In this document: positions 1-64,000 of the stretch, in pieces | Layout: every line of letters begins with the position of its first letter | How positions within the stretch are numbered: position 1 is the stretch's first letter | NCBI GenBank assembly: GCA_937951345.1 | Contig: CALFCF010000046.1 | Span: 1 to 64,000 of the forward strand | Length of the DNA stretch: 64,000 nt | Direction: 5' to 3' | Origin: an uncultured Granulosicoccaceae bacterium | Lineage (GTDB): Bacteria; Pseudomonadota; Gammaproteobacteria; Granulosicoccales; Granulosicoccaceae | Notes under the pieces: generated by a model | The model's database searches: none | Told to the model about the DNA's origin: nothing | The model's input: only the letters and a program-made list of their open reading frames with translations | Program-made: the position numbers and the translations under genes

Positions 1-485
1 TCGTAGAAATCTACGGGTTGAGCTCAATCGAGTGAGCTGCGACGGCAGACGGGCACTGGTGGTGAATAGAAAACAGTGCGCGAACACCCACAGCGACGCT
101 AAAACTGCTTTTCTAACTGGAAATTGCCTAGTTTTCATCGTCACTGTTTTCGCCTTCGTGAATAGAGCAGGCTAGTACGCCTCCCAACCCCGATTCAGCA
201 GCGCGTCGCAGATGACTTTTATCACCGGGTAACGCACACCAGAACCTGTTGGCCGTAACACTTCTTTGAGTGGATATCGTGTGGACCGGAAAGCTGCATG
301 GTTTTAAAAACCTGGTTAGAGTGGTTACAGCACACCGAAGTATTCTATTAGCGTTGGTATTAGCGATTTCAATGTGTTAGAGAATTGACGTCGCACAATG
401 GCATTGAGTGATCGGGCGAAAGTCTTGTAGTACAGCATCGTAGTTGTTACATTCGTTTCCACAACGAACAGGAAAATGGAGACCT
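1..485. other. Intergenic region upstream of the BCCT transporter
   Basis: No convincing gene is seen here. Near the left edge there are two small palindromes: a CGTAG/CTACG hairpin at 2-15 and TTGAGCTCAA at 18-27. They could belong to the end of a gene outside the window. The last part must hold the promoter of the transporter, but I cannot single out a convincing -35/-10 pair. Confidence 0.5.
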
Positions 486-2075
486 ATGCAGAAACCCGCT
501 GACCCACAACAAAAATTAGAGTACGAAACCGATTTTAAAATGGGGCAAGACAATATCCGCCCTCTCGGTCTCGATATCCACAACCCGGTGTTTTTAATTT
601 CAAGCGTAGTCATTGTCGCGTTTGTAGTTCTATCACTGGCCAACCAGGAAGCCTCAGCTGAGTTTTTTGGTTGGTTAAGACCCTGGCTTACCAGTACCTT
701 TGACTGGTTTCTGGTGTTGTCAGTCAATGCAATAACAATCTTCTGTTTGGTATTAATCGTCTTACCGGTGGGATCGGTGCGGATCGGTGGCAAAGATGCA
801 ACGCCTGATTATTCCTATGCCGGCTGGATAGCGATGATGTTTGCTGCTGGCATTGGAATTGGCTTGTTGTTCTTCGGTGTTATGGAGCCTGTTTACTACA
901 ACTTTGCAGAAGGTGGTAACGCAAGCCCATTGAACATTGATATCACCCAGCCGGGTAATGAATATGCCGGAGTCATGGGTACTATCCATCACTGGGGACT
1001 GGAAGGCTGGGCTATTTATGCAGCGGTTGGTTTAAGCTTGGCGATTTTTTGTTACAACCTGAAATTACCCTTAACACTGCGCTCCGCTTTTTATCCAATA
1101 TTGGGTGAGCGAATCTGGGGTTGGTGGGGTCATACCATCGATATATTAGCGGTGTTTGCAACGCTTTTTGGTCTAACAACTTCATTGGGCCTTGGGGCGC
1201 AACAGGTTGCTGCTGGACTCAATGAGGTGGCAGGTATTGAGCCATCGAGCACAGTAACTGTGATGATTATTGTCGGCATTACACTCATTGCGCTGGGTTC
1301 AGTTTGTCTGGGAATGGATAAGGGTGTTAAACGGCTCTCCGAGATCAACATGGTGATGGCAGTGATGTTGTTTATTTTTGTCATAGCGATCACTGGCGTC
1401 GCTAGCGCGTTCACTCGTTATGCCAGCGTGATGGTTGATTATGTAGTTGCGTTACCAGCTCTTTCAAATCCATTTGGACGAGAAGACACCAGCTACTTTC
1501 ACGGCTGGACAACCTTTTATTGGGCGTGGTGGATTGCGTGGTCTCCTTTTGTTGGCATGTTCATCGCTCGAATATCAAAAGGCCGCACAGTGCGAGAATT
1601 CGTGATTTGCGCATTGCTTGCACCAACCCTGGTTTGCGCTCTTTGGATGTCTACCTTCGGTGGAGCCGCAATTGACATGTTGAATGCAGGCGGTGCAGAA
1701 GGGGTAAGAGCTACGGTTATCGATAGCTATGCACCGGAAGGTGCGCTTTTTGGCTTCCTCAAGGAATTACCGCTATATGGAATCGTTGCTCCGATATCAC
1801 TGCTCCTGATTGTCATCTTTTTCGTGACTTCATCAGATAGTGGCAGTCTGGTCATCGACACTATAACTGCTGGTGGAAAAATGGATGCGCCTGTTGTGCA
1901 ACGTATATTCTGGTGCATTCTGGAAGGTCTTGTAGCAATTGCATTACTGTTGGGCGGCGGATTGGCTGCGCTGCAAGGTGCAGCTGTATCAACCGGCATT
2001 CCGTTTACAATCGTGGTTTTAGTCATGTGCTACTGCCTGTGGCTTGCGTTGAGATCAGAACGCTCGAAACTGTAG
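486..2075 (+). CDS. BCCT-family transporter (betaine/choline/carnitine type)
   Basis: Sodium- or proton-coupled uptake of a quaternary ammonium or related zwitterion across the inner membrane; the exact substrate cannot be read. The 529-residue protein is strongly hydrophobic, with about 12 membrane segments. It has the glycine-rich MFAAGIGIGLLFFGVMEP stretch (about residues 116-133) and the tryptophan-rich segment FYWAWWIAWSPFVGMF followed by ARISKGRTVREF (about 340-365), which forms the substrate pocket in BCCT proteins. GMDKGVKRLSE is also typical. I chose the ATG at 486 because GGAG lies 4-5 bases upstream and the N-terminus then matches family length; the ORF can be extended to 444. The C-terminus is short, without the long regulatory tail of BetP. 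No catabolic neighbour shows whether it serves osmoprotection or nutrition. Confidence 0.93.
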   Translation: MQKPADPQQKLEYETDFKMGQDNIRPLGLDIHNPVFLISSVVIVAFVVLSLANQEASAEFFGWLRPWLTSTFDWFLVLSVNAITIFCLVLIVLPVGSVRIGGKDATPDYSYAGWIAMMFAAGIGIGLLFFGVMEPVYYNFAEGGNASPLNIDITQPGNEYAGVMGTIHHWGLEGWAIYAAVGLSLAIFCYNLKLPLTLRSAFYPILGERIWGWWGHTIDILAVFATLFGLTTSLGLGAQQVAAGLNEVAGIEPSSTVTVMIIVGITLIALGSVCLGMDKGVKRLSEINMVMAVMLFIFVIAITGVASAFTRYASVMVDYVVALPALSNPFGREDTSYFHGWTTFYWAWWIAWSPFVGMFIARISKGRTVREFVICALLAPTLVCALWMSTFGGAAIDMLNAGGAEGVRATVIDSYAPEGALFGFLKELPLYGIVAPISLLLIVIFFVTSSDSGSLVIDTITAGGKMDAPVVQRIFWCILEGLVAIALLLGGGLAALQGAAVSTGIPFTIVVLVMCYCLWLALRSERSKL

Positions 2076-2107
2076 CGGTTAATCGACCACTCCGGTGCGG
2101 AATGGGT

Positions 2108-2136
2108 AGTGTCCCACAAGTGCATTGTGGGACACT
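2108..2136 (+). terminator. Strong 12-bp hairpin after the BCCT gene
   Basis: AGTGTCCCACAA and its exact complement TTGTGGGACACT are separated by a 5-base loop, beginning 33 bases after the BCCT stop codon. No U-tract follows (next bases TATCGCAG), so it is not a textbook intrinsic terminator. It could stabilise the transcript 3' end or be a protein-binding palindrome. Confidence 0.5.
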
Positions 2137-2953
2137 TATCGCAGTATGATAGGTAGTTCAGTGGCCAGGTATTCAGGGAGTTTCTATTTTGCAGCGAGCT
2201 TTCATTTTGAGCTGCGCCAATTTTAAAATTCCATTTACACAAACAGCAGATCCCGACGTTAGTTGATTGGAAAATTTTATTCAGAGATCCTTCGTATAAA
2301 ATTTATCTCACGCCGATGATTTCGCGGCTCTGAACAAGGTGCTCATCTGAAATTGGAGCACTTGACAACCGAGTGACGAATGTCTGTGTTTCAATCCGCA
2401 AAAAACCCTCCGTTTTGACTCCCATGTAATTTATCTTGTGCACGGTAAACTGAGTACAGGAAGAATGTCGTGTAGATAAACGCACAATTGATTAGCTGGG
2501 AACTTACGTAGAAGCCATCTCTAAATTGATCGGCGACGCCGAGTCCTGCACGCTGATCCTTCATTGTGTGCCGTTATGCGTTGTTCATTTAGTGAGTGAA
2601 ACTGCGCTGCTCGAGCGCCTCACCCCTTGCCTGAGAGCACAATCTTAATTTTGAGGTAGCTTCTACTTATTCAATGCTATCGCTTTTTCTTGCTTACAGT
2701 TGTTTCCGCCGGAAATCATTTCTGGACTTCTTTTGGTCCCGAACGAATACATAATCAGTAACTTCACGCGTGGCAAATCACACGCGGATAACTTATGTTC
2801 CGGCCCCATCTATTTGGGTGGAAACCATAAGGTGTCCGGAAATTTGAACTATCAGCTGCCCCCGTTCGCTAACTAATTGACTTTACATGCATAAGTCCGA
2901 GGCTGTTATTTGCCCAGAATTGCTCGAAATTCACCAAACAATAGTGATTTGGC
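2137..2953. other. Gene-free stretch holding a MITE-like repeat
   Basis: About 800 bases without a credible gene; the short ORFs on both strands resemble no family and lack start signals. It contains the MITE-like repeat at 2511-2663, a small inverted repeat CGCGTG/CACGCG at 2767-2786, and AACTTATGTTCCG at 2790-2802, which recurs at 4646-4658 on the far side of the HipBA module. Confidence 0.6.
2511..2663. repeat. MITE-like dispersed repeat, copy 1
   Basis: A 153-bp unit also found at 36738-36888. Its ends are imperfect inverted repeats: GAAGCCATCTCTAAATTGAT at the left, and GAAGCTACCTCAAAATTAAG at the right read on the other strand. The interior shares GCCGAGTCCTGCACGCTG, ACTGCGCTGCTCGAGCGCC and GCCTGAG-GCACAATCT with copy 2. 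It has no coding capacity. TA lies on both sides (2509-2510 and 2664-2665), which could be a target duplication, but copy 2 has none. The size and ends fit a non-autonomous miniature element. Confidence 0.75.
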
Positions 2954-2983
2954 TTGAATAATGTATCCTTCGTGATACATAAT
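2954..2983 (+). promoter_or_regulatory. Promoter and palindromic operator of the first HipBA module
   Basis: TTGAAT (2954-2959) and CATAAT (2978-2983) are 18 bases apart and form a plausible sigma-70 promoter. Inside it lies ATGTATC-N6-GATACAT (2961-2980), with perfect 7-bp arms. A second half-like ACGAAGGTA lies closer to the start codon. HipB-type antitoxins bind palindromes over their own promoter, so autoregulation by the adjacent gene is the natural reading. Confidence 0.6.
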
Positions 2984-3012
2984 TTGCTTTTATGTGTCAC
3001 GAAGGTACCAAT

Positions 3013-3372
3013 ATGCCTACTCCGACAACACCACCTAGCAAGGTGCGCCGAGCGCTGCGGTCGCTTGGGGCTGATATTCGCGATGCGCGCAAACGTCGTG
3101 CTTTATCCATGGAGACAGTTGCGGACAGGGCGTTCACTTCGCGTAAAACGCTTCAAAGAATCGAGCAAGGAGATTACAGCGTTAGTATTGGAATTTATGC
3201 TTCGGTGCTTAACGCACTCGGGTTGCTTGATGGGCTAACAGTACTGGCTGATCCTGCGAATGATGCAATTGGGATGGAACTGGTCAGGGCGAATCTTCCC
3301 CAGCGGGTGGGTTCTAAAAAGGTTGCGACCAGAAAACGTGGAAATAAAAAAGATGGTAGTGGTGACCAGTGA
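3013..3372 (+). CDS. HipB-like antitoxin (Xre/HTH_3 DNA-binding protein)
   Basis: Predicted antitoxin and transcriptional autorepressor of the following HipA kinase. The 119-residue protein has a Cro/C1-type helix-turn-helix in its first half (LGADIRDARKRRALSMETVADRAFTSR, then KTLQRIEQGD), as in HipB. The C-terminal tail is basic and rich in Lys, Arg and Gly. I start at the ATG at 3013, with AAGG a few bases upstream; an in-frame ATG at 2992 would add seven residues lying closer to the operator. The stop codon overlaps the hipA start by 4 bases (GTGA), so translation is coupled. A palindromic operator sits directly upstream. Confidence 0.85.
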   Translation: MPTPTTPPSKVRRALRSLGADIRDARKRRALSMETVADRAFTSRKTLQRIEQGDYSVSIGIYASVLNALGLLDGLTVLADPANDAIGMELVRANLPQRVGSKKVATRKRGNKKDGSGDQ

Positions 3373-4616
3373 GCGATATAGAAGTTTATATTTCGCTCGA
3401 TGGGTTCGACCAAAGAATTGGCACGCTGTTTCGGCAGCTCGCAAGAGGCAATGAGACGGTCAGTTTTGCTTATCATGATGACTGGCTTGGAAATTCTCAA
3501 CGTTTTTCACTTGAACCTGCTTTGCAAGTGGGCAAAGGACTATTCCATCCAAATAGTGAACGTGGAATTTTTGGATCAATAGGGGACTCCGCTCCTGACA
3601 CTTGGGGGCGAAGATTGATGCAGCGAGCTGAACGTCGAAGGGCTTTGATCGAATCGCGTCAACCACGAACATTGCTTGAAGCAGATTTTCTTTTGGGTGT
3701 TACCGATGTTTCGCGTCTTGGAGCACTTAGATTTAAGCAAGTTGATCAAAGCGAATTTCAGAAACCGATGGATGAAGGTGTACCTGGATTCATTCATCTG
3801 GGGCGGTTGTTGGACAGTGCCGACCGAATCGAACGTAATAGCGAAACTGATGAAGATCTTGATCTGATATTTGCACCCGGGTCATCTCTTGGTGGAGCAA
3901 GGCCAAAAGCGTCGGTTATAGATTCGCAAGGCAACTTGGCTATTGCTAAATTTCCCAAAGACACGGATGACTACCCAATTGAGACATGGGAGCATATTGC
4001 ACTGGTACTTGCGACACGTGCCGGAATAACGGTCGCCCGACATGAATTGCAAAAAATTAACGACAAGCCGGTTTTGCTATCGTGGCGCTTTGATCGAATT
4101 GGGCAAGAGCGGATTCCATTCCTCTCTGCCATGTCTTTATTACAGGCGAAAGACGGTGAGCGAGGAAGTTACGTGGAAGTCGTTGACGAACTCTCACAGC
4201 ACGGCGCAAACACAAAAGCAGATTCGGCAGAAATATTTCGACGCATGGTTTTTAATATCCTGGTGTCGAATGTTGATGATCACTTACGCAATCATGGTTT
4301 TCTTTGGACCGGTAAAAAGGGTTGGGTGTTGTCACCAGCCTATGACTTAAACCCAACACCGACCGACGTCAAACAGCGAATACTTAGCACTAATATCAGT
4401 CTTGAAGAGGGGACATGCTCAATTGAACTTGCGGTGTCGCAAGCCGAACTTTTTGGGCTAAGTTTAATTGAGGCTCGAAACGTGATTAGTGATGTTGCGG
4501 TAGCTGTGGCGACTTGGCGTGATGTTGCGAAAAGTGCTGGCTCAAGCAAATCTGAGCAAGATCGAATGTCCAGTGCCTTTGAGCATGATGATTTAATACA
4601 GGCGCTTAAGTGGTAA
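3369..4616 (+). CDS. HipA-family serine/threonine kinase toxin
   Basis: Toxin of a type II toxin-antitoxin pair. E. coli HipA phosphorylates glutamyl-tRNA synthetase; the target here is unknown. The 415-residue protein has the HipA N-terminal subdomain, then the GSSLGGARPKA loop (about residues 171-181), the catalytic NVDDHLRNH (301-309) and the metal-binding SPAYDLNP (322-329). All key residues look intact. The start is GTG, overlapping the antitoxin stop. The length is close to that of E. coli HipA (440). It differs clearly from the second HipA at 8.7-9.9 kb, so the two are not a recent duplication. Confidence 0.9.
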   Translation: MSDIEVYISLDGFDQRIGTLFRQLARGNETVSFAYHDDWLGNSQRFSLEPALQVGKGLFHPNSERGIFGSIGDSAPDTWGRRLMQRAERRRALIESRQPRTLLEADFLLGVTDVSRLGALRFKQVDQSEFQKPMDEGVPGFIHLGRLLDSADRIERNSETDEDLDLIFAPGSSLGGARPKASVIDSQGNLAIAKFPKDTDDYPIETWEHIALVLATRAGITVARHELQKINDKPVLLSWRFDRIGQERIPFLSAMSLLQAKDGERGSYVEVVDELSQHGANTKADSAEIFRRMVFNILVSNVDDHLRNHGFLWTGKKGWVLSPAYDLNPTPTDVKQRILSTNISLEEGTCSIELAVSQAELFGLSLIEARNVISDVAVAVATWRDVAKSAGSSKSEQDRMSSAFEHDDLIQALKW

Positions 4617-4627
4617 GAGCTCGAGCG

Positions 4628-4668
4628 GAGAATTCGCAAGCAGACAACTTATGTTCCGCTGAATTCTC
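4628..4668 (+). terminator. Inverted repeat after hipA, possible terminator
   Basis: GAGAATTC (4628-4635) and GAATTCTC (4661-4668) can pair across a 25-base loop that includes AACTTATGTTCCG. An AT-rich run (TATATATTTTAAA) follows. It lies 12 bases past the hipA stop. The long loop makes it a weak terminator candidate. Confidence 0.35.
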
Positions 4669-5060
4669 TATATATTTTAAAGGTTGCAGAAGAATTTTTG
4701 GAAAAGCGGTAAACTTTTGGTTCTACGGGTACCATGAACTGTCCGATCCGAACATCTTATGGTCCCGGCCCTAATAGAGCATTATGAGAGAGAGTGATGG
4801 TGGGCCCGGGAGGAGTCAACAATGCCATCCGAGAACCGAAGGCTTCCAGAGTAAAATGTATATGCTATCCGGGCTGGTATATGGGTTCAGAAACTTTGAG
4901 AATTACAGGCTAGAGCTTTACGATCCATACAGACCTCCAAATTTTATTACTAATAAACTGTCAGTGTGGGCGCTCAATTGAGCGCTGAGCAAGGTTGAGG
5001 GTAACTCTGGCGCTGGCGGTTTGCGCGCGCACGACACTTACCCCAAGTAGGGCAAACATA
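4669..5060. other. Gene-free stretch between hipA and vapB
   Basis: Apart from tRNA-fragment copy A, I see nothing convincing. A 65-codon ORF at 4784-4981 crosses the tRNA relic, lacks a ribosome site and resembles nothing, so I do not call it. Confidence 0.5.
4775..4820. repeat. Degenerate tRNA-Ile 3'-end fragment, copy A
   Basis: TGGTGGGCCCG followed by GAGGAGTCAAC matches, with a few changes, the complement of the 3' end of tRNA-Ile(CAU) at 10012-10036 (CCA, acceptor strand and part of the T arm). The preceding bases TAGAGC-TT-TGAGAGAGAGTGA are shared almost exactly with copy B at 5850-5883. Such relics arise when elements integrate at a tRNA 3' end. No integrase gene is nearby. Confidence 0.6.
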
Positions 5061-5089
5061 TTGATTATGCATACCTATGTGCATATAAT
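5061..5089 (+). promoter_or_regulatory. Promoter and operator of the VapBC module
   Basis: TTGATT (5061-5066) and TATAAT (5084-5089) are exactly 17 bases apart. Between and over them lies TATGCA-N8-TGCATA (5066-5085), a perfect 6-bp inverted repeat. VapB antitoxins repress their own promoter through such sites. This is one of the clearest promoters in the window. Confidence 0.7.
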
Positions 5090-5124
5090 AGTGCCTGTGC
5101 AGCCAAATTATTGTGATAAACCCA

Positions 5125-5316
5125 ATGAGAACCACACTCAACATTGATGACGAACTCTTACACCGTGCGCAAGAATTGACTGGCATTGATGAGAAAACAG
5201 CCTTGGTGAGGCAAGGTCTGGAAGCGCTTATAGCTCGAGAGAGTGCGCGACGCTTAGCAAAACTTGGCGGATCCGATCCGAATTTAAAAGACATCCCACG
5301 ACGTCGTTCAAAATAA
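5125..5316 (+). CDS. vapB: VapB-type antitoxin
   Basis: Predicted antitoxin that neutralises the adjacent PIN-domain ribonuclease and represses the operon. It is 63 residues long. The N-terminus MRTTLNIDDELLHRAQELTG is the usual ribbon-helix-helix start of this VapB group, and a basic C-terminal tail (IPRRRSK) would wrap the toxin. The ATG at 5125 is preferred over an in-frame GTG at 5113 because the family begins at MRTTLNID. Its stop codon shares one base with the vapC start (TAATG), so the pair is translationally coupled. Confidence 0.88.
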   Translation: MRTTLNIDDELLHRAQELTGIDEKTALVRQGLEALIARESARRLAKLGGSDPNLKDIPRRRSK

Positions 5317-5687
5317 TGAACGTTTTACTCGATACGTCGGTATGGATTGGGCATTTCAAAACATCCAATCTACGTGTGGTTCAATTGCTGGAATCTGAGT
5401 CAGTTGTTTCGCATGAGTTTGTGGTTGCTGAGATGGCGTGCGGTAGTTTAAAAGCCAGAGAAGAAACACTCGGTTACTTAAAAGAGTTGATTGCATTGCC
5501 AACTGTTTCTACTCAAGAGGTACTGCTGCTTATTGAGACCAAAAAGCTATACAGTCGAGGCATCGGTCTTATTGATGCGCACTTGCTAGCATCGACATTG
5601 ATAGTGTCGGATACCCAGTTATGGACAGCTGACAAACGATTAGAAAATATTGCTCAGGAGTTGGGCGTAGCATATTTAGTTAGTTGA
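5316..5687 (+). CDS. vapC: VapC-type PIN-domain ribonuclease toxin
   Basis: Predicted Mg-dependent endoribonuclease; VapC toxins often cut tRNA or 23S rRNA. The 123 residues form one PIN domain with the expected acidic residues: Asp in LLDTSVW near the N-terminus, Glu in VVAEMACG, Asp in GLIDAHLLAS and Asp in LWTADKRLE. The length is normal. It is coupled to vapB. Copies of the tRNA-Ile 3' end flank the module on both sides (4.8 and 5.87 kb), which suggests it arrived as a unit. Confidence 0.92.
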   Translation: MNVLLDTSVWIGHFKTSNLRVVQLLESESVVSHEFVVAEMACGSLKAREETLGYLKELIALPTVSTQEVLLLIETKKLYSRGIGLIDAHLLASTLIVSDTQLWTADKRLENIAQELGVAYLVS

Positions 5688-5789
5688 AATTACTAGAGCC
5701 AATCGAATAAAACCAATGTGTTCAGGAATTTTGAGAATTGCAGATCAAGGATACTGACTTACTGTGGGTGGGACGGTATTACTAATAGC

Positions 5790-5897
5790 GTCTAATGAAT
5801 GCCCGTCCCCCGCTAATTGGGTAGAGCCCTTATCTTGGTTACGGTCCTATAGAGCGTTTTGAGAGAGAGTGATGGTGGGCCCGACATGAGTCAACCG
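5790..5897. repeat. Direct repeat copy B: tRNA-Ile flank plus 3'-end relic
   Basis: Bases 5790-5828 match 9945-9983 with 3 differences in 39 (GTCTAATGAATG, CCCCCG-TAATTGGGTAGAGCC). Further right, TGGTGGGCCCG from 5873 matches the complement of the tRNA-Ile 3' end at 10012. The same order, flank then tRNA end, is seen at the intact tRNA. The two copies therefore bracket the 4.1-kb amine oxidase/TetR/HipBA segment like attachment-site duplications. Confidence 0.7.
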
Positions 5898-5972
5898 GGC
5901 CGCGCAGGCGGGGCCGCCGAGGTCTGCGACCAGATGTTTCAGTATACGTAGTAGGATCGCAACCAAGATAAG
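5829..5972. repeat. Imperfect 20-bp inverted repeat around tRNA relic B
   Basis: CTTATCTTGGTTACGGTCCT (5829-5848) pairs with AGGATCGCAACCAAGATAAG (5953-5972) at 17 of 20 positions. The 104 bases between include the tRNA 3'-end relic and a GC-rich patch. This could be the footprint of a small element inserted at the relic, or a large hairpin. Confidence 0.5.
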
Positions 5973-6149
5973 TCCGCAAGTTGTCATCAACCCAGGTCCG
6001 CATAATAGTTTGAGTTACATACCTAAGCAGCGTTGAGTAGCACGACTAATTGTGGATGCAGAGTAAATAAAATTGCCACTGTTATCAATGGCAGTATGAC
6101 AAACGAAAAGTAGGGGTTATTGTAAGTAATAATAATTGAATCTAAACTT

Positions 6150-7379
6150 CTACAGGTAAACGCCCGCCAGGGTTTGAAGTGCTCTATCTACCACAACGTT
6201 GTCCGGCTCTTTGCTAAGTTGAAGTGCCGCTGTACCTGCGTTAAAAGCCATAATAATAGGTTGATTCACGTACTTACCGATATTGAACCAGAAGTTAAAC
6301 TGGCCTCGAGGCAAGCCATTATTTGGTGTGATAATATTCGATTTGTCGTCCCAGAACGGTTCTTCAAAACGTAGATAGAGCTTGTCGAGTGTACCCATGC
6401 CCATTCTGGCGATGGCGGCTTGTTTCTGTTCCGGTAATGCAGGTGATAAGGCAATTACCTTCTTTTTCAATACACCGAGCGGCACAGTCACAATCACCGC
6501 ATCATATTTTTCTAAGTCTTTATCTTGTACGCCGATCATCACCTCAGTACCCGAGTGTTCAATACGATCAACAGTGGCATTGAGCTGCACTTCGTAGTCG
6601 GCTCTAAGGGCCATGAAAATTTCGTCATAGCCATTTGGAAATACCACGTCAGTTCCCTTGTAACCGAAGCCGTATTGCTCGTACTGATTCATGGTTGCTT
6701 TTAAGTTTAGCTTGCCAACTTCTGCACCGGTTGATGTGTATAAACCCCATTCTTCCAACCATCCCGGTGCCAACAGGGTCCATATTTTCCGTCCGTTCTT
6801 ACCTCTAATAATATTATCGTCGGGAGTCGGGATGCGTTTTATACCGACATCATTAGATAATGCTGATATAGGGTTACCATCGGGCCCATGTATCCACGAC
6901 GCACCCAAATCGAGTGGTGTGCCAAGGCTTTTGCGATCTGTCCAAATTCGTCCACCGATGCGGTTTCGGCCTTCGAATACCACCACGTTTTTGCCTTGTT
7001 CCGATAATAGCTTTGCAGCTGAGCTACCACTGACACCTGCACCAATAATGGCGATATTCTTGTGCGCAGTTGCTGCAAGTTGCTTCGCTACGCTCTGACC
7101 CGACTCAAAGGCAGCCTGTACGCTGACTTGGTAGTGTGGGTTCAGAGCTTCACCGGCAAAGTAGACACGATCACCGATAGGTTCCAACAAGGTTTTACGA
7201 TCAGCGTCCCCGGATCCTTTAGCAAAATAGGAGTAGGAGCCATAAGAGAACGGATCTTGACTCCAGTTTGTGCGCACATAACCTACTAGCGGTGAAGGTG
7301 TTTTCGGAACGTCTGCCGCCTTTGCATAACCAGATAAAGGCACGGCCGCTACCATGGCCATAAAGTTACGTCGATCCAT
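6150..7379 (-). CDS. Flavin amine oxidase with circularly permuted domain order
   Basis: Predicted FAD-dependent oxidase of a primary or polyamine substrate (MAO/LSD1/polyamine oxidase family). The start at 7379 gives MDRRNF then a hydrophobic stretch ending in AKA, a Tat-like export signal. Next comes what is normally the C-terminal end of the family: VGYVRTNWSQDPFSYGSYSY, then VYFAGEALNPHYQVSVQAAF. Only after that comes the normal N-terminal FAD-binding motif IAIIGAGVSGSSAA, then GRIGGRIW-type and LDLGASWIHG motifs. The protein ends at ALQTLAGVYL, exactly where the moved block would usually continue. Total 409 residues from this start. It is divergent from a TetR regulator, with twin operators between. 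No part seems lost, so it may be active, but this is inferred. Confidence 0.85.
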   Translation of the reverse strand: MDRRNFMAMVAAVPLSGYAKAADVPKTPSPLVGYVRTNWSQDPFSYGSYSYFAKGSGDADRKTLLEPIGDRVYFAGEALNPHYQVSVQAAFESGQSVAKQLAATAHKNIAIIGAGVSGSSAAKLLSEQGKNVVVFEGRNRIGGRIWTDRKSLGTPLDLGASWIHGPDGNPISALSNDVGIKRIPTPDDNIIRGKNGRKIWTLLAPGWLEEWGLYTSTGAEVGKLNLKATMNQYEQYGFGYKGTDVVFPNGYDEIFMALRADYEVQLNATVDRIEHSGTEVMIGVQDKDLEKYDAVIVTVPLGVLKKKVIALSPALPEQKQAAIARMGMGTLDKLYLRFEEPFWDDKSNIITPNNGLPRGQFNFWFNIGKYVNQPIIMAFNAGTAALQLSKEPDNVVVDRALQTLAGVYL

Positions 7380-7425
7380 TGTTTTGTCTCTAATCTGATT
7401 TGAAATAGTGGAGAGAAGTATTGAA

Positions 7426-7479
7426 TAGGTCATATGACCTAACATTAAGTTATTTTAAGTCGAATGACCTAATTGTCAA
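7426..7479. promoter_or_regulatory. Twin TetR operators over the amine oxidase promoter
   Basis: A perfect 16-bp palindrome TAGGTCATATGACCTA lies at 7426-7441. A second, imperfect copy TAAGTCGAATGACCTA lies at 7456-7471, exactly 30 bases away (about three helical turns). On the minus strand TTGACA (7479-7474) and TAAAAT (7457-7452), 16 bases apart, form a strong promoter for the amine oxidase that the second operator covers. The divergent TetR protein is the obvious ligand. Confidence 0.75.
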
Positions 7480-7547
7480 GTACAGGTGCTATATCATGCT
7501 TCAACAAGCGAGCGGATGAGCGGCCGGATAATGATGGATTTTGTACT

Positions 7548-8114
7548 ATGAGTTCGACAAAAAACCGTATTTTGCAGGCAGCCAGAGCCGTTTTAATTAC
7601 GCAAGGTAGCGGTGGCTTTTCCATGCGTAAGGTTGCAGCTGAAGCCGCCATGGCTCTGGGTAACGTCCAATATCACTACAAGACTAAAGCCGATCTCCTG
7701 AGCGGGTTGATGCTCTGGTATGTGGCTGAGAATAGGCGTGCACTCGTGCAAGCGATGAATGAAGTGGGAGCAGGGAAGGAGGGGCTTCGAGCCTTTATCC
7801 ATTTCGTGCTGACGGATGAAGAAGACGGTGATGAAATCAAGTTGACTCTGGCGATAGTTGCCTGTGCCGAAGAGGAGGCATTAACTCATCAGTTCGCCGC
7901 GTTCTATGAAGAATTTTATGCGCTATTGGCTAATTTCCTGGGACGTATAGCTGGCAAACCGGTTGAGTCTACGGGTATTCAGACAGGCGCTTCTGTGCTC
8001 CTGACGATAATTAATGGCTATGGGATGGTGAGTCAGCAACTAGGGATCAATACGGCAGTGATGGCTGATGAACTGTCGGTGATGATCTGGGATAAGGTTT
8101 CTATAGCGGATTAA
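7548..8114 (+). CDS. TetR-family transcriptional regulator
   Basis: Predicted repressor of itself and of the divergent amine oxidase. The 188-residue protein has the TetR DNA-binding domain in its first 50 residues (TKNRILQAARAVLITQGSGG, then FSMRKVAAEAAMALGNVQYHYKTKADLL), followed by a helical ligand-binding domain. I start at the ATG at 7548; the ORF could reach 7473, but that would cover the promoter and operator region. The TetR domain normally lies right at the N-terminus, which fits this start. The ligand may be an amine or its aldehyde product; this is inferred from the neighbour only. Confidence 0.88.
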   Translation: MSSTKNRILQAARAVLITQGSGGFSMRKVAAEAAMALGNVQYHYKTKADLLSGLMLWYVAENRRALVQAMNEVGAGKEGLRAFIHFVLTDEEDGDEIKLTLAIVACAEEEALTHQFAAFYEEFYALLANFLGRIAGKPVESTGIQTGASVLLTIINGYGMVSQQLGINTAVMADELSVMIWDKVSIAD

Positions 8115-8321
8115 ACGCAAAGTCCCGCGTAGTGGCATGGAGTTCTGGTATTTGTTCTTCGATTTGCCTGAAATTGTTTCGCTAATATTCACTTAAATTG
8201 CTTATATTTGGATCTATATGCATTCAATAAGCTAGTTTATGATTACATATGAAATCATTATGTCAATCTATTTGTTGATTTTCTGGTATGATGGCTGCAT
8301 ACGTATTCATTAAACGATAAA

Positions 8322-8341
8322 ATGACTTTAATTACGGTCAT
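8322..8341 (+). promoter_or_regulatory. Possible operator of the second HipBA module
   Basis: ATGAC and GTCAT arms lie 10 bases apart (ATGACTTTAATTACGGTCAT), just upstream of the hipB-like ATG at 8356. The arms are short, and I see no strong promoter around them, so this is weaker than the site at 2.96 kb. Confidence 0.35.
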
Positions 8342-8355
8342 AAAGAGTAATCCAA

Positions 8356-8691
8356 ATGGCTGTAAATCGTCCGTATACCAAGACCACATTAGAAGCCGCC
8401 AGGCTACTAGGCCAACTCATCAAACTGTCCAGAAAGAAGCACCGTATGTCTGAGAGCGAACTGGCAGCGCGTGCTCACATCGCCAGAAGCACGGTGCAGA
8501 AAATTGAAAAGGGTGACCCTTCAATAAATATCGGGCTGGTGTTCGAAGCTGCCAATGTTGTTGGTGTGGCATTGTTCAATACAAATGACTCACATGACTT
8601 GAGGCGACACAACGACTTTCTGACCGATCAGTTGACTTTGCTTACTCGTAAATCCAAAAAGGATGACAGTGAACTCAAAGATGACTTCTGA
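8356..8691 (+). CDS. HipB-like antitoxin (Xre/HTH_3), second module
   Basis: Predicted antitoxin and autorepressor for the following HipA. It has 111 residues with a Cro/C1-type helix-turn-helix (LGQLIKLSRKKHRMSESELA, then ARAHIARSTVQKIEKGDPSI at about residues 15-55). The C-terminal tail is charged. Its end overlaps the hipA start by 11 bases when the kinase begins at 8681. The gene lies inside the segment bracketed by repeats B and C. It shares only the fold with the first HipB. Confidence 0.87.
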   Translation: MAVNRPYTKTTLEAARLLGQLIKLSRKKHRMSESELAARAHIARSTVQKIEKGDPSINIGLVFEAANVVGVALFNTNDSHDLRRHNDFLTDQLTLLTRKSKKDDSELKDDF

Positions 8692-9943
8692 AAAGGAAGC
8701 TTTCGTGTGGGTTTGGCTGCCAGGAACAGTTGAGCCAGTGGTAGCGGGAAGAATATCTAAGGCCAGAGGCCAGTACCTTTTTAACTATGGACAATCCTAC
8801 CTTGCATTGGAGGATGCTATTGCACTACATGAGGAAGAGCTACCACTACGATCCGGGATTATCCATTCATTGCCAGGATTAACCATTGCCGGCTGCTTAC
8901 GAGATGGCGCACCGGATGCCTGGGGGCGTCGTGTCCTGGTGAATCGATTGTCGAATGATCCAACTTATACTGGCGAACTGAATGAATCGGATCAGCTTTT
9001 GTTTATGCTCCATTCAGGGTCAAACCGTACTGGCTCATTAGATTTTCAAATCTCGGCAACACGATACATGCCGCGAGTAAATGACTCAGGCACGTTGCAA
9101 GAGTTACTCAGTTCTGCTGACCGAGTTGAAAATGGAGCGCAACTGAGTTTAAGTTTAGATGCTGCATTAATACATGGCACATCAATTGGAGGTGCGCGGC
9201 CCAAAGCACATATTATGGGGTTAGATAAGCAGTACGTCGCTAAATTTTCTTCTCAATCGGACACACGATCTATTGTAAAGGCTGAGTACGTTGCAATGCG
9301 ATTGGCACAGAAGGTTGGTCTGAGTGTCGCGCCTGTTGAATATAAGCGTGTAGGGAATAAAGATGTATTGCTAGTTGAAAGATTTGATCGGGAATACTTT
9401 GAAAATGGTTGGCAAAGGAAAAGCGTTTTATCTGCTTTAACATTGTTAAAGCTTGATGAGATGATGGGCCGATACGCCAGTTACGAGGATTTAGCAGAGC
9501 TGATTCGATTAAAATTTAAAGATCCAAAACAAACGCTTGCCGAATTGTTTGGTCGAATGGTTTTTAATGTTTTAGTTGGCAATACTGATGATCATGCTCG
9601 AAACCATACAGCCTTTTGGGACGGGGATAAGTTGAGCCTGACCCCAGCTTTTGATATCTGTCCTCAGAGCAGAGCCGGTGGGGAGGCATCGCAAGCCATG
9701 AGAATAGTAGGACAAAAAAATCTAAGCCGGTTGGATGTTTGTATGCAAAGCGTTGGTCAGTTTGGGCTGAAAGATAAGGTTGCCTTAGATGTTATTAAAC
9801 AACAAATACAAGTAATAAAAAATCAATGGAGTTTGGTTTGCGACGAGGCTGATATGAGCGTGGTTGATCGAAACTTTCTTTGGGGACGGCAGATTTTTAA
9901 TCCATTTTCGGTTGAGGGGTTTGAGGAGCTGGTTTCCAGGTAG
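8681..9943 (+). CDS. HipA-family serine/threonine kinase toxin, second module
   Basis: Predicted toxin kinase of the second HipBA pair; its target is unknown. The 420 residues include HGTSIGGARPKA (about 166-176), catalytic NTDDHARNH (301-309) and TPAFDICP (321-328), so the active site is complete. It belongs to the longer HipA subgroup that begins MTSEKEAFVWVWLPG; that is why I start at 8681 rather than at the in-frame ATG at 8663. Neither start has a strong ribosome site, consistent with translational coupling to the overlapping antitoxin gene. Repeat C begins at 9945, just past the stop. Confidence 0.9.
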   Translation: MTSEKEAFVWVWLPGTVEPVVAGRISKARGQYLFNYGQSYLALEDAIALHEEELPLRSGIIHSLPGLTIAGCLRDGAPDAWGRRVLVNRLSNDPTYTGELNESDQLLFMLHSGSNRTGSLDFQISATRYMPRVNDSGTLQELLSSADRVENGAQLSLSLDAALIHGTSIGGARPKAHIMGLDKQYVAKFSSQSDTRSIVKAEYVAMRLAQKVGLSVAPVEYKRVGNKDVLLVERFDREYFENGWQRKSVLSALTLLKLDEMMGRYASYEDLAELIRLKFKDPKQTLAELFGRMVFNVLVGNTDDHARNHTAFWDGDKLSLTPAFDICPQSRAGGEASQAMRIVGQKNLSRLDVCMQSVGQFGLKDKVALDVIKQQIQVIKNQWSLVCDEADMSVVDRNFLWGRQIFNPFSVEGFEELVSR

Positions 9944-9944
9944 G

Positions 9945-9985
9945 GTCTGATGAATGCGCGTCCCCCGTTAATTGGGTAGAGCCAC
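9945..9985. repeat. Direct repeat copy C, downstream flank of tRNA-Ile
   Basis: Matches 5790-5830 (copy B) at 36 of the first 39 bases. Together with the intact tRNA 3' end at 10012-10051 it forms the right boundary of the amine oxidase/TetR/HipBA segment. Confidence 0.7.
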
Positions 9986-10011
9986 TACGTGGATATAAAA
10001 CGTGTTGAGTG

Positions 10012-10346
10012 TGGTGGGCCCGGCAGGACTCGAACCTGCGACCAATGGATTCACTGTGTCCGAAGCTTTCGCAACGGAGTGGACTATCTCATCACCCGCA
10101 ATAAATTTAAACAGGCATTAATTGCTAGGGTGCGGGACGCTCTTGCCTGTTATTAAGAACACTTTAGTTCTCAGGTAGTCTCTGCACCTTCCAGAGGTGT
10201 ACCTCTGGCTTGGCTCAGGATTGCCATCAGCCCGATTTAACACGGCTGCTAAGGGTTTCCTGAATTCATCCCGTTCATTCTATATTTTTCAATATAGACG
10301 CACCATTTGATGAGTCCACTGCTCTAACCAACTGAGCTACAGGCCC
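10012..10346 (-). tRNA. ileX: tRNA-Ile(CAU), split by an intron
   Basis: Two exons, 10346-10310 (37 nt) and 10051-10012 (40 nt, CCA encoded), join to a normal 77-nt cloverleaf. The acceptor stem GGGCCTG pairs with the matching bases before CCA. The D arm (GCTCAGTTGGTTAGAGC), anticodon stem GTGGA/TCCAT with loop CTCATAA, and T arm (GCAGGTTCGAGTCCTGC) are all intact. The CAU anticodon in this sequence context marks the isoleucine tRNA that needs lysidine, not a methionine tRNA. The 258-nt intron interrupts the loop right after the anticodon. The gene lies next to rpoD, as ileX does in E. coli. Confidence 0.92.
10052..10309 (-). ncRNA. Group I intron in the tRNA-Ile anticodon loop
   Basis: A self-splicing ribozyme, probably subgroup IC3 like the Azoarcus tRNA-Ile(CAU) intron, inserted at the same kind of site. 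The 5' exon ends in CAU and the intron carries GUG at 10303-10301 as guide, giving the required U-G pair at the splice site. P2 is a CTATATT/AATATAG hairpin with a GAAA loop (10297-10280). The Q-like element lies at 10222-10207, a P6-type hairpin CCAGAGGT/ACCTCTGG at 10208-10191, the R element GGTGCAGAGACTACC at 10188-10174 and the S element GAGATAGTCC at 10090-10081. P3 can form from TTCAGG and CCTGAG. The last intron base is G. It has no ORF inside. It is longer than the roughly 205-nt Azoarcus intron because of extra sequence in the P8 region. Confidence 0.92.
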
Positions 10347-10438
10347 GATGCCGGTATTGTAGCTCACTATTCAATGCAAGTCTGGAATATTCAACCTTCG
10401 GAGCTTATGTGATTATGAAGTGATATATAATCTATTGT

Positions 10439-10807
10439 ATGAAGTGTCTAGTATGCGCAAAACAACTGACCGGAAGGCAAAAAAAATTCTGTTCCAGATC
10501 GTGCAAGAACTCTTGGGGTAACAACGTTCACCAAAATTACGTAGCCCAACAAGAGAGAGGGAGAACCAGAAAAATAGAACTTATTGAGCTATTTGGCGGG
10601 GCTTGTGCCGAGTGCGGTTACAAAAAAAATTATGCAGCACTGGAATTTCATCATGTAGATAGCAAAAGCAAGTCGTTTCAACTCGACTTGCGTTCGCTTT
10701 CCAATCGGAAATGGTCGTCTATCATCCGCGAATCACGTAAGTGCCGGCTATTGTGTTCCAATTGCCACGCTGAATTACACAATCCTGAGTGTAGACTTTA
10801 TTCGTAA
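10439..10807 (+). CDS. Small HNH endonuclease-like zinc protein
   Basis: Predicted DNA-cutting or DNA-binding protein of 122 residues. An N-terminal zinc ribbon has Cys3, Cys6, Cys18 and Cys22. The C-terminal half is an HNH-type beta-beta-alpha metal fold: CAECG (56-60), EFHHVD (69-74) and LLCSNCHAELH (104-114). It is basic between the two parts. It starts 92 bases from the 5' end of the intron-bearing tRNA and points away from it. A free-standing homing endonuclease helping the intron spread is possible; such nucleases sit beside group I introns in phages. It could equally be an unrelated HNH protein. No other gene shares its transcript. Confidence 0.75.
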   Translation: MKCLVCAKQLTGRQKKFCSRSCKNSWGNNVHQNYVAQQERGRTRKIELIELFGGACAECGYKKNYAALEFHHVDSKSKSFQLDLRSLSNRKWSSIIRESRKCRLLCSNCHAELHNPECRLYS

Positions 10808-10837
10808 TAAGCTCGCGGAGTGTTCGGTTTGAACAAA

Positions 10838-12661
10838 TTATTCTGCGTTGTCCAGAAAACTACGTAGCTGTTCCGAACGGGTCGGGTGGCGCAGCTTACG
10901 AAGTGCTTTGGCTTCTATCTGACGTATGCGTTCTCGAGTTACGTCAAACTGTTTACCGACTTCCTCAAGTGTATGGTCAGTATTCATATCGATACCAAAA
11001 CGCATACGCAGTACTTTTGCTTCGCGTGGTGTCAGGCTGGCAAGTACGTCGTGCGTTGTTTCACCCAGGCCCAGACCCGTGGCGGTATCAACAGGCGACA
11101 GGATATTGGCATCCTCAATAAAGTCACCGAGGTGTGAATCTTCATCATCACCAATGGGTGTTTCCATTGAAATAGGTTCTTTCGCTATTTTAAGCACCTT
11201 GCGAACTTTATCCTCTGGCATCTCCATTTTTTCCGCCAGCTCTTCCGGTGTGGCTTCGCGACCCATAACCTGAAGCATGTGTCGTGAGATACGATTGAGT
11301 TTGTTGATTGTCTCAATCATGTGCACTGGAATTCGGATAGTGCGGGCCTGATCGGCAATTGATCGAGTGATGGCCTGGCGAATCCACCAGGTGGCGTATG
11401 TTGAAAACTTGTAACCACGCCGGTATTCAAACTTATCAACGGCCTTCATCAAACCGATATTGCCTTCCTGAATAAGATCGAGGAATTGCAGTCCACGGTT
11501 CGTGTATTTCTTGGCGATTGAAATAACCAGTCGAAGGTTCGCCTCGACCATTTCTTTCTTGGCACGTCGCGCTTTGGCTTCACCGATCGATACTTTACGG
11601 TTGATTTCTTTTATCTCGTCAATCGGTAGTCTGCTGTCGGTTGCTATAGATGCTATGCGTTGCTGCAATAGCTGTATTTCACCTTCGCGCTCACGCAATT
11701 GTTTAACAAATGCAGCACGGCTTTTTAACAGTTTATCCAGCCACTCCGGATCACCTTCGCTACCCGGGAATGTGCCAAGGAATTTCTCACGCGGCATTTT
11801 GCAGTCACGTACACAGATGTCGCGTATCTGGCGTTCAAGTGTGCGGATGCGATCCACCTGTTCACGCAGGTTACCCACCATTTGAGCAACGAATTGCGGC
11901 GGATACTTGAACTCCAGAAAGATGTCCGACACCTTGACCATGATTTTCTTGGCCTTTTCGTCCTGCATGCCGCCGGCAGCAGTGATGGCCTTCATGGCTT
12001 TGTTGTATTCGCGCTTGAGCGCTGTAATGCGTTTTTTTACTTCAACAGGATCAGGGCCGGTATCAACCTGCTCTTCTTCGTCTGAGCTTTCGATCTTCTT
12101 GCCGTTTTCATCCACCGCCGGCGGGGGAGTAGCCACCCGAATTTCGTCGCTGGTTTCGCGGAAGTTGTTAATGACGTCAGACAGTCGTGCCTCATCAGCT
12201 TCAACAAGTGAATAACGGCGCAGCACTTCACTGACAGTTTCAGGGTAGGTGCCAAGCGCAGCCATGACCTGCAACAAACCGTCTTCAATTCGTTTGGCAA
12301 TTTCAATCTCGCCTTCACGGTTTAGCAGTTCCACCGTGCCCATCTCGCGCATGTACATACGCACAGGGTCAGTAGTGCGGCCGAATTCCCCGTCGACAGA
12401 GGCCAATACAGCGGCAGCTTCATCAGCGGCGTCTTCGTCGGTGTTGGTGCTGGAATCAGACAGGATCAGCGAATCTGTTTCCGGCGCGATCTCGCACACG
12501 GTGATTCCCATATCGTTGATCATCGCGATGATCTCTTCGACCTGCTCGGGGTCGACGATGCCTTCCGGGAGATGGTCGTTTACCTGGGCATAGGTCAGAA
12601 AGCTCTGCTCTTTACCCTTTGCGATGAGTTCTTTCAGGCTGGACTGCTGATTTTTATCCAT
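10838..12661 (-). CDS. rpoD: RNA polymerase primary sigma factor RpoD
   Basis: The housekeeping sigma-70 factor, which directs RNA polymerase to -35/-10 promoters. At 607 residues it is close to E. coli RpoD (613). Region 1.1 covers about residues 1-80, region 1.2 follows ([21 protein letters not shown]), then the long non-conserved region. Region 2 contains [20 protein letters not shown] and [20 protein letters not shown] (about 395-440), and region 4 has the helix-turn-helix [20 protein letters not shown] near the C-terminus. The ATG start gives [19 protein letters not shown], as in relatives. No dnaG is seen upstream; the gene is divergent from transketolase instead. The tRNA-Ile gene lies downstream on the same strand. 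Confidence 0.98.
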
Positions 12662-13276
12662 TATTCAAACCCTGATATTGCTGAAGCCAAAATCCCCGAT
12701 ACCCGAGTGCCGGAGGTTTTTGTACAGATGGCTCTTATTTAACGGCTTTCGTGCCCAAGCTGTAACCCATTATTCAGGGTCCGGCGGGGGAGCCAGGCGA
12801 GGCGGATTCCCCGGCTACTTATATATTGGCGAACCCCTAATTATACACGAATTCTGTAGAACTGGTTGTGTTTTTGTGCATCATTTCGCATGCTACCAGC
12901 AGGCTACCGGGGTTTTGCTGATCATTTCCCGTTGTGGCTAACCGGATCTTGCGTTGTTGCCAGCGATGCCTCATGCGGTTGTTCAGCACTGGTGGCGATC
13001 GTAGCCGGTGCCCTGCTGGTTTGGCCCCACCAGCGACGACCGCTTGATACTCGAAAACACCTGCCACCCGCCACGGGCGACATCTGTGTCGCGCACTTGT
13101 AGCGTTTGTTCCGCGTATGGGTAGCGTAAGGAAGCCAGCTGAGACAAAATAGGCACTTGCCTGAAGGTCTGGTCAAAATGTCGCCATTTCAAGACCCGCA
13201 GCCATCCCGATAATATTAATTTCGTCACTGCGTTTCCGTGCCGGGCAGACTTCGCCCGCAGCCTTTTTTATGCCTC
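12662..13276. other. Divergent intergenic region between rpoD and tkt
   Basis: About 600 bases with short overlapping ORFs on both strands that disagree with one another and match nothing, so I call no gene. It must hold the rpoD and tkt promoters. The only structured element I can point to is the small hairpin just before tkt. Confidence 0.5.
13242..13269 (+). terminator. Possible attenuator hairpin just before tkt
   Basis: CGGGC (13242-13246) pairs with GCCCG (13254-13258), followed shortly by a run of six T (13264-13269). The U-run ends only 7 bases before the tkt ATG, where a ribosome site should be, and no GGAG-like sequence is visible there. The stem is only 5 bp. Confidence 0.3.
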
Positions 13277-15268
13277 ATGAAATCTGATCGACAAGAACTC
13301 GCCAATGCCATTCGCGCGCTCAGCATGGATGCAGTACAACGCGCCAATAGCGGACACCCCGGTGCACCGATGGGCATGGCAGATATGGCCGAGGTTCTGT
13401 GGAATGATTTCCTGCAGCACAACCCGGCCAATCCGACCTGGTTCAACAGAGACCGATTTGTTCTCTCCAACGGTCATGCCTCTATGCTGGTATACGCACT
13501 GTTGCACTTGTCGGGTTACGACTTGCCGATAGAGCAGCTTAAAGCGTTTCGCCAGCTGCATTCCAAGACTCCTGGTCACCCTGAAAACGGCATAACCCCC
13601 GGCGTGGAAACCACAACAGGTCCGTTGGGGCAGGGGCTTGCTAATGCTGTTGGTATGGCGATCGCTGAAAAAACCTTGGCAGCGCAATTCAACCGGGACG
13701 GATTCAACGTTGTTGACCACCATACCTACGCCATCGTCGGTGATGGTTGTCTGATGGAGGGCATTTCCCATGAAGTCTGCTCTCTGGCCGGGTGTCTTGG
13801 ACTCGGCAAACTGATCGTGCTCTACGACGACAACGGTATTTCTATCGATGGCCGAGTTGATGGATGGTTTGCCGACGATACCGCGAGTCGTTTTGGTGCT
13901 TACGGTTGGCATGTCGAAAAAGCGGTGGACGGACATGATCCAGGCGCAGTTGCTGCCGCGTTGACTGCGGCGCGTGATGAAACTGATCGTCCTTCGTTAA
14001 TTTGCTGTCGCACGGTGATCGGCAAAGGCTCACCTAATAAGGGTGACAGCGCCTCCAGCCACGGCTCGCCACTCGGTGATGATGAAATCTCACTGGTCAG
14101 ACAGACCATTGGTTGGCTGCATCCTCCGTTCGAGATTCCCGAACATGTGTACAGCAGCTGGAATGCTGTTGACGTCGGTAAACAGCTTGAATCGACTTGG
14201 CAATCACGATTCGATGACTACAGTGCGACTCATCCGTCACTGGCCGCAGAGCTTACCCGGCGTATGAACGGCGCATTGCCGCAGGATTGGGACGCAACGA
14301 CAGCGGCGTTTATCGATGCCTGCGTCAAATCAACTGACAAAGTCGCCACCCGTAAATCATCGCAATTGGCGCTCGATGCTTACGGTCCGATTCTGCCGGA
14401 ATTGATTGGTGGCTCCGCAGATCTCGCCGGTTCCAACAACACTATCTGGAGTGACAGTGTTGGCATTCAGGATGAAGCCTCGGGCAATTACATCTATTAC
14501 GGTGTGCGTGAGTTCGGCATGGCTGCGATACAAAATGGTATAGCGTTGCATGGCGGGTTCCGTCCTTACGCGGCAACGTTTTTGGTGTTTTCGGAATACG
14601 CACGTAACGCGTTACGGATGGCGGCGTTAATGAAATGCCATGGCACGTTTGTATTTACCCATGATTCGATTGGCCTTGGTGAGGACGGACCAACACATCA
14701 ACCGGTCGAACAACTGGCAACGCTTCGAATGATACCGAACATGTCTCTGTGGCGACCGTGTGACTCCACCGAAACTGCTGTTGCCTGGAAAGCAGCGCTG
14801 GAAAGGCAGAATGGCCCGACCAGTCTGGTTTTTTCGCGTCAGGGGTTACAACCGCAACAGCGAAACGCTGATCAGGTGGCTGCAATTGCCAGGGGGGGCT
14901 ATGTGCTTTCAGATTCTGATACCACACCGCAAGTGATCATCATTGCAACCGGTTCTGAAGTGCAACTTGCGATGGATGTAAAAACCGTTCTTGCAGACGA
15001 GATAGCCGTACGTGTTGTATCGATGCCATCGACAGATGTATTTGATGCGCAGGATCAGTCTTACCGAGATGCTGTTTTACCTGCATCTGTGTCGTTGCGT
15101 GTTGTCATTGAGGCGGGCGTGGGCGATGGCTGGTATCGCTACTGTGGGATTGACGGTCTTGTCGTGTGTATGAACAGTTTTGGCGAGTCTGCACCGGCAG
15201 CTGATTTATTTGACCACTTTGGATTTACCGTGGACGCCATTGTCGACAAAGTTAAAGCGCGTTTGTAA
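13277..15268 (+). CDS. tkt: Transketolase
   Basis: Thiamine-diphosphate enzyme that moves two-carbon units between sugar phosphates in the pentose phosphate pathway. It is 663 residues, the same length as E. coli TktA. The N-terminus is [20 protein letters not shown], then [21 protein letters not shown], with catalytic His in SGHPG and in LSNGHAS. The ThDP motif [20 protein letters not shown] and the later [20 protein letters not shown] are intact. I start at 13277 because family members begin close to [11 protein letters not shown]; a GTG at 13238 would add 13 residues. It is followed by gap and pgk in the same direction, as in many gammaproteobacteria. Confidence 0.97.
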
Positions 15269-15387
15269 GTCAACTGTTAGCGATTTCTGTCTTCAGGAAT
15301 CGCCATAGTTTTATCTCGCCAGTATTGCTCTTGACGGTTTCTTTCCAGAGCTAGTACGGGTTCTTCAACTCCGCAGAGGAAAGTCAT

Positions 15388-16389
15388 TTGGCTATAAAAG
15401 TTGCCATAAACGGATTTGGCCGTATCGGTCGTAATGTGCTTCGTGCGATGTTTGAGCAGGGCTTAAAGCACGAGTTTGATGTGGTGGCTATCAACGATCT
15501 GGGTGATGCCGAAACCAACGCGCATCTTCTGCAATACGACACGGTTCACGGCACGTTTGCTGAAACTGTATCGATTGACGGTGAGCATTTAATCGTTGGT
15601 GATGACAGGTTCGCCGTGTACGCAGAGCGCGATCCATCAGTGCTTCCGTGGAAGGATCTTGGCGTGGATGTGGTGCTTGAATGTACCGGAAAATTTCGTA
15701 CCGCCGAGAAAGCACAGGCTCACCTCGATGCGGGTGCTGCTAAAGTTCTGATATCCGCACCGGGCGGGCCGGACATTGATGCTACGGTCGTTTACGGTGT
15801 CAATGAATCTGTGCTTGAACCGGGACATCGTATTGTTTCAAATGCATCGTGTACCACCAATTGTCTGGCACCGCTGGCAAAAGTGTTGAACGACCACATT
15901 GGTATTGAGTCCGGTTTAATGACAACGATTCATGCTTACACTAATGGCCAGCGGTTATCTGACAGTTACCATAAAGACTTGCGACGCGCACGCGCTGCGG
16001 CTATGTCAATGATTCCTACAACAACAGGCGCTGCCCGTGCTGTAGCTCTGGTATTACCTGAACTTGACGGCAAGCTTGATGGGTTTGCGGTTCGTGTGCC
16101 TACCATTAACGTGTCAATGGTTGATCTCACGTTCCGCCCGGGTCAGGCGACAAGCGTTGATGCGGTCAACGCACTATTAAAAGAAAAAGCTGACGGTAAG
16201 ATTCTGGCCTACACCGATAAGCCGTTGGTCTCCACCGACTTTAACCATACTTCTGCTTCATCGACAGTCGATTCGCTGATGACTCGGGTGGTTGACGGCG
16301 GGCTCGTCAAAGTGTGCGCGTGGTATGACAATGAGTGGGGTTTTTCTTGCAGGATGCTCGATACTGCAAAAGCACTGGTTGCTGCATAA
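15388..16389 (+). CDS. gap: Glyceraldehyde-3-phosphate dehydrogenase
   Basis: Oxidises glyceraldehyde 3-phosphate to 1,3-bisphosphoglycerate with NAD(P). At 333 residues it has the normal length. It has the Rossmann start [20 protein letters not shown], the catalytic Cys155 in [12 protein letters not shown], and the partner His in TIHAYTNGQ. The [11 protein letters not shown] motif lies near the C-terminus. The start codon is TTG, with AGAGGAAAG just upstream; no ATG would give the normal N-terminus. Gammaproteobacteria often carry epd (erythrose-4-phosphate dehydrogenase) at this place. The AYTNGQ and [12 protein letters not shown] motifs point to true GAPDH here. Confidence 0.95.
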
Positions 16390-16442
16390 TGTTTGCTTAC
16401 CTTTATGCTGGATAAGATCAGTTACCGTGACACTGGAATAGC

Positions 16443-17618
16443 ATGCCTATAAAACGCCTAGACGCAATCGATATCGCTGGTAAACGCGTGTTGATACGCG
16501 AAGATTTGAATGTGCCACTAAAAGATGGCCGTGTGACATCTGACAAACGCATCGTTGCCGCATTACCGACCATCCGCGATGCAGTTGCGCGCGGCGCGGC
16601 AGTGATGGTCATGTCGCATCTTGGTCGTCCAACCGAGGGACAGTACGAGTCCGAATATTCGCTGCAACCCGTCGCTGATTATCTTTCAGAAGCGTTGGGT
16701 CAGCCGGTTCCTCTGATTCGCGACTACCTGGAAAATGCACCCGCTGTGCAACCCGGTTCCGTCGCACTGCTTGAAAATGTCCGCTTTAATGTCGGAGAGA
16801 AAAAGGATGATGAAGCACTTGCTGAAGGCTATGCAGCCTTGTGCGACGTGTTTGTTATGGACGCGTTCGGTACTGCTCACCGGGCGCAGGCGTCGACTCA
16901 TGGGGTGGGTTTCAAGGCTGCAGAGTCCTGTGCAGGTCCTTTGCTGACAGCGGAGCTTGATGCGCTTGAAAAGGCGCTCGATAACCCGGCGCGACCGTTG
17001 ATTGCCATTGTTGGTGGTTCGAAAGTGTCCACCAAGTTGACCGTGCTCGATAAGCTGGTCGACAAAGTCGATCAACTGATCGTCGGTGGTGGTATTGCGA
17101 ATACATTTGTTGCCGCCAGTGGACACCGTGTCGGACAATCGTTATACGAACCCGATTTGGTTGAAGAGGCTGCAAGCCTTATGACGCGCGCTAAAGCGAA
17201 TGGCGGCGAGATTCCCGTGCCGACCGATGCCGTCTGCGGTACTGAATTTTCCGCTGACAGTGTCGCGACGACGAAAATGATCAATGAAGTATCCGATAGC
17301 GATATGATCTTTGACATCGGACCTGAAACCGCTGCAATCTACGCGAAGATGTTGGAAAACGCCGGTACGATATTATGGAATGGTCCCGTCGGTGTTTTCG
17401 AGTTCGATCAATTTGGTGAGGGCACCGAAGTGCTATCCCGGGCAATTGCGAAATCAAGCGCATTCTCGATAGCCGGTGGCGGTGATACGCTGGCTGCGGT
17501 GGATAAATACCGCATTGGGGATGAAGTTTCTTACATATCAACTGGCGGTGGTGCTTTCCTTGAATTCCTTGAAGGAAAAAAACTACCGGCAGTTGCGATG
17601 CTTGAAGCGCGCGCCTGA
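16443..17618 (+). CDS. pgk: Phosphoglycerate kinase
   Basis: Transfers phosphate from 1,3-bisphosphoglycerate to ADP in glycolysis, or the reverse in gluconeogenesis. The 391-residue protein has the N-terminal substrate motif [19 protein letters not shown], then SHLGRP near residue 60. It has the nucleotide-binding [20 protein letters not shown] in the middle and the C-terminal GGGDTLAAV and [16 protein letters not shown]. The start is ATG with GGAA a few bases upstream. It follows gap by 53 bases and is probably co-transcribed with it. Confidence 0.97.
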
Positions 17619-17670
17619 GTAAACACACCGTGCGCTGACAATCGTGTCGCCGGTTGTCTGCAGCGTGTTT

Positions 17671-17704
17671 CAGGCAGGTTACTTTGCCTGCTTAGCGTTT
17701 TTCG
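17671..17704 (+). terminator. Likely terminator after pgk
   Basis: CAGGCA (17671-17676) and TGCCTG (17685-17690) form a stem with an 8-base loop, followed by CTTAGCG and five T. It lies about 55 bases after the pgk stop. The rest of the 350-base gap before the aldolase gene should contain the aldolase promoter; I cannot place it firmly. Confidence 0.55.
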
Positions 17705-17969
17705 TTAATCGTTATTATCGTTTACACTCGATCTGTTGTGTTAGTTTGGCGCACCGGTTGCAATAAACGACACAGACGTGATCTCTGATACGACGCCAGC
17801 GGAGTACTAAGTGATTACTCGTTTATCTTTCGCTGGTGTTTCTGCGATATGAACTGGTGTTAGAGCCGCTTGCACGTGAGCCGCGACCTTAAATTAAGCT
17901 TAGTAACCTAAACTCAACTATTTTGAGCTGAGCAGAGCGAAATACTGTTCAGCCCGGAGAGGTATTTTA

Positions 17970-18863
17970 ATGACAGCCTTTGCAGATCAACTCAATAAAA
18001 TACGGGAAGAATCAGGGTTTATTGCCGCGCTTGATCAAAGTGGTGGTAGCACACCCAAGGCGCTCGGGCAGTACGGCTTGAGTGAAGATCAGTGGAGCAA
18101 TGACGACGAGATGTTTGATCTTGTTCATCAGATGCGTACCCGGATCGTCACCAGCGATGCCTTTAACGGCAAGCGCGTTATTGGTGCCATATTATTTGAA
18201 GGCACAATGGATCGCGACGTTGGTGGTAAAGGGACTGCAAAATTTCTCTGGTCAGAAAAGAATGTTGTACCGTTTCTTAAAGTTGACAAAGGGTTGGAAG
18301 ATGAGTCGGACGGCGTTCAATTGATGAAGCCCATGCCACAGCTGGATGGTTTGCTTGATCGGGCGCGTGAAAAAGGTGTTTTCGGTACAAAAATGCGATC
18401 TGTTGTCAAACAAGCCAATGAAGACGGTATCAAAAAAATCGTCGATCAGCAGTTTGCGGTGGGTAAGCAGATAGTGGCGAAAGGGTTGGTGCCGATATTA
18501 GAACCTGAGGTAGATATACATTGCCCGGACAAGAGCCAGGCTGAAGAACTGCTGCGCACACATTTAATGGCGGGTCTTGATGCGTTGTCTGATGAAGAAC
18601 TGGTCATGTTGAAGTTGACCCTTCCGGAGCAGGCAAACCACTACACGCCTTGTCAGGATCACAGTAACGTCCTGAAAGTCGTTGCATTGTCGGGTGGTTA
18701 CGACCGGCAGGAAGCTAACCGCCGTCTTGCGCAGAATAAAGGTATGGTTGCGAGCTTTTCCCGCGCATTGGTAGAAGGGTTAACCGCACAAATCAGCGAT
18801 GCTGATTTCAACTCGAAGCTGGACGAGGCGATCAACTCGATTTATCAGGCATCGGCTGCCTGA
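17970..18863 (+). CDS. fda: Class I fructose-bisphosphate aldolase
   Basis: Cleaves fructose 1,6-bisphosphate through a Schiff-base lysine, without metal. The 297-residue protein matches the short bacterial class I group: FIAALDQSGGSTPKALGQYG at about residues 17-36, GAILFEGTMDR, VPFLKVDKGL, GLVPILEPEVDIHCPDKSQA, VMLKLTLPEQANHY and VALSGGYDRQEANRRLAQN. GGAGAGG lies 6-8 bases before the ATG. In many gammaproteobacteria a class II aldolase follows pgk; here the class I form stands in that place, with its own leader region. Confidence 0.95.
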   Translation: MTAFADQLNKIREESGFIAALDQSGGSTPKALGQYGLSEDQWSNDDEMFDLVHQMRTRIVTSDAFNGKRVIGAILFEGTMDRDVGGKGTAKFLWSEKNVVPFLKVDKGLEDESDGVQLMKPMPQLDGLLDRAREKGVFGTKMRSVVKQANEDGIKKIVDQQFAVGKQIVAKGLVPILEPEVDIHCPDKSQAEELLRTHLMAGLDALSDEELVMLKLTLPEQANHYTPCQDHSNVLKVVALSGGYDRQEANRRLAQNKGMVASFSRALVEGLTAQISDADFNSKLDEAINSIYQASAA

Positions 18864-18867
18864 TTTT

Positions 18868-19812
18868 TTATTGAGTGAGAGTGTCAATCGCTTGTTGGTA
18901 ACGGGTGAGTGTCGCATCGACCACCGGTTGCGGTAGGCTTGGCCCGGGTGCAGTCTTATTCCAGTCAAGCGTTTCCAGGTAATCCCTGACGAATTGCTTA
19001 TCCAGACTGTTGGGATTTTCACCCGGTTGCCAGCCATCAGCTGGCCAGAAGCGTGACGAATCCGGTGTCAGTATTTCATCCATAAGCGTCAGACGTCCCG
19101 CTTCATCAAGACCGAACTCAAATTTTGTGTCCGCTATGATGATATTGCGTTCTTTGGCGAAATCACGGGCACGGCGATAGATCGTCAGGCTTATTTCCCG
19201 AATAGCGTCGGCGGTTGAATCGCCTATAAGTGATTGCATTTCCGGATAGCTAATATTTTCGTCATGATCACCTGCGGCGGCTTTGGTCGCGGGAGTGAAG
19301 ATCGGCGTTTCCAGTTCCCCCGCCAGTGGCAGATCGTCCGGCAGCGTGATGCCACAAACGCTCCCGGTTGCCTGGTAATCAGCCCAGCCGGAACCTATCA
19401 GATAGCCGCGAACCACCGCTTCAACCGGTAATGCATCCAGACGCTTGACAATCATTGAGCGGCCGGCGGCGATGGCTAACTCATTGGCATCGGTCAGTAA
19501 ATCTTCGAGCTTGAGGTCACTCAGGTGATTGGGAACCACTGAAGACATCTGCTCGAACCAGAACAGCGCCAGCCTGGTCAGCAGTTTGCCCTTTCCGGGT
19601 ATAACACCGGGGAGAATGACATCAAATGCCGATATTCTATCGGTTGCTATGATCAAAAGATGTGTATCTTCAACCGCGTAGACATCGCGAACCTTACCGC
19701 TGTAGATCTTCTCAAACGATTGCAGGGATGATGTATGGAGGGCGTCTGGAGTGTTCAATGGTTTGCAGTTATCTGAGCTGGAGTTAGCTGCGTAAATCAG
19801 CGAAAATACCAT
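18868..19812 (-). CDS. purC: Phosphoribosylaminoimidazole-succinocarboxamide synthase
   Basis: Joins aspartate to CAIR in purine synthesis (SAICAR synthase). The 314-residue protein belongs to the longer PurC type, similar to yeast Ade1: YSGKVRDVYAVEDTHLLIIA, TDRISAFDVILPGVIPGKGK, VVRGYLIGSGWADYQATGSV and ADTKFEFGLDEAGRLTLMDE. Conserved sequence begins near residue 33, and the first 30 residues look like an extra tail. The ATG at 19812 has no strong ribosome site. The gene ends 4 bases after the aldolase stop on the opposite strand (tail to tail), and starts divergently from purEK. Confidence 0.94.
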   Translation of the reverse strand: MVFSLIYAANSSSDNCKPLNTPDALHTSSLQSFEKIYSGKVRDVYAVEDTHLLIIATDRISAFDVILPGVIPGKGKLLTRLALFWFEQMSSVVPNHLSDLKLEDLLTDANELAIAAGRSMIVKRLDALPVEAVVRGYLIGSGWADYQATGSVCGITLPDDLPLAGELETPIFTPATKAAAGDHDENISYPEMQSLIGDSTADAIREISLTIYRRARDFAKERNIIIADTKFEFGLDEAGRLTLMDEILTPDSSRFWPADGWQPGENPNSLDKQFVRDYLETLDWNKTAPGPSLPQPVVDATLTRYQQAIDTLTQ

Positions 19813-19833
19813 TTTAACTGAGGCAGCAAAGGC

Positions 19834-20427
19834 ATGGTTCCCGGATCGGATAAGCCCCGTGCATCAGGTACTGATCATAAAGCGGCAGATGGCGAAGCTG
19901 ATAGTACAGCAGGTGGGCCTGTGACTGAAACAGTCGGGCAGTCACCGCTGGTCGGCGTGGTGATGGGTAGTGACAGTGACTGGCCAGTGATGTCCAGTGC
20001 GCATACCGTGCTGGAAGACTTCGCGGTCGATCACGAATGTCGTGTGGTGTCAGCGCACCGGACACCGGACTTGCTCTATCAGTATGCTGAATCGGCAGCG
20101 CAGCGTGGCCTGCAATTCATAATAGCCGGTGCCGGAGGTGCTGCTCATTTGCCGGGTATGCTGGCTGCCAAAACCACCGTACCGATTCTCGGTGTACCTG
20201 TGCCTTCGCGACATTTATCCGGGCAGGATTCACTTTATTCGATTGTGCAAATGCCCGCCGGTATTCCGGTAGCCACCTTTGCTATCGGAGAGGCAGGCGC
20301 CAGCAACGCGGCATTGTTTTGTGTAGCTGCGCTGGCACAGTCTGATCGCTCGTTAATGGATGCACTCAATCGATTTCGCCGCCAGCAATCTGACAGGGTC
20401 TCGGCTTTGACACTACCCATTGACTAG
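19834..20427 (+). CDS. purE: N5-carboxyaminoimidazole ribonucleotide mutase PurE
   Basis: Converts N5-CAIR to CAIR in purine synthesis. The class I PurE core starts near residue 39: VGVVMGSDSDWPVMSSAHTV, then VVSAHRTPDLLYQYA, IIAGAGGAAHLPGM and GVPVPSRHLSGQDSLYSIVQ. The ORF from the ATG at 19834 gives 197 residues, with a polar tail of about 38 ahead of the core. A GTG at 19921, with AGGTGG just upstream, would give a standard 168-residue protein and leave 108 bases for the divergent promoters. I consider that start at least as likely. PurK follows after 6 bases. Confidence 0.93.
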   Translation: MVPGSDKPRASGTDHKAADGEADSTAGGPVTETVGQSPLVGVVMGSDSDWPVMSSAHTVLEDFAVDHECRVVSAHRTPDLLYQYAESAAQRGLQFIIAGAGGAAHLPGMLAAKTTVPILGVPVPSRHLSGQDSLYSIVQMPAGIPVATFAIGEAGASNAALFCVAALAQSDRSLMDALNRFRRQQSDRVSALTLPID

Positions 20428-20433
20428 CCGGGT

Positions 20434-21639
20434 TTGTGTGAGCAAAAGACTGATCCCATATTGAACCCGCCAGCAGACAATACGAATAGTTCCTCTCCTT
20501 TGTTCCCGGGTGCAAGGCTGGCAGTTCTTGGTGGCGGGCAACTTGGACGGATGTTTTGCGTGTCGGCGTTGCAGCGCGGCTATCATGTTACGGTACTGGA
20601 TCCGGATGAAAATAGTCCGGCAGGACAGTTGGCTCATCGGCATCTGTGTACAGCCTATGACGATAAGGATTCGCTCGATGTCATTGCGCAATGCGGTGCG
20701 GTTACCATCGAGTTTGAAAATATCCCGCTTGAAACTCTGCGTTACGTAGCAAGTCGCACACGTTTAGCACCGTCTCCCGAAGCGGTAGCCATTGCACAAG
20801 ACCGCTCATTGGAAAAAGCATTTGCGCGGAAACTGGGTTTATCGACCGTTCCCTATGCGTTGCTCGATGCAGATACAGACTTCAATTCGTTAGTGGTTGA
20901 TATTGAGTTCCCCGCCATACTGAAAACCTCGCGTCTCGGTTACGACGGCAAGGGGCAGGTTGTGTGCAATAGTATCGACGATGTGAAATCTGCATTTGCT
21001 TCGATCGGTTCAGTTGATTGTGTGCTTGAACAGCGAGTAGAACTCGCGAGCGAAGTATCCGTTGTACTCGCGCGTGGTGATGATGGGTCGATAGTTGTCT
21101 GCCCGGTTGCCGAGAACCGGCATGACAATGGGATCCTGGATTTAACTATTGTGCCAGCGCGAGTCGACGCAAGGCTGCAGCAGAAGGCTGTAGAGATGGC
21201 GACAACTCTGGCACATGCGCTGAAGTACGTCGGTGTAATGGCGGTGGAATTTTTTATCACCCGGGATGATCAGGTCATGATCAATGAAATGGCACCTCGA
21301 CCGCATAACAGCGGCCACTTTACGCTGGATGCCACAACGTTGTCGCAGTTTGATTTACAGGTATTAACTCTCTGTGCACATGAATTGCCACCTTGCGGTT
21401 TGTTGTCTCCAGTGACAATGCTAAACCTGTTGGGTGAACGGTGGGGAGACTCACAGCCTGACTGGCAGATACTCAATAGCGAACGCAATGAAACGCAATT
21501 GTGCAGACATCTTCATCTCTATGGAAAAGCCGAAGCACGCCCTGGCAGAAAGATGGGACATATAAACTATCTTGCAAAAAATGTTGATGACGCTCTTCAC
21601 GCAGCTGAATATGCGAAAGAACACCTAAGGTCGTTATAG
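20434..21639 (+). CDS. purK: N5-carboxyaminoimidazole ribonucleotide synthase PurK
   Basis: ATP-grasp enzyme that adds bicarbonate to AIR, making the substrate of PurE. The core runs from RLAVLGGGQLGRMFCVSALQ (residue ~27) through FENIPLETL, the ATP-grasp loop FPAILKTSRLGYDGKGQVV, to NEMAPRPHNSGHFTLDATTL. The ORF start is TTG and gives a 25-residue polar leader, so the true start may lie further in (TTG codons at 20461 and 20506). The purEK order and spacing show an operon. At 401 residues it is slightly longer than E. coli PurK (355). Confidence 0.94.
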   Translation: MCEQKTDPILNPPADNTNSSSPLFPGARLAVLGGGQLGRMFCVSALQRGYHVTVLDPDENSPAGQLAHRHLCTAYDDKDSLDVIAQCGAVTIEFENIPLETLRYVASRTRLAPSPEAVAIAQDRSLEKAFARKLGLSTVPYALLDADTDFNSLVVDIEFPAILKTSRLGYDGKGQVVCNSIDDVKSAFASIGSVDCVLEQRVELASEVSVVLARGDDGSIVVCPVAENRHDNGILDLTIVPARVDARLQQKAVEMATTLAHALKYVGVMAVEFFITRDDQVMINEMAPRPHNSGHFTLDATTLSQFDLQVLTLCAHELPPCGLLSPVTMLNLLGERWGDSQPDWQILNSERNETQLCRHLHLYGKAEARPGRKMGHINYLAKNVDDALHAAEYAKEHLRSL

Positions 21640-21777
21640 TGCCAGTAGATATTTTCGACTAAGTGCAATTTTTCCAAGTGTCATGAAGTGTGTCGCGCTT
21701 GGTATAAATATCGCTATAAAGCAGGGGTCAAACCAAACGATAATAATTACACAGCGGCCCTTGGACCAGAATTTATT

Positions 21778-22791
21778 ATGAGCTTGATGCACAAGAGCTC
21801 GGAAACGCTTGACGATTCCTCGAGTTTTATCCCCACAGCAGTAGAATCTCTTTCATCCCAAAGCAAAGCGCTGACATTGTTGGCGAATAGTCTTGGTAGT
21901 GAATTTGATGAAGCAGTAAATCTCATTCTAGGTTGCAAAGGACGTGTAATCATTTCCGGTATGGGTAAATCAGGCATTGTCGGCAAAAAAATGGCGGCAA
22001 CATTTGCATCCACCGGCACACCGAGTTTTTACGTACATCCGGGTGAAGCGATTCACGGTGATCTGGGAATGATCACGGGAGATGATCTTATTCTGCTGAT
22101 TTCGTACAGCGGGGAGACCGAAGAGGTAACCAAGCTACTACCGTCATTGAAATACTTCGGAAATAAGATTATTGGTGTTGTCGGTGTCTCGGATACAACA
22201 TTATCCCGTCAGGCCGATGTGGTTCTGAACGTAGATATTGAACGTGAAGTTTGTCCGAATAATCTGGCTCCCACCACATCAGCCCTTGCAATCATGGCAA
22301 TTGGCGATGCGTTGGCTGTTTGTTTGATTAAAGCACGCGACTTCAAACCGGCTGACTTTGCGCAGTTTCATCCCGGCGGTATGCTGGGTCGGCGTTTACT
22401 GTCACGGGTTGGCGACGTTATGCAACGCGACAATCTGCCGCTTATCAGCCCCGACGAAACAGTACGTGATGCCATATTCTGTATGACGTCAGGCAGGCTT
22501 GGTCTTGCCATCATTGTAGAGGATGATCGCCTTCAGGGTATTTTGACCGATGGTGATTTACGGCGCGCTCTGATCATGGATCCAACCATGATGGATAAAA
22601 AGGTTGCCGAATTTATGACGCCTGTGCCTGTCACGATATCATCGAATGCAATGGTATCCGATGCTGAGATTTTGATGCGTAAATACAAAATCCGTGCGTT
22701 GGTCGTAACCGATGTGCGCGAGGATTGCGATGACAAAGTGTGTGGTTTGTTAGAAATCTTCGGCGATATGGAGACCGGTAACACGCGTTAA
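21778..22791 (+). CDS. kpsF: Arabinose-5-phosphate isomerase (capsule type, KpsF/KdsD)
   Basis: Converts ribulose 5-phosphate to arabinose 5-phosphate, the first step toward Kdo. From the ATG at 21778 the protein has 337 residues. The SIS sugar isomerase domain includes VIISGMGKSGIVGKKMAATF, STGTPSFYVHPGEAIHGDLG and LISYSGETEEV. Two CBS domains follow (VMQRDNLPLISPDETVRDAI; LQGILTDGDLRRAL; AEFMTPVPVTISSNAMVSDA). The ORF could start at 21688, but the family begins near here. Because kpsM-T-E-D follow and kpsC/S lie at the far end, this is probably the capsule-dedicated copy supplying the Kdo linker. Ribosome site weak. Confidence 0.92.
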   Translation: MSLMHKSSETLDDSSSFIPTAVESLSSQSKALTLLANSLGSEFDEAVNLILGCKGRVIISGMGKSGIVGKKMAATFASTGTPSFYVHPGEAIHGDLGMITGDDLILLISYSGETEEVTKLLPSLKYFGNKIIGVVGVSDTTLSRQADVVLNVDIEREVCPNNLAPTTSALAIMAIGDALAVCLIKARDFKPADFAQFHPGGMLGRRLLSRVGDVMQRDNLPLISPDETVRDAIFCMTSGRLGLAIIVEDDRLQGILTDGDLRRALIMDPTMMDKKVAEFMTPVPVTISSNAMVSDAEILMRKYKIRALVVTDVREDCDDKVCGLLEIFGDMETGNTR

Positions 22792-23000
22792 TCCACCCGT
22801 TTCGCTCTCGTTACACGTGCAACTACAGAAGTTGCAATAACAACGACTGGTAATAAAAACCCCTGGCGGTCCATGGCCCGGGGTATTCCCCTGCATATTG
22901 ATCCGGGTAGTTGCGCCTCGCTAGAGCCTGTGTGCACGATAAGTGCATTTATCAACCATCACCGCCCCTTCTGTTGCACAGATATTGCACATTAATCGTT

Positions 23001-23747
23001 ATGAAAAGAATTGTGCCAGCCTGGATGCCACCCATAGTAACTGCCTTCTGTATTTTACTGAGTAGTGGCTGTGCGGTGACATCTCAGCGCGGGGTTGCAG
23101 CTGATGAAGCAAAAGCAATTCCGCTTGATACTGCCATGAGTGATCGGCCGTTACTCTCCGAATATACGTCAGCGAGTGGCAAGATTTGCAGGCGATACAA
23201 AGACACTGCACACACAGGTTTGATTGTCCGTTGCCTGTCAGAGTCCGGTCAATGGCAGAACGTACGACAATTGAGTGGCATCTATAGTAAAAGCCGTATT
23301 GCATCGTTAATGCTCGAAACCAATAAGAACCGCGGCTATGAAACAGCTTCAATACTGCCGGTAACTGTACAACCAACGAACGCGAGCGGTTCATACCAGG
23401 ATCAAACAACCTTTGAAGTTGATACGACGTCATTGCATGGTGAATCAGTGCATAGTGATGAACAAGGGTTGGAAGCGGTGGTACTGGCTTCCGGTCGGGA
23501 GCCATTGATCGTTCCCTTTTCTACTCCTGAAGTGGTTGACGAAGCAAATGATCACACAAATGAGCACACGGCAGCGACCAGTATCGAGGTCACGGTACAG
23601 CCAGATGAGTCCTTGTGGAGTTTATCAAAGCGAGTGACAGGATCAGGCAGCCACTGGACTGAAATTGCACAATTCAATCAATTGAAAGACGGCAACAGTA
23701 TTTTTAGTGGTCAGCAGATCCTTGTACCGCGATCACTGGTGCAATGA
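23001..23747 (+). CDS. LysM-domain lipoprotein at the capsule export locus
   Basis: Predicted outer- or inner-membrane lipoprotein with a C-terminal LysM domain that could bind peptidoglycan. From the ATG at 23001 it has 248 residues. The signal peptide runs MKRIVPAWMPPIVTAFCILL and ends in the lipobox LSSGC. The middle is polar with no recognised fold. Residues ~195-246 form one LysM domain (EVTVQPDESLWSLSKRV, IAQFNQLKDGNSIFSGQQIL). It ends 17 bases before the kpsM-like gene and probably shares its transcript. A role anchoring the export complex to the wall is my inference. An upstream in-frame start at 22911 would bury the signal peptide, so I reject it. Confidence 0.82.
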   Translation: MKRIVPAWMPPIVTAFCILLSSGCAVTSQRGVAADEAKAIPLDTAMSDRPLLSEYTSASGKICRRYKDTAHTGLIVRCLSESGQWQNVRQLSGIYSKSRIASLMLETNKNRGYETASILPVTVQPTNASGSYQDQTTFEVDTTSLHGESVHSDEQGLEAVVLASGREPLIVPFSTPEVVDEANDHTNEHTAATSIEVTVQPDESLWSLSKRVTGSGSHWTEIAQFNQLKDGNSIFSGQQILVPRSLVQ

Positions 23748-23764
23748 GCTGACGGTTCAACAAA

Positions 23765-24589
23765 GTGGCGTTCGCACAGACTGATCAGAAACGTCCTGTA
23801 CGTTTCACAGAAATCGTAAAGGGTGTGTCCACGCAGGTCCGGGTGCTGCATGCACTTGTGCTTCGCGAGAGCATGACTCGCTATGGCGAGCACAAGATTG
23901 GCTTTCTCTGGGCGATTCTCGAACCTATGGCCATGGTCATTGTGTTTGTTACGATATTCTCCCTATTCAAGTCTTTGACTGCTGACGTACCGATCGCGTT
24001 GTTTATGCTAACGGGTTTGGTGCCCTTCACGTTGTTCCAGGATAACAAGACACAGATGCAGAGTGCTATTGCCAGCAACAAAGCCTTGTTGGCGTTTCCT
24101 CAGGTGACGACATTCGATGTGATATTTGCGCGAAGCATTCTGGAAACACTGATTACCCTGTCTGTGTTTGTTGTTCTGTTGACTATTTTCTATTTATTTG
24201 GCTTTGAATTCCGGGTTGAAAATCCTATTGGAGTACTGGCTGCTTGTGGTTTGATTGCGGCCATGGGCATCGGCGTCGGGTTTATGCTCGCTTCTCTTAA
24301 ACCGCTGCTACCATCAGTGCAACAGCTATCAAATGCTTTACTTGGCAGACCGCTTTTTCTGTCCTCGGGTGTCTTCTTTTCCGCTGAACGTATTCCTGAG
24401 GAATGGCGACACTATTTGCTTTACAACCCGTTGATGCATTGCCTGGAACTGCTTCGAAGTGAATTTTTCTATGAGCTGGATTCACCCTACGGCAGCTGGT
24501 TTTATGCATCAGCCTGGGCAGCGTCGCTACTGGCCCTGGGTTTGCTGATGCATCAGGTTTTACGTAGGCGGGCGGTGGTAGGCCTGTGA
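23765..24589 (+). CDS. kpsM: Capsule polysaccharide ABC exporter, permease subunit
   Basis: Inner-membrane channel of an ABC-2 exporter that moves lipid-linked capsule polysaccharide to the periplasm. The 274-residue protein has six hydrophobic segments and the family's N-terminal amphipathic part (VLHALVLRESMTRYGEHKIG, then FLWAILEPM). The start is GTG. It overlaps the ATPase gene by 4 bases, so the two subunits are coupled. Similar to KpsM, CtrC and BexB. Confidence 0.93.
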   Translation: MAFAQTDQKRPVRFTEIVKGVSTQVRVLHALVLRESMTRYGEHKIGFLWAILEPMAMVIVFVTIFSLFKSLTADVPIALFMLTGLVPFTLFQDNKTQMQSAIASNKALLAFPQVTTFDVIFARSILETLITLSVFVVLLTIFYLFGFEFRVENPIGVLAACGLIAAMGIGVGFMLASLKPLLPSVQQLSNALLGRPLFLSSGVFFSAERIPEEWRHYLLYNPLMHCLELLRSEFFYELDSPYGSWFYASAWAASLLALGLLMHQVLRRRAVVGL

Positions 24590-25248
24590 TTCGACTTCAC
24601 AACATATCTAAAAGGTATAAAAGCTCGGCGGGCATTCATACCGTTCTCGATAATGTTTCCTTGACCTTTCCGGAAGGCAAGAGCATCGGAATACTTGGCC
24701 TGAATGGTGCGGGTAAGTCCACGCTTATCAGAATTATCGGCGATGCTGAGCCGGCAGATAGCGGGTATGTAGAGCGAACTTCCCGGGTCTCCTGGCCTAT
24801 GGGGTATACCGGTGGTTTTCAGTCGAATCTCACAGCCAGAGAAAATGCACGCTTTGTTGCCCGCATATACGGGGAAAATCCGCGCTATGTTGAGGAGTTT
24901 GCTGCTGAATTTGCTGAACTTGGAAAGTATTTTGATGCGCCGCTTCGAACTTACTCTGCCGGAATGCGGAGTCGTTTCTCTTTCTCTGTCAGTCTGGCGT
25001 GTGATTTTGACTACTACCTGGTCGATGAGGCACTCGAAACCGGTGATGCGCGTTACAAGGAAAAATTCAGGCTGGCATTTCAGGAACGTAGTTCAACCGC
25101 TGCGGTGATTTTGGTATCACACAATGAGCAAAACATACGACGCAACTGCGACGCAGCAGCCATACTTAATAACGGTCGATTGGACTTATACGACGACCTT
25201 AAGTCGGCTATGCAGCAATACAAACTCTTACAAACACAGGCTGCCTGA
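24586..25248 (+). CDS. kpsT: Capsule polysaccharide ABC exporter, ATPase subunit
   Basis: Hydrolyses ATP to drive the KpsM channel. The 220-residue protein has Walker A GLNGAGKST (38-46), signature YSAGMRSR (123-130), Walker B YYLVDEAL (143-150), and the switch His in LVSHNEQ. KpsT proteins often show the altered signature SAGM seen here. It starts with GTG inside the end of kpsM. The short length fits KpsT and not the longer O-antigen exporters (Wzt) with a carbohydrate-binding tail. Confidence 0.95.
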   Translation: MIRLHNISKRYKSSAGIHTVLDNVSLTFPEGKSIGILGLNGAGKSTLIRIIGDAEPADSGYVERTSRVSWPMGYTGGFQSNLTARENARFVARIYGENPRYVEEFAAEFAELGKYFDAPLRTYSAGMRSRFSFSVSLACDFDYYLVDEALETGDARYKEKFRLAFQERSSTAAVILVSHNEQNIRRNCDAAAILNNGRLDLYDDLKSAMQQYKLLQTQAA

Positions 25249-25256
25249 CAACCACA

Positions 25257-26348
25257 ATGCAAAGTGTACTTAAAAGTATTGCGGTTGTTGTTGGTATACC
25301 GACGCTGGTTGCAATCGTCTATTTCGGATTCATTGCATCAGATATTTATGTATCCGAGACGAAATTTGCCATCCGATCCAGCGATGGCAGCTCACCAATC
25401 ACAGGTTTGGCAGCAATACTGAGCTCGTCGAGCTCAGGGACGGGTCAGGAATCCACGGTTGTACAAGAGTATGTACATTCTTCAACCATGCTGAATCAGT
25501 TGCTGAAGCGACTGCCTCTGGAAGAGCATTACAGCTCCGGTGATATCGACCGGCTTGCGAGGCTCAAAGCACGCTACACGCGTGAGGAATTGCTTGAGTA
25601 TATGATCGAGCATATGCGCTTATTGCGGGACTCATCGAGTGATGTTTTGACATTGAACGCACGGGCTTTTGATCCACAAATGGCTAAATCGCTGGCTGAG
25701 GAGATTATCCTGCTCAGTGAAGATCTGGTGAATAGAATGTCTACGCGTATCGAGGAAGATTCCTTGCGGCGAGCCAGATATGAGGTAGAACTTGCATCAG
25801 ACAAAGTAACGGATATCAGTACGCGACTTTCGCGTTTTCGCATTGAGAACGAATCAGTTGATCCAGCGCAGGAAGGCAATGCGCTTTTGACGGTAGTTGC
25901 AGGAATTGAAAACCGCTTGGTCGAGACGCGTACCGAGCTTAATGAAAAGCGGGCCTATATGCGTGAAGGTGCGCCTGAAATAGTTGCGCTGAAAAACCGG
26001 TTGAATGCGCTCGAGAAACAACGACGTATCGAACGAAGCCGTTTGATTGACGGCGATTCGCAGAGTCGGGAATTGAGTGATGTGATAGAGGATTACCGGC
26101 CGCTGGTGATCGAACAGGAGCTGGCGCAGCAGCAATATGCGTCGGCACTTACCTCTCTGGAGCTCGCCCGGGCAGAAGTCAGTCGTCAGAAACAGTACCT
26201 TATTACCTTCGTTGAGCCCAATTTACCCGATGAAGCGCTGGAGCCGCGTCGAATTAATAAAATTTTGACGGTGCTGACATTCTCGTTTCTCTTCTACCTG
26301 ATCGGCGGATTAATGTGGTCGGCGCTGCGCGATCATATCGGTCGATAA
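25257..26348 (+). CDS. kpsE: Capsule export inner-membrane/periplasmic protein KpsE
   Basis: Polysaccharide co-polymerase-type protein that spans the periplasm and links the ABC exporter with the outer-membrane channel. The 363-residue protein has one membrane segment near each end (about residues 5-27 and 336-356). A long helical, partly coiled-coil region lies between, and FAIRSSDGSSPITGLAAIL follows the first segment, as in KpsE/CtrB/BexC. C-terminal EPNLPDEALEPRRINKIL is typical. It follows kpsT by 8 bases. Confidence 0.93.
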   Translation: MQSVLKSIAVVVGIPTLVAIVYFGFIASDIYVSETKFAIRSSDGSSPITGLAAILSSSSSGTGQESTVVQEYVHSSTMLNQLLKRLPLEEHYSSGDIDRLARLKARYTREELLEYMIEHMRLLRDSSSDVLTLNARAFDPQMAKSLAEEIILLSEDLVNRMSTRIEEDSLRRARYEVELASDKVTDISTRLSRFRIENESVDPAQEGNALLTVVAGIENRLVETRTELNEKRAYMREGAPEIVALKNRLNALEKQRRIERSRLIDGDSQSRELSDVIEDYRPLVIEQELAQQQYASALTSLELARAEVSRQKQYLITFVEPNLPDEALEPRRINKILTVLTFSFLFYLIGGLMWSALRDHIGR

Positions 26349-26415
26349 TGCCTCTCTCAGGCACTTTGTCAGCGCGACTGGAGCCGATCAGAAAGTAGCA
26401 GGATCGTCTTGCATA

Positions 26416-26436
26416 CCGGTGTGATTCTTGCACCGG
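26416..26436 (+). other. Small hairpin between kpsE and kpsD
   Basis: CCGGTG and CACCGG arms with a 9-base loop lie 22 bases before the kpsD start. There is no T-run, so termination is unlikely. It might alter the relative expression of kpsD. Confidence 0.3.
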
Positions 26437-26458
26437 CTCTTGTATCGTCTCGCGTTAC

Positions 26459-28138
26459 TTGAAGCCCCTTCACGTGCACTATTGGTCTTATAACAAATAC
26501 ATTTTTTGCTGCTTGTTGCTGCTGGCAACCGGTGTCGTTCAGGCTCAATCCATTGGTGGTGCGGTTATTTCCGATAAATCGCGTCCAGTGGAAACCTCGG
26601 CTCGTGAGCAACTGAGCAATGATCTCGGTGCAGAGGTAACCTCGTCGATAGAAGGCGTGTTGCCTTTTGGTGCAAACCTGTTCAACGGAGGATTCAGTAA
26701 TGATCGCGAGGATGGCATAAATCCCGACTATGCGATCAGCCCGGGGGACCTGATCAGTGTTCGGATATTTGGTGCCAGAAATTTTAATGATGATCTGGTT
26801 GTCGATCATCAGGGCAACATATTCATACCTGAAATAGGGCCGATTCCCGTTCGAGGCGTTGCCAATAGAGATCTTAACCGCCGCGTATCTGATGCCGTAG
26901 GGGCGACATACAAAGATACTGTGCAGGTTTATACCAGCCTGAATGGCAGCCAGCCGGTGGCAGTTTTCGTTACTGGATTTGTAACGAACCCCGGTCGATT
27001 CTCCGGTATCCCGTCTAACTCCGTACTTCACTTTATTGATCGTGCTGGTGGTATCGATCAGGAACGTGGAAGTTACCGTGAAATACTAATACAACGTCAA
27101 GGGCAAACGCTTGACCGTTTCGATCTCTACGACTTTCTGATGCACGGCAGGATCCCGGACGTACAGTTCATGGATGGCGATACGATACTTGTAAAGCCAC
27201 GCGGCGGAGTCGTTGAAGCTGTCGGCGCAATTCGCAACTCGGCAAGATTTGAAATTATCGATCAACAAATGAGCGGCTCGGATCTGATACAGGCGGCACT
27301 GCTCCAATCTGATGTTACTCATGTTGGAGTGGCAGGGGTTCGCAACAGAGAACCGTTTTCTCAATACATGCCAATAACCGAATTCAGTTCGTTCGAGTTA
27401 CATGATGGCGATCAGGTTTCGTTCAGATCGGATACGAAAGACAAGGTTATTGTCGTTGAGGTTGAGGGTGTATTTGAAGGCCCTTCACGTTATACCGTAC
27501 CGCCGAATACACGCCTTATCGATCTGCTCGACCATATTGCAGTAAATCCGGAATTGTCAGATTCTCGTGCAATTTCGCTTCGACGCCAATCAATCGCCGG
27601 GCGTCAACGTGCAGCATTGCAGGAAAGTTTGCAGCGTCTTGAATCGAGGTTTTTGACCACGACAGCATTGACAACAGATGAAACAAGTATTCGAACAACT
27701 GATGCTGAGTTGATAGGTCAGTTTGTTGAGCGAGCCCGCCAGATTCAGCCGAACGGACGTCTTGTGGTTGCAAGTAACGGTAAATTGGCCAATGTGCTAT
27801 TGCAGCAGGGAGATGTAATCAGTATTCCATCGAAAAGCGATTCGGTTTTACTGAGCGGGGAAGTGCTGGTTTCACAAGCACTGTTGCATCAATCTGGTTT
27901 AAGAGCGCGTGACTACATCAAACAATCGGGTGGTTTTGCACAGCAGGCAGATACTGATCGGGTCATTGTTGTACATGCTAACGGTGAAGTGACCACCGGA
28001 ATAAATCCGCGCGTATTACCAGGTGATGAGATTATCGTTTTACCAAGAGTACCTGTGAAGAATCTGCAATTGGCATCAACAATAGTGGATATCTTATATA
28101 AGGTGGCTGTGGCGGCTTCAGTTGCAATCAGGCTCTAG
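26459..28138 (+). CDS. kpsD: Outer-membrane polysaccharide export protein KpsD (Wza-like)
   Basis: Periplasmic/outer-membrane channel component through which the capsule leaves the cell. The 559-residue protein has a signal peptide (YIFCCLLLLATGVVQAQ, cut after AQA-type site near residue 30). A Poly_export domain follows (NPDYAISPGDLISVRIFG, DHQGNIFIPEIGPIPVRGV at about 90-140), then repeated SLBB-type beta-grasp domains (VFVTGFVTNPGRF; VVEVEGVFEGPSRYTVPPNT; VLLSGEVLVSQAL). It lacks a lipobox, unlike Wza but like KpsD. The likely start is TTG at 26459; a GTG four codons later also keeps the signal peptide. Confidence 0.93.
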   Translation: MKPLHVHYWSYNKYIFCCLLLLATGVVQAQSIGGAVISDKSRPVETSAREQLSNDLGAEVTSSIEGVLPFGANLFNGGFSNDREDGINPDYAISPGDLISVRIFGARNFNDDLVVDHQGNIFIPEIGPIPVRGVANRDLNRRVSDAVGATYKDTVQVYTSLNGSQPVAVFVTGFVTNPGRFSGIPSNSVLHFIDRAGGIDQERGSYREILIQRQGQTLDRFDLYDFLMHGRIPDVQFMDGDTILVKPRGGVVEAVGAIRNSARFEIIDQQMSGSDLIQAALLQSDVTHVGVAGVRNREPFSQYMPITEFSSFELHDGDQVSFRSDTKDKVIVVEVEGVFEGPSRYTVPPNTRLIDLLDHIAVNPELSDSRAISLRRQSIAGRQRAALQESLQRLESRFLTTTALTTDETSIRTTDAELIGQFVERARQIQPNGRLVVASNGKLANVLLQQGDVISIPSKSDSVLLSGEVLVSQALLHQSGLRARDYIKQSGGFAQQADTDRVIVVHANGEVTTGINPRVLPGDEIIVLPRVPVKNLQLASTIVDILYKVAVAASVAIRL

Positions 28139-28221
28139 TCTCTAACGCACAGAGAATTTGGTCCGCCAATCGCGTATTTAAAAGCCTCAATTAATGAGTC
28201 GGAAAAGTTAAAAATAAACAG

Positions 28222-29334
28222 ATGCAGGTTGTGATGAACGACACCATAGAAAAAACAGTGCTTCTGGAGCCATCTGAACATCGAATAGTTGCTCCGCGCC
28301 TGTTTCAGGAATACACCGAAACAAAACCGCTTGCCAGCACCATGGTGTCGACGCCGGTGGAATGTAGCACGACACATGATGCCCGTTTGTGGATAAACGA
28401 GCATCACTTCATCGTGAAAGGACCGGACGATCAGGTCGTTAACAGGCTTCCCCATACGCCTGATGATTTCTGGGAAACACAGGAACAATCACCCAGACAT
28501 CTTGATGGCACATCGCTTGTTCTGGGCGCTTTTGGTGATTTTCAATACTACCACTGGTTGCTCGATGCATTGCCAAAGATTGGACTCCTTGAAAATGCCG
28601 GCATTAGTATCGATGACATTGATCATGTTGTGTTTCGTGAAGTATCAACAGATTTTCATCGTGAGACTCTGCAGATACTAGGGATTCCTGAAGAGAAAAT
28701 CGTCGAATCAATTTCTAATCCCCGATTCACGTGTGAAAAGCTGCTTGATATTCGGATGAGTAATTTTGTCGGTATGACCATGCCGCGATTTGTCCCTGAT
28801 TACATCAGACGCGTAGTGATGCAATCGGAATGCGAACCGATTGAAACACACGATCGAATCTACATAGGGCGTCCGCGGAGTTTGAAAAGACGGGGTGTTG
28901 CGAATGAAGAAGAGCTAGTAGCGCTACTGTCTGACTATGGTTTTACGCACCTTGAAATGGAGAATTTTTCTGTCAGACAACAGGCGGAAATCTTCCATTC
29001 GGCCAGTGTAGTTATGACGCCACATGGTGGTGCGCTGGCCAATTTGGTTTTTTGCCAACCGGGGGCCAAGGTTTTTGAATTGTTTGCTAACCATGTATTT
29101 TCCTATTTTTACGGACTTGCGAATCTGTGTGAACTTGATTACACCGCGATATTGAAATCACCGGATCAGTACGAACGTGTAGTCGATCCATGGGCAGGTA
29201 ATTCGGTCACTGATCAGCACATCACCAGCAAGGAACAGTTGATACCGGTGAATCTGACGCATGTTGAGTCAGCTTTGGAAGGTAATGGATTGACGAAAAC
29301 CGAGATAGACGTGTCTCGATCACGCGTCGCTTAA
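28222..29334 (+). CDS. GT61-family glycosyltransferase (DUF563)
   Basis: Predicted cytoplasmic glycosyltransferase for the capsule repeat; donor and acceptor are unknown, though xylose is one known GT61 donor in other organisms. The 370-residue protein has family landmarks in the expected order: FQYYHWLLDALPKIGLLENA (mid-protein), DRIYIGRPRSLKRRGVANEE, LEMENFSVRQQAEIFHSASV and TPHGGALANLVFCQPGAKVF. It begins 83 bases after kpsD. The first ATG (28222) or the one four codons later could be used. Confidence 0.85.
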   Translation: MQVVMNDTIEKTVLLEPSEHRIVAPRLFQEYTETKPLASTMVSTPVECSTTHDARLWINEHHFIVKGPDDQVVNRLPHTPDDFWETQEQSPRHLDGTSLVLGAFGDFQYYHWLLDALPKIGLLENAGISIDDIDHVVFREVSTDFHRETLQILGIPEEKIVESISNPRFTCEKLLDIRMSNFVGMTMPRFVPDYIRRVVMQSECEPIETHDRIYIGRPRSLKRRGVANEEELVALLSDYGFTHLEMENFSVRQQAEIFHSASVVMTPHGGALANLVFCQPGAKVFELFANHVFSYFYGLANLCELDYTAILKSPDQYERVVDPWAGNSVTDQHITSKEQLIPVNLTHVESALEGNGLTKTEIDVSRSRVA

Positions 29335-29369
29335 TCAGATTAGTAATATTAGTTCCGGATCAGAAAAAA

Positions 29370-32300
29370 ATGAAATACCTAAACAAAGCTGGACGCTCCG
29401 GTACAGAGGCAATCGAACGGCAGGCGAGGTGGAGTCGCTGTTATTTTGCCTTGGCTACGGAACAAAGAAAGTTACTTGCTTTGCTCGATACTTTGGGGCG
29501 AATAGGTTCAGTAAACTTCGAGCTGCTGGAACATGGTCAGGATCTGTACGCGCAGGCAATCGAGCAGCATGCAGCAATAGCATCTGCCCAGGTCGTTTTT
29601 CCGGACGTAGTGTCTGGCGAGAGCGGTCTTCGTTTGTCTGCTTGCACAGAGATGCTCGACAAGATTGCGCAGCGTACAGCATCAGAGGAGATGCGAGAAC
29701 AATTTCTGACCAACCGGATAAAAAGGGTGGAAAGTAAGATCGGTTTTCAGGAATCGATTGTCAAACAGACATTACTTCGTATTCAACCGTTAGTCGAAGA
29801 GGAGAAGATTTCGCAATCCGCGGAAGCAGACATAATCAACAGCTTGTATATAGAGCTGCAAACGCTCTCAAGTTTCCCTGCCGTTTTCATAGAGAATTTT
29901 GATTCAACCGCCTATCTGTCAGCCTATCCTGATTTGGTTCCTGCATTGACTGGTGGTCAATTCGCTTCTCCGGTGATTCATTTCATCAAACATGGTTTTG
30001 ACGAAATACGATCGGGTCAGCGTAGACTAAGAGGTGACAATCCAATTCATCAATTGGTGTTAGGCTCGTCAACGACGACAAACGATAACGACGCGGGCTT
30101 AGAAGGCAAGGGTGGGCTACAGGATCTGTCGAAGCGCTCTGAGGGTGGTTCAGAGACTGAGTCACTGAGTGACTTTGCCAGAGAACAGCGGCAATTTCTG
30201 GAGACTTTAAGAGACACCGGTCTGGTCGATCATCACTGGTATCGGGCGACGCACGGGGATTGTGACGATCCGGATCTGCATTACCTGACAAAGGGGCTTG
30301 TTAATGGATTGGCGCCGAATTTTCTGTTTGATTCAGATTGGTACTATTCGCGTTATTTAATCGATCAACAGGGATTAACGGAAGATTCCAAGCTCATCGA
30401 CATGTACGATGAGTGTAATCTCACCAAAGATGATAAGCGCAATGTGCTTGCCACTGAGCACTATGTGAAGTATGGGATAAAACTTGATCTCGCACCTGGA
30501 CCAGGGTTTGATGTGGAGTGGTACCGGCGCAACTATTTTGACCCCAAGCTGGCTGCTAACCCATTGTCTCACTATCTGACAGTAGGCACAGAGTCCGGCT
30601 ACGCGCCCAACCGTGAATTTGATGTTGAGTATTATTGCCGAAGTAATCCGGACGTAGTCCGCGAAGGTCTGGAGCCGGTACGTCATTTTTATAGTAAAGG
30701 TTGGAAAGAAAATCGAAAGCCGAATGCGCAATTTCAGATAGAGCTGTATCGAAATTGGCATATGAACGGCGAGACATCATTGAACCCGCTTGATCACTAT
30801 TGCGAATTCGGCAGGAATCACGAATTTCCTGTCAATGAAGCAGGTATGCGCGAGTTTCAATTGCTTCATCGCAAAAAACAAACACTTCCCAGTAATATTA
30901 AATACCGTGCGAATCCGGGGGATTCTTTTGAGCATCCACTGTTGAGGGCTGGTAACTCCACGTCTGATATTTCGTGTATAGCGTTCTACCTTCCCCAATT
31001 TCATGAATTTGATGAGAATAACGAATGGTGGGGTAACGGTTTTACCGAGTGGCGGAATGTCGCACGTGGTACTCCACGATTTAAAGGACATTATCAACCC
31101 CGGGTACCGCGTGACCTTGGTTACTATTCTCTGGAAACAGAGGCTACGTTACAACGTCAGGCCGAACTTGCTGTGGCTAATGGAATTGAAGCATTTTGTT
31201 TCTATTACTACTGGTTCAATGGCAAGCGTTTAATGGACAAGCCTTTGGATCAATTTGCAGAATCAGATTCCATTGATATGCCGTTCTGCATTATGTGGGC
31301 GAATGAAAACTGGACACGCACCTGGGATGGTCATGACAGCGAAGTGTTGATTCGGCAGGATTATAATAAGACTGATGATCAATCTTTTATCGAAGATACG
31401 GCGCGATACTTCGATAACCCACGGTATATCCGCGTTGGTGACCGTCCGTTATTCATCATCTATCGACCGGGAATAATTCCTAATGCCCGTGAAACAATCG
31501 CGCGTTGGAGAGAAGCCTGGGAGCAACGCTGTGGGCAAGCACCTCTGATCTTTATGGTCCAGGGTTTTGGTGATACCGACCCTGACGTGTTTGGATTGGA
31601 TGGTGCGCTGGAATTTCCTCCGCATAAAATTGCTGCGGGCCTTCAAGACATCCAGAGTAAACTGGAGATACTCGATAGCGATTTTGCTGGTAGTGTTTTT
31701 TCCTACGCAGATGCTATCAATAGTTCTCTAACAGAAGAGCCCGCTCAATTTCCCCTAGTCAAGACTGTTAGTCCTCATTGGGATAATGATGCACGACGTG
31801 AAGGGCGTGGTTTAGTACTCCATGGCTCAAGCCCGGAATTGTTTCAACAGTGGTTGAATGGCGCTTGCCGGTATGCTGAGAGTTACCCCGTCGAGGGGAA
31901 ATCAATGGTATTTATCAATGCCTGGAACGAATGGGCAGAGAGTGCATACCTTGAGCCTGATGTGCACTATGGATTCGCGTACCTGAATTCGGTCAAGCGT
32001 GTGATGCAGCAGATACCGGATCACAGATCAACGCATAAAATTTTATTGGTAGGACATGATGCGCACCCGCACGGTGCTCAGATGCTGTTACTCAACATTG
32101 GTCGTGTATTGACCAGACAGCTGAATGTTGCAGTGGAGTACCTGTTGTTAAACGGCGGGTCTTTACTCAGCCAGTACGAGTCGGTTGCACCTGTACATTT
32201 AGCCGATGAGTTGTCTGACAAAGAGATATCAAGACTGGTTGACGGGTTGGGATGTCGTATGGCTATTACCAACACGGCTGTTACCGGCAGAATTGTCCCT

Positions 32301-33992
32301 CTATTGAAGCAATCGGATATCCAGGTTGTCTCCCTGGTGCATGAGTTGCCGCGTATTGCCAGAGAGCACGGCTTGATAGAGTCAGGTCGCTTTATCGCGC
32401 AGCAATCTGACATCGTTATATGCGCCTCGGAATTTGTCATGCAGGGCTTCGAATCCTATGCAGGACAGGTGCGCAAAGAACGCGTTGTGCGCCCGCAAGG
32501 CAACTATAAATCTATTGAACTGGATGCTGAAGCAGGATTGGCCATTCGTGAAAAGTTGGGAATTCCGGCTGAACACAAAATTGTAATGAACGCCGGTTTC
32601 GCCGACTTGCGAAAAGGTGTAGACAAGTTTATTTCCATTGCCGAGCAAACCATCCGGCGCCACGATGATATCCACTTTATCTGGGTTGGCGAGGTTGCGA
32701 GTAACCTCAGTCATTGGTTGCTGGACGTTCAGGATACAAGTGCAGAGCAATTGCATTTCGTAGGATATTCGGACGATATGTCTGATTATTACAATGCTGC
32801 AAATTGCTTTCTGTTGACCTCGCGTGAAGACCCTTATCCCACTGTTGTGCTGGAAGCCATGTCGGTGGGATGTGCTCCTGTTATTTTTAAGGGTTGCACG
32901 GGTCTGGAAGAGTTGGTTTCAGATCATGGCCGGGTTGTTGATGCTGCTGATATGGACGAGATTACTGCAGCGTTGTCAGGTTGTCTGTTCAACGATAAAC
33001 CTGAGGATGCGGCTGCGCGCATCGAGGTTATTCGAGAAGAATACGCATTCGATCTTTATTGTTTCGAATTACTCCAGGCACTCGACCCAGCGCTAAAACG
33101 TATATCTGTTGTCGTACCTAACTACAATTACGCTCATCATCTACAGCAGCGCCTGTCTTCGGTGTTAAATCAGACATACCCGGTTTTTGAAGTGATTATA
33201 CTGGACGATGCATCAAGCGATGATAGCCTGGAGGTCATAGATCGGCTGATAAAAAATAGTGGCCGTCTCTGCCGCAGAGAAAACAATACAGTTCAGTCAG
33301 GTAGTGTTTTCCGTCAGTGGGCTAAAGGTATCGAAATGGCTCGGGGAGACTACGTCTGGATAGCTGAGGCTGATGATGATGCCTCACCGGATTTTCTGTC
33401 TGGTCTTGCCGACCGAATGAGCCCTGAATCAGCTATCGCTTTTTCAAACTCTTCGCAAATCGATCAAAACAGTGCTCAGCTGGCAGACGATTACAATTAC
33501 TACTACCAGGAGTTTCCGGTGTTGCAGGATTGCCGAGCATTCTCGATGGAGGGTGCAGCATTTGTTGAAAAGTGCATGAGCGTTAAAAACCCGATACTTA
33601 ACGTCAGTTCTGTAATCTGGAAAAAATCCAATCTCGCGAAAGCGCTGGAGTGCTCGATGGATGATGTTACTGCTTACCGCCTGGTAGGTGACTGGCATTT
33701 GTATCTTGAGGTGCTCAGCCAACCGGAAACGGAAGTATGTTATGTGCCCGAAGCGCTGAACGTGCACAGACGTCATAGTGACAGCGTCACTCACAGCATT
33801 GATCCTCACAAGCATTTAGGTGAAATAGACGCGATCCACAGTTTGATCAAAGTACGCTTCGGTGTATCGTCTGAAATTGAAAGTGATATGGCTGACTATC
33901 TCGGTGAGTTGCGTCAACAATTTGGCATATCTGAGGCTGAATCGGTCCGTTCAACGGCGCCTTCCGATGATTCGGATTCCCGAGCGGCTTGA
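29370..33992 (+). CDS. Giant three-module glycosyltransferase (WbsX + GT4 + GT2)
   Basis: A 1540-residue protein that probably adds several sugars in sequence to one capsule chain. Residues 1-~180 are partly coiled-coil. Residues ~185-520 hold four or five degenerate repeats of the type FDxxYY-x-YPD-x-HY-x-G (examples FDSTAYLSAYPDLVPAL, FDVEYYCRSNPDVVREGLEP). A WbsX-like domain runs from ~533 to 885 (AFYLPQFHEFDENNEWWGNG, FYYYWFNGKRLMDKPL, NENWTRTWDGHD, NAWNEWAESAYLEPD). A GT4 domain follows from ~889 to 1240 (MNAGFADLRKGVDKFI, TSREDPYPTVVLEAMSVGCA). A GT2 domain lies at ~1243-1540 (ISVVVPNYNYAHHL, ILDDASSDDSLE, EADDDA). All three have plausible active sites. It follows the GT61 gene by 35 bases. 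Confidence 0.9.
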   Translation: MKYLNKAGRSGTEAIERQARWSRCYFALATEQRKLLALLDTLGRIGSVNFELLEHGQDLYAQAIEQHAAIASAQVVFPDVVSGESGLRLSACTEMLDKIAQRTASEEMREQFLTNRIKRVESKIGFQESIVKQTLLRIQPLVEEEKISQSAEADIINSLYIELQTLSSFPAVFIENFDSTAYLSAYPDLVPALTGGQFASPVIHFIKHGFDEIRSGQRRLRGDNPIHQLVLGSSTTTNDNDAGLEGKGGLQDLSKRSEGGSETESLSDFAREQRQFLETLRDTGLVDHHWYRATHGDCDDPDLHYLTKGLVNGLAPNFLFDSDWYYSRYLIDQQGLTEDSKLIDMYDECNLTKDDKRNVLATEHYVKYGIKLDLAPGPGFDVEWYRRNYFDPKLAANPLSHYLTVGTESGYAPNREFDVEYYCRSNPDVVREGLEPVRHFYSKGWKENRKPNAQFQIELYRNWHMNGETSLNPLDHYCEFGRNHEFPVNEAGMREFQLLHRKKQTLPSNIKYRANPGDSFEHPLLRAGNSTSDISCIAFYLPQFHEFDENNEWWGNGFTEWRNVARGTPRFKGHYQPRVPRDLGYYSLETEATLQRQAELAVANGIEAFCFYYYWFNGKRLMDKPLDQFAESDSIDMPFCIMWANENWTRTWDGHDSEVLIRQDYNKTDDQSFIEDTARYFDNPRYIRVGDRPLFIIYRPGIIPNARETIARWREAWEQRCGQAPLIFMVQGFGDTDPDVFGLDGALEFPPHKIAAGLQDIQSKLEILDSDFAGSVFSYADAINSSLTEEPAQFPLVKTVSPHWDNDARREGRGLVLHGSSPELFQQWLNGACRYAESYPVEGKSMVFINAWNEWAESAYLEPDVHYGFAYLNSVKRVMQQIPDHRSTHKILLVGHDAHPHGAQMLLLNIGRVLTRQLNVAVEYLLLNGGSLLSQYESVAPVHLADELSDKEISRLVDGLGCRMAITNTAVTGRIVPLLKQSDIQVVSLVHELPRIAREHGLIESGRFIAQQSDIVICASEFVMQGFESYAGQVRKERVVRPQGNYKSIELDAEAGLAIREKLGIPAEHKIVMNAGFADLRKGVDKFISIAEQTIRRHDDIHFIWVGEVASNLSHWLLDVQDTSAEQLHFVGYSDDMSDYYNAANCFLLTSREDPYPTVVLEAMSVGCAPVIFKGCTGLEELVSDHGRVVDAADMDEITAALSGCLFNDKPEDAAARIEVIREEYAFDLYCFELLQALDPALKRISVVVPNYNYAHHLQQRLSSVLNQTYPVFEVIILDDASSDDSLEVIDRLIKNSGRLCRRENNTVQSGSVFRQWAKGIEMARGDYVWIAEADDDASPDFLSGLADRMSPESAIAFSNSSQIDQNSAQLADDYNYYYQEFPVLQDCRAFSMEGAAFVEKCMSVKNPILNVSSVIWKKSNLAKALECSMDDVTAYRLVGDWHLYLEVLSQPETEVCYVPEALNVHRRHSDSVTHSIDPHKHLGEIDAIHSLIKVRFGVSSEIESDMADYLGELRQQFGISEAESVRSTAPSDDSDSRAA

Positions 33993-34752
33993 CGCGACAG
34001 ATTCGGTTATGCAGCGGCAACTATTGCGTGCATTATTGCGCATTAGGTTGTTCGCAGCAGCGGGTGCTTCCGACCATGGAGTTGGGCACTGTCATGCCAC
34101 CTGCGTACGGGCAGGTTACACATACGAATTCGGGTTGTTGAGTTTTTGGGTTAGAGGTAAATCGTGCGCTCGATGGTAGCGCGTTATTGATTCGCACGAA
34201 GTTTGCGTTTCACGCGTATTGAACGGTTGGTCTACACTTTTCTGACGCTTTACTGAGAGTATCCGCTGTTGATGGGTACAGTGTATCTGTTGTTGTAGCC
34301 CTGGAGTTTTCAGACTACCCCCCTGATTGGTTAATGCACAGGAGACCGGCTATGTGTTCTGCGATGGTTCACGAACTATACTGCGTGAATGCGGCCGCTG
34401 TGACACTGCAAACAGTTGGCTTAAATAAGTAATATGGGCAAAGAACTTGTATTGTAAAACCTGGGTTACCGGTGTAGCCGCTAACTGACGCGAAGGAGTC
34501 GCTTCAGGTAGCTCACGGGTTGTCAGGCGACAACAGTGATAAAACAGTTTATTGGTGCACTTGGATTGTAAATGCACAATTCATGAAAGCATTCGGTATT
34601 CAACAGAAATATCGGAAGTGATAAAAGCGTAATGCCGCTCTGCTCGCTAGATGTTGCGTTTATTTGGTAGTCTCTGCTCTGAATGTTTAGTTAACATCAG
34701 TACCTGGTTAAAGATTAATAGTTGCTAAAAAAACCGTCGAATTTTAATTATC
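33993..34752. other. Long gene-free region before the UDP-xylose synthase gene
   Basis: About 760 bases without a credible gene. A 105-codon ORF starting inside the giant gene resembles nothing. This likely separates two transcripts of the capsule locus and should hold the promoter of the uxs unit. I looked for an ops/JUMPstart anti-termination element and found only a partial match (GGTAGCGCG near 34174), which is not enough to call. Confidence 0.5.
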
Positions 34753-35736
34753 ATGACTCAACTAGTAAAAAAGCGCGTCCTTATCACCGGTGGAGCCGGC
34801 TTTCTGGGTTCACACTTGTGTGACAGGTTATTGAAAGACGGCTGCGATGTAATCTGCATGGATAACTATTTCACGGGTGCGAAGCAAAATGTTCAGCATC
34901 TGATGGAAAATCCTAATTTTGAACTGCTTCGCCACGATGTGACTTTCCCGATCTACCTGGAGGTAGATGAAATATACAATCTGGCATGTCCAGCATCACC
35001 AATACACTATCAGCATGATCCAGTGCAGACGACAAAAACCAGTGTACATGGCGCGATCAACATGCTGGGTCTGGCAAAGCGAACAGGCGCAAAAATTTTC
35101 CAGGCGTCGACCAGTGAAGTCTACGGGGATCCGAAAGTACATCCTCAAACTGAAGATTACTGGGGTCACGTCAACCCGATAGGATTTCGTTCGTGCTACG
35201 ACGAAGGCAAACGTTGTGCAGAGACGTTATTCTTTGATTACCACCGACAGCATGACATGCGTATCAAGGTTGGCCGTATATTCAATACTTATGGACCACG
35301 CATGCATCCTCAGGATGGACGTGTAGTCTCAAACTTCATCGTGCAAGCCCTGCAGAACGAACCGATCACTGTGTACGGTGACGGAAGTCAAACACGATCG
35401 TTTTGCTACTGTCTTGATCTTATTGAAGCGTTTGTGCGCATTATGAACAACACTCCGGATGATTTTACAGGCCCGGTTAATATCGGAAACCCGGGTGAGT
35501 TCACTATTAAAGAATTGGCGGAAAAGGTTCTGGAGAAAACCGGATCCTCATCCAAACTGACTTTCCTTGATCTCCCATCGGATGATCCTACGCAGCGACG
35601 ACCGGACATCAGTCTGGCAAAAGAAGCGTTTGACTGGGAGCCACAGGTTGCTCTTGATGACGGGTTGGATAAAACTATCGAGTATTTTGATAGCCTGCTT
35701 AAATCCAATACTCCGATCAGTATGCCGGCCGCATAA
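34753..35736 (+). CDS. uxs: UDP-glucuronate decarboxylase (UDP-xylose synthase)
   Basis: Converts UDP-glucuronate to UDP-xylose with bound NAD, giving a pentose donor for the polysaccharide. The 327-residue short-chain dehydrogenase fold begins with [20 protein letters not shown]. It has [19 protein letters not shown], the active-site STSEVYGDP and [15 protein letters not shown] (Tyr-x3-Lys), and [20 protein letters not shown], all characteristic of UXS. The length matches single-domain bacterial UXS. No UDP-glucose dehydrogenase is seen in the window, so UDP-glucuronate must come from a gene elsewhere. Confidence 0.95.
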
Positions 35737-35753
35737 CACGATAGATAAGCTGT

Positions 35754-36707
35754 ATGTCCGATCTGGCAAAAATCGAAGAGAAAGAACAGGACGTTCATAT
35801 AGGAAGAGAGGGTTGGTTGTTCCTGGTCGCAGGTTCCAACTCCGTTAAGGATCTCTATAAAGACCCGTCATCATTTACTGATGATCACGCACAACGCTGG
35901 GCTGAATTGCTAAATGGCAGAGAAGCCCGCTTGTCAGGGATGGGATGTCAGTACATTCACCTGCCTGCGCCCGAAAAACTCACGGTCATGCACGACTATT
36001 TCGATGGGCAGATCGAAAATCTTGAAGGTAGTCCGATACATTATTTGAACAAATTCTACAGCGCAAGTGTACCGTCGTTGCTCAACCCACTGGTATTCTT
36101 TGGCCAGCAAAAAGATGACTACAAGTTGTACTGGAAAACTGATACCCACTGGTCGTTCTGGGGGTGTTTTTCCGCCTATCAGTTACTTTGCTGTGAATTA
36201 GGTGTAGAACCTAACGTTAACCTGGTCGGGTATCCGTATTCGGAAGGTGAGGTGTTGTTCGACCTGGCATCGAAACTCGACGAACCTTACACTGAAACTG
36301 CTCGATTCTACCAATTGGCCCAAACAGCTGAACGCATTGGTGCTAATGTGCTGGTAGATTTCAAAGAACGCAATGAATTGATTGACGAAATCAGTCTGCA
36401 TGTTGGATCATCTGTTGTCTATAAGAATGATTCAAGCGATGCTATTGACAAAAAGCTGATTCTTTTCGGTGATTCGTTTGCTGAGTATCGCCCTCATTTA
36501 TTGACGGGTATGCTGGCTGAAACTTTCAGCGAAGTACACTTTATCTGGAACTCATCGATTGACTTTGACTATGTGGCTAAAGTGAAGCCGGATATCGTCG
36601 TCACTGAGCTGGCAGAGCGATTTATGACGCGTGTTCCGGTTGATGACCTGAATATCGAAAAATTCGCGCAACAACGGGTTGATGAGTTTGTAGCTAAAGC
36701 TGCTTAA
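35754..36707 (+). CDS. AlgJ/AlgX-like SGNH protein, possible sugar O-acetyltransferase
   Basis: Resembles the SGNH domain of AlgJ/AlgX, periplasmic proteins that acetylate alginate. The 317-residue protein has an early GREGWLFLVAGSNSVKDLY motif, a TDTHWSFWG motif (residues 129-137) carrying the Asp-x-His pair, and GDSF (239-242) with the Ser nucleophile. These are the expected catalytic residues in the expected order. Unlike AlgJ it shows no signal peptide or membrane segment, so it may act in the cytoplasm. It lies 17 bases after uxs and is probably co-transcribed. Function in this capsule is inferred. Confidence 0.72.
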   Translation: MSDLAKIEEKEQDVHIGREGWLFLVAGSNSVKDLYKDPSSFTDDHAQRWAELLNGREARLSGMGCQYIHLPAPEKLTVMHDYFDGQIENLEGSPIHYLNKFYSASVPSLLNPLVFFGQQKDDYKLYWKTDTHWSFWGCFSAYQLLCCELGVEPNVNLVGYPYSEGEVLFDLASKLDEPYTETARFYQLAQTAERIGANVLVDFKERNELIDEISLHVGSSVVYKNDSSDAIDKKLILFGDSFAEYRPHLLTGMLAETFSEVHFIWNSSIDFDYVAKVKPDIVVTELAERFMTRVPVDDLNIEKFAQQRVDEFVAKAA

Positions 36708-36737
36708 CGATACGCGTTTGACGCTACTTACTCGCTG

Positions 36738-36888
36738 GAAGCCGTCTCAAAATTGATCGGGAACGCCGAGTCCTGCACGCTGCCCTACGTTGTGTGCCGT
36801 TCTGTACCGCTCATACTGTGTGTAAACTGCGCTGCTCGAGCGCCACAAGCTTTGCCTGAGCGCACAATCTCAATTTTGAGATGGTTTC
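36738..36888. repeat. MITE-like dispersed repeat, copy 2
   Basis: A 151-bp partner of 2511-2663. The left end is GAAGCCGTCTCAAAATTGAT; the right end read on the other strand is GAAACCATCTCAAAATTGAG. These ends match better than in copy 1, so this copy may be younger. Similarity may extend further outward: CTTACTCG on the left is mirrored by CGAGTACTT on the right. It lies in the 360-base gap between the AlgJ-like gene and rmlA, which otherwise holds only the rmlA leader. Confidence 0.78.
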
Positions 36889-37069
36889 GAGTACTTTTCT
36901 TCGACCCTTCGGATCTTCCTTTCCTGTAAAGGCTTTCTCTTTGGGGTAGCTCTCGTGCTGCTTGTGTCTTTAGTAGCTCCATCCATACACTGTATTTTTT
37001 GTAGTATCTGTCGATGATTGGCAGATAAATTGCGGCACTGTTGCTTTACTAGCGTCGCGGATACTCTGC

Positions 37070-37987
37070 ATGAAAGGAATTATTCTGGCCGGTGGATCGG
37101 GAACTCGCCTATACCCGATCACTCAGGCTGTTTCAAAGCAACTCTTGCCAGTCTATGACAAACCGATGATCTACTATCCGATCAGTACGCTTATGCTTGC
37201 TGGTATACGGGAAGTTTTGATTATTTCAACACCTGTTGATACACCGCGTTTTGAACATCTGATCGGTGACGGCTCGCAATGGGGCATGCAAATATCCTAC
37301 GCAGTGCAAGAATCACCAGACGGTCTTGCGCAGGCATTTCTGATCGGCGAGGCCTTTATCGGTTCAGATCCTTGTGCACTGGTATTAGGTGATAATATTT
37401 TTTACGGGCATGATCTGAGCAACTTGCTGACTAGTGCTGCCTCTCTTGAACAGGGTGCACGCGTATTTGCCTACAGAGTAAGTGATCCTGAGCGCTACGG
37501 TGTTGTTGAATTTGATGAGTTAGGCCGTGCGATTTCTATTGAAGAAAAACCCGAAAAACCGAAATCGAACTATGCAGTTACCGGCCTGTATTTTTATGAC
37601 AATCAGATTGTCGATATTGCTAAATCTGTTAAACCCTCTGCACGGGGAGAGCTGGAGATAACCAGCGTCAATCAAGCGTATCTGGAGCAAGGCTCACTGG
37701 GAGTTGAAGTCATGAGTCGCGGATTTGCGTGGCTTGATACCGGCACGGATAAGTCTCTGCTTGAAGCAGGACAGTTTGTTGAGACGCTGGAGCGTCGGCA
37801 GGGGTTAAAGATATGTTGCCCGGAGGAGATCGCCTGGCGACAGGGCTGGATTGGTGATGATCGACTTGAAGTTCTGGCCGGTGCGTTGTCAAAGAATCAA
37901 TATGGCAGCTATTTGAAGTCTTTGCTTGAAGAAGATAGCCGCTCGGTGAATGTAGAGAATACCGTATTGAAAGTTGTCAATGGTTAG
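37070..37987 (+). CDS. rfbA: Glucose-1-phosphate thymidylyltransferase
   Basis: Makes dTDP-glucose from glucose 1-phosphate and dTTP, the entry to dTDP-rhamnose and other dTDP-sugars. The 305-residue protein starts with [20 protein letters not shown], then [17 protein letters not shown], and has [32 protein letters not shown] and [14 protein letters not shown]. All nucleotidyltransferase residues look intact. The usual partners rfbB, rfbC and rfbD are absent from the window, so either they lie elsewhere or another dTDP-sugar is made. Confidence 0.95.
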
Positions 37988-38121
37988 TTGACTATCCGTT
38001 GGTGATCTATGCGGATTGCTCTTATAAATGCAGGAATCCGCAGGTCGTTCGGTTTGTCTGCAGACCCGCAACCAGTACGAGATTGTACATTTGTAAGAGC
38101 CACAGAATCTAGCAATCGCAA

Positions 38122-39087
38122 ATGACGATCTATTGTGTCTCGCATAAACCGGTGCCTATGCCGCAATCATCTTCCCTGCAGTTAATTCAGGTTGGTGATG
38201 CAGCAACAGATTTTTCAGCGTTGCGTGACAACAAAGGCGATCACATAGCTGAGAAAAACGGAACATATTCCGAACTGACGGCGTTTTATTATATCTGGAA
38301 AAACAGACCTTCTGATATTGTTGGTTTCTCTCACTATCGCCGTTTTCTTTTGCCTCCCTCTTTACAACAGATAGCAGAAGTATCTGCAGATCGACCTTTT
38401 CTCGATTGCCAGACAGAGGGTGACGGAAGAGGAAACTATGCATCAAGCCGGGTAATGGAGCGCGATGCGATGATAGGTCTGTTTGATCACAGTGGTGATG
38501 TAGAGGAAGGATTTAGCAAACTACTTGAAAATCACGCCATCGTTTTACCTAAGCGTAACGAGTTGCCCCGTGGTGATATGATTTATCAATTTGCAACTTC
38601 ACATCCTTCGTCTTCGATTTTCGCATTACTTCAACTTCTTTCTGAAAGAGATCATTACCTGGGTAAAGCGGCATACGAGTACTTCAGTAATGCAGGCCAT
38701 GCGCATTGGAATAATCTTTTTATTACGAAATGGTCTGTTTTTGATCGCTACTGTGAGTTTCTGTTCGATACATTATTTGAACTCGAATCTCGTTTGAACC
38801 TCCCTATATGTTCCTATCAACGCAGGGTTTTTGCCTTTCTCTCTGAGCGACTGTTAAATTTCTGGATCTGGTTTAACGAATTATCGATTGCGGAAGTGGA
38901 CTGGTGTGTCGCTGAAGAAATTTCTGAACACCAACTTGAAACTCATCACAGTGATCCGGCAAAACAGCAAATTTTCAATGCTGATTGGCGAAAGAACAAG
39001 AGTTTGATCAAGACTTGCAGTGATATGAGTGCGCGCAGCCCAAGCAAGCCTACCACTGACATTCCGAATACCGGGGAATATTTATGA
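38122..39087 (+). CDS. DUF4422 capsule biosynthesis protein (probable glycosyltransferase)
   Basis: Member of the DUF4422 group found in capsule and LPS loci, thought to be glycosyltransferases. Of 321 residues, the first ~240 carry the family pattern: YCVSHKPVPMP, GDHIAEKNGTYSELTAFYYI, IVGFSHYRRFLLPP, ASSRVMERD and HAHWNNLFITKWSVFDRYCE. No donor can be assigned. The start is ATG at 38122. The stop overlaps the next gene's ATG by 4 bases. Confidence 0.82.
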   Translation: MTIYCVSHKPVPMPQSSSLQLIQVGDAATDFSALRDNKGDHIAEKNGTYSELTAFYYIWKNRPSDIVGFSHYRRFLLPPSLQQIAEVSADRPFLDCQTEGDGRGNYASSRVMERDAMIGLFDHSGDVEEGFSKLLENHAIVLPKRNELPRGDMIYQFATSHPSSSIFALLQLLSERDHYLGKAAYEYFSNAGHAHWNNLFITKWSVFDRYCEFLFDTLFELESRLNLPICSYQRRVFAFLSERLLNFWIWFNELSIAEVDWCVAEEISEHQLETHHSDPAKQQIFNADWRKNKSLIKTCSDMSARSPSKPTTDIPNTGEYL

Positions 39088-39959
39088 ATTTATCAATGTC
39101 GATACTGGTGCGAGACGAGGTGGATATTATTGCAGAAAATATCCGCTTTCATGCAGAACAGGGAATTGATCAATTCATAGTAACTGATAATGGATCGAGG
39201 GATGGAAGTAGGGAGCTACTCGAGCAGTTGTCAGAGTCTTACCCAATCAAGATATTTGATGAAGCGGCGCATACCATTGATCAGGATATTTGGGTTACAC
39301 GGATGGCGATGTGGCTCAAAGAAAATACAGATACTGATTGGGTCATAAACAACGATAGTGACGAATTCTGGTTTTCAGCGACAGGGTCTTTGAAGGATGG
39401 TTTGCGAAAAACACTCGATAGCGTAACTGGTGATACGCGAAAACCAGGTGTACTGCATTGTAAACGCTTTAATTTCTTGCCTGATCAAACAACCATCGGC
39501 AGTGATGCGTATCGATTCTTCCATAACTATTTTCGGGTTGAGAAGACATTGGATGCTGGGTTTTTCGATGATGGTCTGAACGTCCTTTACACAGATCAAG
39601 GTACCAAAGTGATTACGCGGATCGATGGATTGCAATCGATTGATATGGGAAATCATGATGCCGCGCATCTGGCTTCAACAGCTGATTGTGCCACTATAGC
39701 CATCGCTCACTATCCGATCAGAACATATGAGCAGTTTGTCAAGAAAGTGATTAATCATGGATCCAGTATCAAAAACAACGAGCGTTTTGGCGATGATATT
39801 AATTGGCACCTTCGTGCCTGGTATGAGATGTATCAGCGTGGAGAGTTGTACGACGAGTACCTGAAATATGTCGTCTCAGACGACATCAAAGAGCAGCTTA
39901 TACGGGAGGGTGTTCTATCCATGGACATGACAATGGCACAGTATTTTGCTGATGTTTAA
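39084..39959 (+). CDS. Family 2-type glycosyltransferase (Glyco_tranf_2_4 group)
   Basis: Predicted capsule glycosyltransferase of 291 residues with a GT-A fold. It opens with MNLSMSILVRDEVDIIAENI, where a VRDE motif replaces the classical beginning. FIVTDNGSRDGSRELLEQL and the metal-binding NNDSDEFW follow (near residue 95). A late HYPIRTYEQFVKKVINHG is typical of this group. It is coupled to the DUF4422 gene by a 4-base overlap. Substrates unknown. Confidence 0.85.
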   Translation: MNLSMSILVRDEVDIIAENIRFHAEQGIDQFIVTDNGSRDGSRELLEQLSESYPIKIFDEAAHTIDQDIWVTRMAMWLKENTDTDWVINNDSDEFWFSATGSLKDGLRKTLDSVTGDTRKPGVLHCKRFNFLPDQTTIGSDAYRFFHNYFRVEKTLDAGFFDDGLNVLYTDQGTKVITRIDGLQSIDMGNHDAAHLASTADCATIAIAHYPIRTYEQFVKKVINHGSSIKNNERFGDDINWHLRAWYEMYQRGELYDEYLKYVVSDDIKEQLIREGVLSMDMTMAQYFADV

Positions 39960-40162
39960 TCGGTTCTGGAAGCACATCTGTAGCCAGCAGTAACGTTCAT
40001 CTCTGTCGAGATCTCACTGTGTGGCAAAAGAACAGCGACTTTGTGAAACATAGTGCGTGTCTTCGGTATGAAAACTGCATTTCCATGCTATCTGCAGAGA
40101 TTTAACTGACCGCAATACCGTCAGCTAAATCTTTGAAACTAATTGTTATTTGAGGAATTTAC

Positions 40163-41020
40163 GTGTCTACATTGACACCAATTATGGTGCGAACCTTTGG
40201 CCGTACAGGTTCTACCTTGCTGATGCAATTGCTTGGCACGAGTGATCAAATCTTGTTCGAACGGGAGTATCCGTTTGAACATCGTTATCTAACCTATGCG
40301 TTTAATCTGGCGCGTATGGTCAAAGAGCCACCGAAAACGGGAGAGTCCTGGAACAATGATGTGTTGTTCCAGTGCCGCTCAGCGCGTATCGGTGGCCTGC
40401 CGTATGGTGTTACTAATCTGGTTGATAAAGACCGGTTGTTTGGTTACGTATTCAACGCACTGTGGGAACAATTCTCAACGTCGATGCGAGAAGAGATGGC
40501 GACCGAATATGGTCGCGAATATTTCTATGCTGAAAAGGTACCGTCTGAAGTAGCAGATGCTTCAAATGAATTGCTCAAAGCCCGGAACATATTCCTGCTT
40601 AGAGATCCGCGGGACGAGATGGTCTCGATTATGAGTTTTAATGAAAAACGCGGGTTTCATTCTTTTGGCTGGACAGAAGATGATACAGATGTCAGCTACG
40701 CAAAAAAGATGTGCAACAACCGACGTTTTTTTATGCAACACATGTACAAAGCAGCGGATAGTCATCGGCGCATCAATATTCGTTATGAAGATTTGATAAA
40801 CCATGGTCAGGCGGAAGTCGAGCGTCTCGCTGCCTGGGCCGGGGTTAAGTTGAGCTTCGAGGACGCGATGAGTAACAAGGAAATAAGAAAGCGCCATATG
40901 ACCAGTAAAGATTCAGCATCGTCGGTTGAGCGCTGGAAACGTGAGTTAAGCAAGGAAGTGCAAGATATTTTTACAAAAGAACTGGGGCAGGAACTCAGCG
41001 ATCTCGGCTATTCCATTTAA
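40163..41020 (+). CDS. PAPS-dependent sulfotransferase
   Basis: Predicted to move sulfate from PAPS onto the polysaccharide or a lipid. The 285-residue protein has the 5'-phosphosulfate loop GRTGSTLLMQLLG (residues 13-25) and the 3'-phosphate motif IFLLRDPRDEMVS (143-155), the two hallmarks of the family. The start is GTG with GAGGAAT upstream. A 200-base gap separates it from the gene before. Within a capsule locus of a probably marine organism, a sulfated polysaccharide is the natural reading. Confidence 0.85.
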   Translation: MSTLTPIMVRTFGRTGSTLLMQLLGTSDQILFEREYPFEHRYLTYAFNLARMVKEPPKTGESWNNDVLFQCRSARIGGLPYGVTNLVDKDRLFGYVFNALWEQFSTSMREEMATEYGREYFYAEKVPSEVADASNELLKARNIFLLRDPRDEMVSIMSFNEKRGFHSFGWTEDDTDVSYAKKMCNNRRFFMQHMYKAADSHRRINIRYEDLINHGQAEVERLAAWAGVKLSFEDAMSNKEIRKRHMTSKDSASSVERWKRELSKEVQDIFTKELGQELSDLGYSI

Positions 41021-41083
41021 AGTTTTGATGCTCAATCGTCAAATCGGAATAAATCGTTCAATCGATATTTTTGAACATTTCTC

Positions 41084-42571
41084 ATGAAATTTCTTCATCC
41101 GGAAATCAAAAAGAAGATCTTCCGCCTCTTTAAATCAAAGCTGGGTGAAGAACGTACGCGTCGTCTGCAGTACCTTCCTTTTCAGACAGTCAATAAACTG
41201 AAAAAACCTCCGTTTGTAAGAGTCGGAAACTGTAGTTATGTGCCTGGCAAAGGATTTTTTCTGAATGGTTGGTTGATCGAAGGTCGCCATCCTGTGGTGT
41301 CAATGTCCATCGCTTTTGCTGAACACGATATTCCTGTCGGCGAACATCTGTTTCGGATTCCACGATTGGATATTCAGTCTAAATACGCTTTGCAGCAGGG
41401 TAGTAAACCAGGATTCGTTACCTATGTGAGGAGCGCTATCGAACCGGTTTCGGTTCCTGCGAAAGCAAAGTTGAAACTGACCTTGTCGTCGGGAAAAACA
41501 ATAACCAGGCGTATACGGATAGATCATGTAAGCAGCAAACCGTTGCCCTCCATACAAAAGTTACTGAACGCGATTCCCGGTAATTTGGAACAGAAGCGTC
41601 AGTGCTTTGATGCAGCCTATGGCCCGGCAATAAAAGATATGTGGGAGTACAGAGGGCACACGGAAACAAGCGCAGAGAAAGTCAGCTACAACGATGAGTT
41701 TGCCGCAGAGAAACCGGAAGTTTCCTTGATTATCCCAATCTACGGCCGGTTTGATTTTATGGAGTATCAGCTCTGTCAGTTTGTCAATGATCCGGCCATG
41801 CATCGCTATGAGATCATCTACGTGATAGATGATCCGCGCATCACAGAACAGGTGAGATCGGCAAGTGAAACGTACAGCAGAATATTTCGTATACCTTTCA
41901 ATGTGCTCTATTTGCGGGAAAATTTAGGATTTGCCGGTGCTAACAATGCGGGTGTCAAAGTAGCGACCAGTGATACTGTCCTGTTGTTGAATTCAGACGT
42001 AATGCCGGCGAGTAGCGGTTGGCTCGAGGAATTTCTCGCAACCAGCAAAGATGTCCTACCGAATAGTCTGATAGGGGCACGGTTACTCTACGAGGACGAT
42101 TCTATCCAGCATGATGGAATGGCATTTTATCAGTCACCGTTCGTAGACAATCTCTGGACCAATATTCACCCCGGCAAAGGTTTGCCAATCATGCTTGCCG
42201 ATCAATTCGCTAAGTCGAAGTCAACAGATTCTGCGGTATCGAGTGTTGAAGCAATCACCGGGGCCTGCATGCTGATGACTCGGTCTAACTACATGAAGCT
42301 GGGCGGGTTGGATGAAAATTATATTCTGGGAGATTACGAGGATTCTGACTTTTGCATGAAAGCCCATGAATCTGGTCTTGGCATCAAAATGAATCGAACT
42401 ACAGCCCTGTACCATTTAGAACGACAATCTCAATCGCTTGTCACGGGAGATCGCTGGAAAGCAGAATTAACCTATTACAACTGTTGGTACCACACGCAAA
42501 AATGGCATGACAGGATTGTTGCGTTGCAACAGGGTACACAGGATATTGCAGAGTACAGAGAGATAGCATGA
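41084..42571 (+). CDS. GT2-family glycosyltransferase with N-terminal extra domain
   Basis: Capsule glycosyltransferase of 495 residues. The first ~200 residues form a beta-rich region seen in other large capsule transferases (FVRVGNCSYVPGKGFFLNGW). The GT-A domain starts with VSLIIPIYGRFDFMEYQLCQ near residue 215 and has LRENLGFAGANNAGVKVATS, LLLNSDVMP and TGACMLMTRSNYMKLGGLDE. A later GDYEDSDFCMKA is also typical. Asp residues for metal and donor are intact. The stop overlaps the next gene by 4 bases. Confidence 0.88.
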   Translation: MKFLHPEIKKKIFRLFKSKLGEERTRRLQYLPFQTVNKLKKPPFVRVGNCSYVPGKGFFLNGWLIEGRHPVVSMSIAFAEHDIPVGEHLFRIPRLDIQSKYALQQGSKPGFVTYVRSAIEPVSVPAKAKLKLTLSSGKTITRRIRIDHVSSKPLPSIQKLLNAIPGNLEQKRQCFDAAYGPAIKDMWEYRGHTETSAEKVSYNDEFAAEKPEVSLIIPIYGRFDFMEYQLCQFVNDPAMHRYEIIYVIDDPRITEQVRSASETYSRIFRIPFNVLYLRENLGFAGANNAGVKVATSDTVLLLNSDVMPASSGWLEEFLATSKDVLPNSLIGARLLYEDDSIQHDGMAFYQSPFVDNLWTNIHPGKGLPIMLADQFAKSKSTDSAVSSVEAITGACMLMTRSNYMKLGGLDENYILGDYEDSDFCMKAHESGLGIKMNRTTALYHLERQSQSLVTGDRWKAELTYYNCWYHTQKWHDRIVALQQGTQDIAEYREIA

Positions 42572-44016
42572 GCTCTTCCGACAGCAAGTTCAACAGCGAC
42601 GGAAAAACGTCGATCGCACAGCAAAATGTTGATTCAATGGTTTCCTCTGTATCTGACGAAAATCATGCGAGAAAGCAACGTGTACTTATTGTGTCTCACG
42701 GACACCCCGATCTAAACCCAGGTGGCGGAGAAATAGCCGCCTACAATCTGCATCAACATTTGAGGGATGATCCCCGTTTCGATTCGTTGTTTTTTGCGCG
42801 TCATGATAAACCACAGTTGGTACATGGAGGTACAACGTTCGCCGGTCGGGGTAAACAGGACGAAGTGCTGTTCTATGTGCCGATGGGTGACTGGTTCCGG
42901 TTCCACCAGGTAGATCACGCAAAAATCTGGCGGGATTTCAGGGAATGTCTATCGAGATTTCAACCCGATGTTGTGCATTTTCACCACTATGTACATCTGG
43001 GTCTGGAGCTTATCCGTGAAGTAAAGAATTTCAATCCTTCTCTGCCGGTTGTTCTGACACTGCACGAGTATTTCGGCATTTGTCACAATCATGGCCAGAT
43101 GATAAAGACTGGCTCGACTAGACTCTGTCACCAATCGAGTCCATCTGCTTGCGCGCAGTGTTTTCCGCAGTACAGTGCCCAGGACTTTTTCCTTAGAAAG
43201 CAATACATACAGTCGTTTTTTGAGCTGGTTGATCAATTTATATCCCCTAGTCAGTTTTTGAAACAGCGATACGTTGATTGGGGCTTGAACAAAGATGTTG
43301 TCGAAGTGATAGAAAATTGTGATTACGCACAAGAGGAGCAAGTTAAAAAACCAGACTCTTCCCGGGATTTGGCTTCTGTACAAAGTACACGCACCCGAAA
43401 GATCCGGCTTAGCTACTTCGGGCAGATTAATAGCTTCAAAGGCGTAGACGTTTTAGTTGACTCTTTGCGCTTTGTACCTGATGCCGTGCGGGATCGGTTG
43501 GTTATCAATATAAACGGCACTGGCCTTGAATCCCAGTCGGAAGAGCTGCAGAAGTATATTCTATCTGCAGTAAAGAAGAGTAAAGGTGTACTCAGGCTTC
43601 GGGGGCGGTACGAGCGAAGTGAGTTACCCCAGTTGATGGCGGATACCGATTGGATAATTATCCCATCGGTCTGGTGGGAAAATTCTCCAATGGTTATTCT
43701 GGAAGCGAAAAAATTCGGTGTACCTGTTATTGCCAGTAACATTGGTGGAATGCACGAGAAAATTGATCACGGAGTTACCGGTTTACATTTTCAAGCAGGT
43801 CGTGCGGATAGTTTGGCTGACTGCATGGCATTAGTTGTTGAAGAACCTGAATTACAGGAAAAATTCGCGCGTAATATCGCTGCTGAATTCAACTATCACG
43901 CAGATCTAAAAAAACATATCGAAATCTATCAAACCCTGATAGACACCACCAAGAACGAAAGGACAGATCAGCAAAAGTTCGCACAGGAATGTGATGACGT
44001 GCAAAGAGTGGCCTGA
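42568..44016 (+). CDS. GT4-family glycosyltransferase
   Basis: Retaining GT-B glycosyltransferase of 482 residues for the capsule. After a polar N-terminal tail of ~35 residues come RVLIVSHGHPDLNPGGGEIA, VLTLHEYFGICHN with a Cys-rich insert (LCHQSSPSACAQC), ISPSQFLKQRY, then the donor-binding half: RLSYFGQINSFKGVDVLVDS and PSVWWENSPMVILEAKKFGV. The E-x7-E pattern is present. It is followed by a strong terminator, so it ends the transcript. Confidence 0.9.
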   Translation: MSSSDSKFNSDGKTSIAQQNVDSMVSSVSDENHARKQRVLIVSHGHPDLNPGGGEIAAYNLHQHLRDDPRFDSLFFARHDKPQLVHGGTTFAGRGKQDEVLFYVPMGDWFRFHQVDHAKIWRDFRECLSRFQPDVVHFHHYVHLGLELIREVKNFNPSLPVVLTLHEYFGICHNHGQMIKTGSTRLCHQSSPSACAQCFPQYSAQDFFLRKQYIQSFFELVDQFISPSQFLKQRYVDWGLNKDVVEVIENCDYAQEEQVKKPDSSRDLASVQSTRTRKIRLSYFGQINSFKGVDVLVDSLRFVPDAVRDRLVININGTGLESQSEELQKYILSAVKKSKGVLRLRGRYERSELPQLMADTDWIIIPSVWWENSPMVILEAKKFGVPVIASNIGGMHEKIDHGVTGLHFQAGRADSLADCMALVVEEPELQEKFARNIAAEFNYHADLKKHIEIYQTLIDTTKNERTDQQKFAQECDDVQRVA

Positions 44017-44046
44017 ATTTGTATTCTTAACCGTTTCTGTACCTGG

Positions 44047-44099
44047 CCAATGTCAATAAACACGCTTGGCATTGACATTTGGTTTTTATATTTTTTTAT
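44047..44099 (+). terminator. Intrinsic terminator after the GT4 gene
   Basis: CCAATGTCAAT (44047-44057) pairs with ATTGACATTTGG (44071-44082), leaving one bulged base and a 13-base loop. A T-rich run follows (TTTTTATATTTTTTT). It is the clearest intrinsic terminator in the window and separates the preceding operon from the 879-residue glycosyltransferase. Confidence 0.82.
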
Positions 44100-44100
44100 A

Positions 44101-44140
44101 CATGTTTATACATGTTTGTGCCTGTTTGTAACTGTTCGTT
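44101..44140 (+). repeat. Four tandem 10-bp repeats before a glycosyltransferase gene
   Basis: CATGTTTATA, CATGTTTGTG, CCTGTTTGTA and ACTGTTCGTT stand end to end, with a partial unit before them. The period equals one helical turn. They lie 18 bases ahead of the GTG start at 44158, in the promoter/leader of that gene. Confidence 0.65.
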
Positions 44141-44157
44141 TATATACTTGCTTTTGA

Positions 44158-46797
44158 GTGCTGAAAAACCTGTCCTTTGTAGAGAAAAATCAGTCTCAGC
44201 CTGTTATGTCTTCCTACATTAATCAATCCAAGCATTTCAAGAACAGGTTGCAGCGAATCTTCGGTTTGCGCACTGAAATCAGATCATATGATTACAGTAA
44301 TCTAACATCTTCTTCGTCACAAAAATCTGTAGTTACAACGGCGTTCGTTTCAACAAAATCGAAACTTCGTCGGGGCTGGTACATGCTCGAGGCAAGGGGT
44401 GGTATAACCACCATTGGATCAAATCTCTCTTTAGTGGGTTACGACACCCTTAAATCCCGTGATGAGTATACTGAGAAACTGAACAGTCCAGAGAACGACG
44501 TTTGCACTAACAAAGATACTTTTAGCAATTGTTATGGTGGCGAGAGCAACGAAATTCAATATTGGAATAGTCTGTTAGGTTCCCACGAATCTTCCAAAAG
44601 AATTATCTATTGTTCGCGTACCTGTCGTGCGTTATCCGTTGCGATTGAAGGGCAGGTCGATGCTGACAATCTACCCAACTTGGTACTAATCCGTATCTCA
44701 CCCTCGTTTGCGCGGTCCAGAATGCAGCGCAAAATTGATTTTACCAGTCGTTTCAATAGCCAAGTAGGTTTCCAGCGACGGCGTAGTGTGTTACCCGCTA
44801 TCAACAGCTCAACTGGTTCCAATAGCACATCGAACGACCTGTATGTATTGTATTCCAGGTTGATGGAAAGACACTGTACGCCGCTGTCTTACAGTAACTG
44901 GTTAGAAAATACTCGACATCGGAATATCGATAAAGCAAGAGACGACGATTGCAATGATCGGGCACCGGTACTCGTTGTTGATACTTCTGCCGACCAGGGC
45001 GGGAATTCAGGCTCTGGAGGTGGTTCCGGTAAGACTGATTCAATTGCTATTTATATCGAAAACGATGAGCACTGCGAAGATCAAAGCAAGTGCTACTATC
45101 GACACGTGTCAGCACTCTGTCAATCGCTGCTAAACGCCAGCCGGAAGTGTAATCTCAACGTATCGTTGTTTGCCCATCCGGATGTGCTTCGAGAGTTCAA
45201 GAATTTCAGTTTCGATCCGGGAGGCGGAACGCAACTGAAACTGAGGTTGTTTTCCACAATTTCAAATAGTCGCGCTATTGAGCAGATAAAGCGTGAAACC
45301 TCTGAATACTGGATGTTTCTTGATACAAGCGTGCTCTTAACGCCGGACGCAATAGCCAATGTATTGGATAGTGCCTCGCGGTCGGCTAGTGTCGGCTTGA
45401 TCTACTCCGACAATGATATTGTAGATGACTTTAACCGCCGTAAAGACCCGGCGTTCAAACCTGCCTGGAACAAAGAGCTTTTGTACAATACGAACTATAT
45501 CGGCAGCTTTTTCATGCTGACCCGATCGACATTTGAGAAGGCAGGGTATTTACGTATTGATCTTGGGCTTTCTGCTTTCTATTTATTGTTGCTGCAAGCC
45601 TCTCGATTTCTTACAGCTAATCAGGTGAGGCGGATACCAAAAATATTGTTCCATCGAAATTACAACGAATATTCTGCCTCTACTATGGGAATACCAAGCT
45701 ACCTTTGGACAGCAGAAAGAGATGCAATTGCGCTATCAATATTTATAGAAGAGTATGGTAATCACTCCGCGTACTCTGAACGGTTACGTGATTACGGTTT
45801 GTCTCAGCCTTCTTCGACTTGCTCTCCCGCTGACGCGACTGTCGACCGTGTCTCAGGATCTTCCATGTTCCAAAATTCCGTGCAAGTAATTGCGGGAGAC
45901 CTACCCGGTACGCACACCTTTAAAGCCCCTGCATTTTATGCTGATAATTGTGATTCAACAGACCTGACAATACCCTCTGTGGATATTGTTATCCCAACAA
46001 AGGACAAGGTAGGTCTTCTTAGAACCTGTATATCGTCGATTCTGGAAAAAACAGAATACTCGAATTATAAGATTGTGGTGATAGACAACGGTAGTGTCGA
46101 GCCTGCAACCATTCGGTATTACGATAATAATATTTCAGATCCGCGAGTCAGACTTATAAGATCGCCTGGCGAATTTAATTATTCCCTGTTGAACAATTCA
46201 GCAGTGCGACAAAGTGATGCTGACGTACTGGTGCTTCTAAACAATGATACCGAGGTAATCAGCCCGGAATGGCTGAGCGTCATGACGCAGTATGCTATTC
46301 AACCTGATGTTGGTTGTGTTGGCGCTAAACTTTATTACTCCAACAACCGTGTTCAACACGGTGGGGTGATTGTTGGACTTAAAGGAATGGCTGGTCATGC
46401 TCATCGCTTTGCAGGCCGGTATGATGATGGTTATTGCGGCAGATTAAAGCTTTCACAGAATATGACAGCAGTCACCGCAGCCTGCCTGGCGGTGCGTCGC
46501 TCTGTTTACGAATCTGTAGGTGGCCTCGATCAAATAAATCTGAAAGTTGCCTACAACGATGTGGATTTTTGCCTACGCGTACTTGAGGCAGGGTATCAGA
46601 ATATCTGGACTCCACGCGCTGAGCTTTTCCATCATGAATCTGTTTCACGTGGCAGTGATGACACACCCGAAAAGCGCGCGAGATTTGTGAAAGAGTTTCA
46701 ATTCATGTCCAAGCGTTGGAACATCAGTTGCCTGGACGATGCTGCATACAATCCTAATTTAACAAAGGATCTGGAAGACTTTTCGCTAGCTGCTTGA
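44158..46797 (+). CDS. Large GT2-family glycosyltransferase
   Basis: An 879-residue protein. Residues ~290-560 look like a degenerate first GT-A domain (DSIAIYIENDEHCED, a dx-like VGLIYSDNDIVDDFNRRKDP, FMLTRSTFEKAGYL). Residues ~605-860 are a complete GT2 domain: VDIVIPTKDKVGLLRTCISS, VVIDNGS, FNYSLLNNSAVRQSDADVLV, LLNNDTEVISPEWL, AACLAVRRSVYESVGGLDQ and YNDVDFCLRVLEAGY. The N-terminal ~200 residues are of unknown fold. The likely start is GTG at 44158, but the ATG at 44206 is possible. It has its own promoter region after the terminator. Donor unknown. Confidence 0.85.
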   Translation: MLKNLSFVEKNQSQPVMSSYINQSKHFKNRLQRIFGLRTEIRSYDYSNLTSSSSQKSVVTTAFVSTKSKLRRGWYMLEARGGITTIGSNLSLVGYDTLKSRDEYTEKLNSPENDVCTNKDTFSNCYGGESNEIQYWNSLLGSHESSKRIIYCSRTCRALSVAIEGQVDADNLPNLVLIRISPSFARSRMQRKIDFTSRFNSQVGFQRRRSVLPAINSSTGSNSTSNDLYVLYSRLMERHCTPLSYSNWLENTRHRNIDKARDDDCNDRAPVLVVDTSADQGGNSGSGGGSGKTDSIAIYIENDEHCEDQSKCYYRHVSALCQSLLNASRKCNLNVSLFAHPDVLREFKNFSFDPGGGTQLKLRLFSTISNSRAIEQIKRETSEYWMFLDTSVLLTPDAIANVLDSASRSASVGLIYSDNDIVDDFNRRKDPAFKPAWNKELLYNTNYIGSFFMLTRSTFEKAGYLRIDLGLSAFYLLLLQASRFLTANQVRRIPKILFHRNYNEYSASTMGIPSYLWTAERDAIALSIFIEEYGNHSAYSERLRDYGLSQPSSTCSPADATVDRVSGSSMFQNSVQVIAGDLPGTHTFKAPAFYADNCDSTDLTIPSVDIVIPTKDKVGLLRTCISSILEKTEYSNYKIVVIDNGSVEPATIRYYDNNISDPRVRLIRSPGEFNYSLLNNSAVRQSDADVLVLLNNDTEVISPEWLSVMTQYAIQPDVGCVGAKLYYSNNRVQHGGVIVGLKGMAGHAHRFAGRYDDGYCGRLKLSQNMTAVTAACLAVRRSVYESVGGLDQINLKVAYNDVDFCLRVLEAGYQNIWTPRAELFHHESVSRGSDDTPEKRARFVKEFQFMSKRWNISCLDDAAYNPNLTKDLEDFSLAA

Positions 46798-46889
46798 TGT
46801 AAAGCTCTTGTTTAACAGGATAGTTTCGCGACTAACTCTCAAACTTCACCAAGGGTGATGCGCGAATCGGTTAGAGGCTTTGGTGCCGG

Positions 46890-47861
46890 TTAGTCAGCGG
46901 CGAAACCGTTACGTCCGGGGAAGTCAGGTGCAAGTGAGCGCGCTTCACGCATTTTTAACCAGAGTCGCAGCATTTTGCGGCGCAATGGCTGTTCTTCGAA
47001 ATCTTCAAACGCGGTTCGTGAATGAAGCACGCTGTAGTTATTAGCAAACTGCAAATCTCCTGGTTCGAGCATCATATCGAGTTTCAATGACGAATCCTGT
47101 GTGATCGCGTCAAATTTATCCATGGCTAGAAGATTGTCTGAGGATAGCGGTACCCCCATTATTTCATTGCCCAATTCGATGTATTGTCGAAGATAGCGAC
47201 AACTCAGCTTATTTTCATGGTAACTAAACAGTGGGGTCAATTTGGGTTTGTCACCACCCATGTGTGCGTAGTATGTTGGTTTATAGAAAAAATAAAGATG
47301 TTCCGGGTGTTTGACCAGCATTTCATTGTAAGCCGCGGCCGCACTCACCAGGCTGCTCTTGCCTCCTGATTTGGCCTGCCGCAGACACAACAGACCGACC
47401 ACATCCGACGGGTCTGTGTGATAGGGAAGGTAGGCATTGGTTTCGTAGACTCGTGTATTCCTGTCTTTCGGATCACCAACATTCATAACGTCGCCGAGCA
47501 TGTCACCGGCTGGATTTTGCGCGACAGGTTTGCCGAGATTCAAACCAATACCGAAATAAATCTTTCTGATATCCGGTTCGCTGTAGCGATTAACCGGCAG
47601 ACCTTTCAACAAGGCAAAACCACGGCCCTGCTCAAGATCGAATGTAATTTTTTGAAGGAGTTTATGTAGCTCGGGCAACGGAAAGTGCTGGCAGGTAAAA
47701 TCCGGTACGTCACGGCCTGATTTGTTCAATTCAGAAAGTGATGTGTCCAGATTTTCGATTTGAGGTTTTGTCAGGTGATAGACCCAGCGGGTGTCATGCC
47801 GCATCTGCTCGCCACGCCAGGCGTAGGTGTCACTGATCGGCTCTCTAAGAATGTTTGTCAC
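46890..47861 (-). CDS. TauD/TfdA-like Fe(II)/2-oxoglutarate dioxygenase
   Basis: Predicted non-heme iron oxygenase; the substrate is unknown. Of 323 residues, the iron ligands are His148 and Asp150 (YHTDPSD) and His280 (NNYSVLHSRTAF), with an Arg near 295 (QPLRRKMLRLWLK) for 2-oxoglutarate. These fit the TauD fold. It is the last gene of a probable three-gene unit (oxidoreductase, MoaD-like, this one), following the MoaD-like gene by 6 bases. Members of this group hydroxylate small acids or amines. Confidence 0.85.
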   Translation of the reverse strand: MTNILREPISDTYAWRGEQMRHDTRWVYHLTKPQIENLDTSLSELNKSGRDVPDFTCQHFPLPELHKLLQKITFDLEQGRGFALLKGLPVNRYSEPDIRKIYFGIGLNLGKPVAQNPAGDMLGDVMNVGDPKDRNTRVYETNAYLPYHTDPSDVVGLLCLRQAKSGGKSSLVSAAAAYNEMLVKHPEHLYFFYKPTYYAHMGGDKPKLTPLFSYHENKLSCRYLRQYIELGNEIMGVPLSSDNLLAMDKFDAITQDSSLKLDMMLEPGDLQFANNYSVLHSRTAFEDFEEQPLRRKMLRLWLKMREARSLAPDFPGRNGFAAD

Positions 47862-47867
47862 CGGTGC

Positions 47868-48119
47868 TCAGCCACCTTCGATGGCCATTAGCACTTTTAT
47901 GGTGTCGCCATCTTCGATTGCACGCGATGACCACTCGGTGGGTGGAACCAGTTTACCGTTTTGCATTGCGGACAATCCGTGAGTGTCAACGAATCCCGCT
48001 TGTTGCAGAACATTGTCTAGCGTTGTGCCTTCTGCTCCGGACAGATTGATGCGATCACTTGAACCGAATGTAGCAGGACGGTCGTCGCCGAATCCGAACA
48101 GTGATACCTCGATAGTCAA
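47868..48119 (-). CDS. MoaD/ThiS-like sulfur-carrier protein
   Basis: Small ubiquitin-fold protein of 83 residues ending in IEGG, the di-glycine tail that carries sulfur as thiocarboxylate. The pattern LSGAEGTTLDNVLQQAGF and EDGDTIKVLMAIEGG fits the MoaD family. It sits 14 bases after the aldehyde oxidoreductase gene. Tungsten aldehyde oxidoreductases need a pterin cofactor made with MoaD, and a dedicated MoaD next to such genes is known. This copy probably serves that enzyme. Confidence 0.85.
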   Translation of the reverse strand: MTIEVSLFGFGDDRPATFGSSDRINLSGAEGTTLDNVLQQAGFVDTHGLSAMQNGKLVPPTEWSSRAIEDGDTIKVLMAIEGG

Positions 48120-48133
48120 TTTGCTGATCCTTC

Positions 48134-49984
48134 CTAATCAGGTAACGAAAGTCGGGTTACGGTATCGGCTGTCGGCACACCTGCGTTGTCCCAGCCACGT
48201 AACTGATAATATTCATCCAGCATAGGCTCAAGATCAACGACCTCACCTTCGCCGGCGCCGCCTTTGGCAGGTTCGTTCATCATACGCGGTGGTAAGGTGT
48301 CGTCAGATCGCGTAAACCCGGCAGCGTTATTGAACTGACGCTCCATGTTCCAGATCCGTTCGCCTGTCTCGCGAATTCGATCCAGCGACCAATCACCTTC
48401 ACAGGCTGTGTCGACCATTGCAGCCATGTATTCGGGAGGAATAATATTGTTGGCGAATGCACACAAACCTGTACTGTCGATAGCAGACACCAGATCTTGT
48501 GTGGTTTTAACAATTTCAGCCTTGCCTTCCTGACTTTGTTCTGCGAAATCACTGATGTAGGGTCGGGCACGCATGTGACAGGCCCCGCGATTGGACGTTG
48601 CGTAGGCGAGGCCCATACCTTTCATCGCGCGTGCGTCGTAACCCGGGAATTCCTGGCCTTTAACAGCCATGGCTAATTCCGGTCGACCATATTTTTCACA
48701 CAAACGAGTCGCACCCAATCCGATATCTGCACCGATGCCCTCACCGGTGGCGGTTAATTCCACCGCTTTACTCAGTGCTTCCGCGTTACCGAATGTAAGC
48801 TCAAGACCATCCGTTTGTTCAAGTGTCAGTACACCTTCTTCAAACAGCTCCATTGCTGCAGAAATAGATGCTCCGAGTGAAATCGGGTCCATGCCGTGTT
48901 CGTTGCAGAGAAAATTTGCATAGTTGACGGTATCGAGATCACTGACGCCACACATTGGACCGAACGCGTAGGCGTTTTCGTATTCGAGGCCACCGGATTT
49001 CTTTTTGTATTTGGCGCGATCGCTTCCGTCGGGCGCAGTGCCGTTAACTAACGGTGATTCCGGATCAATCGTAGCGATTCGAGCGCAACCTATAGTGCAG
49101 GCGAAACAGGCTTTATTACCCTGAAGGCTGGGTTTGTTGTCGCTGCGACGTTTGACTTTGACTGAATCAGCGTTGACTGAGGATGTGCCTTCAAACTGCA
49201 CGTCACGGCAATTTCGTGTTGGCAGCGATCCATATTCGTTAGTGACATCCATCATATTGTGAGTGCCACGTGTTTCGAAACGCTTTTTAATGGGCGAGGG
49301 CTGCAGTACACTTTCTGCATCCTGCACGGCTTTTAAAAAGCCTTTGGCATCGTTCAACTTGATACCTTTGGTACCGCGTATTGCGATGGCTTTAAGTTGT
49401 TTCGACCCCATAACCGCACCGACACCGGAGCGGCCAAACGCGCGGTCCATATCGTTGACGATACATGCGTATTTAACGCCGACTTCACCGGCACGGCCGA
49501 TGCTGGCGATTTTCGCCTGCGGTTCCATTAATTCAGCGCGAATGCCCGGCTCGGCTTCCCAGACTGATTTACCCCACCACTGACTGGCAGGTCGAATTTC
49601 AGCCCGATCATTGTTGATATACAAATACACCGGTTCTGGTGCACGTCCTTCAAGAATCAGTAAGTCGTAGCCGGCGAGCTTCAACTCGGCACCGAAGTAA
49701 CCACCCGTATTCGAGGCGGCGATCGTGTTGGTTAGTGCCCCCTTGGTGATTGCCGAGGAACGACCACCGGTCGGAGCAGGGGTGCCCGTTAACGGGCCGG
49801 TGGCAATGATGAGTTTATTGTCCGGCGACATCGGATCAACGGTCGGGTCGACTTCGTCGACCAGATAGCGAGTTCCGAGACCTCTTTGTCCGAGATAATC
49901 CTGTGCCCAGTCGCGGTTAAGCGGCTCGATCTCAGCAGTACCGTTGGTCAAATTGACACGCAGAATTGTATTTTGCCAGCCCAC
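48134..49984 (-). CDS. Aldehyde ferredoxin oxidoreductase (tungsten type)
   Basis: Oxidises an aldehyde to its acid using a tungsten bis-pterin and one 4Fe-4S cluster. At 616 residues it has family length. The N-terminal domain includes GPLTGTPAPTGGRSSAITKG, and the cluster cysteines are Cys293, Cys296 and Cys300 (CFACTIGC), with the fourth in TGLCAF. DMDRAFGRSGVGAVMGSK and LEYENAYAFGPMCGVSDLD are also typical. The start is GTG with GGGAG upstream. A ferredoxin partner is not seen. Such enzymes are common in anaerobes but also occur in aerobic proteobacteria. The aldehyde is unknown. Confidence 0.93.
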   Translation of the reverse strand: MGWQNTILRVNLTNGTAEIEPLNRDWAQDYLGQRGLGTRYLVDEVDPTVDPMSPDNKLIIATGPLTGTPAPTGGRSSAITKGALTNTIAASNTGGYFGAELKLAGYDLLILEGRAPEPVYLYINNDRAEIRPASQWWGKSVWEAEPGIRAELMEPQAKIASIGRAGEVGVKYACIVNDMDRAFGRSGVGAVMGSKQLKAIAIRGTKGIKLNDAKGFLKAVQDAESVLQPSPIKKRFETRGTHNMMDVTNEYGSLPTRNCRDVQFEGTSSVNADSVKVKRRSDNKPSLQGNKACFACTIGCARIATIDPESPLVNGTAPDGSDRAKYKKKSGGLEYENAYAFGPMCGVSDLDTVNYANFLCNEHGMDPISLGASISAAMELFEEGVLTLEQTDGLELTFGNAEALSKAVELTATGEGIGADIGLGATRLCEKYGRPELAMAVKGQEFPGYDARAMKGMGLAYATSNRGACHMRARPYISDFAEQSQEGKAEIVKTTQDLVSAIDSTGLCAFANNIIPPEYMAAMVDTACEGDWSLDRIRETGERIWNMERQFNNAAGFTRSDDTLPPRMMNEPAKGGAGEGEVVDLEPMLDEYYQLRGWDNAGVPTADTVTRLSLPD

Positions 49985-50040
49985 AGTATTGCTCCCGGAA
50001 TGCGTTGGTCGATTGCGTTGGAATAAAGATTTAGTAATCG

Positions 50041-50067
50041 ATTATATCGAGTATACGTACAGTATAC
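50041..50067 (-). promoter_or_regulatory. GTATAC inverted repeat over the aldehyde oxidoreductase promoter
   Basis: GTATAC-N5-GTATAC (50051-50067) reads the same on both strands in its arms. On the minus strand a TATAAT (50046-50041) lies directly downstream, about 60 bases before the oxidoreductase start. This is the layout of a repressor or activator site at the -35 region. Such TATAC arms are common for GntR-type regulators, but no regulator gene lies nearby. Confidence 0.5.
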
Positions 50068-50204
50068 CTGTTCCCGCAGGTAACGCCGTGACCTGATTTT
50101 GTGCGGTGCGACCGATTACGGCTGTTAGTCGCTCGGCGCTTGCCGCGGTAAGGGTTATAGCAGCGGCAACAGGCTGCACAGCAATCGTAGAAACGGGCTT
50201 CCTG

Positions 50205-50933
50205 TCAGGCTTGAAACAGCAAAGGCAGCATTTCCGCCGCCGTGCCTTCCAGATAAATATCGCGGGGATCCGTGACGCTGTCAGTCTCTATATTGACCAC
50301 AACAATCGGTGCACCGTTGTCGCGCGCGATATCAATCAGGCCAGCAGCCGGATAAACCTGAGCGCTTGTACCGACTACCAAAAAGAAGTCGGTGGCAACG
50401 GCGGCATTGGCTGCTTGCCGAAGAATGTTCTCTGGCAGGGATTCGCCAAACCAGACGACTGATGGTCGCATGGGTTGAGTGCATTGCGGGCACGCTCGTA
50501 ACGGAGGCGGATTTTTCAGATCGACGGTTTCAGAAATTCCGCACCCGCCATTACAGTGATCTTTTAGCAATGTACCGTGCAAGTGCAGGACAGATGATTC
50601 ATCAGCGCCGCCTTGTTCAAGCAGGTTGTCGACGTTCTGAGTGATATGCAGCCAGCCTGAAGGTTGTCCGAGCGTGATGTGACCAGCATTAGGTTTTGCT
50701 TCAGCCAATGTTTTGCGTCGCCAGTTGTACCAGTCAATTACTGTCTCCGGGTCTGCCTGAAATCCTTGTTGCGATGCTAACTGCTGCGGGTCGAAACGAC
50801 TCCATAAGCCTTCATCATTTTTATCCCGGAATGTGCTTATGCCGGATTCAGCGCTCAGACCGGCGCCGGAAAAGCTGACCGGTCGTTTAGCCGTAACCAA
50901 CAGCTGGCGAACAGAAGTAAGGTTATGACTCAT
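50205..50933 (-). CDS. cobB: Sir2-family NAD-dependent protein deacylase
   Basis: Removes acyl groups from lysines using NAD. The 242-residue protein has PVSFSGAGLSAESGISTFRD (NAD-binding), TQNVDNLLEQGG, the catalytic His in LHLHGTL, four zinc cysteines (CNGGC and CPQC) and VVGTSAQVYPAAGL. The YNWRR sequence carries the Tyr-x2-Arg pair that binds succinyl or malonyl lysine in SIRT5 and CobB, so it is likely a desuccinylase/demalonylase as well. It stands alone on the minus strand. Confidence 0.93.
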   Translation of the reverse strand: MSHNLTSVRQLLVTAKRPVSFSGAGLSAESGISTFRDKNDEGLWSRFDPQQLASQQGFQADPETVIDWYNWRRKTLAEAKPNAGHITLGQPSGWLHITQNVDNLLEQGGADESSVLHLHGTLLKDHCNGGCGISETVDLKNPPPLRACPQCTQPMRPSVVWFGESLPENILRQAANAAVATDFFLVVGTSAQVYPAAGLIDIARDNGAPIVVVNIETDSVTDPRDIYLEGTAAEMLPLLFQA

Positions 50934-51195
50934 AACTGCTTAAAGGCCCTGGATTTAACCGATATATCTATGGTGGAGTAGTCCTGTGTGTAGATTTGTC
51001 TATCGGGTAACTGATGGCTTTTTCAGGTACTTCATTTTAGGTACTATTTGAATAATTAGAGCAATGCTTTTAAGTTACGTTAACACTAAACTATGCCGGG
51101 CCACGTTAAAATCTGGCATGCCAAATGATGCCAATCTACGATCGAATAACACTCAAACATACTGAACAATAATAAACCTGAAAAAATGCACCGCT

Positions 51196-52065
51196 ATGCC
51201 GGTTCTCTCTGAACAACAAATAACTGATTTTCAGCGTGATGGTTACATTCTTGTTCACGACGCTATTGGATACGATGACCTTCAGTTGCTGCGTGCAGAC
51301 TTTCAACAGTGGGTTGACGAAAGCCGTGAACATTCTGCGAACTATGGGACAACGCTCGATAATCGACCACGCTTCAGTCTACAGCCCGGACATAGTGCCA
51401 GTAAACCTGCGCTTCGGCGCATTGCTTCGCCCAACGAATTGTCGGAAAACTATCTGCGAGTGATGCGCAGCAGTCCGGCCGTTGATGCCGTGTGTGAGCT
51501 ATTCGGGCCTAATCTGTGTTTCAACAATGCCAAAATTAATTCCAAACTGCCTGGCTCTTCAACCGAAGTGAAGTTTCATCAGGACTTTCCGTTTGAATTG
51601 CACAGCAACGATGACCTGATGACTGTGTTGTATTTTATGGATGATGTAACGTTGGAGAACGGCCCGCTTGAGGTTGTGCCCGGTAGTCACGGTGGTCCGT
51701 TACTTGAGCACTGGCATGACGGCGTGTTTACCGGAGCGGTGAGTGACACTGTGGCTGCACAGTTAAAGCAGCAAATGAAACCTTGTACCGGTCCAGCCGG
51801 AAGCGCATGCCTTATGCATACGCGTTTGCTGCATGGTTCTGCACCGAATCGTTCAGATCAACCGCGTACGTTGTTCATCTGCTCCTACAATGCTGAAGAT
51901 GCACAACCGGTATCGCCCAACCATATCCCGAGTGTACATGCTGGCGAATTAATCAGGGGCGTCGAGACCGGTAACGTGAGATACAGTGAATATACCGTAC
52001 GAGCAGCAGAGTTACCGAAAGACGCTTCTTTCTTTGAACAGCAATCCAGCGCACCTGATTCGTAA
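51196..52065 (+). CDS. Phytanoyl-CoA dioxygenase-family (PhyH) oxygenase
   Basis: Predicted Fe(II)/2-oxoglutarate hydroxylase; substrate unknown. The 289-residue protein has the iron ligands His128 and Asp130 (KFHQDFPF) and His213 (LLHGSAPNRS), and Arg224 for 2-oxoglutarate. The beginning QQITDFQRDGYILVHDAI and ENGPLEVVPGSHGG are typical of PhyH. I see no ectoine genes, so ectoine hydroxylase is not supported. It is a single gene transcribed opposite to its neighbours. Confidence 0.88.
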   Translation: MPVLSEQQITDFQRDGYILVHDAIGYDDLQLLRADFQQWVDESREHSANYGTTLDNRPRFSLQPGHSASKPALRRIASPNELSENYLRVMRSSPAVDAVCELFGPNLCFNNAKINSKLPGSSTEVKFHQDFPFELHSNDDLMTVLYFMDDVTLENGPLEVVPGSHGGPLLEHWHDGVFTGAVSDTVAAQLKQQMKPCTGPAGSACLMHTRLLHGSAPNRSDQPRTLFICSYNAEDAQPVSPNHIPSVHAGELIRGVETGNVRYSEYTVRAAELPKDASFFEQQSSAPDS

Positions 52066-52323
52066 ATTGCACATACAAAAATCAGAAGTTTTCAAAAAGT
52101 ACTTTTCTGACGCTAGCGCGAGCTGGCCATAGCATTTTCTATTGATGCAGTTGGGCTGATGCACTTTTTGATTGCGGTACACTCAAACGCAACCTCCTGC
52201 CTGATCGGCGATACCACCAGTTCATAGTCCGGTAGGCGTTAAAGACGATAATCGTAGCGAATATCAACCACAGTATCTGTCTGCTTATCGCTGTTTCTGT
52301 CAGAACTCAGTTTTTGCAATAGT

Positions 52324-53151
52324 TCAGTTTCTCCTGATCTGTTTGAATCGACGCGTTTGTTCAGTCAGTGCAACTTCGGTCGGCAGGCGCTCCATTGATG
52401 ACGCACCGTAAAAGCCGTGGCAGTTGCTGGTGTTTTTCAATACATAGTCCGCATCGTCTGGCATCGCTACCGGTCCACCGTGAACCAGAACGATCACATC
52501 CGGATTTACATCGAGGGCCGCAGTGGCCCATGCGTCCACTATTGGCGGGCATTGCTCCAGTGTCATTGCTGTCTCTGCGCCAATATTGCCACCTGTTGTC
52601 AAGCCCAGATGACAAACGATGATGTCAGCACCGGCTTGCGCCATCGCTGTCGCGTCAGCTGCAGAGAACACATAGGGTGTGGTTAGCATGTCGCGTTCTG
52701 CAGCAAGGCGCACGACTTCAATCTCGTGGCTGTAACCCATGCCGGTTTCTTCCAGGTTCGCACGAAAATTTCCGTCAATTAAACCCACTGTTGGAAAGTT
52801 CTGTATGCCGGAGAAGCCTGTTGTTTTAATTTCGTCAAGAAACTTCGGCATGAGTCGAAATGGATCAGTTGCGCAAACGCCCGCCAGTACTGGTGTTTTG
52901 CTCACCACCGGCAATACTTCGCCTGCCATTTCCATAACAACACCGTTGGCATCTCCGTACGGCATCAAACCAGCTAGCGATCCACGTCCGGCCATGCGAT
53001 AACGGCCGGAGTTATAGATAACGATTAAATCGATGCCGCCAGCTTCTTCGCACTTCGCGCTGAGACCGGTGCCGGCGCCGCCCCCAATGATGGGTTCAGC
53101 GTTGTCTCGCATAGTGCGAAACTTAGTCATTAATTCGGATCGATCAAACAT
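52324..53151 (-). CDS. TIM-barrel protein (PEP hydrolase-like, Tm-1 C-terminal type)
   Basis: A 275-residue TIM-barrel protein of the group called TIM_BR_sig_trns or phosphoenolpyruvate hydrolase-like. It has [61 protein letters not shown] and [12 protein letters not shown]. The reaction is not established. It starts 3 bases after the Tm-1-like gene and is clearly co-transcribed. In plant Tm-1 proteins the same two domains are fused in one chain, which argues that they work together. Confidence 0.85.
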
Positions 53152-53154
53152 GAC

Positions 53155-54423
53155 TCAGGCTCCTGAATCTTTGGTTTCGGAACTTCCGTATAGAGATCTG
53201 AATGACTGAACAATTAGCTCTGAAAATTCCGGGTCATTAATATTGTGAGGTGTTCTTATCAGTTGACGGTTGCTGTTCTGATTGACAGTTGCTTCCAGTG
53301 TATTGAAAAGTGCGGCATCTGCTGCTGGATCCCAGAACGGATTGTCAGGCGCATCAAGCATCGACACGCCACCCTCAGGTAAAAAGAAACGCACTGGTGC
53401 AGACATTTCATTTAACCGCTCGCCGATCCATTTGCCCATTTTCTCGTTTTCTTCAACAGTCGTTCGCATCAGTGTAATTTGAGGATTGTGTTCGTAGAAC
53501 AAGCGATCTTCGTAGTGCGAGGGGACCGTCTCCGGCGCATTAAAATTTACCATGTCCAGTGCACCGCAGGATCCAATATAGGGTGTGTTAGTTCGGATGA
53601 CAGCACCGAAGCGATCTTCATCTGCGGCGAACACACCGCCGGCGACCATGTCGCAAATCTCAGTTGTTGTGATATCTATAACGCCTTGCACAAAACCGTC
53701 GTCGAGTAGTTTTTCCATAGCACGGCCACCAGTACCGGTGGCGTGAAAAACCAGACAGTCGTATTGTGATTCCATCAGTGCGGTGATTTGCTGTACACAG
53801 GGGGTGGTCACACCAAACATACTCAATCCGATAGCAGGTTTATCGTCAGTGACAACCTTGGCAGAACGACGTGCTTTAACCATTCCAGCGAGTGCACCAG
53901 CGCCGTTACCAAGCACTTCGCGGGTGATGGAATTAATACCCTGTACGTCAGCGACTGAATGCAACATCAGGATGTCCGAGGGACCGACGTACTGTTCGGT
54001 GTTACCGCTGGCGACGGTTGAAATAATGACTTTTGGAATACCCACTGGCAGTGTGCGGAACGCAGGTGATACCAATGCTGTCCCACCTGAACCGCCGGCT
54101 GCGATTATGCCTCCGATTTTTTCCTGCTCGCTCATCCAGCGTTCGAAGGCGAGTGTCATTCCTGCTACCGCTGTGCCGCGGTCACCGGTGAACACGCCGG
54201 AGGCTCCGTTGGGGTGACAGGCAGCAATTTCATGGGGCGGAATTTCCGCACTCGAAGCGCTACCGGACGTAGAAAGATCGATGATGGCAGTTTGCAACCC
54301 TTCACCTTTTAAAATGTCACGCATAAAGGTCAGTTCTGCGCCTTTGGTGTCGAGTGTGCCTGCGATGTACACCGTATTCGGTGATGTCGCAGAAGAGGAT
54401 GATTTAGAAGCTGTAGAATTCAT
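53155..54423 (-). CDS. Tm-1-like ATP-binding protein (UPF0261)
   Basis: Member of the UPF0261 family, related to the N-terminal half of tomato Tm-1, which binds ATP. From the ATG at 54423 it has 422 residues. Landmarks are NTVYIAGTLDTKGAELTFMR, GVFTGDRGTAVAGMTLAFER, GIIAAGGSGGTALVSPAFR, STVASGNTEQYVG, FHATGTGGRAMEKLLDDGF and TTEICDMVAGGVFAADEDR. The ORF could begin at 54531, but that adds a low-complexity tail not usual in the family. Together with the TIM-barrel gene it forms a two-gene unit of unknown role, perhaps catabolic. Confidence 0.87.
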   Translation of the reverse strand: MNSTASKSSSSATSPNTVYIAGTLDTKGAELTFMRDILKGEGLQTAIIDLSTSGSASSAEIPPHEIAACHPNGASGVFTGDRGTAVAGMTLAFERWMSEQEKIGGIIAAGGSGGTALVSPAFRTLPVGIPKVIISTVASGNTEQYVGPSDILMLHSVADVQGINSITREVLGNGAGALAGMVKARRSAKVVTDDKPAIGLSMFGVTTPCVQQITALMESQYDCLVFHATGTGGRAMEKLLDDGFVQGVIDITTTEICDMVAGGVFAADEDRFGAVIRTNTPYIGSCGALDMVNFNAPETVPSHYEDRLFYEHNPQITLMRTTVEENEKMGKWIGERLNEMSAPVRFFLPEGGVSMLDAPDNPFWDPAADAALFNTLEATVNQNSNRQLIRTPHNINDPEFSELIVQSFRSLYGSSETKDSGA

Positions 54424-54578
54424 GGGTAGTTTCGCTAAGTTACCGGCAGCTAATCCGGGCTGCGGGGCTGTTCGAGTTCGGGCCGCACCTTCAATCCGCC
54501 GGATCGGAGTTGAGTCAGGTGTGACTGACACTGTTGACGATTCATCGCAACTGGATTTTTCAGGGTACGTGTCATTGT

Positions 54579-54618
54579 GAGCGTTGTTCTGAGCGTTGTT
54601 GTTAGCGTTGTTGTTAGC
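54579..54618. repeat. Three tandem 12-bp repeats
   Basis: GAGCGTTGTTCT, GAGCGTTGTTGT and TAGCGTTGTTGT stand in a row, followed by a partial TAGC. They lie 156 bases upstream of the preferred Tm-1-like start. A simple-sequence expansion is the plainest explanation; binding of a regulator is possible. Confidence 0.5.
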
Positions 54619-54905
54619 ATATCGGCAAAGGCCAAGCCTGGCCCCAGCTGCAGATCGTGATCAGTTATTGCGCATCCATATTGCGCATCCATAGTGGCTC
54701 CTCACGCGCACCGGTTAAATGTGAGAAGACCCCGAATTTCCTGCTACCGGTCTCACAGACCGAATAGTCCATTCGTTCAGAAGAAAACGATAACAAGGAA
54801 TCCGGTACTTGTCAGCAATAGAAAACGCGTGCAGGAAAAATTCAATGAGGTAAAAATATCGACTACCGAGCCCACCGTGGCAGGATCGGGTGAAATCTGT
54901 GCTGA

Positions 54906-54926
54906 CTCTCGGCCCAAAACCGAGAG
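54906..54926 (-). terminator. Hairpin downstream of the M24 gene
   Basis: CTCTCGG and CCGAGAG form a perfect 7-bp stem with a 7-base loop, about 105 bases beyond the stop of the M24 gene. No T-run follows in that direction, so termination there is uncertain. Confidence 0.3.
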
Positions 54927-55030
54927 GACTCGTGTCTGAACGGATGCAAAAAAATAGATGCGCTTAGCGGTGAGCATGCACCATGATTGTGCGATCAACC
55001 CGGTATAGTGCGCAGCGCAGCACGCAGATA

Positions 55031-56179
55031 TCAGACACACATAGCGTCAATTGCATTGGGGTAGGGCGTAAGCTGCTCGTAGCCGTCGTCTGTGATAATA
55101 AAACTGTCTCCGACCTGGGCCCGGAATGTATTGCCACTGACACTTCCGTCAACTGCCAGTACCATTCCCGGCTGCAACACGGTGGTGTCTCCAGTGACAA
55201 GTTGCGGCGTTTCCAGATAGCTGAAACCTGTCGCACGGCCGCAACGGAACGGATACTCGTACCCCGCCTCTGTTATCACCGTTGCATAGGCCTTGTGTAC
55301 GCTTTCTGCAGTCACACCGGGTTTCAGTTGTGCAAGTGCTGCCCGTTGGCTGTCAACTGCCAGTTGATACAGTTGTGCCTGCGTCGAATCAGCACATTCC
55401 CCGATCCAGAACGTGCGATCGAAACCCAGCTTGAAACGATGAAAGTTGGTCATTCCACAAAAGCATAAAAACACTGGTTCGCCGTAATTCATTGTGCGGT
55501 TACTGGCGCGATGATGCGTACGGGTAATCGTGTCGCCTGATGCCATGATCTGCAGAAAGTGTATGTTGGGTGACATATCGTCATCGTCGTAGTGTTGGCT
55601 CAGCAGATCTGCGGCCTTGCGGGTACCCGCTTCGCTGGTTGCCAGTGCCACTTCGAATTCCTTAACACCATCGGCAATCGCTGCACGGCCAGCCGTCATC
55701 ATGGCGACACCCACTTCACCAGCATGCCGCGCGAGTTGCAGTTCGTCCGGTGATTTCACCATTCGCAAAGCGGCAAGTTGAGGTGTTATGTCGACGAGTC
55801 CATTGCTTGTCAACAGTGCTGTAATAAAGCGCAGCACCGGTTGCTGGATATGATCTGCTTCGATACCGACGTTGCCATCAACCGCGCTCAATTGTGTTTT
55901 TAACTCACCGCGCCATTCCATGTCCTCTCCGTCATTCCAGGGCACGATGCGGTTAACACGGGCACTTTTTTCTGCGGTTCGTAAATCAATCGCCGGTGTG
56001 ATCAACAACGATTCGCCACTGGCGGATACCAGCAACAAGGTCGGGCGTCCGAAAGACATGTGCAGGTAGTTATAGTAACCACAAAGGTAGTAAACGCTAT
56101 CATCGTCAGAAACTACAGCGAGTTCGATACCCGATTGCTGGAGTCGCGACTGGAATTTGTGCATGCGCTGTTTAAACAT
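55031..56179 (-). CDS. Creatinase/prolidase-fold (M24) protein lacking metal ligands
   Basis: The 382-residue protein has the two-domain M24 architecture: a creatinase N-terminal domain (LAVVSDDDSVYYLCGYYNYL) and the C-terminal pita-bread fold (LRMVKSPDELQLARHAGEVG onward). True M24 metallopeptidases use two Asp, one His and two Glu. Here the first Asp is replaced (FLCFCGMTNFHRFKLGFDRT), the GHG-type His region reads GRATGFSYLETP, and the late Glu positions read VLAVDGSV and FRAQVGDSF. Creatinase and ectoine-hydrolase-like members are also metal-free, so a C-N hydrolase of a small molecule is more likely than a peptidase. Substrate unknown. Confidence 0.83.
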   Translation of the reverse strand: MFKQRMHKFQSRLQQSGIELAVVSDDDSVYYLCGYYNYLHMSFGRPTLLLVSASGESLLITPAIDLRTAEKSARVNRIVPWNDGEDMEWRGELKTQLSAVDGNVGIEADHIQQPVLRFITALLTSNGLVDITPQLAALRMVKSPDELQLARHAGEVGVAMMTAGRAAIADGVKEFEVALATSEAGTRKAADLLSQHYDDDDMSPNIHFLQIMASGDTITRTHHRASNRTMNYGEPVFLCFCGMTNFHRFKLGFDRTFWIGECADSTQAQLYQLAVDSQRAALAQLKPGVTAESVHKAYATVITEAGYEYPFRCGRATGFSYLETPQLVTGDTTVLQPGMVLAVDGSVSGNTFRAQVGDSFIITDDGYEQLTPYPNAIDAMCV

Positions 56180-56278
56180 GGTCTGCTCGCGGAAGGTGAT
56201 AATTCATTGAGATGTTACGTGTTCGTGAAGTGCGAGGTAAACTAACGTACCAAGCCGATATATTTTTGGAGTTCCAAG

Positions 56279-57223
56279 ATGACCAGTTCAGAACATGATC
56301 ATTCAAACGATAACAAAAAACCCGCGGTTGGATTTATCGGTTTGGGTCGCATGGGGCGACCTATGGCCATTAATCTATCAAGCTCGTCATACGACTGTTT
56401 GCTGTCTGTTTACGATATCCGCAGCGCCCAAATGGATGGCTTTGACAACACTAATCAATGCCGTAAGGCCGATTCGGCCAATGCAGCTGCGCAAGATAGC
56501 GATATTGTCGTTACGGTGCTACCGGGTCCTGCCGAGATAGATCAAGTCGTGCTTGCTGCTGATGGTGTGCTGGACAATATGTCGCCTGGAAGTATCCTGG
56601 TGGATCTATCAACCGTTTTACCGGAGACCACCGACGCATTGGCAGTGGCTGCATCCACGCGCGGTTGTCACTTTGTTGATGCGCCAATCGGTCGACTGGC
56701 TGAGCACGCTGACCGTGGTGAGAGTCTCTTTATGGTGGGAGCTGAGGAGTCAGTGTTTGAGCGAGTCAAGCCGTTACTTTCAACAATGGGAAGTACTATT
56801 CACCACTGCGGCGGCCCGGGTGCTGGTACACGAACCAAACTGATAAATAATTTTCTTGCAATCGTCTCTTGTCAGATGAATGCGGAGTGCCTTGCACTAA
56901 GTCAGCACTTTGGACTGGATTTGAACAAAACGCTTGAAGTTATCCATGGCACCTCTGCCACAAACGGTCAGCTCAAACTCAACTACGAGAATAAAGTGCT
57001 TAAAGGCGATATTGAACCTGGTTTTGCCATCGATCTGGCACACAAGGATTTATCATTGATTATCAGTGCTGCGCATGCGGGCTCGGTCCCTGTGCCGATT
57101 GTCTCAAGCGCCAGAGACAGTCTTAATCTGGCACGTGCTTCTGGATGGGGTGGTAAAGACTTCTCGGGTATGGGTGATTTCTGGTGCGAGACGTCGAGAG
57201 TGGAAAAAGCCCGTCTACCATAA
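56279..57223 (+). CDS. Beta-hydroxyacid dehydrogenase, sulfolactaldehyde-reductase-like
   Basis: NAD(P)-dependent reductase/dehydrogenase of the 3-hydroxyisobutyrate family. The 314-residue protein has GFIGLGRMGRPMA (residues 18-30), a substrate motif DAPIGRLAEHADRGESLFMV (135-152) and catalytic Lys187 (GTRTKLINN). The GR in DAPIGR, GGPGAG-R-KLINN, GTSATNGQ, NKVLKGDIEPGFAIDLAHKD and RASGWGGKDFS follow the YihU (sulfolactaldehyde reductase) subgroup closely rather than MmsB or GarR. I infer a sulfonate or similar acid-aldehyde substrate. No other sulfoquinovose gene lies nearby. GGAG sits 12 bases before the ATG. Confidence 0.85.
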   Translation: MTSSEHDHSNDNKKPAVGFIGLGRMGRPMAINLSSSSYDCLLSVYDIRSAQMDGFDNTNQCRKADSANAAAQDSDIVVTVLPGPAEIDQVVLAADGVLDNMSPGSILVDLSTVLPETTDALAVAASTRGCHFVDAPIGRLAEHADRGESLFMVGAEESVFERVKPLLSTMGSTIHHCGGPGAGTRTKLINNFLAIVSCQMNAECLALSQHFGLDLNKTLEVIHGTSATNGQLKLNYENKVLKGDIEPGFAIDLAHKDLSLIISAAHAGSVPVPIVSSARDSLNLARASGWGGKDFSGMGDFWCETSRVEKARLP

Positions 57224-57316
57224 GCCCATAAGTGGCTGTTGAAAAACTCTCTGCATTGCCAGGGCTGATCCCGATTTGTGTATCCGGTGTATATCGGGCA
57301 GTCAATTATTCAGCGA

Positions 57317-58474
57317 TCAGTGAAAGATAAGCAGAGGATCATCCTGCTTAAGCGCCTCTATTTGCAATTGCTTCAGCAGCTTCTTCTCTGCCGCCCAGTT
57401 GTGGCGGTTACTATCGCCAATCGCATCACCATAGTGATGAGACTGGTTGGCACTGTTCACACCCTGCGTCTCGTCACTGAATGTATCGCTTTTGCTAACG
57501 CCGGAAAATCCATAGGCATTAACACGACATGTCGCAGCCATCAATGTATACAGACACAGTAGTCCGGCGGAAGGGGGTGCATGGAGTTTGGATACCAGAT
57601 CACACCAGATAGCATGGCTTGTACAAAGAAATGTTGTGTCGCTCTGTCTTTCCAGCTGTTTTGACAAATGGTGCCAGTAATTTGAAGGGCGGTGATACGG
57701 AAAATACCCTGACAACCACGTCAAGCGACATGGAAAAGTCTTCAGGTTTTTAAAATCAAATCCCGGGTTAACACACCAGATGTCCGTTCGTTTTCCAGTG
57801 TTCACCTGCAATGAGTCGTCAATAACAAACGTATTGAAACGCAGAACGCAATCAGCTGCATCAATGGAATCACCGTACTTAGCTTGCAATAACTGTGGTG
57901 CATTGCCAACGACTGCCACGTTACTGATAGAGTCTTTGCAAAACAACGTATCAGCATTAATGGTTCTTTTGTGTAGTTTTGCTGCGCGTAGAGCGGCGTT
58001 GATCAGCCACGACTCCAATTGCGAATTTTTAAGCAAAGATTCATTTGCGGAAAGTTCGCGAAGCAGAGTCGGACAGTTCAGCAGCGATCTTGGCTGACGG
58101 GTGATCAGTTGTGTGAAAAAAGTTTGATAGTTTGCCCAGGATTCGTAACGATCTATGGCTGTAGACAGCAGATTAGCCAGTTTGGTGTCCGTGTGCGACC
58201 AGTAGCGTTTTGCGCCAAGTGATTTTGTCCAGTCGTATAGTTGGCCATCGATCTGTAGAGCAGGTCGGCCTGTTGCCAATAGCGTTTGTACGGCAAGAAT
58301 TTGAGCGCGGGTGCTTGTTGTAATCGTCGACGAGGAAGATCCGTTTGCCAGCCGATTGATTCTCGCCAAAAAATCAGGTGACCAGTCGCCGCTTTTGAAT
58401 TGATGCAACGCCTGCCTGTAGATCGTGTGCTTCGCAGGCGCTACGCGGGAAAACTTACGAAAAAAGCTGGTCAA
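57317..58474 (-). CDS. GT29 (sialyltransferase-fold) glycosyltransferase
   Basis: A 385-residue protein with the motifs of family GT29, best known from animal sialyltransferases. Sialylmotif L-like sequence runs at residues 186-230 (VAVVGNAPQLLQAKYGDSID, then LRFNTF and TGKRTDIW). Motif S-like sequence lies at 300-323 (PPSAGLLCLYTLMAATCRVN, then YGF). The HHY at 346-348 and His358 match motifs III and VS. The N-terminal 180 residues are helical and unassigned; no membrane anchor is seen. With KpsC and KpsS close by, a CMP-Kdo donor is as likely as CMP-sialate. It is the last gene of a short minus-strand group. Confidence 0.82.
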   Translation of the reverse strand: MTSFFRKFSRVAPAKHTIYRQALHQFKSGDWSPDFLARINRLANGSSSSTITTSTRAQILAVQTLLATGRPALQIDGQLYDWTKSLGAKRYWSHTDTKLANLLSTAIDRYESWANYQTFFTQLITRQPRSLLNCPTLLRELSANESLLKNSQLESWLINAALRAAKLHKRTINADTLFCKDSISNVAVVGNAPQLLQAKYGDSIDAADCVLRFNTFVIDDSLQVNTGKRTDIWCVNPGFDFKNLKTFPCRLTWLSGYFPYHRPSNYWHHLSKQLERQSDTTFLCTSHAIWCDLVSKLHAPPSAGLLCLYTLMAATCRVNAYGFSGVSKSDTFSDETQGVNSANQSHHYGDAIGDSNRHNWAAEKKLLKQLQIEALKQDDPLLIFH

Positions 58475-58538
58475 AGTCGATAGTATTGAACCGGAATGAC
58501 CGGATACTGGTTCTTGTTTAGATTCTAGTTGCTGTTTG

Positions 58539-59864
58539 TTAGCGCATCAACGTGTAAATTTTTTGTGCCAGCGGATGATCACTGTCCTGCAGGAAGCGAT
58601 TCGGATTCTGTCGTAACTTGGTGAATTTCTTTCGCCCGCGGCTCAGAGAGTTTTTTAAACGTCTGGTGATCGAGTCATCGTGCCATACACGTGGCTGATC
58701 GATGACTGGCTCTGGAATCAAAGACTCAGACATCAATTTCGCAGTGTCGATAACGATACCGGGTGCGACTTTCTCAATAGCCCCGGCCACCGAATCAATC
58801 AGAATTCGCGAGTTGTTCGGTAACGTATGCCCCAGATAGTGGGACTGTACAAAATTTTCCAGCACGTTACGCTGTTGTTCGAGCACAGCTGACAGATCAT
58901 AGTTTTCTGACAGAGATAAAAATGCGTCATTCAATGGTTGAACACCTGTCTGATGGGCGCGCCATACGTACACCGGTACACCAAGTCGCAGTGAATCCAC
59001 ATATAACGAACTACCAGCAAAAAGTGCCATGTCGCACTTTGACAGAACAGAGAACAAGTCTCTGTAGTCCCCGCGTCTGTGAGCAAATACCCGGGTATCT
59101 ACAGCCAGGGCATCCTTCAGTGACTCTGCAATCTTTTCAACCTTGGGCGCAGTTTTCAATGTGTCGGTCACGATTGTCAGTGAGCGAAGTGATTCCATAT
59201 CGTGCAGCAGCAATGACAAAGTCTGCTGGTCACTTTCACAAATAGCCGCGTTGTCTTCACCTGCAGTGAACGACAGGAAAACCAATGCATGATCGCGCTG
59301 GCGCGAGTAAAATTCGTCTGAGAGCCGTACAGGCAGCGGTGCGAATTGAGAATAGAACATATCGGGGTCAACATACTCGTCAACCTTGGCAATCTTCTCG
59401 GCTTGTTCCGTAGCGGCGATTACTTTTTCAGTAATCCAGGATTTTTCTTCGATATTTCGACATTCAATATTGATATCGTTTTGTGCAAACGAACCGGGGT
59501 AAGTGGGGCGTATCGTTATTGAAGCACCATCATATCGGTAAAAGTCAGTTTGTGTTTTTTTGTCTCCGCAAACTTCTATCACCAGATTTGCGTTTTTATA
59601 GAGCAATAAGAGTTCATCGGCCGAGAACGCCTGTAGTTCTTTACCCTCAAAAATCTCGCTGGCAGGTTTCCACGATTCCCCGGCGGATTCATTAGCACTG
59701 TTTGTTTCGTAAGCTATTTCACGAACAGTAAAGCTCTGCTCGATAACAGCATTACCGAGCACTTTTCTGATCAGTTGTGAAATACAGGCGATTTGGTGTT
59801 CGAGGCGGGTTTCGCGACGATATTCACCTTCAACTGATTTGGGGTAGAGCAGCAGAATATTCAT
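58539..59864 (-). CDS. Capsule-locus protein of unknown function, GT-B-like
   Basis: A 441-residue cytoplasmic protein I do not recognise. It begins with MNILLLYPKSVEGEYRRETR, a Rossmann-like start. Its second half has alternating hydrophobic strands (HALVFLSFTAGEDN, SLTIVTDTLK, CDMALFAGSSLYVDSLRLGV), a layout reminiscent of GT-B glycosyltransferases, with LFAGSSLYVDSLRLGVPVYV in the place of a donor-binding motif. The C-terminus is very basic (RRLKNSLSRGRKKFTKLRQN), which may bind membrane. Its start overlaps the end of the next upstream gene by 35 bases, so they are co-transcribed. Confidence 0.65.
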   Translation of the reverse strand: MNILLLYPKSVEGEYRRETRLEHQIACISQLIRKVLGNAVIEQSFTVREIAYETNSANESAGESWKPASEIFEGKELQAFSADELLLLYKNANLVIEVCGDKKTQTDFYRYDGASITIRPTYPGSFAQNDINIECRNIEEKSWITEKVIAATEQAEKIAKVDEYVDPDMFYSQFAPLPVRLSDEFYSRQRDHALVFLSFTAGEDNAAICESDQQTLSLLLHDMESLRSLTIVTDTLKTAPKVEKIAESLKDALAVDTRVFAHRRGDYRDLFSVLSKCDMALFAGSSLYVDSLRLGVPVYVWRAHQTGVQPLNDAFLSLSENYDLSAVLEQQRNVLENFVQSHYLGHTLPNNSRILIDSVAGAIEKVAPGIVIDTAKLMSESLIPEPVIDQPRVWHDDSITRRLKNSLSRGRKKFTKLRQNPNRFLQDSDHPLAQKIYTLMR

Positions 59865-60948
59865 GATTACTGTCCGTGTCGGACTCGGTTATAAATTCAA
59901 TTAGGGATGAGATATGCACATCCGCCATGCAGTTTTCAGCAGCATATTTTCTCAGTTGCTCACCACAGATACGGTAGTAGTCGGCATCTGCAAAAGTGTC
60001 GATCGCTGATTTCCACTCATCAGCGCTATTGACAATGCAAAGGCCTTCAACTTCATGCTGGTTCAGATCAGGTAGCGGACTGCTGATGTGTGGTGTACCA
60101 AAGGCTGCAGACTCGATGAACTTGATATGCGATTTGCACCTGTTGAATACCGAGTCGGCAAGCGGAGCAATTGTTAGCCAGGAACCTGCTATTTCTCCGG
60201 GAAGTTCGTAGAAGTCCTTCCATGTTCCTCTGTGAAGTTTTCCCTCATCGAATAACGACTCGTTTACATCGAGTGCGCCGATTATCTTCAGTCGACGGTC
60301 ACGTTGAGTATTTATAGAATCAGCAAGGTATGTCTGAACCTCTGCAAAATCATGGTCGTGGCTGCGTGTTCCGGGTAGATAGCTAACGTCGCCCGACAGT
60401 GTGCCATTGTTTTCAATTAGCCGGGCCGCCGGATCTTCTTGCAGTAAGTGTTTGCTGTACAGCATCCAGAAGTTCGACAAAGCATTGGGTAAATGCAGAA
60501 TTTCTGCATCCGGTGCTTTGCGGCCTAAATGAGCGGCAAGTTCTTTGGTTGAAACAACAAATCGATCAAATAGTGACAAACAATTTAAAGAACGTTGGTA
60601 CTGAGCCTCAACCAGATCAGGGGTTGCTTGAGCGTTTCTGACAACTGGTGATGCTTGAGCCAGATCCGGATCGAAAATCAAATCATCAAAATCTGCGACC
60701 AGTGTTATATTTCTGGCTTTGCAGGTATTGGCGATGTTTTTCAAGCGCCTATCCATTGTTGGGCGTAACACGATGACAACGTCATAGCGTTCAACACTGG
60801 CTGGGTCTATTACATCAAGTACTCCAACATCAACGACATAGCGTTTGTTTCGCAATGCCTCGGCGTAGTTATAACAACGATAGCGGGTTGATGCATCACG
60901 GTAGGGAGCAGCTGCGAATCGAGTATTAGTCAGATATAAAATATTCAT
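59830..60948 (-). CDS. GT4-like glycosyltransferase
   Basis: Predicted GT-B glycosyltransferase of 372 residues. It opens with MNILYLTNTRFAAAPYRDAS, has VVIVLRPTMDRRLKNIANTC, LVADFDDLIFDPDLAQASPV and FVVSTKELAAHLGRKAPDAE. The donor-side motif is FNRCKSHIKFIESAAFGTPH, similar to the CKSxxKYLEA motif of other GT4 proteins. It is the first gene of a three-gene minus-strand group with the unknown 441-residue protein and the GT29 protein. Confidence 0.8.
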   Translation of the reverse strand: MNILYLTNTRFAAAPYRDASTRYRCYNYAEALRNKRYVVDVGVLDVIDPASVERYDVVIVLRPTMDRRLKNIANTCKARNITLVADFDDLIFDPDLAQASPVVRNAQATPDLVEAQYQRSLNCLSLFDRFVVSTKELAAHLGRKAPDAEILHLPNALSNFWMLYSKHLLQEDPAARLIENNGTLSGDVSYLPGTRSHDHDFAEVQTYLADSINTQRDRRLKIIGALDVNESLFDEGKLHRGTWKDFYELPGEIAGSWLTIAPLADSVFNRCKSHIKFIESAAFGTPHISSPLPDLNQHEVEGLCIVNSADEWKSAIDTFADADYYRICGEQLRKYAAENCMADVHISSLIEFITESDTDSNHEYSAALPQIS

Positions 60949-61186
60949 GAATTTTCAGGTCAGCATCTACCGACATTCTCCGCACAAGCACCGTGGGTGC
61001 TGCTGCAAGTCACAGGCCACAGCAAACTGCAATTTGATTCTTCCCGACATTTGCTACGGCTGGTAACTTGCACCGGTAAAACGCCTGTTTTCTTGTCCAT
61101 TTTTCAACTGTTGATACCCATCGAGCTATGGCGTGAAAACTGCAAGATAGTCACACCTTCATCAGACGGTTTTTCCTGTGAGCTCC

Positions 61187-61831
61187 ATGCCATCAGCAGC
61201 CAGCCAAATGGCACAAGATTCTGATCGTTCTTCTGATGCGTCCAGCCCTGTTGCATCTCTGATAAAAGAACTTATCGACATCAATACAGAAATGTTTGAT
61301 ATCAAAGAGACAATTGTTGCCAAGGGCGTCCCCTACAACACATTGAATGCGCTGGTTGAGTTGTCCACAGTGGGTAAATCGGAAGATCTAATCCAGTTGA
61401 AAGAAAGCGCATTGCAATCTGCTACGTCGCAATATGGTGCCGGTGCAGTCAAGTCGATGGAGCTTGATCAGGCATTAGAGAAGTTAACCGAGCTGGAAGA
61501 AGATCTTGCTCACGTGCGCAAGATATCGCGCGGACGTAACATGGATCCGCAGGCTACGAATCTGTTGACCAATGTCATTCGGCAAAACCCGGGCGATAGT
61601 GGTGAAAAAGTACTCAATACGATGTTCGATTATGCTGCCGCCTGCGAAATTAACGTGAATGGGCGGGTGGCTGGTGTTATCGAGGCAATTGACGACGAGC
61701 CTGAATCGGTTTTACCGAAAATCGAATTAGATGATCCGCGGGATGCCGGATGGCGACAGCATAAGCGATTGATGATAGATATTGCCATTGGCCTGGTGAT
61801 GTCAATCTGTGCGCTGGCTTTACTGGTCTGA
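61187..61831 (+). CDS. Tail-anchored coiled-coil protein upstream of kpsC
   Basis: I do not recognise the family. From the ATG at 61187 it has 214 residues. It has a Ser-rich N-terminus, two amphipathic helical stretches (SPVASLIKELIDINTEMFDI; KSMELDQALEKLTELEEDLA), a conserved-looking central part (RKISRGRNMDPQATNLLTNV) and one hydrophobic C-terminal segment (MIDIAIGLVMSICALALLV). It should thus be anchored in the inner membrane by its tail, facing the cytoplasm. It lies 57 bases before kpsC in the same direction, so it may scaffold the capsule enzymes. A GTG at 61178 is an alternative start. Confidence 0.7.
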   Translation: MPSAASQMAQDSDRSSDASSPVASLIKELIDINTEMFDIKETIVAKGVPYNTLNALVELSTVGKSEDLIQLKESALQSATSQYGAGAVKSMELDQALEKLTELEEDLAHVRKISRGRNMDPQATNLLTNVIRQNPGDSGEKVLNTMFDYAAACEINVNGRVAGVIEAIDDEPESVLPKIELDDPRDAGWRQHKRLMIDIAIGLVMSICALALLV

Positions 61832-61888
61832 CAGTGTAGTCATGCTCGCTGGTCGGTTACTCATCAAATCGTTTGTGCAGGTGGAGAG

Positions 61889-63979
61889 ATGCCTGTGAGC
61901 GCACTTACATCTGCTTTTACCTATTCATCCGGAATACAGCGAATAAAACGAATAACGAACTTTCTAGGCGTTGATGCTGTGCTTCCTCCTGCGCGTATTG
62001 GTCGTGAAGAGCATGAAGCGGTTTGCGCATTGGTCTGGGGTCGTAAACAGACTGCCGAGAGAACGCGAAAATGGGCAGCTACACAGAACCTGCCAGTGTG
62101 GCAACTAGAAGATGGATTCATACGCACTGCCGCAAGTAATGCGCACTCACGGAACACCTATTCAATTGTCGTTGATGAAGTTGGTATCTACTACGATGCC
62201 AACGTGCCCAGTGCGTTGGAAAATTTTCTGAATGTCGACGCGAACTTTTCTGCTTTGGCTACCGAAGCTGATCTACGTCGTTACATACAGCGCTGCCATC
62301 AAAAAATAGTTGGCTCGCACGTAACGAAGTACAACTACTGCGCAGATGCACAGTTGCCTGCAGCGTTTACCGCAGGCGAGCAGCCAGTAATTCTGGTGAT
62401 AGATCAAACTCGGGATGATGCATCGGTGAATTTCGGCGGTATGTCCAAAGAGGATTTTGCCGATATGCTGGATTCAGCGATAGACGAGCATCCGCACGCC
62501 CGCGTTATTGTTAAAACTCATCCCGATGTTGTCGCAGGCAGAAAACAGGGATATCTCACAGCGTTAGCAGAACAGCGGTCAATACCTTTGTTGAGCGAGA
62601 GTATAAATCCGTTTTCGGTGCTTAAACAGGTGAATCATGTGTATTGTGGTACCTCGCAAATGGGGTTTGAAGCTCTGCTGTGCGGCAAACCGGTTACGCT
62701 TTTTGGTCTGCCGTTCTACGCAGGCTGGGGAGTGACTGATGATCGCAAGCAAATACCACGTCGCACTGCGTCACGATCTGTTGAAGAATTGTTTTATGCA
62801 AGCTACGACTGGTATACACGTTACTGTCATCCGGTAACCGGTGCACATTGGTCACTAGAACAATGCATTGATCATGTGATTCTGCAAAAGCAAAACTTTG
62901 AGCGTAATGCCAGATCGTTTGTGGGTGTCGGGATCACGCCGTGGAAACGGCGTTATGTTCGACAGTACCTGCGATCGCCGTCGGGATCGCTAACTTTCAC
63001 CAGATCAGGCGAAGTAGCAAAACAGATGATTGATCCTGCAGCAGTTGCTGTAACGTGGAATTATCGTGCGATTGATGCTTCGCATTCTTTAGTAAAACAA
63101 GGCAATGAAGTATGGCGCATGGAGGACGGGTTTCTTCGCAGTCAGGGGCTGGGTTCTGACTTTGCCGCTCCGCAATCTTTGGTGTTTGATCAGGCAGGAT
63201 TGTATTTTAATTCCCATGCCACCAGTGACTTGGAAGACTTACTGAACAACCATGACTGCACGTTGGCTGAAATTCATCGGGCGAGTAGTTTAATTTCGCT
63301 AATTATTTCACGCCGCCTGTCGAAATATAACGTGGGTAGTAAAAATAATCCGGAGATATTCTCCGAGGCCCCTGAAGCGGCACGCAAACTGTTGGTAGTC
63401 GGTCAGGTCGAGAATGATGCCTCGCTACATTATGGTTGCAGGGATGTTACCGGTAATGAGGATCTCTTGAAAACTGTTCGAGAACAGAATCCGGAAGCCT
63501 GGATTGTGTATAAGCCTCATCCGGATGTTGTTGCGGGTAATCGAGAGGGTGCAGTCAGTGCGACGGTACTTGAGGCAACAGTAGACAGCCTCTGTAGTGA
63601 CGTTGATGTTATTGATTGCATCGACGCCTGCGATGAGCTGCACACGATGACTTCCTTGAGTGGCTTTGAAGCATTGCTCAGGAAAAAGCAAGTAGTTACT
63701 TATGGAATCCCTTTCTATTCAGGTTGGGGACTGACAACGGATCGTCATACGGTTGATCGCCGATCACGGATCAGGACACTTGAAGAATTGGTGTACTGTA
63801 CGTTGGTCGCGTACCCACGGTATTTGGATATAGAGACCGGTGAATTTATAACACCGGAAGATCTGGTTGTAAGCGTTGGCAGTAGTCGCAACATGAAAAA
63901 AAATAAAAATTCGTACTGGGCAGAACGACAGGTTCGTAAAATAAAAAACGTTTGGCGAGGATTGAACTATGCGCCGTAA
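61889..63979 (+). CDS. kpsC: Capsule beta-Kdo transferase KpsC
   Basis: Builds the poly-Kdo linker that joins group 2 capsule polysaccharides to phosphatidylglycerol. The 696-residue protein has two related transferase halves. The first shows WQLEDGFIRT, IDQTRDDASVNFGGMSKEDF, VIVKTHPDVVAGRKQG and GLPFYAGWGVTDDRK. The second shows WRMEDGFLRSQGLGSDFAAP, GQVENDASLHYGCRDV, VYKPHPDVVAGNREG and GIPFYSGWGLTTDRH. The duplicated HP motifs are typical. The length is that of KpsC (about 675). It overlaps kpsS by 11 bases. Its presence fixes the capsule as ABC-dependent and Kdo-linked. Confidence 0.95.
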   Translation: MPVSALTSAFTYSSGIQRIKRITNFLGVDAVLPPARIGREEHEAVCALVWGRKQTAERTRKWAATQNLPVWQLEDGFIRTAASNAHSRNTYSIVVDEVGIYYDANVPSALENFLNVDANFSALATEADLRRYIQRCHQKIVGSHVTKYNYCADAQLPAAFTAGEQPVILVIDQTRDDASVNFGGMSKEDFADMLDSAIDEHPHARVIVKTHPDVVAGRKQGYLTALAEQRSIPLLSESINPFSVLKQVNHVYCGTSQMGFEALLCGKPVTLFGLPFYAGWGVTDDRKQIPRRTASRSVEELFYASYDWYTRYCHPVTGAHWSLEQCIDHVILQKQNFERNARSFVGVGITPWKRRYVRQYLRSPSGSLTFTRSGEVAKQMIDPAAVAVTWNYRAIDASHSLVKQGNEVWRMEDGFLRSQGLGSDFAAPQSLVFDQAGLYFNSHATSDLEDLLNNHDCTLAEIHRASSLISLIISRRLSKYNVGSKNNPEIFSEAPEAARKLLVVGQVENDASLHYGCRDVTGNEDLLKTVREQNPEAWIVYKPHPDVVAGNREGAVSATVLEATVDSLCSDVDVIDCIDACDELHTMTSLSGFEALLRKKQVVTYGIPFYSGWGLTTDRHTVDRRSRIRTLEELVYCTLVAYPRYLDIETGEFITPEDLVVSVGSSRNMKKNKNSYWAERQVRKIKNVWRGLNYAP

Positions 63980-64000
63980 CGTTTTATTTCTGCAAGGACC
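63969..64000 (+). CDS. kpsS: Start of KpsS, Kdo transferase (cut by the window edge)
   Basis: Only the first ten complete codons are present, reading MRRNVLFLQG. This matches the usual beginning of KpsS, the enzyme that adds the first Kdo to the lipid anchor and works with KpsC. The ATG overlaps the kpsC end by 11 bases. The call rests on this short peptide and on position. Confidence 0.7.
   Translation, partial: MRRNVLFLQG

Follow-up and report, generated by a model that had tools for sequence, protein, structure and literature searches.

Short inverted-repeat elements in a Granulosicoccaceae genome carry a folded core that covariance models relate to ERIC

The two short repeats present in a 64,000-nucleotide stretch of DNA from an uncultured Granulosicoccaceae bacterium (the whole of which is referred to here as the window) belong to a true family of miniature inverted-repeat transposable elements (MITEs), i.e., non-autonomous transposons, and by covariance modelling this family is placed as a divergent branch of an ERIC-type superfamily. 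We consider it probable that the pair are non-autonomous MITEs of this superfamily, with a core set on swapped ends and an IS5-family transposase supplied in trans. The points of interest are the wide occurrence of the core, the exchangeability of the ends and the link to IS5 found in Pseudomonas. The features of the two copies are given below, R1 being a covariance model based on the core, whose training set includes two other copies from the same genome and no ERIC sequence.

2511..2663, core sense on the minus strand: copy 1, whole element (sequence, BLAST and model R1)
2511..2529, no strand: copy 1, left terminal inverted repeat (sequence, end pattern)
2645..2663, no strand: copy 1, right terminal inverted repeat (sequence)
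2509..2510: TA directly to the left of copy 1, putative target duplication
2664..2665: TA directly to the right of copy 1, putative target duplication
2541..2647, minus strand: copy 1, folded core (model R1, 48.2 bits, default filters)
36738..36888, core sense on the minus strand: copy 2, whole element (sequence, BLAST and model R1)
36738..36756, no strand: copy 2, left terminal inverted repeat (sequence, end pattern)
36870..36888, no strand: copy 2, right terminal inverted repeat (sequence, end pattern)
36768..36872, minus strand: copy 2, folded core (model R1, 53.4 bits, default filters)

The original prediction of two copies with imperfect inverted ends and no coding capacity agrees with what was found: the copies are 82% identical by BLAST, their 19-bp ends differ from each other at 4 of 19 positions in copy 1 and at 2 of 19 in copy 2, and an ORF check of the window found no reading frame of 80 or more amino acids across either of them. 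Copy 1 is bordered by TA on both sides and copy 2 by TG and GA. The neighbours of copy 1 are a BCCT transporter gene on one side and a HipB/HipA-type pair on the other. Copy 2 is flanked by an AlgX-like gene and by a nucleotidyltransferase gene of the rfbA/rmlA type (NTP_transferase, 37070–37984), which supports the claim that one copy adjoins rfbA. The further suggestion that it could affect transcription there is unsupported, with no promoter- or terminator-like sites inside either copy and no clear orientation bias, and any effect of copy 2 on rfbA would be incidental. A larger duplicated region as the source of both copies was rejected, since their flanks differ.

The family was characterized in the draft assembly of the same genome (4.49 Mb, 115 contigs), where BLAST gave 68 matches, the best 40, scored out of 74 candidates, lying at separate places with E ≤ 4.6e-19. 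The search for the ends across the genome, which had been proposed as a check, gave 123 matches against 2 in a reversed control, so further copies do exist, and both ends were present in 54 of the 65 loci fetched, the other 11 being left out as cut by contig ends, truncated or degenerate. The family therefore comprises at least 54 paired-end copies, and the expected dozens in the genome are there. These copies measure 89–197 bp, with peaks at 127 bp (9 copies) and 153–155 bp (21 copies), and their inverted ends, of the GAAGCCATCTCAAAA type, are of about 19 bp; the 127-bp form is without the stretch between two similar CTGCGCTGCTC motifs, and in some longer copies a 14-bp unit is repeated. Of the 54 copies, 46 have T and 42 have A at the left border, and 48 have T and 45 have A at the right; a CTAG-like context is also favoured, though less strongly. 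TA stands on both sides in 28 copies and on one side only in 21. Among the fetched loci, no empty insertion site was found. The description of the repeats as MITE-like, multi-copy and non-coding is supported by number, size, inverted ends and the lack of reading frames in the window copies. REP and REPIN elements are palindromes of 20–40 bp spread by a RAYT protein, a type with which the size and ends of the window family do not agree.

An ORF of at least 100 amino acids is overlapped by 5 of the 49 copies with usable flanks. Neighbouring genes are co-directional at 24 copies, divergent at 13 and convergent at 11, compared with a background of 40, 13 and 16, respectively. Among 22 co-directional cases the core is in sense orientation in 10 and antisense in 12, and this lack of a strand preference makes a regular function of the core within the mRNA of adjacent genes less likely.

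The conserved interior that had been noted is indeed common to both copies, and beyond what was then described it is a folded core related to ERIC. Over about 108 nt its architecture consists of a CAAGGCG box, a variable complementary stem, a hairpin of the form GTTTAC-loop-GTAAAT, the partner stem and a CAACGC box; the boxes are fixed and the stems differ between hosts but stay complementary. In a MAFFT alignment of 21 cores, 83.4% of the cells in a 35-pair structure are standard pairs, a value describing the copies that fit, since 9 of 30 candidates had been left out as near-duplicates or as not fitting the fixed spacing. The covariation score of these 21 cores is 0.440, compared with 0.138 after shuffling and at most 0.143 when slid by 1–3 columns, and changes on both sides are seen in 23 of the 35 pairs. 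Pair exchange was followed in fixed-spacing copies only, one from each of 65 genomes out of 107 labelled: the two boxes are joined by a pair that is GC in 37 of them, AT in 25, GT in 2 and TA in 1. At those hairpin pairs that the search anchor does not fix, TA, CG, AT and GC replace one another. The anchor itself fixes several hairpin letters, and the constancy of those letters is therefore uninformative.

The relation to ERIC was approached with two reciprocal models. Run without filters, R1 recognizes 10 of 12 ERIC loci at 21.9–44.7 bits, with alignments over the full length: one of E. coli (21.9 bits, missed under default filters), three of Enterobacter (44.7, 38.4 and 31.8 bits) and those of six enterobacterial plasmid records (27.6–37.8 bits). 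A degenerate Enterobacter copy also aligns, but its 17.3 bits are marginal because the background, which does not exceed 11.9 bits over 45 kb of K-12, rises to 15.2 bits in a GC-rich part of locus L340. The twelfth ERIC BLAST place (34 nt) lies elsewhere in this locus, and R1 has no match there. The second model, R2, was built from nine ERIC copies only; at E ≤ 0.01 it picks up 46 of the 86 non-ERIC loci, with up to 50.6 bits against at most 12.2 bits in the K-12 control and up to 15.1 bits in off-core stretches. Together the two models make a strong case for the ERIC link of the superfamily as a whole. R2 has no match at the core of copy 1 and gives a good copy from the same genome (L068) 17.1 bits, within 2 bits of the background; R1, by contrast, scores the window copies at 53.4 and 48.2 bits, and their ERIC link therefore runs through R1.

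The likeness to ERIC (or IRU) lies in this common core architecture, in the 127-bp size class to which 9 of the 54 copies belong, and in TA termini, which ERIC also has according to the portion of PMC2229807 that describes it. The terminal repeats and stems differ from those of the window family, which was rejected as ERIC proper on its own ends and on the R2 results for copy 1 and L068. In Rfam searches of 11 loci, a match at the element was obtained only in ERIC copies, namely to V_AS5 (RF02818, Vibrio RNA AS5), which matches two Enterobacter copies over positions 1–129; the scores, 42.5 and 40.8 bits, do not reach the model's gathering score of 96. Because of these two matches V_AS5 is probably a transcribed relative of ERIC. 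It matches none of nine non-ERIC loci at E ≤ 0.1, and a separate search of six loci gave no Rfam match at E ≤ 1.

Outside its own genome the repeat was matched by BLAST, over 57 genomes in all, only in a member of another genus of Granulosicoccaceae (G003), where the inner boxes are kept and the ends and one inner stem are changed yet still complementary; in this genome the core element was also seen in tandem arrays with a spacing of about 141 bp (L070/L098). A plain hairpin pattern, scanned over 84,980 species at one genome apiece, yielded 87 stretches, 76 of which have an R1 match at E ≤ 0.01, part of these being training sequences. The hosts include Oligoflexales and Oligoflexia MAGs, several gammaproteobacterial MAGs, Legionella waltersii, Pseudomonas, Vogesella, Rheinheimera and Alishewanella. 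The other 11 stretches, among them those in Paenibacillus (L101) and Bathyarchaeota (L149, L174), lack an R1 match at that threshold and were dismissed as chance. Viral spread was likewise rejected, with 0 pattern stretches in viral contigs. A locus in a Coriobacteriales MAG (L169) scores 40.8 bits with R1 and may be a binning error. Rheinheimera and Alishewanella (L109, L112, L144, L150, L159, L171) apparently share an orthologous copy of the core, which lies upstream of the start of one and the same gene and may have been domesticated.

Among 369 genomes of the class R1 has matches at E ≤ 0.001 in 148, and among 398 genomes of the phylum in 106, of which 62 lie outside the class; in these scans no more than the best 9–10 matches were scored per genome, and those listed score about 65–103 bits. 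At E ≤ 0.1, with the best 150 candidates scored, two Oligoflexia-type MAGs have 56 and 60 matches, Pseudomonas benzenivorans 61, a gammaproteobacterial MAG 54, L. waltersii 12, G003 13 and G001 8; G002, a genome of the window's own genus, has no matches.

Evidence for swapped ends may be obtained from the flanks of these cores. A clear outer inverted repeat is present in 59 of 111 cores with enough flank (some places being held in two loci and counted twice), compared with 3% for arms mixed between elements. When sorted by the 9-mers that they share, the end repeats form roughly 27 groups, of which a few are doubtful (arrays or single weak cases). Two end types occur within one genome in both P. 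benzenivorans and L. waltersii. A P. benzenivorans copy is 77–84% identical at the DNA level, in the core only, to copies from Halomonas, P. tremae and P. cerasi, which carry ends unlike its own, and it has both core and ends in common with a P. veronii copy. In a further genome (G402; L271, L273 and other listed places) end-to-end palindromes of about 44–74 bp with TAGGGNCTGTTGACAATTC ends and no core were observed.

A transposase gene with matching termini, which the original prediction had proposed to look for, did not emerge in the genome of the window: its two DDE_Tnp_1 places are not bracketed by the family ends, the best partial matches there having 4 mismatches in 15 and not enclosing the gene, and no autonomous element surrounds a single end among the 100 of 123 end matches listed. 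The draft assembly may lack the transposase of this family. Nor were autonomous elements with SW_17/CRAIB_MAG95 ends found among the loci looked at. The one IS partner found for superfamily ends comes from P. benzenivorans, where the end TAGCAGGCYGTTGAAAAAC has 115 matches against 1 in the control and where an IS5-family transposase with DUF772 and DDE_Tnp_1 parts, interrupted by an IS21-family insertion, lies between one pair of such ends. The end region of this bracketed element is 92.4% identical to elements annotated as ISPst12, of the IS5 family. Two intact ISPst12-like copies (1330 and 1331 bp) have perfect 15-bp ends CAGGCCGTTGAAAAA, equal to those of the P. benzenivorans superfamily members, and 4-bp borders with a central TA (ATAA/ATAA and CTAG/CTAG). 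In the interior between the 15-bp ends no similarity of IS and MITE was seen; the autonomous IS, at about 1330 bp, is without the core, and its ends are not those of the window family. The borders were compared in 22 P. benzenivorans MITEs taken from the 30 loci obtained: the two 4-bp borders are identical in 11 of them, against a mean of 6.1 after shuffling (P 0.0045), and TA stands on either side in 19. A comparable element is MITEPsy1 of Pseudomonas syringae, which, according to PMC3189936, is small, listed as "IS5?" and shown to transpose with duplication of CTAG or YTAA; its published ends are unlike those of the window family.

A fold acting as RNA or as one DNA strand should give more G.U-type than A.C-type mismatches. 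In the inner stem of model-found copies the ratio is 38 to 8 (P 9e-6), although finding copies by a pair model could itself favour G.U; the tendency is the same but not significant in pattern-found copies (8 to 5) and in BLAST-found ones (6 to 2), and the terminal repeats are balanced at 21 to 19. As with pair exchange, these counts concern fixed-spacing copies. Judged from such substitutions, strand-specific folding of the core is likely.

Several other explanations of the family have to be weighed. Size, ends, TA borders and copy number are all typical of an ordinary MITE, formed by internal deletion of one local IS, with a functionless leftover interior and horizontal spread; we regard this as quite unlikely, however, given that the same core is found under many end types and that the sole identified IS, ISPst12, has just its ends in common with the MITE. 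It is unlikely, too, that the ends were never borrowed and are the outer stem of one evolving hairpin drifting by compensatory change, in which case different ends need not mean different transposases. Inner stems do drift in this manner with complementarity kept. Against this reading, cores that are close relatives of one another are found with ends that are unrelated, and in Pseudomonas the agreement of the ends with ISPst12 extends over 15 bp at each side. In addition, G.T and A.C mismatches are in balance in the terminal repeats, which is not the case in the inner stems of model-found copies. That the wide family is in part an artefact of a structure-based model collecting unrelated hairpins seems very improbable: matches beyond the first set came from the model and background scores go up to 15.2 bits, but the first wide set rests on a plain sequence pattern confirmed by R1 at 76 of 87 loci (some being training sequences), and the matches listed in the class and phylum scans stand far above that background.

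Under the reading that we favour, that of a core on swapped ends mobilized by an IS5-family enzyme, a DDE transposase with CTAG/YTAR-type targets would act in trans on the outer 15–20 bp, and the core would be a module that has changed ends repeatedly, travelling on borrowed transposon ends. With less certainty, the core may be retained since its single-strand fold, as RNA or single-stranded DNA, helps the element persist. A broader and more tentative proposal, to which we would not yet commit ourselves, is that ERIC is one branch of a superfamily extending through much of Pseudomonadota into Oligoflexia, whose one-strand-folding core works as RNA or single-stranded DNA and is a selfish end-swapper; repeatedly exchanging transposon ends, it would parasitize whichever IS5-type transposase the host has.

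ERIC is widely used for typing, and its occurrence in Gammaproteobacteria is the subject of a study by Zo (2011). According to PMC2229807, ERIC was described in 1990–91, and similarity between the ends of bacterial repeats and those of IS had not been sought or found, RUP excepted. The range given for ERIC in the relevant part of PMC10969869 is Enterobacteriaceae and Vibrionaceae, and the open-licence papers searched yielded no literature on the wider core family. If ERIC belongs to a superfamily whose other members wear IS5-family ends, what moves it becomes testable, and a core kept by MITEs whose ends are unrelated would clearly exemplify a passenger that changes its vehicle.

Other features were noticed in the window. 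Another repeat family, whose elements measure about 249 bp and end in CTAGCCTGCTCT and AGAGCAGGCTAG, is present in 14 fetched sources (window positions 1–175; L051 28–276, L046, L027, L015 and others) and often abuts an ERIC-like element at CTAG. A group I intron (Rfam RF00028, 76.7 bits) lies at 10060–10321 on the minus strand, with tRNA-like flanks at about 10012–10350; it seems to split the anticodon loop of a tRNA, by eye tRNA-Ile(CAU), and ARAGORN reported no tRNA over the window. Two HipB/HipA-type modules are found at 2992–4616 and 8356–9943, and the direct repeats near them (4774/5849 and 5786/9941) resemble the 3' end sequence of the split tRNA and may represent attachment-site duplications.

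Follow-up and report, generated by a model that had tools for sequence, protein, structure and literature searches.

The window analyzed here is a stretch of 64,000 nucleotides from an uncultured Granulosicoccaceae bacterium. On its minus strand, the ORF at 6150-7445 encodes a flavin amine oxidase of 409 amino acids when read from the ATG at 7379 (MDRRNF...). We prefer this start because homologues open with MxRR and the alternative ATG at 7445 abuts a palindrome at 7426-7441; the coordinates 6150-7379 of the initial annotation are correct. The features of the gene and of its regulatory region are as follows (the evidence for each is in parentheses).

6150-7379, minus strand: coding sequence of the permuted flavin amine oxidase, 409 amino acids plus stop (ORF, translation, PF01593 at 211 bits)
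7317-7379, minus strand: Tat-like signal peptide, residues 1-21, MDRRNFMAMVAAVPLSGYAKA (sequence reading; twin arginine at the same place in permuted homologues; AlphaFold2 pLDDT below 50 for residues 1-25)
7074-7298, minus strand: relocated canonical C-terminal block, residues 28-102 (aligns to LSD1, LSD2 and 17 canonical C-termini)
7149-7160, minus strand: FAGE, the FAD-contact motif, residues 74-77 (sequence; E77 in 19 of 19 permuted members)
7059-7073, minus strand: new joint, linker residues 103-107, leading from block helix 87-102 to Rossmann strand 108-112 (DSSP on the AlphaFold2 model; pLDDT 97-98)
6153-7058, minus strand: FAD/substrate body, residues 108-409, with the new C-terminus ALQTLAGVYL-stop (alignments, AlphaFold2; stop at the same place in intact permuted members)
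7026-7043, minus strand: GxGxxG dinucleotide-binding motif, GAGVSG, residues 113-118 (G113, G115 and G118 in 19 of 19)
6762-6794, minus strand: site of a deletion of approximately 40 residues in the helical substrate domain, near residues 196-206 (alignment; WIHG-to-PLGVL spacing)
6381-6383, minus strand: conserved lysine K333 in LDKLYLRF, aligned with the LSD1 active-site lysine K661 (alignment; lysine in 19/19 permuted and 16/17 canonical proteins)
7548-8114, plus strand: TetR-type regulator (PF00440), likely starting at ATG 7548 inside a longer ORF at 7473-8114 (Pfam; start read from sequence)
7426-7441, no strand: perfect palindrome of 16 bp, TAGGTCATATGACCTA, in the divergent promoter region, a candidate operator for TetR (sequence)
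7456-7471, no strand: second operator-like site with 3 mismatches, 30 bp from the first (sequence)

MAO, LSD1 and the polyamine oxidases are drug targets with textbook folds, whose chain opens with the FAD motif and closes with the FAGE block; it begins with the first strand and ends with the last helix. The window protein runs from the signal-like MDRRNFMAMVAAVPLSGYAKA to PSPLVGYVRTNWSQDPFSYGSYSY…RVYFAGEALNPHYQVSVQAAFESG, then to KNIAIIGAGVSG…, and finally to ALQTLAGVYL and the stop. The block carries W39..D42P43, G47SYS50, F74AGE77 and A90..S93G94, and the FAD-binding motif (GxGxxG plus ExR..GGR) is also present; FAGE lies approximately 36 residues before GxGxxG, whereas canonical FAGE lies approximately 370 residues after it. 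The match to PF01593 (211 bits against a cut-off of 19.8) is split into three stretches, and the canonical segment order, with the FAD motif first and the FAGE block last, is absent: the protein belongs to PF01593 by homology, not by architecture. In a phmmer alignment with LSD2 (4gu0), residues 106-181 map to residues 336-411 of the chain, residues 234-405 to 516-692, and residues 27-103 to the C-terminal 700-775 (i-E 3e-6). The alignment with LSD1 has the same rotated order. These alignments bear out the initial annotation, which had placed the closing block between a Tat-like signal and GxGxxG; the protein stops where that block would normally begin. The initial annotation had also named a C-terminal copy of the block as one observation that would speak against permutation; no such copy is found when all frames downstream of the stop are read as far as 5600, and tblastn of the protein against its own locus gives a single HSP. 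The Tat-like features, read by eye, are a twin arginine, a hydrophobic stretch and an AxA site, and are also seen in most homologues. A periplasmic location of the product is therefore probable: the signal precedes the block in the window protein and most homologues, just as it precedes the FAD domain in canonical relatives.

The same permuted order occurs in at least 20 other bacterial proteins from independent genomes, mostly Rhodobacteraceae, which answers the proposal of the initial annotation to search for homologues with this order. The 20 comprise a protein from a second Granulosicoccaceae MAG (93% identical), approximately 14 from Rhodobacteraceae and four from another alphaproteobacterial family. 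When one genome per species is considered, the relatives collinear over the whole length are L006 (the Granulosicoccaceae MAG, 93%), L007 (a Rhodobacteraceae MAG, 48%) and L008 (a Rhodobacterales MAG, 51%); all three give single collinear tblastn HSPs, and 17 canonical loci give split, swapped ones. In profile searches, a sample of 398 genomes drawn from across the phylum yielded two more permuted proteins and a class-wide one yielded two. Family f223, which includes Rhodobacteraceae, yielded 14 from 397 genomes (one is the L007 genome), and 4 of the 17 genomes of family f269 each carry one. There is no further gammaproteobacterium with a permuted oxidase among 369 sampled, and a search of additional genomes from the same genus and the same family found none at E <= 1e-20. 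Among the carriers are several near-complete genomes in few contigs (4 in G976, approximately 20 in G523), and each of the 21 loci has one block and one copy per segment. No phage-borne relatives were confirmed in IMG/VR, and plasmids gave only weaker matches, which we read as canonical-order relatives.

Three other loci deserve mention. In a Thiotrichaceae genome (L022:4908-5159) there is what remains of a permuted oxidase after 5' truncation: 50 amino acids, 80% identical, which lie behind other sequence and end at the permuted stop. The host genome itself has a distant canonical-order amine oxidase paralogue of 414 amino acids (L056, G000:C1:65773-66987), next to an ORF that by eye resembles trimethylamine methyltransferase. 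L075 (415 amino acids) was considered as a short canonical-order sister and rejected; it has canonical order, a spacing of 157 and, by eye, the look of an L-amino acid oxidase.

The TetR gene is divergent from the oxidase gene, and operator-like sites have two matches in the 64 kb against 0.16 expected. The divergent gene and the two sites together suggest inducible control by TetR. TetR genes also adjoin the permuted oxidases of L008, L062 (where the ORF is a hydrolase-TetR fusion), L064 and L067, and the TetR neighbors of L008 and L064 have BetI-type C-terminal similarity. We find no conserved operon across 14 further genomes, L006-L008 and the window, which share almost nothing beyond the recurrent TetR; because neighboring genes are not conserved, the genomic context names no substrate. 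L060 adjoins a glutamine-synthetase-like gene and an amino-acid-type ABC transporter (the latter read from sequence), hinting at amine catabolism. The only conserved neighborhood seen is that of L063 and L068, two divergent members from Rhodobacteraceae, where by-eye gene names give a Crp/Fnr-type regulator and a HemN-like gene on one side of the oxidase and a UspA-like gene and cytochrome-oxidase-like genes on the other.

The surrounding stretch of the window is rich in toxin-antitoxin genes: two HipB-HipA-like pairs (2992-4616 and 8356-9943) bracket the oxidase/TetR region, and a PIN-domain toxin-like gene lies at 5316-5687. This PIN gene stands between an element at 5815-5985, which has 21-nt inverted arms (5829-5849 and 5952-5972), and a partial 85% copy of it at 4760-4820; no other copy was found in the genome. 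Further on, a group I intron (RF00028, 76.7 bits) at 10060-10321 on the minus strand appears, by reading, to interrupt a minus-strand tRNA gene at approximately 10345-10015, with anticodon CAT by eye and tRNA-Ile2-like, although ARAGORN reports no tRNA in the window. Beside it, a 122 amino acid ORF at 10439-10807 (plus strand) has Cys pairs and an HNH-like pattern, has no Pfam match and is possibly a homing-type endonuclease.

What distinguishes the permuted proteins besides their order? The spacing from GASWIHG to PLGVL is 127-134 residues in all of them and 157-186 in all canonical proteins measured, and by alignment every permuted member is approximately 40 residues short in its helical substrate domain, near window residues 196-206. 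The remark in the initial annotation that nothing seems missing therefore fails for the helical domain. The FAD-contact residues and the catalytic lysine are kept: G113/G115/G118, E136, GGR142-144 and K333 in the body, and W39, D42, G47, Y49, S50 and AGE75-77 in the block, are invariant in 19/19 permuted proteins. At position 88 the window protein has Gln, compared with His in 17/19 permuted and 17/17 canonical proteins.

An AlphaFold2 model of the window protein (30 rows) has a mean pLDDT of 86.7 and a pTM of 0.86, and only residues 1-25 fall below 50. Block residues 31-102 reach 83-97 per ten-residue bin, mostly at least 91 (83 for residues 81-90), and the joint, from helix 87-102 through linker 103-107 to strand 108-112, reaches 97-98. 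The structure prediction proposed in the initial annotation thus returns a compact fold of which the N-terminal block is confidently a part. In a body-only control, pTM is 0.80 and confidence falls to 55 for residues 157-166 (the GASWIHG loop; 87 and 73 in the overlapping full-model bins) and to 62 for residues 237-246 (73 and 86). This loss fits a block that may pack near the FAD site, although the control also used fewer rows than the full model, so that the drop is weak evidence for packing. Foldseek ranks LSD2, LSD1 and maize PAO as the best PDB matches (probability 1.00, with TMq reaching 0.67 for LSD2), in sequential alignments, which cannot show a permuted overlay.

The enzyme might be permuted and exported and yet be another kind of flavoenzyme, such as an L-amino acid oxidase, a dehydrogenase with a different acceptor or an FAD-binding sensor. 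The missing stretch of substrate domain, the lack of any NCBIfam family above its cut-off, the uninformative genomic context and the presence of the L-amino acid oxidase 7eme in the Foldseek list all leave room for this possibility. However, the lysine aligned with the LSD1 active-site lysine is invariant, the GSYS and FAGE residues are retained, and LSD1, LSD2 and the polyamine oxidases are the best matches in both sequence and fold; we consider another activity possible but rather unlikely. For an amine oxidase of the PAO/LSD1 type, the chemistry of the family, in which FAD oxidizes the amine and is reoxidized by O2 to give H2O2, would be expected to be unchanged.

For maximum-likelihood trees we rotated the permuted proteins in silico to canonical order. 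All 21 permuted proteins group in a single clade (support 100/98; 100% of bootstraps), apart from 27 canonical proteins, and were likewise one clade in a first-pass tree of 19 permuted and 18 canonical proteins. The clade has a support of 98 in a body-only tree; in a block-only tree of 77 columns, which is too short to resolve the question, the permuted set is not one clade (2 changes). Within the clade, the window protein and L006 are placed beside L008, deep within the alphaproteobacterial radiation. This nesting, together with the absence of the gene from other members of the family, suggests that the window gene was gained by horizontal transfer. The permutation probably arose once in an alphaproteobacterial lineage, with or alongside the trim of approximately 40 residues; from there it would have spread through Rhodobacteraceae and a second family, and reached Granulosicoccaceae horizontally.

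How might the rotation have come about? The route proposed in the initial annotation, duplication followed by end loss, is plausible; it would also require a new connection between signal and block. No duplicated or doubly flanked (block-body-block) intermediate is seen among approximately 2,000 genomes. One candidate, L015, where an HSP extends past the stop as in a tandem gene, was rejected: what follows the stop there is unrelated. Of the two principal models for protein permutation, fission and fusion is one (PMC3320104). The N-terminal block could accordingly have come from a different amine oxidase gene, by fission and fusion or by capture of a stand-alone block, with the body losing its own. 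Such a fusion would sit well with the missing intermediate, with the unresolved block-only tree and with the position of the signal ahead of the block, which plain duplication and end loss do not directly give. On the other hand, block and body distances co-vary (r = 0.76), each being smaller among the permuted proteins than towards canonical relatives, and no stand-alone block gene was noticed in passing; we regard the fusion as improbable.

The window gene is under purifying selection: dN/dS against L006, its nearest relative, is 0.138 overall (0.165 for the block and 0.127 for the body). That a recent rearrangement or mis-join moved the block and left a dead protein is scarcely credible and is refuted by the recurrence of the order in 20 other proteins, whose assemblies are independent and in several cases near-complete with few contigs, as well as by this dN/dS and the invariant catalytic residues, even though the window sequence is on only one contig of one genome and the L022 fragment tells us that family members do decay. 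The reading of a true permutation rather than damage, made in the initial annotation, holds well: the order is conserved in 21 proteins of one clade, under purifying selection and with a compact, confident predicted fold.

The window gene very probably encodes an intact, circularly permuted FAD amine oxidase of the PAO/LSD1 type, probably exported by Tat, of single origin, with a trimmed helical domain and acquired horizontally. The break in the chain lies in the loop ahead of the final FAD-binding segment (before the W..DP strand), and a linker of 5 residues connects the old C-terminal helix with the first Rossmann strand. Fold and active site would be rebuilt with new ends, and FAGE and GxGxxG, the two halves of the FAD clamp, are together in one contiguous N-terminal stretch of approximately 110 residues. 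The periplasmic enzyme would oxidize some amine with O2 to an imine or aldehyde and H2O2, with the divergent TetR in control. It is tempting to speculate, and we give the idea little credence, that the rotation is adaptive: FAD-clamp motifs contiguous behind the Tat signal and a trimmed domain would make a distinct periplasmic class, which loads FAD on the nascent N-terminal half before export and has a substrate unlike that of canonical enzymes.

We found no described case of natural permutation in flavin amine oxidases in open-licence PMC full texts, in keeping with the initial annotation, which knew of no example. The family is real and apparently a working one, in which evolution has cut a well-studied enzyme fold and rejoined it at new ends. 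A natural, single-origin and widely retained rotation means that a specific loop of the fold can accommodate new ends. The permuted oxidase offers engineering a ready-made scaffold and makes it possible to test directly how chain order affects FAD loading, folding order and Tat export. Annotation by motif order or domain architecture can misfile such genes, and NCBIfam has no matching family.

Among known systems, the amine oxidase domain of LSD1 and LSD2 (KDM1A and KDM1B) gives the best PDB matches by sequence and fold, with GxGxxG, GGR, the active-site lysine, a GSYSY-like segment and FAGE in common. The window protein differs in being rotated, in lacking the SWIRM, tower and zinc finger, in its much smaller helical domain and in its Tat-like signal. 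The polyamine oxidases (maize PAO, 1b37; spermine oxidase, 7oxl) share PF01593, a similar size without extra domains, and sequence and fold matches, but their order is the canonical one and their helical substrate domain is full. The full substrate domain of the LSD/PAO subfamily is absent from the window protein, its helical region being approximately 40 residues shorter than in canonical relatives; subfamily placement is judged by this domain alone, as the trees contained no characterized LSD or PAO sequence. The nearest canonical-order relatives found are Tat-signal oxidases of Rhodobacteraceae (L083, L085, L089) and Bacteroidota (L009, L013), which have a similar signal and the same motifs; unlike the permuted proteins, they have the block at the C-terminus and a WIHG-PLGVL spacing of 157-186 instead of 127-134, and they are split from the permuted clade at 100/98. 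The natural circular permutations named in PMC3320104 include saposin/swaposin, DNA methyltransferases and transhydrogenases, none of which is a flavin amine oxidase. With these three the permuted oxidases have in common one conserved fold, a rotated order and new ends.

Follow-up and report, generated by a model that had tools for sequence, protein, structure and literature searches.

A GT29-family protein of 385 residues, encoded at positions 57317–58474 (minus strand) of the 64,000-nucleotide stretch of Granulosicoccaceae DNA analyzed here (the window), most probably functions as an inverting CMP-Kdo transferase that adds α-linked Kdo to a capsular polysaccharide, a reading to which we attach a probability of about 0.65. 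The gene belongs to the sialyltransferase family and lies in a capsule cluster of a genome without a sialic acid pathway, and Kdo addition is therefore its most likely role.

Family Assignment and Sialylmotifs of the Window Protein

The open reading frame lies exactly where the first-pass annotation had drawn it, in a frame that stays open over 409 codons. The assignment of a TTG codon at 58474 as the start is uncertain; a clear ribosome-binding site was not seen there, and similarity to the N terminus of a congener protein (L025) supports a start near this position. All residue numbers given below are counted from this TTG codon.

The window protein matches the Pfam GT29 profile PF00777 with an E value of 9.4e-15 (55.2 bits against a cut-off of 23) and is the only PF00777 match in its 4.49-Mb genome, with none found in 14 control genomes. 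In a congener, the corresponding protein (L065) covers profile positions 30–270 of 272. A clade profile constructed from the window protein and ten relatives matched eight PDB sequences at E < 1, and every one was a GT29 sialyltransferase, the best being ST8Sia3 (5bo6, 9.3e-12) and ST3Gal1 (2wnb, 4.3e-10), whereas a search of the window protein against the NCBIfam models gave no match. The first-pass annotation had read the protein as GT29, and both the Pfam match and the exclusive recovery of GT29 chains from the PDB bear this out; on sequence grounds, the window protein is a true member of the family.

The GT29 domain follows an N-terminal extension of ∼165 residues of unknown fold and contains all four of the sialylmotifs previously reported for it. 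Motif L comprises residues 186–237 (VVGN...G..IDAAD.VLRFN...GKRTD; 57764–57919), motif S residues 299–323 (APPSAG...GF; 57506–57580), motif III residues 347–350 (HYGD; 57425–57436), and motif VS residues 358–363 (HNWAAE, with the spacing H358-x4-E363; 57386–57403), all on the minus strand. Seven residues (N191, N214, S302, G304, H347, H358, and E363) are invariant across 11 aligned sequences, in which the relatives are 22–36% identical to the window protein. N191 and N214 of motif L align with the donor-binding N147 and N170 of human ST3Gal1, and S302/A303 of motif S with S268/T269, which contact Neu5Ac; H347 of motif III is found at the position of the catalytic acid H299 and H358 of motif VS at that of the catalytic base H316 (residue roles in human ST3Gal1 as given in PMC6884586).

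Work on the vertebrate enzymes describes a disulfide, C142–C281, as conserved in all GT29 members (PMC6884586). The C142 position is occupied by V186 in the window protein and is not a cysteine in the aligned relatives. Because other bacterial GT29s also lack a cysteine at this position, the disulfide is treated here as a feature of the secretory-pathway branch and not of the whole family. No membrane anchor was apparent by eye in the window protein. An AlphaFold2 prediction made from two sequences only, the window protein and that of Thiothrix (L024), gave a pLDDT of 33.8 and a pTM of 0.25 and was set aside as too low in confidence.

Organization of the Capsule Locus

The surrounding locus is an ABC-transporter capsule locus with a poly-Kdo anchor, in agreement with the Kdo-linked capsule locus of the first reading. 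It includes kpsC (61889–63979, plus strand; match to PDB KpsC at 3.6e-66), encoding the dual-module retaining β-Kdo transferase for the capsule linker, which is followed by kpsS (contig positions 64020–65306), starting 20 bases beyond the edge of the window. A small conserved open reading frame of no known family (61178–61831, plus strand) precedes kpsC, and the two are divergent from a group of three minus-strand genes. These comprise the GT29 gene, a conserved open reading frame of no known family upstream of it (58539–59864; 60–66% identical in two congeners), and a gene for a GT4-like glycosyltransferase (59830–60948; sub-threshold match to Glyco_trans_1_4). The product of 58539–59864 had no match in Pfam, NCBIfam, PHROGs, or the PDB, although the sequence is suggestive of a GT-B enzyme's C-terminal half.

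Capsule export genes of the kpsM, kpsT, and kpsE type are found at 23765–26348 and a gene for a KpsD-like polysaccharide export protein at 26459–28138, all on the plus strand, and glycosyltransferase and sulfotransferase genes are present in the capsule region up to 47 kb. The same region encodes a 1,540-residue fusion of WbsX, group-1, and family-2 glycosyltransferase domains (29370–33992).

Donor Supply in the Genome and Its Congeners

NeuB is the synthase family needed for the synthesis of sialic, legionaminic, and pseudaminic acids. It was not found anywhere in the draft genome (4.49 Mb, 95.5% complete), and the lack of a CMP-sialate synthesis gene, first remarked on for the window, extends to the genome as a whole. 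The sole genomic protein of the CTP_transf_3 (KdsB/NeuA) family is KdsB (TIGR00466, 259 bits against a cut-off of 155), the gene for which adjoins an lpxK-like gene. The CMP-sialate supply on which a CMP-Neu5Ac-using sialyltransferase depends is thus not seen in the draft genome, and the two things expected of a capsule Kdo transferase, a kps locus with a Kdo anchor and CMP-Kdo synthesis (kdsB), are both present. The neuA/neuB search called for in the first-pass annotation thus comes out in favor of Kdo.

Two congeners likewise carry GT29, have no NeuB, and encode a single CTP_transf_3 protein, which is KdsB-like. A further genome (G773) and a Thiothrix MAG (G074) also combine GT29 with the absence of NeuB; each has a second, weak CTP_transf_3 match that, on our reading of the sequences, looks MobA-/GlmU-like. 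From this gene content, the only CMP-ulosonate that these GT29-bearing genomes are seen to make is CMP-Kdo. In a draft assembly such as that of the window, failure to find NeuB and NeuA is strong, though not absolute, evidence that they are absent.

This bears on the possibility that a true nonulosonate, be it sialic, legionaminic, or pseudaminic acid, is what the window GT29 transfers, with the genes for its synthesis missing from the draft or the donor obtained otherwise. Three congeners have no NeuB and only a KdsB-like synthetase, and it is unlikely that both genes were missed in three drafts that are 84–96% complete. Evidence on either side of this possibility also comes from the genomic settings of GT29 in other bacteria.

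Gene Linkage and Phylogeny of Bacterial GT29 Proteins

GT29 was found in ten genomes of the window's order (48 genomes, one family). A homologue of the GT4-like transferase at 59830 is present in all ten of these GT29 loci and also in Thiothrix, and in nine of them the distance from GT29 to kpsC is no more than about 7 kb, the tenth being on a 4.7-kb contig that ends first. In Thiothrix, GT29 and kpsC share a strand, and 16 bases separate the end of GT29 from kpsC downstream. Neither NeuB nor a nonulosonate CMP-synthetase was found near GT29 in the stretches examined of the ten family loci and Thiothrix, which argues against a nonulosonate donor; elsewhere in the genome, NeuB is encoded by six of the ten GT29-bearing family members, none of them of the window's genus.

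A different arrangement is found in another family of the phylum (f223), where GT29 occurs in 32 of 198 genomes. Five of these proteins (L073–L077, from G857, G830, G840, G837, and G918) group together with support of 85/96, and in each case NeuB is encoded no more than a few kb away and a CMP-synthetase no more than 10 kb away; these five have the appearance of true nonulosonate transferases, possibly acting on LPS. WaaA-like and UDP-GlcNAc epimerase-like genes also adjoin GT29 in two or more of the five loci. In L015 and L013/L014, GT29 near NeuB is likewise near a CMP-synthetase, and the GT29s of G272 and G279 are linked to NeuB. Because the GT29s near NeuB are also near a CMP-synthetase in these other clades, the contrast with the kps-linked loci is informative, and since some bacterial GT29s adjoin both genes, the family would serve both kinds of donor. 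Some bacterial GT29s are thus accompanied by nonulosonate genes and others are not, the window version being among the latter.

Several further GT29-like proteins were encountered. L006 and L007 (G272 and G053) are very divergent and have long N-terminal regions of repeat-like appearance; the G272 gene is linked to a CMP-synthetase in addition to NeuB. A third group (L035–L062; f223, e.g. L080 and L082) consists mostly of short GT29s in which SLSG replaces the motif III histidine; most of these genomes have no NeuB, and the neighboring genes, at a glance, look housekeeping. One GT29 relative was found in a scan of genome contigs and none in viral contigs and phage records, and hence no phage link is drawn.

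Co-occurrence of GT29 and NeuB across whole genomes was also considered as an indicator of the donor and set aside as uninformative, NeuB being present in 8 of 32 GT29-positive versus 44 of 166 GT29-negative genomes of f223 and in 6 of 10 versus 11 of 38 in the window's family. Gene linkage separates the groups better.

In the phylogenetic tree, the window protein falls into a 15-row clade with support of 97/91. This clade brings together all proteins of the window's family, those of Thiothrix and G116, one protein each from an E. coli kps locus and from Sinorhizobium mexicanum, and one of f223. Several of its branches are long, and the inner order is therefore unsure. Thirteen of the 15 members have the motif III histidine, which none of the other bacterial GT29s in the comparison shares. 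Alanine occupies position 303 in 9 of the 12 proteins that come from the window's family, Thiothrix, or G116 and in none of the NeuB-linked GT29s; as a candidate donor-specific residue, Ala303 tracks the phylogeny and serves as a lead only, and donor choice cannot be read from any single residue of the sequence.

The Sinorhizobium mexicanum member, an unannotated gene on a plasmid (L108:9317–10552), is located in a kps-type locus with NeuB-like and epimerase-like genes. Its donor likely differs from that of the window protein, and with a clade member near a NeuB-like gene, donor choice may vary inside the clade. This enzyme, the NeuB- and CMP-synthetase-linked GT29s of other clades, and the family relatives with NeuB elsewhere in their genomes all lend weight to nonulosonate transfer by the window protein; set against the gene content of the congeners and of the kps-GT29 loci of the family, we consider such a donor unlikely.

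Proposed Function

Inverting transfer from CMP-β-Kdo yields α-Kdo and fits GT29, families GT99, GT107, and GT140 being retaining. In the mechanism that we favor, the window protein would act as a cytoplasmic inverting GT29 transferase with CMP-β-Kdo from the KdsB of the genome as donor and, alongside the adjoining GT4-like transferase, would place an α-linked Kdo residue on the capsule polysaccharide as it grows. By analogy with ST3Gal1, H347 in motif III would serve as the acid acting on the phosphate, and H358 in motif VS as the base acting on the acceptor hydroxyl. Whereas the family, the motifs, the locus, and the lack of another detectable CMP-ulosonate pathway come directly from the data, we infer that Kdo is the sugar donated, that it becomes α-linked to the capsule, and that the enzyme is cytoplasmic. 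The suggestion that it may decorate the capsule with Kdo, made in the first-pass annotation, is probably right, judging from a genome that encodes KdsB only and no NeuB.

Alternatively, the window GT29 may have abandoned CMP-ulosonates in favor of a different sugar nucleotide. In plants, the GT29 member GALT29A is reported to be a galactosyltransferase, and dTDP-sugar-synthesis-like genes are present on the same contig as the window gene. GALT29A is one of three GT29 members in Arabidopsis (PMC11288761). Against such a change of donor, the residues aligned with N147 and N170 and the two catalytic histidines are invariant in the aligned clade sequences, though their conservation by itself does not specify the sugar; we regard this explanation as distinctly doubtful.

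Among the genes of the locus, GT29 ranks near the bottom in conservation, with 29–36% identity between congeners versus 43–68% for kpsC, kpsS, and two neighboring open reading frames, as expected if the acceptor differs among capsule types. That the divergence instead marks a GT29-like protein that is devoid of transferase activity or confined to the KpsC/KpsS linker step is very improbable, as the catalytic motif residues are invariant despite it, a pattern that fits a variable acceptor, and E. coli is established to build its capsule Kdo linker with KpsS and KpsC alone.

If α-Kdo transfer is the function of the window protein, its interest reaches beyond this locus. The assignment, with proof, of the inverting α-Kdo transferases of capsules has been noted as a gap (PMC13171606, PMC7387560), and a small bacterial GT29 in a genome seemingly making CMP-Kdo only offers a clean test of Kdo use by the family. 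The question also bears on what the ancestor of the animal sialyltransferases transferred. We tentatively raise the possibility, short of an even chance, that bacterial GT29s are ulosonate transferases switching between CMP-Kdo and CMP-nonulosonates, that the kps-linked clade represents the missing inverting α-Kdo capsule transferases, and that, in the family ancestral to the eukaryotic sialyltransferases, Kdo transfer perhaps dates back as far as sialyl transfer or further.

Comparison with Known GT29 Systems

The description of GT29 as mainly eukaryotic holds, with the amendment that bacterial members have been reported since 2018, when Petit et al. described them as sialyltransferases in alpha-, gamma-, and epsilonproteobacteria (PMC5811610). 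The window protein belongs to the same CAZy/Pfam family and shares the sialylmotifs; unlike those proteins, which were called sialyltransferases from sequence alone, it comes from a genome with no detectable sialic acid pathway, and its gene lies with kpsC and kpsS. The L, S, and III motifs of the vertebrate enzymes ST3Gal1 and ST8Sia3 align with the clade profile of the window protein, which differs from them in having V186 at the C142 position and no apparent membrane anchor.

A precedent for the proposed function is the E. coli K6 locus, for which a GT29-GT107 protein was proposed in 2026 to take part in a poly-Kdo system, with MALDI-MS data consistent with a Kdo homopolymer (PMC13171606); the K6 capsule is listed as α-pyranose Kdo (PMC12887879). 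The Kdo idea for a capsule GT29 is consequently no longer new (PMC13171606), and Kdo transfer, proposed before for this one E. coli capsule type, still has the standing of a proposal for bacterial GT29 enzymes. As in K6, the GT29 domain of the window protein occurs in an ABC-transporter, Kdo-anchored capsule locus; in contrast to the dual K6 protein, known to us by description only, it has no GT107 module and a short N-terminal extension. K15 was dropped as a parallel because the protein that its investigators identified as the α-Kdo transferase does not match GT29 (PMC7387560).

Among 5,426 complete E. coli genomes, seven carry GT29. The two loci read (L107:11029–12564, in NZ_CP137739.1, and L109:14001–15536) encode GT29 proteins of 511 residues, contain kpsF, kpsE-, kpsD-, kpsC-, and kpsS-type genes and a kpsU-type kdsB, and have no neu genes; GT29 adjoins genes for a hexapeptide-type acyltransferase and a GT2 protein. 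WP_063100603.1 (NZ_CP137739.1) resembles the window protein in its place in the 15-row clade, its kps locus, and the absence of neu genes, but is 24% identical to it, is longer at 511 residues, and has no motif III histidine.

Finally, Arabidopsis MGP2/RCKT1 is a GT29 protein that was assigned in 2024 as an inverting CMP-Kdo transferase, its mutant losing Kdo from RG-II (PMC11288761). It parallels the reading favored here in being a GT29 assigned to Kdo transfer in a host that makes little or no sialic acid, and differs in being a plant protein with a transmembrane anchor. With bacterial GT29s, the K6 GT29-GT107 protein, and a plant GT29 Kdo transferase already reported, the window protein adds to a known, still poorly tested kind of enzyme.
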